IMG/VR virus record: IMGVR_UViG_3300007542_000193
Coordinates: 1 to 23,358 of that record
Direction: 5' to 3' (one strand)
Source of the DNA: a virus
DNA length: 23,358 bases
The position numbers and the translations under genes are program-made. This document shows positions 1-23,358 of this stretch, in pieces. Position 1 is the first letter of the stretch, and each line of letters begins with the position of its first letter. Under the pieces are notes generated by a model. The model did no database searches. It was given only the letters and a program-made list of their open reading frames with translations, and was not told the origin of the DNA.

Positions 1-414
1 ATCCAATCTAGTGTATTCCAAACAACAGCTTTAGATTTAGAAAGTAACCAAGCAGGAACACAACAAGGAGGAGTAGGAGGACCTATAAATGATCCTGTAT
101 CCCAATTTGTGCAAACTTACACTCCTCAAAACCCATACACTCAAACTCAAGCAGGAGTATTAAGAGGTTTAGGTAAACTATATGATACTTTTAAAGTTAC
201 GGCTTTAGACGTAGAAAATAGAAAAGCAGGAGCAGCACAAGGAGGTATTGGAGGCCCAAACAGAACTTCATTTGATTATCCTAGTGGACTTTATGATAAC
301 ATTTCTACTTATAGTGGTAAAATCATATCTCAAGGAATAATTCAAGAATGGACTCCTAAACGCACATATATTGATTTTATGAGAAGAGTACAACGACCTG
401 CTTTCCCAGGATAA
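1..414 (+). CDS. Phage structural-type protein with internal repeat, 5'-truncated
   Basis: The reading frame is open from base 1 and stops with TAA at 412-414, so only the C-terminal 137 residues are present and the start lies upstream. I do not recognise the family with certainty. The visible part contains two copies of a segment with the pattern TALD(L/V)E(S/N)..AG..QGG(V/I)GGP, 58 residues apart, which suggests a protein built of tandem modules. The C-terminus is aromatic and basic (FMRRVQRP). It lies directly upstream of a run of probable virion genes, 11 bases before the next start, so a virion or baseplate role is inferred from context only. An internal ATG at 109 would give a 101-residue product, but it would cut the repeat and is not a likely start. 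Confidence 0.8.
   Translation: MQSSVFQTTALDLESNQAGTQQGGVGGPINDPVSQFVQTYTPQNPYTQTQAGVLRGLGKLYDTFKVTALDVENRKAGAAQGGIGGPNRTSFDYPSGLYDNISTYSGKIISQGIIQEWTPKRTYIDFMRRVQRPAFPG
16..258 (+). repeat. Imperfect tandem coding repeat (unit about 58 codons)
   Basis: Bases 16-84 and 190-258 encode related 23-residue blocks, FQTTALDLESNQAGTQQGGV plus GGP and FKVTALDVENRKAGAAQGGI plus GGP. They are in the same frame and offset by 174 bases. The protein repeats are clearer than the DNA repeats, so this is an old duplication kept by selection on the protein. More copies may lie upstream of the window. Confidence 0.75.
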
Positions 415-425
415 TAATTTAAAAC

Positions 426-1580
426 ATGGCTGTATATAAAATATTCCCAACAGAAGACGCTACACTATACTCGTTATTTCCGGGTATGAATACTGGTCTA
501 GATGAAATTATAGAAGCAACTACTACTACATTTGCCTATGATGGACTTAACCCACAAACTAGTAGATTTTTAGTAAGATTTTCATCTACTGAGATAAATA
601 ATGTTATTACAAATTTAATTGGTACTAGTAGTTGGGACTCCTCTTTCAATTGTTACATAGCTAATGTTACAGGATTAGGCACAGCCTCAGTAGTAGAAGC
701 TTGGCCTATTGCTTTAGATTGGAGAATGGGAACCGGACATTATTTAGATAGTCCTCTTACTACTGATGGTGTAAGCTGGCAGTTTCTCCAATATTCAGGG
801 AGTACTCAATGGGCACCTAATGGTGTAATCCCATCAGGAGACATAACTGCTTCTTATAGTGGTAGTAATTTTGGAGGTGGAGTATGGTATACAGGCTCTG
901 TTGATAATTCATTATATAATGTCACTCAATCTTTAGCTTATGGAGAAGATATAGATTTAAGTTTTAGTGCTAAAACTATTGTAAGTGACTGGTATAGTAG
1001 TAGTGTATTTCCTTCTAGTGGAATTAATATAAATAATAATGGATTTATAGTTAAACAAGCTAATAACCAAGAATTTGTTAACAATAGAAACTCAGCAGTT
1101 GAATTAAAATATTTTTCTGTAGATACCCATACTATATACCCTCCAAATTTAGAATTTAAATGGGTAGATTATACTAGAGATACTTCACCAACAATAAGTG
1201 AAATTACTACTCCATCAATTTATCTTTCTTTAGATGAAAATCCTGGAGTATTTTACTCAGAAAGTATTAATAGATTTAGAATTAATTGTAGACCTAAATA
1301 CCCTGCCCGTGTCTGGGTAACTTCTTCTTTGTATACTACCCAATATTATCTCCCAACAGCCTCATATTATGCTATTAAAGATTTAGATACTAATGAGTAT
1401 GTAGTAAATTTTGATTCAACTTATACTCAAATTAGTGCTGATAATACTTCAAGTTTCTTTGATGTTTATATGAATGGATTGCAACCAGAGAGATATTATA
1501 AAATTTTGCTTCAAACTACTATTGCTGGGTCCACTTTAGTAGTAGATGACAATTATACCTTTAAAATAGTTAACGGATAA
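426..1580 (+). CDS. Beta-rich virion structural protein, 384 aa
   Basis: A 384-residue protein rich in Ser, Thr, Tyr and Asn, with few charged clusters and no signal peptide or membrane segment. This composition is typical of beta-structured phage tail or appendage proteins. The N-terminus (residues about 1-60: DATLYSLFPG..NTG, then SRFLVRFSSTEI) faintly resembles the layout of DNRLRE-type beta-sandwich domains, but I could not confirm this. The start is the ATG 11 bases after the previous stop; upstream is AATTTAAAAC, without a Shine-Dalgarno sequence. The stop overlaps the next start (TAATG), indicating translational coupling with the small coiled-coil protein that follows. A virion role is inferred from composition and from the giant tail protein two genes downstream. 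Confidence 0.88.
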   Translation: MAVYKIFPTEDATLYSLFPGMNTGLDEIIEATTTTFAYDGLNPQTSRFLVRFSSTEINNVITNLIGTSSWDSSFNCYIANVTGLGTASVVEAWPIALDWRMGTGHYLDSPLTTDGVSWQFLQYSGSTQWAPNGVIPSGDITASYSGSNFGGGVWYTGSVDNSLYNVTQSLAYGEDIDLSFSAKTIVSDWYSSSVFPSSGININNNGFIVKQANNQEFVNNRNSAVELKYFSVDTHTIYPPNLEFKWVDYTRDTSPTISEITTPSIYLSLDENPGVFYSESINRFRINCRPKYPARVWVTSSLYTTQYYLPTASYYAIKDLDTNEYVVNFDSTYTQISADNTSSFFDVYMNGLQPERYYKILLQTTIAGSTLVVDDNYTFKIVNG

Positions 1581-1921
1581 TGCAACAAAGAGTAAATTTA
1601 AATAAAAATGTATTTAGTAAAGAAGGGTTTAATAAAACCGTAAATACATCTTTTACTCAATTAGTAACTCCTGAGGTTGCTCCTACTGCTTCTTTTACAG
1701 TAAATGATTTCTTTATTCAATATGAAAATTTGTTTTATGAAATTCCTAAAGAAGGAGAAACTAATTCTCACCAATATTTAATTCAAAAAAGTAGTGATTA
1801 TGCTAATTTTGCACAAAATAACGAAGAGATAGAAGCATTACTAGAAGAAATAGCACAATTAAGACAAGACAATTTAGATTTAAATCAATCTTTAACAGAT
1901 TTATCTAGAAATATAAAGTAA
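1580..1921 (+). CDS. Small coiled-coil protein, probable virion component, 113 aa
   Basis: The start overlaps the preceding stop by one base (TAATG). Residues about 1-75 are mixed and aromatic (FFIQYENLFYEIP). The last 35 residues form a clear heptad-patterned helix (IEALLEEIAQLRQDNLDLNQ, then SLTDLSRNI), so a C-terminal oligomerising coiled coil is predicted. It sits between two large beta-rich structural genes, with only 10 bases before the 2021-residue gene. Small coiled-coil proteins in this position of phage genomes often act as connectors or assembly factors for tail or baseplate parts; that is inference here. No enzyme motif is visible. Confidence 0.88.
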   Translation: MQQRVNLNKNVFSKEGFNKTVNTSFTQLVTPEVAPTASFTVNDFFIQYENLFYEIPKEGETNSHQYLIQKSSDYANFAQNNEEIEALLEEIAQLRQDNLDLNQSLTDLSRNIK

Positions 1922-1931
1922 AAGTTAATTA

Positions 1932-4900
1932 ATGGAATCTACATCTACTATAAGTTACACTAACCCCGATCTGTTTTCTATTCAAGATTACACATTTCAA
2001 GACTATGATATTGTTCCTAATTTTGAGATTACGGCTTCTTTTATATCTGATAGTGACTATATAGACTATTTTGTTTATGATTCTAATAAAACATTATTAA
2101 CAGGTAGTACACTTTCTTATTATACTTTCACAGACGACCCTAGTATATTAAGTACTCAAGGATTTTCCACCATAAACCTAGACCCAGAAATTACTCTAAT
2201 TTCAGGAGGATTCGATCAAGGTATATATAATATAGTCTATAATTTTTTCCATAATGAACTTGGAAGTAACTCTAATGACCTATTTTACATATCAGAGATT
2301 TCCTCTGATAGAACTGAATTAAAGTTATCTACTAATTTTATTTCTTCTTCTATAATTGAATTAGAATATCCTGAATTTAAGGTTAAATTAGAAAGTGGGG
2401 AATATTTTAACGAATTTTATATTAATTTTGGTAACAACCAGATATTAATAGCTGTTAATATTTTACTACAAGGAAGTAATGTTCTTATTAAACTTTATGA
2501 ACCTCTTCCTACACAATTCCAATTAAAATCTACTTGTTGGATAAATACTAAAATAGCTGATCCAATTGCTTTTAATGTTTCTTTAGTAAGAGAATTAGAA
2601 AAAAATATAGATCCTAATATAGTTTACTTAAAAGGTCCAAATATTAATTATAGCTACAATGACCAAACTAGTAGTCCTACTGAATATCAAGACTATACTA
2701 CTTTATTAGGCACTACTTTAACTAGCTCTTTTCAACAAGTAAAATCGTTATTAACCGCTAGTGCTATTGATATAAACATAGATTATACAGATTTTAACAA
2801 CTATGTCCACTTTAGCTCAGCTGAGCAGCGCTTATTAAATTTCTATTATAAAGCTTCTTTAATTGAAGGTTTTCAAAATGATTTAAATAATAGAATTTTT
2901 GCAATTACAGGATCTACTTCTGCATCATTCTACACTTCAGAAAGCCAAGCTACAATTCAAAATAAAATTGATAATATTATCGATAATTTTGACGAATATG
3001 AATACTTTTTATATTTTACTAGTGGAAGTACTTACGAATGGCCTAAACAAAATAGTGAACCCCCTTATATTTTATACTCAACTGGTTCATCTCAAGTATT
3101 AAATTGGTTAGGCAGCAGCAATGAAAACTCAGCTTATTATGGAAATCTAGCATTATCAGCTTCTAATTTTGATAATGCAAACCAAAATAATCTTATATAC
3201 ACTATTCCTGAGTATCTTCGTAATGAGCCTCAAAACACCCCTTATCAACTCTTTATAGAGATGATGGGTCAACATTTTGATAATACTTGGATTTATATTA
3301 AAGATGTTACTAATAAATTTGATGCCGATAACAGATTAAATTATGGAATATCTAAAGATTTAGTAGCACAAGCTATTAGGGATTTAGGATTAAAAATATA
3401 TTCTAATAACTTTAGTAGCGATGACTTATTCTCAGCATTTTTAGGTCTAAACCCTTCAGGAAGTTTAATTAACCAAGTATTCCCTAATACTACAGGATCT
3501 TTACCTGTACCTACAGGAAGTGGAATAGATTATATTACTTCATATGTTACTGCTTCTTCTGATTTAGTAACTTTAGATGATACTAATAAATCAATCTATA
3601 AACGTTTATACCATAACTTACCATACTTACTAAATAAAAAAGGTACAATTCAAGGTATCAAAGCTTTAATTGCATCTTATGGTATCCCTAATACAGTATT
3701 ACGTATTAGTGAATTTGGAGGTAAAGATAAAGATAATTCAAATGATTGGGATTATTGGTATAATAAGTTTAATTATGCATTTGAAACCTCAGGTTCAAAA
3801 TATATATCTTCTTCGTTTGCTTTAGACACAGCTTGGGCAGCCAATAATGATGCACCAGGAGCAATTGCTTTTAGATTTAAAGCTGAAACCGTACCTCCTA
3901 CTAATTACTCTCAATCCTTATGGTATAATAATAATCACTTAGGATTAGTTCTTACATATACTGGAAGCGGATTAGCCTCAGGTTCATATTCAGGATCTAT
4001 TACTAGCTCAGATAGTACTTACGGAAACTTAATTATTACAGATGGTACTATTTCTAGCAGTGTATCTGCTTCATTCTTTGATGGTGGATGGTGGTCTATA
4101 TTAGTTAATAGTGGAAGTGGGGGTTATACATTATATGCTAAAAATAAAATATACACTGGAGATGATTCTACATTAATAGGATTTCAACGTTCATCTTCAT
4201 TAAATTCATCTACTGATTGGGATGGTACTATTAGTTATTTTGCAACTGGGTCTACTTTTGATAGTATCAAATATGAACCATTCTCAGGAAGCTTACAAGA
4301 AATTAGATATTACAACTCAGCTTTAAATGAAAATATATTTGATAATTATGTAGTTAATCCACTTTCAATTGAAGGTAATACTATAAATTCATCTCCTAAT
4401 CAATTAGCATTTAGAGCTCCTTTAGGTGCCGAGTTAGAAAATACATTAACTGGTGGGGCAGGTTTACAACAAGAATCAGTACACCCTAAAATTACAGGTT
4501 CTTGGACAGCTACTCAATCATTTGCTGCAGATAGTTATTTCCATTATAGTAGCACCCCTTACTTTACACCTAATACTGAGTATGTTTTCTTAAATGCACC
4601 AGCCGCAGGTATTAAAAATAGAATTACTGATAAGATAAGAATTGAGGATACTGTTTTAATTTCAGGAAGTACTTTATCTCCATTTATTAGTATTCAACAA
4701 CAGCCTTCTATATCTCAATCTTACACAGAAGATTTAAATCAATTAGAAGCTGCTTTTTCACCTCAAAACGAAATTAACGATGATATTATTGAACAAATTG
4801 GATTCTTTAATATTGGAGATTATATAGGAGATGTAAGACAAATCTCATCTTCTGGGACTACCTACCCTAATTTAGATGATCTTAGAAATAGTTTCTTTGA

Positions 4901-7900
4901 AAAATATACTCATAACTATGATCTAAATGATTATATAAGACTTATCAAATATTTTGATAATTCGTTGTTTAAAATGATTAAAGATTTTGTACCTGCTCGT
5001 ACAAGTCTTTCTTCAGGACTAGTAATCAAACAACATTTATTAGAAAGAAACAGACAAAGACCTGCTCAAGTAGATATTTCTAGCTCAATAGCATATTATA
5101 ATCAAAATAATGCCTTATCTTTTCAAGATATTACAATAACGGGTTCAATAAGATCTACTAGAAATTTAGTTAATGGAGAAGTTACATATACTGCTTCTTC
5201 AGACTTTGAGTCACTACCTATTGCTAATTTTACAGGTTCTCAAGGTGGGGGATTTGCTACTTTAGGTGATAGTTATGTAGGTAATCGTCCTGTTACTGCT
5301 AGTAATGGGCAAAAATTTACAGCACCTTGGCATAACACTATAGCTGAATCTATTGGGTTAAATGTAACTCAAAGTTGGTTAGGATTTAATGTTACCCCAA
5401 GTGGTTCTACAGCATTTACTCAAAGTCATGCTGAAGAATTTTTTACAGGGGAGCTGAGTGGTTCAACATTAATAGCAACTACACAAAGTTTAAATCCAAA
5501 TAATCCATTTTTACAAGTTAATACTACCCCACTTATATATGACTTAATTACCCGTAACCCAGCTTCAACAGCTACTTATTATACTGGTAGCTTAGCAGTA
5601 TTTGATTCAGCTACAGCTAAACAAAACGCTATAGATTTTTTAATTACTAGAACTCCTGGGGATGGTTTGATGCAAGCTGCATTTACATTCTTGCCTTCTG
5701 GTTCTAAAACTGGTACTATTACAACTACAATTTTAGGTACGGGTTCCTCGGGAGGGGGTATTAATTCTAAAGTTTTATATTTAGATAAAGAAAATGCTGT
5801 TGGAAGTATTGATGCTATAGGTGATGGCACTTTAGTACCTATTAATAGTAATTATTTACTTAGATCAGCCTCTGTATCAGGAAAAGTAGGAACTGGCCCT
5901 TTTTATCAAAAAAATTATGGAGCACAATCAGCTACTGGATGGGCTAGCCCTTACGTAGGAGGAACATTACCTTTCTTTGGAATGTATCCTACAAATAAAC
6001 CAGGTAGTGATCCACTTTTAGTAGATACTGAAAAAACTGGTGCTTTAGTTATTCCTGATAATTATGATGATTTTGTATTTGGGATAGATGGTACATTAAA
6101 CCAAACTCTTACTTTATATTTTGAATATCCTTTACAATATTATTTTGTAGGGGTAACTGTAAATAATACTGATGATACTGGGGAAGATGGAGTTCCTACT
6201 TTTAATGGAACTGATTATACTACTTTATGGCAACAAGTAGAATCTTTAACTATGGATTGGGTTGATAGAACTGGAACTACTGTAGCTGTAGGTTCTTATG
6301 AAGGGGGCCAACCTGTTCCTGTTACTGTATCTCCTTTAACTCCTACAAGAACTTCTGTATATGTAACTGGTAACCCGGTACCAGTTATTGGTTTAGGTTC
6401 GGGTGAAAATGCTCCATTTAATACAACAGCTTCATCAAATTCAAACCAAAATTTCTCAGTCATAACTTCTCCTGGATTTAATGTTGATCTTACATATAAT
6501 GATTATAACGCTATATTAAATAATGTTACATCAACACCAGGAGCTTTAGGATTTTATGATTTAGACTATACACAGGGAAGTACTATCCCTGTAAACTATG
6601 AAGCAGTTATCTCAGCTTCAATATATAACTCTGGATCTTCTACTTTAGCCCCAGTCCAAACTTATAACTGGAATGCTAATAGAAGTGTATTGCCTCGTTA
6701 TAGTGGTTCTAAATTAACAGGTCAAAAATACAATGTATGGACTTTAGGAGACCAATCATTTGGTAAAGAACCTGTAATTAATAATTACGGAAACGTAGCA
6801 TTTAATATTGATTTTATAAATGGTACTTATCCTGAAATGTATGATGGTACTGCTTTAAATGTTAAAAATATTGGAATATTTAAAAATTCAAGTGAAACTG
6901 TTTTAATTGACCAAAACAATCCTAATACATTTAATTTTGTATTAGACCAGTATTTAGGTTATAGCCAATCTGCTGAGATATTTTCTAATGATGTTTCTCC
7001 AGTTAAAGATAATACTATTAGAACATTAAATGGTCAAATAGGATGGCCTGCTAATTCTGTTTATTTTGTTCCTAGACAACAAGTTATAGACACTGGAGGT
7101 GGATATGATGGAATATTCTGGACTAGTTCTTTAAATTCTATTATTTTATGTAGCAAAGATTATACTCTTTATAATCAAACTACAGATGATAACGACAGAT
7201 ACACCACAGGATCTATAGAAGGAGGAAAAAATCCTGCATTAAACACGGTAATCTCAGCATCATATGCTGTTAGTAAAAGTATTGCTGCTGGGGAAAATTG
7301 GTATATTACTTTATATACTGGATCTTCATATCCTTTACCTACATTTGAAAATGCATATGCATCAGGTGGCTTAAGCCCTTATAATAGTGGTAGTGATTAT
7401 AATTACAGTAAAGATTTTACTTTAAGAGGAAGTGGAGTATACAAAATAACTTCATTTGAAACTTTAGGATTTTCACCAGCAGGAATATCTACTGATGGAA
7501 ATGCATATAAAATAACTTTAGACTATCCTCTTCCTGATGGAGTTAAAAGTATAGGAACTGGAACTTATGGTACTGAAAATGAAGCATTATCTATGTTAAT
7601 GTGGAAATCTAATCCATTCCCACAAGGACTTATTAAAGAAGTAAGATTAGATTATTTCCCATCGGGACTAGGTGAAAGAGGAGGATATGTTATTCCACAA
7701 AACTTTAATACTAATTTGAAAAACTCTTTAGGATTATTTACCTCAGTACCTACTACTCCAAGAATAAATGCTGATGGTGAAGTGTCTACTAATATTCCAG
7801 TAGATAATAGTATTAATACTACCCCACCACCTCCCCCTCCTCCTCCTACACTATATCTTCCAGTAGGTAGAGCAGGTATGGTAAATGGAGAACAAGTAAC

Positions 7901-7997
7901 AGTTGGTGATAAAATCTACATTTGGAGCTCAGCTCAACAACAATGGAACCAAGCTTCATTTAGTGGTGGAAGTGGAACAGGAAAACGTGGAGTATAA
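1932..7997 (+). CDS. Giant tail/baseplate-type structural protein, 2021 aa
   Basis: A single uninterrupted 2021-residue frame, very rich in Ser, Thr, Gly, Tyr and Asn (many TGS/SGS turns). Recognisable parts in order: an N-terminal domain with an ISSDRTEL motif (near residue 125) that I associate with environmental phage tail proteins; residues about 558-600, NLPYLLNKKGTIQGIKALI followed by an YGIP motif, resembling the conserved helical core of P2 gpI-like tail proteins; residues about 617-805, a concanavalin/LamG-like jelly roll ending in the typical SGSLQEIRYYNSALNE strand-turn; residues about 990-1055, a helical segment (FDNSLFKMIKDFVPARTSL); a long beta-rich region; an eight-proline run (1965-1972); and a 49-residue C-terminal module. 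Likely a baseplate hub-to-fibre or receptor-binding component. The start has no Shine-Dalgarno; the A/T-rich GTTAATTA precedes the ATG. Confidence 0.9.
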   Translation: MESTSTISYTNPDLFSIQDYTFQDYDIVPNFEITASFISDSDYIDYFVYDSNKTLLTGSTLSYYTFTDDPSILSTQGFSTINLDPEITLISGGFDQGIYNIVYNFFHNELGSNSNDLFYISEISSDRTELKLSTNFISSSIIELEYPEFKVKLESGEYFNEFYINFGNNQILIAVNILLQGSNVLIKLYEPLPTQFQLKSTCWINTKIADPIAFNVSLVRELEKNIDPNIVYLKGPNINYSYNDQTSSPTEYQDYTTLLGTTLTSSFQQVKSLLTASAIDINIDYTDFNNYVHFSSAEQRLLNFYYKASLIEGFQNDLNNRIFAITGSTSASFYTSESQATIQNKIDNIIDNFDEYEYFLYFTSGSTYEWPKQNSEPPYILYSTGSSQVLNWLGSSNENSAYYGNLALSASNFDNANQNNLIYTIPEYLRNEPQNTPYQLFIEMMGQHFDNTWIYIKDVTNKFDADNRLNYGISKDLVAQAIRDLGLKIYSNNFSSDDLFSAFLGLNPSGSLINQVFPNTTGSLPVPTGSGIDYITSYVTASSDLVTLDDTNKSIYKRLYHNLPYLLNKKGTIQGIKALIASYGIPNTVLRISEFGGKDKDNSNDWDYWYNKFNYAFETSGSKYISSSFALDTAWAANNDAPGAIAFRFKAETVPPTNYSQSLWYNNNHLGLVLTYTGSGLASGSYSGSITSSDSTYGNLIITDGTISSSVSASFFDGGWWSILVNSGSGGYTLYAKNKIYTGDDSTLIGFQRSSSLNSSTDWDGTISYFATGSTFDSIKYEPFSGSLQEIRYYNSALNENIFDNYVVNPLSIEGNTINSSPNQLAFRAPLGAELENTLTGGAGLQQESVHPKITGSWTATQSFAADSYFHYSSTPYFTPNTEYVFLNAPAAGIKNRITDKIRIEDTVLISGSTLSPFISIQQQPSISQSYTEDLNQLEAAFSPQNEINDDIIEQIGFFNIGDYIGDVRQISSSGTTYPNLDDLRNSFFEKYTHNYDLNDYIRLIKYFDNSLFKMIKDFVPARTSLSSGLVIKQHLLERNRQRPAQVDISSSIAYYNQNNALSFQDITITGSIRSTRNLVNGEVTYTASSDFESLPIANFTGSQGGGFATLGDSYVGNRPVTASNGQKFTAPWHNTIAESIGLNVTQSWLGFNVTPSGSTAFTQSHAEEFFTGELSGSTLIATTQSLNPNNPFLQVNTTPLIYDLITRNPASTATYYTGSLAVFDSATAKQNAIDFLITRTPGDGLMQAAFTFLPSGSKTGTITTTILGTGSSGGGINSKVLYLDKENAVGSIDAIGDGTLVPINSNYLLRSASVSGKVGTGPFYQKNYGAQSATGWASPYVGGTLPFFGMYPTNKPGSDPLLVDTEKTGALVIPDNYDDFVFGIDGTLNQTLTLYFEYPLQYYFVGVTVNNTDDTGEDGVPTFNGTDYTTLWQQVESLTMDWVDRTGTTVAVGSYEGGQPVPVTVSPLTPTRTSVYVTGNPVPVIGLGSGENAPFNTTASSNSNQNFSVITSPGFNVDLTYNDYNAILNNVTSTPGALGFYDLDYTQGSTIPVNYEAVISASIYNSGSSTLAPVQTYNWNANRSVLPRYSGSKLTGQKYNVWTLGDQSFGKEPVINNYGNVAFNIDFINGTYPEMYDGTALNVKNIGIFKNSSETVLIDQNNPNTFNFVLDQYLGYSQSAEIFSNDVSPVKDNTIRTLNGQIGWPANSVYFVPRQQVIDTGGGYDGIFWTSSLNSIILCSKDYTLYNQTTDDNDRYTTGSIEGGKNPALNTVISASYAVSKSIAAGENWYITLYTGSSYPLPTFENAYASGGLSPYNSGSDYNYSKDFTLRGSGVYKITSFETLGFSPAGISTDGNAYKITLDYPLPDGVKSIGTGTYGTENEALSMLMWKSNPFPQGLIKEVRLDYFPSGLGERGGYVIPQNFNTNLKNSLGLFTSVPTTPRINADGEVSTNIPVDNSINTTPPPPPPPPTLYLPVGRAGMVNGEQVTVGDKIYIWSSAQQQWNQASFSGGSGTGKRGV

Positions 7998-8000
7998 CGT

Positions 8001-8018
8001 GATTAGAAACTAATTTTT
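8001..8018 (+). terminator. Possible weak intrinsic terminator after the giant tail gene
   Basis: ATTAG (8002-8006), an AAA loop and CTAAT (8010-8014) form a 5-bp hairpin followed directly by TTTT. It lies 4 bases after the stop of the 2021-residue gene. The stem is short and entirely A/T apart from one G-C pair, so it would be weak. Its position, in the longest gap of the window and just before a candidate promoter motif, is the main support. Confidence 0.3.
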
Positions 8019-8022
8019 ACAT

Positions 8023-8031
8023 ATATTTATA
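8023..8031 (+). promoter_or_regulatory. Intergenic ATATTTATA motif, copy 1
   Basis: ATATTTATA lies in the 60-base gap before the 217-residue structural gene, 26 bases upstream of its ATG. It is one of five copies or near-copies found in gaps of this window. It may be a phage-specific promoter element for late expression; the reverse strand reads TATAAATA, identical to the T4 late promoter core, but in the opposite orientation to the genes. Confidence 0.4.
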
Positions 8032-8057
8032 AATTGACGCATAAACTATAAAAACCA

Positions 8058-8711
8058 ATGGGATATTTAAATAATTCAGTAGTAACAGTTGATGCTATCC
8101 TTACTAAAAAAGGTAGAGAACTTTTAGCTAAAGGGGATGGTACATTCCGTATTACACAATTTGCTTTAGCAGATGATGAAATCGATTATACTTTATATAA
8201 TCCAAACCACCCTTCAGGCTCCGCTTATTATGGTGAAGCAATCCAAAACATGCCTTTACTTGAAGCTTTTCCTAATGAAACTCAAGTAATGAAGTATAAG
8301 TTAACTACTTTACCTCGTGGTACAGCTAAAATGCCTATCTTAGACTTAGGATTTTCTTCTATTACAATTAAACAAGGAGCATCATTAGCTGTAACTCCTC
8401 AAACATTAAACTATACTGGTGGTAATCAATTTGAACCTTCAGGATATACATTTACCATTTCAGACGTTAGAACTATGAGTACCTTTACAGGTGCAGGTGT
8501 AAACACAGAAGCTGCTATGGCTTTAAATTCAACTACTACAGTTGGATCTAACGTATCCAAAACCGTAGTAGGTACTACATTAAACTTAAAAGCTACTACT
8601 GTTAATACATTATTTGGTTCTCAAACATCTATATATGCTACTTTAACAGTAGAAGGTAGAGACTCAGGAGCTAGAATTACTATCCCAGTAACCGTAACTA
8701 AAGTATCTTAA
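8058..8711 (+). CDS. Virion structural protein with Ig-like C-terminus, 217 aa
   Basis: The N-terminal half (VTVDAILTKKGRELLAKGDG, then FRITQFALADDEIDY and NMPLLEAFP) matches from memory a family common in environmental T4-like phage genomes and annotated as structural. Residues about 115-217 are Thr/Val-rich alternating strands (TSIYATLTVEGRDSGARITI) that look like an Ig-like or BIG-type beta sandwich. It is preceded by the longest gap of the window, with a possible terminator and an ATATTTATA motif, so it probably begins a new transcript and could be made in large amounts. Upstream of the ATG is AACTATAAAAACCA, without a Shine-Dalgarno. The next gene starts 2 bases after the stop. Exact virion location is unknown. 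Confidence 0.9.
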   Translation: MGYLNNSVVTVDAILTKKGRELLAKGDGTFRITQFALADDEIDYTLYNPNHPSGSAYYGEAIQNMPLLEAFPNETQVMKYKLTTLPRGTAKMPILDLGFSSITIKQGASLAVTPQTLNYTGGNQFEPSGYTFTISDVRTMSTFTGAGVNTEAAMALNSTTTVGSNVSKTVVGTTLNLKATTVNTLFGSQTSIYATLTVEGRDSGARITIPVTVTKVS

Positions 8712-8713
8712 TT

Positions 8714-9739
8714 ATGTCATTTAATAGATTAGAAGCAGACGATTTTGTAATTTCTTCAGACTCAATTACGGCGGCTATGTGGGTTGGTAATACACCTACA
8801 TTAACATATTTTTTTACCTCTTCAGTTCAAGCTGCAGGAGCTTCGGGAAATTATTATTTAAATGTTTATTCTTCCTCAGCAGCTACTGATATTCAATTTG
8901 CTATTGCTTATGGTAATCTTCAAGGTAGTGGGAGTAATTTATATAACGATGGAGTAAATGGAGCTTCATACACTTCAACTATATATGGTCAATACCAAAA
9001 TTTAGTATTAGGAGATGAAAACTCAGCTTTTGTTTTTGGAACTGTAACTTCATCTGATTTTTGGGCATTGTCTATTGATAGAAATAGATATAAAGAATCA
9101 ATCTTCCCAGGATCATTATTTTTAAAACTTTCAGGATCTTTAGGAGTTATCCAATTAACTGATGATAGTAATTATGTTACTACAACTACATTTAATGAAG
9201 CAGGAAGAGTGTTTAATTTAATTACAGCTTCAGCAGCAGGTACTAAAGTATCTTCTACTGGTGGAGGAACTACTTCAGATGGTTATTCTGTAAGTTCTGG
9301 TTCTTATGGATGGTTGCTTCCAGACATTGGAACTATTATTTTAAACCCAACCGCCCTTACAGGTTCATTATCTGAGGGTGGAATTGGATTACATGTAAGT
9401 AGATCTTCAAATGCTCCTGGGGATAACAATGGTAGAATGTTTAGAGCTATTAATTCTGGTTCTCTTTTTACTCTTAATTCTCAAGAAACCATTACTTCAG
9501 ATTATATATTTGTAAGACCTAGAAGTTCTCAATTTAATTACTCAGAAAACCCATCATTTATCTCAGGTTCAACAGGTGAAGTATTATTTGATGATTTTGT
9601 TGATAACCCACAAACTTATATTACAACTGTAGGTTTATATAATGATACTAATGAACTATTAGCTGTAGCTAAATTATCAAGACCATTACAAAAAGACTTT
9701 ACAAAAGAAGCTTTAGTTAGAGTTAAATTAGATTTCTAA
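8714..9739 (+). CDS. Tail-associated structural protein A of a paralogous pair, 341 aa
   Basis: A Ser/Gly/Thr-rich beta protein of 341 residues without membrane segments. Central motifs (SIDRNRYKESIFPGSLFLKL) are of a kind seen in environmental phage baseplate or fibre proteins. The C-terminus, YITTVGLYNDTNELLAVAKL followed by SRPLQK, is nearly repeated in the next protein, so the two share a C-terminal domain and probably bind the same virion site or each other. It starts 2 bases after the previous stop and ends 5 bases before the next ATG. A tail or baseplate role is inferred from composition, location and the shared motif. Confidence 0.9.
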   Translation: MSFNRLEADDFVISSDSITAAMWVGNTPTLTYFFTSSVQAAGASGNYYLNVYSSSAATDIQFAIAYGNLQGSGSNLYNDGVNGASYTSTIYGQYQNLVLGDENSAFVFGTVTSSDFWALSIDRNRYKESIFPGSLFLKLSGSLGVIQLTDDSNYVTTTTFNEAGRVFNLITASAAGTKVSSTGGGTTSDGYSVSSGSYGWLLPDIGTIILNPTALTGSLSEGGIGLHVSRSSNAPGDNNGRMFRAINSGSLFTLNSQETITSDYIFVRPRSSQFNYSENPSFISGSTGEVLFDDFVDNPQTYITTVGLYNDTNELLAVAKLSRPLQKDFTKEALVRVKLDF

Positions 9740-9744
9740 AATGA

Positions 9745-10695
9745 ATGAGTGCTTACAAATCATTTTTAGTCTCAGACATTAAAATTGTTCCGTTTACGGT
9801 TAATAAAGGGTATTCTCTTCCTTATTCTTATTTTGCTACAGGTTCTGACTATAAATTAACAGGTGTTGATAGATTTTTAGGTACTAGTGGTTCGTTTTTA
9901 ACTAATCAAACTACAACAGGTACCTTATCTACTCAATATCAAGTATTAGTTTATAACTCAACTAAAGAGCTTTATTATTCTAATTTTTTAACTTCAAGTT
10001 GGGGAGATGCTCCATTTAGAAGAAGTTTAGTTCCAGGAGCAGACTCATCAGGAGATGAATATGTAGGTTCTACAAGCTCAACTGGGAGATATGAGAATTA
10101 CCTTCAAACTACTTTAACCCAATCTAGATATTTTCCTACCGGTTCTAATTCTCAAGTTGGAGTAATTTCAATTCCTTCAAAATTATTTGGTGATAGTATT
10201 CAACCTTATTCATTTAATTATACCTTTATCTCAGCGAGCACAACCCATAGTTTAACAGATGATGGGGAAGGTAATTTAGTTTCAGCAAGTATAAATGTAG
10301 GAAATATTATTTACCCTCATGGTTTAGCTATTATTACAAACCAAGGACTAGCAAGTGGATCTATAGATGTAACTAATGTAACTTGTTCATTTTCAAGTTC
10401 ATATACTATATATGAAACACAATATAAAGCTACTATTAGAGATAATGAATTTAATTATACATTAAACCCTACAGTTGTATCTAGTAGTTATTCTGTATCA
10501 GGATCTTGGTATAATTTTGTATACCCTACAGGTTCAGTTTATGATTACGTAACAGGTTCTTATTTTTCTCCTTTTATTACTACAATTGGTTTATATAGTG
10601 ACAATCAAGAATTATTAGCTGTAGCTAAATTAGCCCAACCATTACAAGCTTCTAATACTACAGACACTACTATTATTATTAATTTAGACCGATAA
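9745..10695 (+). CDS. Tail-associated structural protein B of a paralogous pair, 316 aa
   Basis: A 316-residue Ser/Thr/Tyr-rich protein. Its C-terminus, FITTIGLYSDNQELLAVAKL followed by AQPLQ, is clearly homologous to the end of the preceding protein, while the upstream parts have diverged. Two ATGs lie close together: 9741 opens a 13-codon dead-end frame and 9745 opens this gene, so 9745 is chosen. The region around residues 30-110 (GVDRFLGTSGSF, TKELYYSNFLTSSWGDAPFR) is typical of phage appendage proteins by appearance only. It is the last gene of the structural block; the next frame, 3 bases downstream, encodes a nuclease-like protein. Confidence 0.9.
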   Translation: MSAYKSFLVSDIKIVPFTVNKGYSLPYSYFATGSDYKLTGVDRFLGTSGSFLTNQTTTGTLSTQYQVLVYNSTKELYYSNFLTSSWGDAPFRRSLVPGADSSGDEYVGSTSSTGRYENYLQTTLTQSRYFPTGSNSQVGVISIPSKLFGDSIQPYSFNYTFISASTTHSLTDDGEGNLVSASINVGNIIYPHGLAIITNQGLASGSIDVTNVTCSFSSSYTIYETQYKATIRDNEFNYTLNPTVVSSSYSVSGSWYNFVYPTGSVYDYVTGSYFSPFITTIGLYSDNQELLAVAKLAQPLQASNTTDTTIIINLDR

Positions 10696-10698
10696 ATT

Positions 10699-11145
10699 AT
10701 GTGGACATATAAAAACGAACCCATGGAGGCACTCTCCTCCTTTCCTCAAGGAACATATGGTTTTATTTATAGAGTTACGCACACACCTTCAAACAGAGCA
10801 TACATTGGTAAAAAAGTTCTTTACCACCAAAAGAAAAGTAAACTAACTAAAAAAGATTTACTTGAATTTGAAGGTGTATCAGGACGCCGTCCTTCCTACA
10901 AAATTGCAATGAAAGAATCTGATTGGCAAGACTATTATGGCTCCCACAAAGATATTAGAGATTTAATTGCTGAAGGAAGACAGAAAGATTTTAAACGTGA
11001 AATTTTATGTTTGGCTCCTTCAAAAAAGTTATTAACTTACTACGAGTGTAAGTATCTATTTATTTATCAGGTGTTAGAAAAACCAGATGAATTTTTTAAT
11101 GATAATATACTTGGCAAGTTTTATCGAAAAGACTTTGATTTGTAA
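10699..11145 (+). CDS. GIY-YIG nuclease-like protein, 148 aa
   Basis: The motif pair GFIY (21-24) and YIG (35-37), with R33 just before YIG, matches the GIY-YIG nuclease fold. Downstream, YYECKYLF places the metal-binding glutamate at E116, and FFNDNILG (N134/N136) gives the conserved asparagine. All the usual catalytic positions therefore appear present in a compact single-domain protein. The conserved DYYGSHKDI (78-86) is typical of a free-standing phage subgroup. There is no DNA-binding extension of the sort found in homing endonucleases, so DNA processing (repair, recombination or host DNA attack) is as likely as homing. It opens the three-gene nucleic-acid block and starts 3 bases after a structural gene. 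Confidence 0.82.
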   Translation: MWTYKNEPMEALSSFPQGTYGFIYRVTHTPSNRAYIGKKVLYHQKKSKLTKKDLLEFEGVSGRRPSYKIAMKESDWQDYYGSHKDIRDLIAEGRQKDFKREILCLAPSKKLLTYYECKYLFIYQVLEKPDEFFNDNILGKFYRKDFDL

Positions 11146-11146
11146 A

Positions 11147-11177
11147 ATAGGTTTCATACATTTACCTATATGGTAAA
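11147..11177 (+). promoter_or_regulatory. Two overlapping, mutually exclusive inverted repeats at the primase start
   Basis: ATAGGT (11147-11152) can pair with ACCTAT (11164-11169), which ends at the base before the ATG. Alternatively TTTACC (11161-11166) can pair with GGTAAA (11172-11177), with a 5-base loop holding the first two bases of the start codon. Both arms share ACC, so only one hairpin can form. In RNA this could control access to the primase start codon. It is seen directly in the sequence; function is inference. Confidence 0.4.
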
Positions 11178-12099
11178 TCATCTTTTAGTTAACATAGTTA
11201 ATTCGGTTTTGGGAGTAGGTAAAGCTACTGCTAGAGGTAATCAAGCATACTACTGCCCATTTTGCCATCATACTAAACCTAAACTTGAAATTAACTTCGA
11301 TGACACTGTCAAGGGCAACCCTTGGCACTGTTGGGTTTGTAACAAAAAAGGTACTAATTTAGCTATTTTATTTAAACAAGCTAAAGCTCCTGAAGAAAAA
11401 ATATTTGAGATTAAAAAACATATCTCAAACGACAACTACATTGAAAACGTAAGAAAAATTGAAGCGATTGATTTACCTAAAGAATTTAAATCGCTACTTG
11501 AAATTACAAAATCTGATATTAAAGGTAGACAAGCATTAGCTTACCTTAAAAAACGAGGTGTAAGTAAAACGGATATACTGCGCTACAATGTTGGTTATTG
11601 TGATGGCGGTGTTTATGACTATATGATCGTTATACCGTCGTATTCCCACGAAGGAACATTAAATTATTTTGTTGCTCGTAACTTTAACCCACACTCCCCA
11701 GTTAAATATAAAAACCCACCAATGAGTAAGGACATTGTGCCATTTGAATTATTTATCAATTGGTCTTCTCCTTTAGTATTGTGTGAGGGTATGTTTGATG
11801 CTTTAGCAATCAAACGCAATGCTATTCCGCTTTTAGGAAAGCATATTCAAAGAGAATTAATGAAAAAAATTGTTACCTCACAGGTACAAAAAATATATAT
11901 AGCTTTAGATAAGGACGCTCAAAAAGATGCCGTTAAGTTTTGTGAACAGTTGATGAATGAAGGTAAAGAAGTTTATTTAGTTGATTTAGAAGAAAAAGAT
12001 CCATCAGAAATGGGATTTGAAGCTATTACTACCCTTATTCAAAATACACATCCATTATCTCAATATGATTTAATGGTTAAAAAACTCCAATTAGTATGA
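11170..12099 (+). CDS. DNA primase, DnaG type (zinc finger plus TOPRIM)
   Basis: Makes RNA primers for lagging-strand synthesis at the phage replication fork. An N-terminal zinc-binding domain has paired cysteines C29/C32 and C54/C57 (YYCPFC...HCWVC). Residues 118-145 (GRQALAYLKKRGVSKTDILR) match the core just after the zinc domain of DnaG proteins. A TOPRIM domain follows: LVLCEGMFDALAI carries E206 and D210, and ALDKDA carries D247 and D249, the acidic metal-binding set. At 309 residues it is near the size of T4 gp61, and it lacks a fused helicase domain, so the helicase must be encoded elsewhere. ATG 11170 is preceded by hairpin-forming sequence and no Shine-Dalgarno. Its stop overlaps the next start (ATGA). 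Confidence 0.92.
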   Translation: MVNHLLVNIVNSVLGVGKATARGNQAYYCPFCHHTKPKLEINFDDTVKGNPWHCWVCNKKGTNLAILFKQAKAPEEKIFEIKKHISNDNYIENVRKIEAIDLPKEFKSLLEITKSDIKGRQALAYLKKRGVSKTDILRYNVGYCDGGVYDYMIVIPSYSHEGTLNYFVARNFNPHSPVKYKNPPMSKDIVPFELFINWSSPLVLCEGMFDALAIKRNAIPLLGKHIQRELMKKIVTSQVQKIYIALDKDAQKDAVKFCEQLMNEGKEVYLVDLEEKDPSEMGFEAITTLIQNTHPLSQYDLMVKKLQLV

Positions 12100-12872
12100 G
12101 TAAAAAACGAATTATTAAGCATTCGTATAATAGAATCTTAGAAGTATCTGAAGATGCTAAACAAATCACCCTACCAGATTCACGTTATTACAGACGAAAT
12201 GGTAAATACTATCCCTCAGTTACATATGTTTTAAGTGCTTACCCAAAAGGTAAGTTTTTTGAAGACTGGTTAAAGAAAATGGGTACGTCAGCTGATTATG
12301 TTGTTAAACAAGCAGCTCAAGAAGGTACACAAGTCCATGAAATGATTGAAGAATATTTTGAAGGTAAAGAATTAACCTTCTTAAACGCGCTCGGAAACCC
12401 AGCATATAATCCAGATGTATGGCAAATGTTCCTCCGTTTCGTTGACTTTTGGGAAACATATAACCCTAAGTTAATCGAAACGGAAGTTCATTTGTTCTCT
12501 GATGAACTTAAGGTAGCCGGAACTTGTGACTTAGTATGTGAAATTGATGATAAACTTTGGATTATTGACTTTAAAACATCAAATCACTTACAAACTACAT
12601 ACGATTTACAAACAGCCGTTTACGCTAAGTGTTATGAAGAATGTTACGGTAAAACAGCTGATCACACAGCAGTGCTGTGGCTTAAATCATCTAAGCGTGG
12701 CCCAAAGGATGGACTTATGCAAGGTAAGGGATGGGAGATTTATGAATCTAAACGCACTCAGGAAGAAAACTTAGACATATTTAAGACAGTTAGAAAGCTT
12801 TTTGATTTAGAAAACCCAACTCACAAACCAATCTTTACCGAATTTAGAACATCAGTTAAGAGAGAGATTTAA
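12096..12872 (+). CDS. PD-(D/E)XK nuclease, RecB/Cas4-like
   Basis: The motif series is that of RecB-family nucleases: GTQVHEMIEEYFEG (H81), AGTCDLV (D145), WIIDFKTS (D158 and K160) and the helical LQTAVYA (Q172xxxY176). All catalytic residues expected for a metal-dependent DNA exonuclease are present. There are no cysteines positioned for a Cas4/AddB-type iron-sulfur cluster and no helicase domain, so this is a stand-alone phage exonuclease of 258 residues, likely for recombination or DNA end processing. The N-terminal YYPSVTYVLSAYPKG segment is shared by many phage members of this group as I recall them. It overlaps the primase by four bases (ATGA), so the two are coupled and probably act in the same replication/recombination system. 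Confidence 0.9.
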   Translation: MSKKRIIKHSYNRILEVSEDAKQITLPDSRYYRRNGKYYPSVTYVLSAYPKGKFFEDWLKKMGTSADYVVKQAAQEGTQVHEMIEEYFEGKELTFLNALGNPAYNPDVWQMFLRFVDFWETYNPKLIETEVHLFSDELKVAGTCDLVCEIDDKLWIIDFKTSNHLQTTYDLQTAVYAKCYEECYGKTADHTAVLWLKSSKRGPKDGLMQGKGWEIYESKRTQEENLDIFKTVRKLFDLENPTHKPIFTEFRTSVKREI

Positions 12873-12880
12873 TATTTATA
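12871..12880 (+). promoter_or_regulatory. Intergenic AATATTTATA motif, copy 2
   Basis: AATATTTATA overlaps the TAA stop of the nuclease gene (12870-12872) and ends 15 bases before the next ATG. The identical 10-mer occurs at 16891 and 22756, also overlapping a stop codon. Candidate promoter or RNA-level signal. Confidence 0.45.
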
Positions 12881-12882
12881 CG

Positions 12883-12896
12883 TAAACGCGCGTTTA
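12883..12896. promoter_or_regulatory. Perfect 14-bp palindrome at the start of the P-loop kinase gene
   Basis: TAAACGCGCGTTTA is a perfect palindrome whose last base is the A of the ATG at 12896. Its CGCGCG core stands out in this A+T-rich window. It extends one more pair outward (C12881/G12898) across a G-T position. It could be an operator for a dimeric repressor or, in RNA, a hairpin that hides the start codon. If translation starts at the in-frame ATG 12908 instead, the palindrome would lie wholly upstream. Confidence 0.45.
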
Positions 12897-13702
12897 TGAT
12901 TTCACTTATGGAAATTCTAAAAGAGGCATTAGGTGCCCCCAAAGCTGTCATCTTGGCTGGTGCCCCAGGTGCAGGTAAATCATCTATTGTAGGTGATATT
13001 ATTAGTGGTTTAGGTCTTAAAGTATTTAACATTGACGATGACTTTATAGCCAACTTAAAGGCATCCGGTGTATCTTTAGACCTTAAATCAGCTGATGCGG
13101 AGGGTAGAAGCAAAGCAGCTAAAGCAATGCAAGCTGCTCAAAAATCATATTCTCAAAAACTCGATCAAGAAATCGAACAACACGATGAAAACATTGTAAT
13201 TGATGGTACTGCTGCTTCATATAATAAAACTAAACAACTCAAAGAAAAGTTAGAAGCAGCTGGTTATGATGTGTTTATGGTTTATGTTTATTCATCCCTT
13301 GAAAAATCATTAAGCAAAAATAATGATCGTTTTGAACGTTCAGGTGGTGAAGATAGAAGCTTAATGCCTTCAATCGTAATGCAAACATGGGCTAACGTAA
13401 CTAAAAACTTTATTCCTTATTTAGATCTATTTGGTAACAATTTTGTAGCTACTACTAAAGATAAAAAGTTAACTGACGCTAGAGATTTAGAAGATATTAT
13501 TGATCAATATATTATTCCTTATATCCCTACTGACACTAAGGAAAAAACAGAAAAAGAAAAAGCAAGATCTGCTAAACAAAAAGAAGATCTTGAAGCTGAA
13601 GTTCGTAGCTTAATGGATAAAGAAAACGTTACTAAAGCAGTTCAACAAATCGTAAGCGCAGAAGAAGCACAACAAAAACTTAAGTCATTTTTAATATCGT
13701 GA
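12896..13702 (+). CDS. P-loop kinase, zeta-toxin/polynucleotide-kinase-like
   Basis: A Walker A motif GAPGAGKSS (22-30) follows a hydrophobic strand. NIDDDF (45-50) sits where zeta-toxin-type kinases keep substrate-binding acids; IVIDGT (100-105) is the Walker B-like strand, and the Arg-containing NNDRFERSGGEDRS (142-155) looks like the lid. The C-terminal 60 residues are charged and helical. The closest family is zeta-toxin/AAA-33-type kinases, which phosphorylate small molecules, sugars or nucleic-acid ends; the substrate cannot be told from sequence. No antitoxin gene is adjacent, so a toxin-antitoxin role is unlikely. The N-terminus (MISLMEILKEALG) is the same kind of short amphipathic helix as in several later genes. 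The start may be 12896 or 12908. It overlaps the next gene by four bases. Confidence 0.85.
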   Translation: MISLMEILKEALGAPKAVILAGAPGAGKSSIVGDIISGLGLKVFNIDDDFIANLKASGVSLDLKSADAEGRSKAAKAMQAAQKSYSQKLDQEIEQHDENIVIDGTAASYNKTKQLKEKLEAAGYDVFMVYVYSSLEKSLSKNNDRFERSGGEDRSLMPSIVMQTWANVTKNFIPYLDLFGNNFVATTKDKKLTDARDLEDIIDQYIIPYIPTDTKEKTEKEKARSAKQKEDLEAEVRSLMDKENVTKAVQQIVSAEEAQQKLKSFLIS

Positions 13703-16323
13703 ACCAATTAATTAAAGAACTTATTCGTCCTTTATTAGAAGATAGTCAAAAAGTCACTGCTGTATATGGTGGGGGCTTTAAACCACCTATCAAAGGTCAC
13801 TTTAACTTAGTAAAAACAGCATTAAAAGATTTACCTGAAATTGATGATTTTATCATTTATGTAGGTGGTGGTGTTCGTGATGGTATTACTCAAGAACAAT
13901 CAATGGCTATTTGGGGGGTATATCAAGAAGTATTAGGACCTAAAGTCCAAATTGAACCTTCTGCTCAACCTATTCGCGATGTAATGCGTTATGCTAAAGA
14001 CCATCCTAATGAAAAGGTATACTTTGTAATTGGTTATCGTGAAGGTAGAGAAGATGATTTACAAGATATTGCTTCTAGAACTAAAGGTGTTGAAGAAAAA
14101 TACCCTAATCTGGAAGTTAAAGTAATAAGCACCCCAGACCCTGAAGTTAGTGGTACAAATGCTCGTAAAGCAGCATCAAAAGGAGATAAAGAAAAGTTTA
14201 TAACATTCCTCCCAGATGAAGTTCCACCAAGTGAAAAAGAAGAAATATACAATATTGTAGATAAATCTATTCTTAAAGAACATATGGCTCATACTAATAC
14301 AATTGATATCATTGGAAAATGTGCTCAATTAAGTAACCATATGATTCAAAAAGGGTATAAAATTCAACCTTTACCTGGCCTCAAGGTTATAGACAGTGAC
14401 GTAGATAACTCACAAGATTTCTTCGGTAAAACCGCATACTACGATCCTAACGAGCAACTTATTGTCTTATATACTCAAGGGCGTCATCCCAAAGATATTG
14501 TGCGTTCTTATGCGCATGAAATGATTCATCACATCCAAAATCTAGAAGATAGATTAGGTAATATTCAAACTACAAACACTACTGAGGATGATCACTTAGA
14601 TAATATTGAAAGAGAAGCATACGAGGAAGGTAATATCGCTTTTAGAAATTGGACTGATAGTTTACAAGAAGGTCTTTATGATGATACTAAAAGTTTTGAC
14701 TTAGTAAAACAGAACCCATTTGATATTAAAAAACTAGCCGATAAAGGTATAGTATTTATTACCAAACCCGGTGATGGTAAAGGTGGTGTTGCCGACCCAA
14801 ATTGGGAAGGCGATGCTAGCGTTCTTACTTCATACAATATGGATAAAGCTGAACCTTGGATGAAGGTAGCAGTAAAAAATCTAATGCCTCAAGCTATTCC
14901 ATACATCCAAAAAGACCAAGATAAATTATTTTACAACGGAAAGTATAATCAAATACTTTGGGGTATTGAGAAAAAAGGACTTAATCCTGAAGACTTTTAC
15001 TTACAGGAAGGAAAAGATCCATTTGGTTTGAATCAATACGCTCGTGAATTAGCTCAAGGTTTAGAAGAAGTATTAACAGAAGGTCGTTACGATAAATTCA
15101 CTAACGAGCTTTCTCGTTTAGCATTTGAGTTAATCAAAGACGGCTACGATGTAGGTCGTAAAGTAGTAGACGAAACATTTGTAGTAGGGCCTGCAGATGA
15201 AGACCCAGATATTGTTTCTAATGATTTTGAATTTGACTTTACAATTCAAGCCACCTATACAGAAGACACTTACACAGTAGATGGAGGAGCAAATGCAGGA
15301 TATGATGATGAAGGAGATGAAATTACCCCTTTACTTAATGTTCGCTTTGAAATTCCAAAAGATGTAGATTGGCAAGAAGTATCATTTGATTTAAAAGACG
15401 TTATTCGACACGAACTTGAACATTTAACCCAAGATGGTGCTAACGTACGCAGTGGGAAGCAATTAGTAGATGATTCAATAATTCGTAAGATGATTGAATT
15501 AGGTTTACTCCCTAAAGCAGATTACTTTAAATTAGCTAAAGAAGTAGATGCTATGTTGCAAGGAATGTACTTTAAAGCAAAAAAAGCAAGAAAACCATTC
15601 TTAGATATCATAAACACTTACTTAGATAAACAACCCATCAACCCAGAAGAAAAAAAAGAAATTATTAATTTATGGGCTAAAAGAGTAAAAGCTTTAGGTT
15701 TACCTTCACTTGAAAGTGCCTCCGTAAAAGAAACCACGTACCTTGAAGATACGGGTGTTGAAAAAAAGGATGAAAAGGGGGGAGAGATGAGAGGGAAAAA
15801 ATTCGTGATATTCTGTGACATGGATGGTGTATTAGTAGACTTTGATGAAGGATACAAGCAATTAACTGGTATGTCTACTCAACACGTTAATGCTCAAGAC
15901 AAATCAAATTTTTGGAAAGCGTTTAGACAGGGATTAGTAGACAAAGATATTAGTGAAGAATCATTTTGGACTAACTTAGATTGGCAACCTGGCGGAAAGG
16001 AATTATGGGACTATATTGCTCCTTACAAACCATATGTTTTAACAGCCCCTGCTGTAAACTTTGACCTCCCAGATGACCAAAGGTATTCTCAAGAATACAA
16101 TGAGTCGATGAAAGGTAAATTAAATTGGGTTCAACGTTTACCTAATATGCGCAAAGTATATTTTGCAGCAGCTAAAAATAAACCTAAATTCGCTCGCCCA
16201 AACCATATTTTAATTGATGATAGAAAAGACACTATTGACGCATGGAATGCTAATGGTGGAATTGGCATATTATATCAATCAGCACAACAAGTTATAGAAG
16301 ATTTAAAAGAATTAGGTTTATGA
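13699..16323 (+). CDS. Multi-enzyme protein: nucleotidyltransferase, two HExxH modules, HAD nucleotidase
   Basis: An 874-residue protein starting at GTG 13699, which overlaps the previous stop (GTGA). Residues 1-14 are a short helix ending in PLLE. Residues about 20-175 form a cytidylyltransferase-like (NMNAT/HxGH superfamily) domain: GGGFKPPIKGH (24-34), with Ile where the first His of HxGH is expected, and SGTNAR (151-156). Residues about 195-320 hold AHEMIHH (H273, E274, H277) with a downstream EREAYEEG that may give the third zinc ligand: a metallopeptidase-like module. Residues about 325-460 are an unassigned module. Residues about 462-665 hold a second HExxH, RHELEH (571-575). Residues about 701-874 are a HAD 5'(3')-deoxyribonucleotidase-like domain: CDMDGVLVDF (D707, D709), TAP (T782), LIDDR (D840, D841). 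Modules are separated by (L/I)xE sites (E194, E324, E437, E461). Possibly a capsid-packaged polyprotein. Confidence 0.88.
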   Translation: MNQLIKELIRPLLEDSQKVTAVYGGGFKPPIKGHFNLVKTALKDLPEIDDFIIYVGGGVRDGITQEQSMAIWGVYQEVLGPKVQIEPSAQPIRDVMRYAKDHPNEKVYFVIGYREGREDDLQDIASRTKGVEEKYPNLEVKVISTPDPEVSGTNARKAASKGDKEKFITFLPDEVPPSEKEEIYNIVDKSILKEHMAHTNTIDIIGKCAQLSNHMIQKGYKIQPLPGLKVIDSDVDNSQDFFGKTAYYDPNEQLIVLYTQGRHPKDIVRSYAHEMIHHIQNLEDRLGNIQTTNTTEDDHLDNIEREAYEEGNIAFRNWTDSLQEGLYDDTKSFDLVKQNPFDIKKLADKGIVFITKPGDGKGGVADPNWEGDASVLTSYNMDKAEPWMKVAVKNLMPQAIPYIQKDQDKLFYNGKYNQILWGIEKKGLNPEDFYLQEGKDPFGLNQYARELAQGLEEVLTEGRYDKFTNELSRLAFELIKDGYDVGRKVVDETFVVGPADEDPDIVSNDFEFDFTIQATYTEDTYTVDGGANAGYDDEGDEITPLLNVRFEIPKDVDWQEVSFDLKDVIRHELEHLTQDGANVRSGKQLVDDSIIRKMIELGLLPKADYFKLAKEVDAMLQGMYFKAKKARKPFLDIINTYLDKQPINPEEKKEIINLWAKRVKALGLPSLESASVKETTYLEDTGVEKKDEKGGEMRGKKFVIFCDMDGVLVDFDEGYKQLTGMSTQHVNAQDKSNFWKAFRQGLVDKDISEESFWTNLDWQPGGKELWDYIAPYKPYVLTAPAVNFDLPDDQRYSQEYNESMKGKLNWVQRLPNMRKVYFAAAKNKPKFARPNHILIDDRKDTIDAWNANGGIGILYQSAQQVIEDLKELGL

Positions 16324-16892
16324 AAGATAATGTTTTAAAAAAACAATTTCAAGAAAAAGACATTCAACGTGTTAGAAATTTAGTACAAGGTAAACATGGT
16401 AGTAAAACTACTATAGGTACGGGTTATACTAAACAAACTGAATTTTACACTGAGGGTGATATTTGGGAAGAAGATGGTCGTCAATGGACTATTAAAGATG
16501 GTATCAAACAAAACATTACTAAACTAGATAAAGCGAAAGAGGCAATTAATATGCCTTTATTTTGTCCTTCTTGTAATAAAGTAATGAAACATAAACTTGA
16601 TAAACCTTTTTATTTACAATATAAACGTTGTTGGAATTGTCAAATTGAATTTGAAACCGAACTTCGTACATTAGGTCTTTGGGAAGAATATGAAAAAAAT
16701 ATAATTAATTCCGATATAGATAATATGATTAAAGATTTTGAAATTTGGGTTGATGAATCTTTAAATGAATCTAATCAAAGTTTTGTTACTGAAGCTGGGG
16801 ATGTAGAAAAGTGGGTAGGGTCTAATAAAAATAAACTTCTTGAATCTAAAGAAGAAACCATTAAATACTTACAAAGTTTAAAGAAAACTTAA
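16320..16892 (+). CDS. Zinc-ribbon phage protein, 190 aa
   Basis: Overlaps the preceding stop by four bases (ATGA). Two CxxC knuckles, CPSC (82-85) and CWNC (104-107), about 19 residues apart, form a zinc ribbon. Before it, residues 38-70 (EGDIWEEDGRQWTIKDGIKQ) are a conserved stretch I recall from many environmental T4-like phage proteins of unknown function. After it is a helical tail with SLNE (147-150) and FVTE (155-158), which resemble prohead-protease sites. Zinc ribbons often bind nucleic acid, but the protein could equally be structural; no enzymatic residues are visible. It ends at an AATATTTATA motif, so it is probably the last gene of its transcription group. Confidence 0.85.
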   Translation: MKDNVLKKQFQEKDIQRVRNLVQGKHGSKTTIGTGYTKQTEFYTEGDIWEEDGRQWTIKDGIKQNITKLDKAKEAINMPLFCPSCNKVMKHKLDKPFYLQYKRCWNCQIEFETELRTLGLWEEYEKNIINSDIDNMIKDFEIWVDESLNESNQSFVTEAGDVEKWVGSNKNKLLESKEETIKYLQSLKKT

Positions 16893-16900
16893 TATTTATA
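16891..16900 (+). promoter_or_regulatory. Intergenic AATATTTATA motif, copy 3
   Basis: Identical to the 10-mer at 12871 and again overlapping the TAA stop (16890-16892). It ends 13 bases before the ATG at 16914; an A-tract (16901-16906) follows. Confidence 0.45.
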
Positions 16901-16913
16901 AAAAAACTGCATT

Positions 16914-17444
16914 ATGGGATTTGATACTAATAAATGGCTTAAAAACCAACTTTTAAAAGAAGCAGGACTTCTTAATGAAGTATCTGAACTTAGTTTAGCT
17001 ATAGGAGATGTCATTCCTGAAGATACTTCATATTCTGATTTTGCTAAAGCTGTAGCTTTTATTTTAAAAGAAGATTACGGCTCTCAAAATTTTGGTCCTT
17101 TTATGAAAGTACTCCATGCTGAATTAGGCATAGAAGAATCTGTAAATGAAGTTAAAGACGATTACTACCCAGACTCACCTGAAGCTCTTTCAGCTGCTAC
17201 AGTTAAAGCAAGAGAAATCTTAGACAAACATAAAGAAAGTATTAAAACTATTGCTAACAAATACGAGGGTCAAGCTAACAAATCAATGGAAATGCAAAAA
17301 GAGCTTAATGCTTTAGTTGACGCTGATTTAGAAGGTTTACCATTTAAACAATATGTTTCTGATAAAGTTAAAGGTACTTTAGGTAAAGCATTGTTCCGTT
17401 ATTATGCTTCAAAAAATCCCGAATTAGCTAAAATGATGAAATAA
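16914..17444 (+). CDS. Helical phage protein with prohead-targeting-like N-terminus, 176 aa
   Basis: I do not recognise a named family. The protein is alpha-helical and charged with no Cys and no membrane segment. The first 25 residues (WLKNQLLKEAGLLNEVSE) form a short amphipathic helix with LxE sites at E16 and E22, like neighbouring genes. A middle section (SYSDFAKAVAFILKEDYGSQ, then FGPFMKVLHAELGI) looks like a compact helical domain. A C-terminal section (residues about 85-176) ends in KGTLGKALFRYYASKNPELA. Its stop shares a base with the next ATG (TAATG). It is first after an intergenic motif, so possibly the start of a transcript with the next two genes. A capsid-internal or assembly role is inferred from context. 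Confidence 0.85.
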   Translation: MGFDTNKWLKNQLLKEAGLLNEVSELSLAIGDVIPEDTSYSDFAKAVAFILKEDYGSQNFGPFMKVLHAELGIEESVNEVKDDYYPDSPEALSAATVKAREILDKHKESIKTIANKYEGQANKSMEMQKELNALVDADLEGLPFKQYVSDKVKGTLGKALFRYYASKNPELAKMMK

Positions 17445-18451
17445 TGGAAGACTTAAAAAAAATACAAGAATTCTTTTCTAAACCTTTAGACGAAAACAGA
17501 AAACTAACCTTTAACGACTTTGTTCGAATGGTTAGAGACGATATGATGGCTGGCTCTGCACCTGATGAAAGACCAAGTGAAGAACTAGTAGGAAAGCGTG
17601 CTAAAGCTTACTACAATGATTATTTACAAGGTGCAGATGTAGATAGTATGTTCGAAAATGTAAACGAAATTAGTAAAGAAGATGCTTGGAAAGAATTCCA
17701 AGAAAAAAGACACGTTACAGATAAAACTGCAGCTGCTGCTAAAAAAGACTTTGATAAAGGTTGGGAAGAGGGTAAATTTAGAGATGGTAAATACATGTCT
17801 ATGGAAGAAGCTGAAACAAACATATCAAATGACATTCCAGATATTATAGCTGTAGACGTTCCTTTATTTATTCGTTTACTCGAATTTGCTAGAGAAGACT
17901 CAGAAAACGATTTAGACTTACACGATGTAGCTGAACGTGCTATTGAAGCAGTTAAGATGAGAGGTGTGTTATCAATGGATGATTATGAAACATTAATCCC
18001 ACCTAAAGATGAATTAGATGAAGTTCGTTTAGTCCCTAAAGACCAAATTGAAGCTATTGCAGCTAAATTAGCAGCTCAAGTTTTTTCTAAAAAACAAAAT
18101 TTAAAACCTGCTATTGATATCTTAAAAAAAGCAGTTGAAGATTCTTATAGAGCTTTAGACCCAAATGTTGAAATTAAAGAAGAAGAAGGATACTCAAAAT
18201 ACTTAAAAGACGATCCTGAATTCCCAGGTGGTAAAACTAAAGGCCTTACCCCAGATACCCTAAATAAAATCTTAATGAAAATTGTTAAAGATATAGATGA
18301 AACTAAACAATTAGGTGAAGGTATAATCGAAGAAGATTTATGTCCAAAAGGTAAAGCATACATTAAAAAGAGAATGGCTGCGGGCGAAAAATCATCCGCC
18401 TACCTTTCAGGTCGTGCTGTTAAGGTATGTAAAGGTCAAATGAAAGGATGA
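17444..18451 (+). CDS. Charged helical phage protein with C-terminal CPKGKAYIKKR motif, 335 aa
   Basis: The start overlaps the previous stop by one base. The N-terminus, KKIQEFFSKPLDE (5-17), resembles T4 internal-protein capsid-targeting peptides (which contain QEFIAE) and has IxE and LxE sites at E9 and E17. Residues about 75-125 are a charged segment rich in Lys/Glu/Ala, 130-175 a helical domain, and 200-290 another. The C-terminus, CPKGKAYIKKRMAAGEKSSA followed by YLSGRAVKVCKG (C300-G331), is a strongly patterned small motif with two cysteines that I recall from many environmental phage proteins; it is basic and may bind metal or DNA. No enzyme motif was found. It overlaps the next gene by four bases; the next protein has a related basic, two-cysteine character. 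Confidence 0.85.
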   Translation: MEDLKKIQEFFSKPLDENRKLTFNDFVRMVRDDMMAGSAPDERPSEELVGKRAKAYYNDYLQGADVDSMFENVNEISKEDAWKEFQEKRHVTDKTAAAAKKDFDKGWEEGKFRDGKYMSMEEAETNISNDIPDIIAVDVPLFIRLLEFAREDSENDLDLHDVAERAIEAVKMRGVLSMDDYETLIPPKDELDEVRLVPKDQIEAIAAKLAAQVFSKKQNLKPAIDILKKAVEDSYRALDPNVEIKEEEGYSKYLKDDPEFPGGKTKGLTPDTLNKILMKIVKDIDETKQLGEGIIEEDLCPKGKAYIKKRMAAGEKSSAYLSGRAVKVCKGQMKG

Positions 18452-18738
18452 CACACGAACGTCTACAAGAAATAATTCAAGAATCTCTCCGCGATTGGTT
18501 CAAAAAAGAAGAGTGGGTGAGAATTGATACGGCTGGTAATATTACCGGCCCTTGTGGTACTATGAAAAAAGGCGATGCTACAACACGTTGTTTGCCTAAG
18601 AAAAAAGCTCAATCACTAACTAAAGCAGAAAGAGCTAAAACATCTCGCAAAAAAGCAGCTGCGTCTCGTAAAGGAAAACAATTTGTTTCCAATACTAACA
18701 AAGCTAAGTATAAAAAGGGTACGTATCACAAAAAATAA
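18448..18738 (+). CDS. Small basic phage protein, DUF5872-like, 96 aa
   Basis: The N-terminal helix HERLQEIIQESLRDWFKKE is followed by WVRIDTAGNITGPCGTMKKG (23-42) and ATTRCLPKKKAQSLTKAERA (44-63), with C36 and C48. This pattern corresponds, from memory, to the DUF5872 family found in phages and some bacteria. The rest is strongly basic (RKKAAASRKGKQF, AKYKKGTYHKK), so nucleic-acid binding is likely, perhaps to packaged DNA or in the prohead core. It overlaps the preceding stop by four bases, and that gene ends with another basic two-cysteine motif, so the pair may act together. AAAGG lies just before the ATG, too close for a normal Shine-Dalgarno. LxE/IxE sites occur at E8 and E12. Confidence 0.85.
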   Translation: MTHERLQEIIQESLRDWFKKEEWVRIDTAGNITGPCGTMKKGDATTRCLPKKKAQSLTKAERAKTSRKKAAASRKGKQFVSNTNKAKYKKGTYHKK

Positions 18739-18739
18739 C

Positions 18740-18748
18740 ATATTTATT
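18740..18748 (+). promoter_or_regulatory. Intergenic ATATTTATT motif, copy 4 (one mismatch)
   Basis: ATATTTATT lies just after the TAA stop at 18736-18738 and 22 bases before the next ATG. It differs from the consensus ATATTTATA in the last base only; a further ATATATT lies at 18751. Confidence 0.35.
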
Positions 18749-18762
18749 ACATATATTCAAAC

Positions 18763-18774
18763 TCATTGCAATGA
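18763..18774. promoter_or_regulatory. Perfect 12-bp palindrome embedding a start codon
   Basis: TCATTGCAATGA is a perfect palindrome that contains the ATG at 18771-18773. It resembles the arrangement at 12883-12896, where another palindrome ends in the start codon. Operator or start-masking hairpin is possible; function is inference. Confidence 0.35.
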
Positions 18775-19682
18775 AAAAATCTGAATTAAAAGAAATGATT
18801 AAAGCAGCTTTTATGGCTGAAGGGAACTATGACGAAGTAGAAGCCGCCCAAAAACGCGCTGGAGATACTACTAATAGTAAGTTCCATAAAGATTTAGACA
18901 AATATAAAACATCATCTAACTATGGCTCTACTAGAGTTGGAGAAGGAGAAGAAGATCTTGACGAAATGTTAGCTCGTCTTTCTGAGGAAGAAGTTGAAGA
19001 AGTAGTAGCTGAAGCTAAAGAAGAAGAACTCGAAGCCGACCTCGAAGCAGACATTGATACTCCTGAAGGTGACGAAGAAGTAGATGTTGAAGTTGACGCT
19101 AAAGAAAAACCAGCTAATGACTCAATCGTAATTGATAAAAAAATCGTTTCATTATCATCACTCCCAGGCGAAACAAGAAAAATCTTAGATACACTTGAAA
19201 CTTTAAGAGCACAAGCTGAAGAGTTTGGTGATCAAAAATTTATCACTCAAGTTGGTAACACAATCACTTTCTTTACTCGCGATTTCGTAGTTGCAGGTGA
19301 TGCACCAAATCCAGCAGGCATTGAAGAAGAAATTGGAGATGATTCAAACACAGTTGAAGATGAAGCTGGCTTAGGTCTTGAAGAAATTCAAAGATGGAAA
19401 AAACTAGCAGGTATAGCAGAAATAGAACTTCCAGCTAACATTAGAAATAAAGCTAATATAGAAGTAAAAGATGCTGCTACTATGGCAAAATCATTATTAG
19501 ATCTTTATCAACAAATTCAAGATAAAGAACAAGTTAATTTCTCACAAAACAATGATTTTAAAATTGCTTTAACTTATCTTAAAAAACTTGCTAAAAACGT
19601 TAAAGGTAAAGAAGCACCAACTCAAGACGATACTACTGATATGACTATGGATATGGATGTAGATGTAGCTACTACAAAATAA
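18771..19682 (+). CDS. Acidic helical protein, possible prohead core/scaffold-like, 303 aa
   Basis: The N-terminus LKEMIKAAFMAE (6-17), then G, is the clearest example in this window of an amphipathic helix followed by a possible prohead-protease site. Residues 59-112 are extremely acidic (SEEEVEEVVAEAKEEELEAD and similar). Residues about 115-175 form a mixed domain (IVSLSSLPGETRKILDTLET, then FFTRDFVV). Residues 204-216 hold an EEIQRWKKLAGI motif that I recall near termini of other phage head proteins. The C-terminal 80 residues are helical and end in an acidic, Met-rich tail. The strongly acidic composition and the N-terminal peptide resemble scaffold or internal core proteins of T4-like proheads; this is inference. 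It starts inside a palindrome and downstream of an ATATTTATT motif. Confidence 0.87.
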   Translation: MKKSELKEMIKAAFMAEGNYDEVEAAQKRAGDTTNSKFHKDLDKYKTSSNYGSTRVGEGEEDLDEMLARLSEEEVEEVVAEAKEEELEADLEADIDTPEGDEEVDVEVDAKEKPANDSIVIDKKIVSLSSLPGETRKILDTLETLRAQAEEFGDQKFITQVGNTITFFTRDFVVAGDAPNPAGIEEEIGDDSNTVEDEAGLGLEEIQRWKKLAGIAEIELPANIRNKANIEVKDAATMAKSLLDLYQQIQDKEQVNFSQNNDFKIALTYLKKLAKNVKGKEAPTQDDTTDMTMDMDVDVATTK

Positions 19683-19701
19683 TTAAATAAAATCTATAAA
19701 A

Positions 19702-19872
19702 ATGGAATCAAACGAAATCTATAAGCAAATGGCCGATTTATGGGTCGAGTTCTCAACTGAACATTCAAAAACATCAAAAGCAGCACATGGACGCGCTCGT
19801 AAAGCTTTAGGCACAATCAAAACGCTTATCAAAGAATACAGAGCTGCTTCGATTGCCGAAGATAAAAAATAA
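19702..19872 (+). CDS. Histone H1-like (Hc1-type) small DNA-binding protein, 56 aa
   Basis: A 56-residue gene starting at ATG 19702 and ending at TAA 19870-19872, exactly filling the space between its neighbours (19 bases after one stop, 1 base before the next ATG). The protein contains SKAAHGRARKALGTIKTLIK followed by EYR (26-48). This matches from memory the K.A.G.R.RK.L..I..L..E.R pattern of the Hc1 histone H1-like family, common in Bacteroidota and chlamydiae and also in some phages. It is basic in the middle, helical and without Cys. A likely role is DNA compaction, in the capsid or in the infected cell. Upstream is AATCTATAAAA without a Shine-Dalgarno. Family assignment is fairly confident; function in the phage is inferred. 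Confidence 0.8.
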   Translation: MESNEIYKQMADLWVEFSTEHSKTSKAAHGRARKALGTIKTLIKEYRAASIAEDKK

Positions 19873-19873
19873 T

Positions 19874-21121
19874 ATGCTCAACGAAAAAAAACTTTCAAAA
19901 GCTGAATTAGCAAAACGCGAAGAGCTTATCACAAAGATGAAGCCAAACAAGCGTAACTTAGTTAAAAAATATGGTGCTGACGCTGAGAAAGTAATGTATG
20001 GTCGCGCAACTAACATGGCAAAAAAATTAGCTGAACAAGACATGGAACAGAATAAATTAAGAGAAATGGTTAAAGCTGCTTTAATGCAACCAATGGCCGA
20101 GAAAAAAGAATTTCCTGATTTAACTGGTGACGGTAAAGTGACCAAAGCAGACATCCTTAAAGGTAGAGGTGTTATTGATGAGTTAGAACAAGCTGTTGTT
20201 TTAACAGACAAAGACCATGAAAACCTTATGAAAAACGGCTCAGTAGCTGTTAATGTAGGTGGTCAAACAATAATCGTAGCTCTTAAAGACTTTTCTATTG
20301 ATTTAGAAGATGCTGATTACGAAGACCCATACTTAGACGAAGACATCGATTTAGGTCATCAAGACAACGAACCACACATGATCAAAGCTGAGTTATACCG
20401 TATTGGAAAATACGCTATGGAGCTTTACCAAATGTTAGATGGCTTTGAAGGTGAAGCAGAAGTTGACTTCCCAGCTTGGTGGCAAGCTAAACTCACAACA
20501 GCCATGAACAACATGGTTTCAGCTAAACATTATCTTGATTTTGAAATCAAAGAACCAGAAATCGACGCCGCAGTAAACGCTATGACAGGTGAAGAACCTG
20601 AAATGGAACCAGAAATGGAACCACAAGTAATGACTGTTGACTTAGTAGGTGACGAAGACGAAATCGAAGAAGGTTTACCTAAAGGATATTGGTCTAAAAA
20701 AATCGAAGGTGGTGTAGACGAAGCTGTTACTTCTGATTTTGAAGAAAGAATTGATCAGATAGTAAATCATTATTTTAAAGGAGATCAAGAAGTAAAAAAA
20801 GCAGCTATAGAATATGCAAGCATTAAAGGTGCTAGAGTAATGGGCGGATTGTCTTCTACAGCTTCTCTCTTTAAAGACTTCTATAACCAATATAGTGATG
20901 AAGTAGCCAATCAAGCTATGGAAGTAATTGATATGGCTAACGATGATGTATACTTCGAAGAAAAAGAAACAGCTGAATTAGACGAATCATTCGCTAAGCT
21001 TGTTAGTAAATTAGAAAAGCAAGGTAAATCAGAAAAAGCAGCTAAAGCAATCGCTGGTGCAGTAGCAGCTTACAAAGCAAAAGGCGGCGGTAAAGGTCCA
21101 ACAGCTAAACAGAAAAAATAA
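19874..21121 (+). CDS. Multi-module phage protein with EF-hand-like loop, 415 aa
   Basis: ATG 19874 is chosen because it follows the Hc1-like stop by one base; a TTG at 19853 would overlap that gene. Residues 10-55 (REELITKMKPNKRNLVKKYG, then MYGRATNMAKKLAE) are a basic helical module seen in many environmental phage proteins. Residues 62-76 (LREMVKAALMQPMAE) repeat the helix seen at the N-terminus of the 303-residue protein. DLTGDGKVTKAD (82-93) has the spacing of an EF-hand/dockerin calcium loop. Residues about 165-225 (YRIGKYAMELYQMLDGFEGE, FPAWWQAKL, SAKHYLDFEI) are a conserved helical domain. There is an EMEPEMEP repeat near 242-249, a helical module at 286-362, and a basic C-terminus (KAIAGAVAAYKAKGGGK). 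Probably a head-internal or structural protein built from reused modules. Its last base starts the next gene (TAATG). Confidence 0.87.
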   Translation: MLNEKKLSKAELAKREELITKMKPNKRNLVKKYGADAEKVMYGRATNMAKKLAEQDMEQNKLREMVKAALMQPMAEKKEFPDLTGDGKVTKADILKGRGVIDELEQAVVLTDKDHENLMKNGSVAVNVGGQTIIVALKDFSIDLEDADYEDPYLDEDIDLGHQDNEPHMIKAELYRIGKYAMELYQMLDGFEGEAEVDFPAWWQAKLTTAMNNMVSAKHYLDFEIKEPEIDAAVNAMTGEEPEMEPEMEPQVMTVDLVGDEDEIEEGLPKGYWSKKIEGGVDEAVTSDFEERIDQIVNHYFKGDQEVKKAAIEYASIKGARVMGGLSSTASLFKDFYNQYSDEVANQAMEVIDMANDDVYFEEKETAELDESFAKLVSKLEKQGKSEKAAKAIAGAVAAYKAKGGGKGPTAKQKK

Positions 21122-21636
21122 TGACCAAAGCAGAACTAAGAGATAAGATCAAACTTTTAGTTAAAACGGTTTATGGTGAAAAAAAGCTCGTAGACATCAC
21201 CGCAGAAAAATACGACGAACTCACCAAATTCCCTGAACTAAAAGACGTAATTGTAGACCTACTCGGTCCACAATTCGATGTATTCTTAGCTTCAATTGAT
21301 TGGGTAGCTCCTAAACCAACTACATTCCGTATCAACCTTAAAAACGGCGAAAACTTTTATTTAGTCTATAACGAAAGAAGTTGGGTAGCTGAGGTTGAAG
21401 GAAAAAAATACTATCTTCTTAATTTAAACGAAGAAGAAAATGCTACTAATGCTATTTCTCGTATTTTAAGATACGGAGCTCCTAACATTATGGGCGAACA
21501 AGACGCTGCTGAATTTTCTACAGGCAGTGGAGGCGAATTCCCAGGTGGAGAAGGTGGTGGTAGTGCAGAAACTGCTGCTTCTGGAACTGAAACTACTGAT
21601 GTAACCGTAGACACTGAAACTGAAACAGAAGCCTAA
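21121..21636 (+). CDS. Conserved phage protein with Gly/Thr-rich tail, 171 aa
   Basis: It begins one base inside the preceding stop (TAATG) and ends the same way with the next gene. The N-terminal helix (KAELRDKIKLLVKTVYGE) matches the amphipathic leader seen in neighbours but lacks a good LxE site. Residues 45-105 (DLLGPQFDVFLASIDWVAPK, PTTFRINLKNGENFYLVY, KKYYLLNL) form a compact alpha/beta domain known to me from environmental phage genomes without a function. The last 45 residues are low-complexity Gly, Ser, Thr and Glu, likely a flexible acidic tail. No catalytic motif is evident. The tight coupling suggests it is made together with the 415- and 373-residue proteins, probably as part of the same head-related set. 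Confidence 0.87.
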   Translation: MTKAELRDKIKLLVKTVYGEKKLVDITAEKYDELTKFPELKDVIVDLLGPQFDVFLASIDWVAPKPTTFRINLKNGENFYLVYNERSWVAEVEGKKYYLLNLNEEENATNAISRILRYGAPNIMGEQDAAEFSTGSGGEFPGGEGGGSAETAASGTETTDVTVDTETETEA

Positions 21637-22757
21637 TGGACGTTTTTGATAAATTTTTCCGTAAGTTTGCTTACAAGTTCGATAAAGGATATCCTGACAT
21701 GAAAAATGAACAGGATATTCTTTTACTTGAATCATTATTAAGTAAACTAATAGGTGAAAATATTTCAATTATATCTGAAGCTGAAGATGCTGAAGAAGCA
21801 ATTGATATTATTAAAGCTAGATTAGAATTAAAAGATGAAGATTTCCTTAAACAATCTTCTTCTACTTATAAAATTCTAGTCCCTCGTTCAGAAAGATATG
21901 ATTATGTTACTAAATTAAATTCACTCGAAGGATTTGAATATGACCCTAACATGTCAGGATCTTCTATTGGAGGAGTAAGATATAAAACAGCTAAATTCTT
22001 ACTTAAACCTTCAGGTGCACAAGGTAGAGCATCAGCTGGAACTGAAAATGAAGACATTATAGCAAATGAACTAAATAATCTTTTAGCAGATGGTCCTAAA
22101 AATGTAGTATTTGTAGCTCCTAATAAAAATTATGTAACTAGAAGCGTTAAAGAAGTTACTACAGTTGGATATGATGTAGCAGGAGGTAAAAAAGCTGATA
22201 TTGTATTAAATGGAGATAAAGATTATCCTATCTCAATTAAAAAAGACAATGCTGCTTTCTGGGAAAGTTCAGATACTCGTTATAAAGATGTTGTAGCTAA
22301 ACTTTCAAAGAAAATTAAAAATGGAGATTTTGCTCCTGAATTAATATTTAAACCTTTTGTAGATAAATTAGGATACAAAAAGGAAGGTATTAATGTTATG
22401 TATAATGAAACTACTGATCAACCTGTAACTGGAGTTATTGTAACTGATCTTCCAGCAAAAGATGAACAATCTATTATATTTGGTTCTGATAATGCTGTAG
22501 TAGTTTATAGAACTTTTACACCAAATGATTTTAATTTAGAAGGTGATACTATTAGAATTGAAGTTTCTAAAATTATTGAAAATTTAGCAGATGTAGAAGA
22601 ATTTAATTTAGAACCTGTTCTTAATATTAGACATGACTCAACAAGAACTGCTACAGGTGGTTTAAGAGCAACTGTCCAACCCGAAGATAAATTATATAGG
22701 GATGGTGAATTAACAGGTAATAAAATTGAAATTCCGTACGATAAAATAATGTCTTAA
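21636..22757 (+). CDS. Probable PD-(D/E)XK nuclease-like phage protein, 373 aa
   Basis: The N-terminal helical part (KFFRKFAYKFDKGYPDMKNE, then QDILLLESLLSKLIGE) ends with IISE (45-48) before an acidic helix, a possible prohead-protease site. Residues about 75-125 are a small alpha/beta module. A helix with E137/E139 (GTENEDIIANELNNLL) is followed by a strand pair KKADIVLNGDKDYPISIKKD containing D188 and K202/K203. This spacing is that of the restriction-endonuclease fold (E...D...xIK), although Ser200 stands where an acidic residue is usual. The C-terminal half (residues about 230-373) is beta-rich and unassigned. It may therefore be a structure-derived or active nuclease carried in the virion; activity is uncertain. 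Start ATG overlaps the previous TAA; Met22 is an alternative start. Confidence 0.82.
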   Translation: MDVFDKFFRKFAYKFDKGYPDMKNEQDILLLESLLSKLIGENISIISEAEDAEEAIDIIKARLELKDEDFLKQSSSTYKILVPRSERYDYVTKLNSLEGFEYDPNMSGSSIGGVRYKTAKFLLKPSGAQGRASAGTENEDIIANELNNLLADGPKNVVFVAPNKNYVTRSVKEVTTVGYDVAGGKKADIVLNGDKDYPISIKKDNAAFWESSDTRYKDVVAKLSKKIKNGDFAPELIFKPFVDKLGYKKEGINVMYNETTDQPVTGVIVTDLPAKDEQSIIFGSDNAVVVYRTFTPNDFNLEGDTIRIEVSKIIENLADVEEFNLEPVLNIRHDSTRTATGGLRATVQPEDKLYRDGELTGNKIEIPYDKIMS

Positions 22758-22765
22758 TATTTATA
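22756..22765 (+). promoter_or_regulatory. Intergenic AATATTTATA motif, copy 5
   Basis: Identical 10-mer to those at 12871 and 16891, again overlapping the TAA stop (22755-22757). Only GAT separates it from the ATG at 22769, which is too close for a normal leader if this is a -10 element. Confidence 0.45.
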
Positions 22766-22768
22766 GAT

Positions 22769-23358
22769 ATGTGTAGCTGTGGATGTGGAACTTGTAGTGC
22801 TTCAAAGCCTGTAGTGTTAAACGAAAGTTTAGCGCCAAAAGAAATCCTTTCTGAAGGATTAAAATTTCACTTAGATAACGCACGACCTCTTACTGAGCAT
22901 GTATATCGCGCTGGTTCTGAAAAGTATTTTAATTTATGGGCAGAAGCCCGCGCTTTATATAGCCGCAATATTATTGAAGTACAAGGTGCTGATTTAGAGG
23001 TATTAACAGAAACAGATCTTGGTCACTTTGCATTAGTTGAAGGTGTTCAAGTTCCTTTAGATTTTCCTATTGAACTTAACGAACTCGAAACTGAAGAATT
23101 TTTAGCTGCAGTTGAAGACGAATTTGATAAAGAGACGTTAGAATTAATGAAGCAAGTGATCGAAAAAAGATTAGGCTTCCTTAATAAAGCTCTTGATATA
23201 TCTAATCCTAGAAATGTAGTTAAAGGATATTTAGGTCATTTATCGGAAGATCAAATTAAATTTGTCCACGAAGAAGTAAAGAAAAAAATTGGTAAACCAA
23301 TGCGTTCTGCCTCAGGTGGTAAAGCTTATAAAGTATACGTTCGTGATCCTAAAACCAA
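22769..23358 (+). CDS. Cys-rich-leader phage structural-type protein, 3'-truncated
   Basis: An open frame from ATG 22769 to the window end, 196 complete codons without a stop. The start MCSCGCGTCS has four cysteines in nine residues (C2, C4, C6, C9), a compact metal-binding or disulfide cluster unlike anything else here. It is followed by LNESLAPKEILSE (17-29), with LxE sites at E19 and E29. Then comes LKFHLDNARPLTEHVYRAGS with EKYFNLWAEARALY, and a VLTETDLG..VPLDFPIEL segment, a domain that I recall from T4-like environmental phage genomes, usually listed as virion or unknown. The later part (NPRNVVKGYLGHLSEDQIKF, KMRSASGGKAYKVYV-like end) is helical and basic. Function unknown; a head-associated role fits its neighbours and leader. 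Confidence 0.82.
   Translation, partial: MCSCGCGTCSASKPVVLNESLAPKEILSEGLKFHLDNARPLTEHVYRAGSEKYFNLWAEARALYSRNIIEVQGADLEVLTETDLGHFALVEGVQVPLDFPIELNELETEEFLAAVEDEFDKETLELMKQVIEKRLGFLNKALDISNPRNVVKGYLGHLSEDQIKFVHEEVKKKIGKPMRSASGGKAYKVYVRDPKT

Follow-up and report, generated by a model that had tools for sequence, protein, structure and literature searches.

What is the role of the short amphipathic leaders that begin gene after gene in this phage fragment? The window, by which we mean the whole 23,358-base stretch analysed, comes from a T4-like marine phage and carries tail genes, a DnaG-type primase, and an exonuclease, followed by the block in question (nt. 12896–23358; all window features described below lie on the + strand). 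A near-identity DNA search of phages with the window gave no match. The closest relative in culture to be found was Flavobacterium phage immuto (host Flavobacterium sp. LMO8), with which the window shares synteny. In immuto, the counterpart of the block lies just upstream of the genes for the terminase, portal, prohead protease (gp070), a scaffold-like protein, and a gp23-type capsid protein. A gp21-type protease and prohead core genes are annotated adjoining the block in immuto and are also present in the metagenomic relative G002. Given that the window ends before the head genes, genome-wide tests were placed in immuto and three metagenomic relatives, G001, G002, and G003 (~120 kb). Gene starts in the metagenomic relatives were taken from a simple gene caller and some are misplaced, errors that would mostly mask leaders. 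Pfam and NCBIfam searches were uninformative for most block proteins. Elsewhere in the window, nt. 10699–11145 match a PHROG family named 'NAD synthetase', probably a propagated misannotation; the encoded sequence (YGFIYRVTHTP...AYIGKK) resembles a GIY-YIG nuclease.

The T4 capsid-targeting sequence, known from a handful of proteins, is the obvious point of reference. The T4 leaders (GenBank NC_000866) read MKTYQEFIAE/A in IPII and IPIII, MAKINELLRE/S in gp24, and MELITELFDE in Alt (slashes, here and below, mark actual or candidate cut sites). The first ten residues of IPIII suffice for packaging, with positions 4 and 7 mattering for targeting and positions 8 and 10 for processing, and gp21 cleaves after L/I-x-E (PMC9026906). 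The first gene of the block in the window encodes a zeta-toxin-like P-loop kinase (nt. 12896–13702; Pfam PF06414, E = 1.3e-15), a proposed head cargo, which starts with MISLMEILKE/A (nt. 12896–12925), a leader of the same shape as those of IPIII and gp24. Across 40 dereplicated orthologs, Leu4 and Glu10 are each found in 40/40, Leu or Ile occupies positions 7 and 8, and positions 5, 6, 9, and 12–14 are variable. As position 2 (Ile) and largely position 3 (Ser) are conserved too, positions 4, 7, 8, and 10 are not the only constrained ones in this leader.

The first-pass annotation had proposed that one shared pattern, L-x-(E/D)-h-h-K/R-x-x-L/F (h, hydrophobic), runs through the block as a capsid-targeting code. 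In the four long relatives, this pattern matches 1/122 proteins of the head block and 1/537 others (3/122 and 3/537 in a relaxed form, p = 0.08), so it cannot mark out the block and was dropped as a discriminator. With the T4 rule, fixed in advance from T4 as hydrophobic residues at positions 4, 7, and 8 plus Glu at position 10, we noted matches in 8/122 head-block versus 5/537 other proteins (p = 6e-4). The protease motif [LI]xE[GAS], with its Glu at residues 6–30, is found in 42 of 119 block proteins (35%) versus 26 of 500 in the rest (5%; p = 9.6e-17); part of this excess is expected, since some of the block's head proteins correspond to T4 proteins that are cut. No block excess was present for the Asp, Lys, Gln, and Asn versions of the motif over the same residues, nor for the motif itself at residues 65–89. 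The N-terminal excess is significant in each of the four genomes (p = 6e-7, 5e-5, 6e-6, and 0.013) and with homologues collapsed to families (27/72 versus 24/310, p = 2e-9). Matches outside the block include leader-like genes and a few metabolic proteins, the latter apparently by chance. In these relatives, leaders of the T4-rule and cleavage-motif kinds are thus far less common in the rest of the genome than in the head block, and the even spread that the first-pass annotation named as refuting was not seen.

By sequence, the leaders in this phage group fall into at least four interchangeable classes, plus a longer module on gene 21636: class A (MKKSxLxxxIKEAL), class B (MIxLxxILxE), class C (MDNFDLKKYLAEGKLLKE), and class D (MKKQILSEQFxRMQxLAGIITE). 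Class B, to which the leader of the window kinase belongs, conforms to the T4 rule, with hydrophobic residues at 4, 7, and 8 and Glu at 10, while the other three are longer variants. Seeds chosen by eye underlie the class profiles, whose hit counts serve as a description of the classes; the statistical tests, the swap search excepted, are independent of them. One protein of the baseplate region has a class A-like helix too (MKPSELKSFIKEAVREAIQEEL), so class A is not head-specific by itself. In an all-against-all comparison of N-termini, a clear head-block excess was seen in G002 only, with a weaker one in G001, and the similar-leader pairs of immuto and G003 lie partly outside the block as defined; given this patchy result, the analysis turned to motif statistics and leader swaps. 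What stands of the original proposal is its capsid-targeting reading, with several leader classes taking the place of a single shared code.

The leader sequences quoted in the first-pass annotation were all found at ORF starts, except for LREMVKAALMQPMAE, which forms residues 62–76 of ORF 19874–21121; as a set they are uneven, those at nt. 17444 and 21121 being weak. The large multi-enzyme gene (nt. 13699–16323) opens with MNQLIKELIRPLLE/D (nt. 13699–13740), and similar but variable leaders are present in most of its orthologs. The next gene (nt. 16320–16892) encodes a conserved block protein with no recognisable leader, as judged from ortholog N-termini. It is followed by a class C-like leader of the form F[DN]xxxW...L.E, MGFDTNKWLKNQLLKE/AG (nt. 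16914–16961), for which ortholog leaders read MSFNVHKWNKRRYLAEAG and MSNFDIYKWNRERHLIEA; a related protein in L044 carries the class B leader MKLTDIILQE. The weak candidate MEDLKKIQEFFSKPLDE/N (nt. 17444–17494) is kept in orthologs in L003 and G001, with no swap seen. A basic protein (nt. 18448–18738) bears the class A-like leader MTHERLQEIIQE/S (nt. 18448–18483), with the cut motif at residue 12 and the PHROG match beginning at residue 13; its orthologs in G001 and G002 have leaders too. The class A leader MKKSELKEMIKAAFMAE/G (nt. 18771–18821) on an acidic protein (nt. 18771–19682) matches the class A profile, for which it also served as a seed, and leaders similar to it occur on unrelated proteins in immuto.

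Further downstream, a 56-a.a. Hc1 histone H1-like protein (nt. 19702–19872; Pfam PF07432, 37.6 bits versus a cut-off of 23.5) has no leader. The class A-like segment LREMVKAALMQPMAE/K (nt. 20057–20101) is internal to its ORF, for which the orthologs favour ATG 19874 as the start. The class A-like N-terminal helix MTKAELRDKIKLLVKTV (nt. 21121–21171; MKKSELREKIKLLVKTVY in orthologs) has no obvious cut site, and its conservation runs straight into the next domain. Gene 21636 starts with a module of ~48 a.a., MDVFDKFFRKFAYKFDKGYPD...LLLESLLSKLIGENISIISE/A (nt. 21636–21779), of which residues 1–43 have 86% identity in L037, with no detectable similarity from residue 56 onwards; the same holds in L040. 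The final protein, truncated at the window end, has the N-terminus MCSCGCGTCSASKPVVLNESLAPKEILSE/G (nt. 22769–22855); the orthologs in immuto and G003 begin with MIRLQEIVG and MIKLTEVLG instead, and that in L032 has an extra class A leader.

The strongest evidence that the leaders may form a functional module is their exchange. We found seven cases of leader-class exchange on orthologous cargo. The kinase carries a class B leader in most relatives and a class C leader in five (e.g., L017 and L022), with one B/C pair sharing 91.5% identity after the leader. Further swaps on homologous cargo involve classes A and C (75.6% identity), B and C (51% and 39%), A and B (40%), and C and D (65%), and a DUF5872-like protein shows an A/B swap at 57–65%. 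The same leader also precedes unrelated mature parts, as had been proposed from the window. Among the loci compared, class C stands on 29 families, and a class C pattern scan returned at least 103 distinct proteins, with ~41 unrelated cargo families among the matches listed, a family count that is at the high end, as some short proteins could be distantly related. In G002, six class C genes lie in tandem with one more nearby, and these seven copies vary in synonymous codons (GAC/GAT, TTT/TTC, AGA/CGC) with the peptide kept. At L191:8865 (+), a class C leader at the protein start runs straight into one of class B (MDNFDLKKYLAEGKLSKENKMIKLTDLINESIAG), and phage HTVC008M has a P-loop protein with its own leader, MIPFILKE.

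Two further groups of leader-bearing proteins were noted in passing. Class B leaders precede GxGxxGxV-type loop proteins resembling protein kinases in immuto (gp093, L082:13367–13807) and at L005:20453–20968; a Pfam search of these two proteins gave no match. In G003 (the L044 contig), at ~68.6–71.7 kb with the primase on the + strand, four near-tandem paralogs start with MIKL[IL]D[IL]LENKILVPRRS, which are class B-like leaders, and contain LRR-like repeats (ITSLPQGLTVGG...), distant from the head block.

The multi-enzyme protein (874 a.a.) is probably a polyprotein: a single leader would serve to package the whole chain, and cuts in the linkers would set the enzymes apart. It comprises an NMNAT/nucleotidyltransferase fold (residues 16–189), an HExxH-containing domain (residues 202–319), a second HExxH-type domain (residues 463–672), and a 5'(3')-deoxyribonucleotidase (residues 700–874), based on PHROG, AlphaFold, and Foldseek. 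In the AlphaFold model, four regions are ordered and residues 320–461 form a disordered linker (nt. 14656–15081; pLDDT <50), with a mean pLDDT of 72.7 and a pTM of 0.35 for the whole protein, and Foldseek matched NadD/CoaD adenylyltransferases (probability 1.00) and HAD phosphatases. The GGFKPPxxGH nucleotide-binding motif is near-invariant in the NMNAT-like domain. No sequence-family match was found for the HExxH domains, which we do not claim as proven peptidases. All three strict [LI]xE[GAS] sites in the protein fall within the linker, giving the candidate cut sites SLQE/G (E324), YLQE/G (E437), and VLTE/G (E461). Across 22 orthologs, 39 cut motifs lie in linkers (~10 expected) and 6 in domains (~26 expected), a bias that is suggestive only, given that the Asp control is mildly enriched in linkers as well (2.4-fold, against 3.7-fold for the Glu motif) and the orthologs are not independent. 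Immuto encodes the nucleotidase on its own, in a gene that has the leader MKKVMGNLADLLLE. Of 66 NMNAT orthologs, ~10 lack a leader and begin with the enzyme domain itself.

Virion data were available by proxy from related cyanophages; no virion proteomics or cleavage data for the window phage or immuto were found. Members of the Kyanoviridae have a comparable block (kinase, NMNAT-like protein, and nucleotidase) with leaders of its own, such as MKKFSEIIE and MQGFKTFLSE in phage Melnitz; in phages XacN1 and CcrRogue, the nucleotidase homologues have nothing ahead of the enzyme domain. For S-CREM2, published mass spectrometry covers the virion (PMC10665884, Table 3), with the authors cautioning that detection may reflect co-purification. 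T4-rule leaders are present on 5 of the 26 non-structural virion proteins of this phage versus 2 of 142 undetected proteins (p = 0.001): a SAM hydrolase (MKDFDSFLEE), an APH-like kinase ((V/M)KRFDAFLTE), a cytidylyltransferase (MKNFSSFLTE), gp13 (MKDLHSFLTE), and gp136 (MQTFSMFFSE). NMNAT-like proteins were detected in the virions of S-SZBM1 and S-SCSM1, with the N-termini MRFRQFIIE/A and MKSFLQFLKE/A, respectively, and 7/9 of genes 89–97 in S-SCSM1 are marked as virion proteins. Two other virion proteins drew our attention: the small S-SCSM1 gp93 (L253:36627–36836), whose C-terminus (RTFKEFLEYIE) resembles a T4-type targeting sequence, and the Cas9-like nuclease gp12 of S-CREM2 (L130:7704–10313), with a leader-like LRFASFMAE/A ~17 residues from its start.

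Together, these lines of evidence (the T4-rule positions, protease-motif statistics, leader swaps, head-gene adjacency, and cyanophage virion mass spectrometry) make a capsid-targeting propeptide system a well-supported interpretation. The leaderless NMNAT orthologs and the class A-like helix in the baseplate region count against it. On balance, we consider it likely that the leaders are T4-type capsid-targeting propeptides, in at least four interchangeable classes, which would be removed by a gp21-like cut and whose cargo would be delivered with the DNA. Under this scheme, the short amphipathic leader would bind the prohead core and draw its cargo in during head assembly, as homology and the motif statistics suggest for the window phage. 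A gp21-like prohead protease would then cut after the Glu of the [L/I]-x-E motif, a step indicated by the motifs themselves, freeing the mature enzyme within the head. The 874-a.a. protein would enter as one chain with one leader before its linkers are cut. On the precedent of T4, the freed enzymes may leave the head with the DNA and act in the host, on NAD and nucleotide metabolism or as kinases.

Several other roles for the leaders can be envisaged. They might be docking helices that bind the scaffold or one another, on proteins that serve as assembly chaperones or core components, and stay uncut and absent from the mature virion. Some block proteins are indeed acidic with repeats in common with the scaffold (G002 genes 70 and 98), and the cut sites of the leaders are candidates read from motifs; however, the block excess is specific to the cleavage motif, with none for the Asp or Gln versions, and the virions of cyanophages contain NMNAT-like proteins that bear T4-type leaders, making this an unlikely account. 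Alternatively, the leaders may be generic amphipathic N-terminal helices, or reflect AT-rich composition at translation starts, with no targeting role, in keeping with the lack of enrichment of the exact pattern proposed earlier and with the similar helix in the tail region. This reading was already disfavoured and we regard it as very improbable, given that near-identical 18-residue leaders stand on unrelated proteins with synonymous variation between copies, that classes are swapped, and that the motif excess is specific to Glu and missing at internal positions.

The tandem cargo genes of G002, sharing the same start, also raise the prospect that the leader DNA is mainly a recombination handle for exchanging cargo genes, with the peptide secondary. 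We give this even less credence, since the residues persist where the copies differ synonymously, and leaders unrelated in sequence are exchanged on the same cargo. Returning to the capsid-targeting propeptides, we also lean, with less assurance, towards their forming a modular cargo code in marine T4-like flavophages, whereby interchangeable propeptides would address dozens of cargo families to the head, including a polyprotein matured by the prohead protease, for delivery to the host. If so, virion cargo would be predictable from sequence. The lack of kinship among the mature parts of injected effectors makes them difficult to spot; if the leaders act as in T4, such effectors could be listed from genomes by leader and cut site. 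The system would also help explain why NMNAT-like enzymes and kinases recur in the virion proteomes of cyanophages, and work on head loading would gain several new packaging tags. A metabolic-enzyme polyprotein cut by the prohead protease would be unusual in a tailed phage.

A search of the literature on capsid-targeting leaders turned up T4, P1, and giant phages but no marine T4-like phage. An N-terminal signal or propeptide for head packaging is known from the capsid localisation of P1 DarB and the ejection proteins of SPN3US (PMC9024508, PMC7411985), as proposed here, although these belong to different phage groups and the SPN3US propeptides exceed 100 residues. Closer to the window phage, the cyanophages S-CREM2, S-SZBM1, and S-SCSM1 carry, in a similar gene block, NMNAT-like cargo behind T4-type leaders, which differ in sequence from those described here (MKxFxxFLxE); no mention of leaders was found in the papers reporting their mass spectrometric detection. 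The resemblance to T4 IPI, IPII, IPIII, and Alt lies in a short N-terminal hydrophobic segment ending in L/I-x-E, matched by class B at positions 4, 7, 8, and 10, in mature parts that are unrelated to one another, and in T4-type head genes close by. Packaging and cleavage are experimental findings in T4 and predictions from sequence here, where, unlike in T4, the cargo comprises enzymes and a probable polyprotein, and a single phage group uses several sequence-distinct leader classes on dozens of cargo families.
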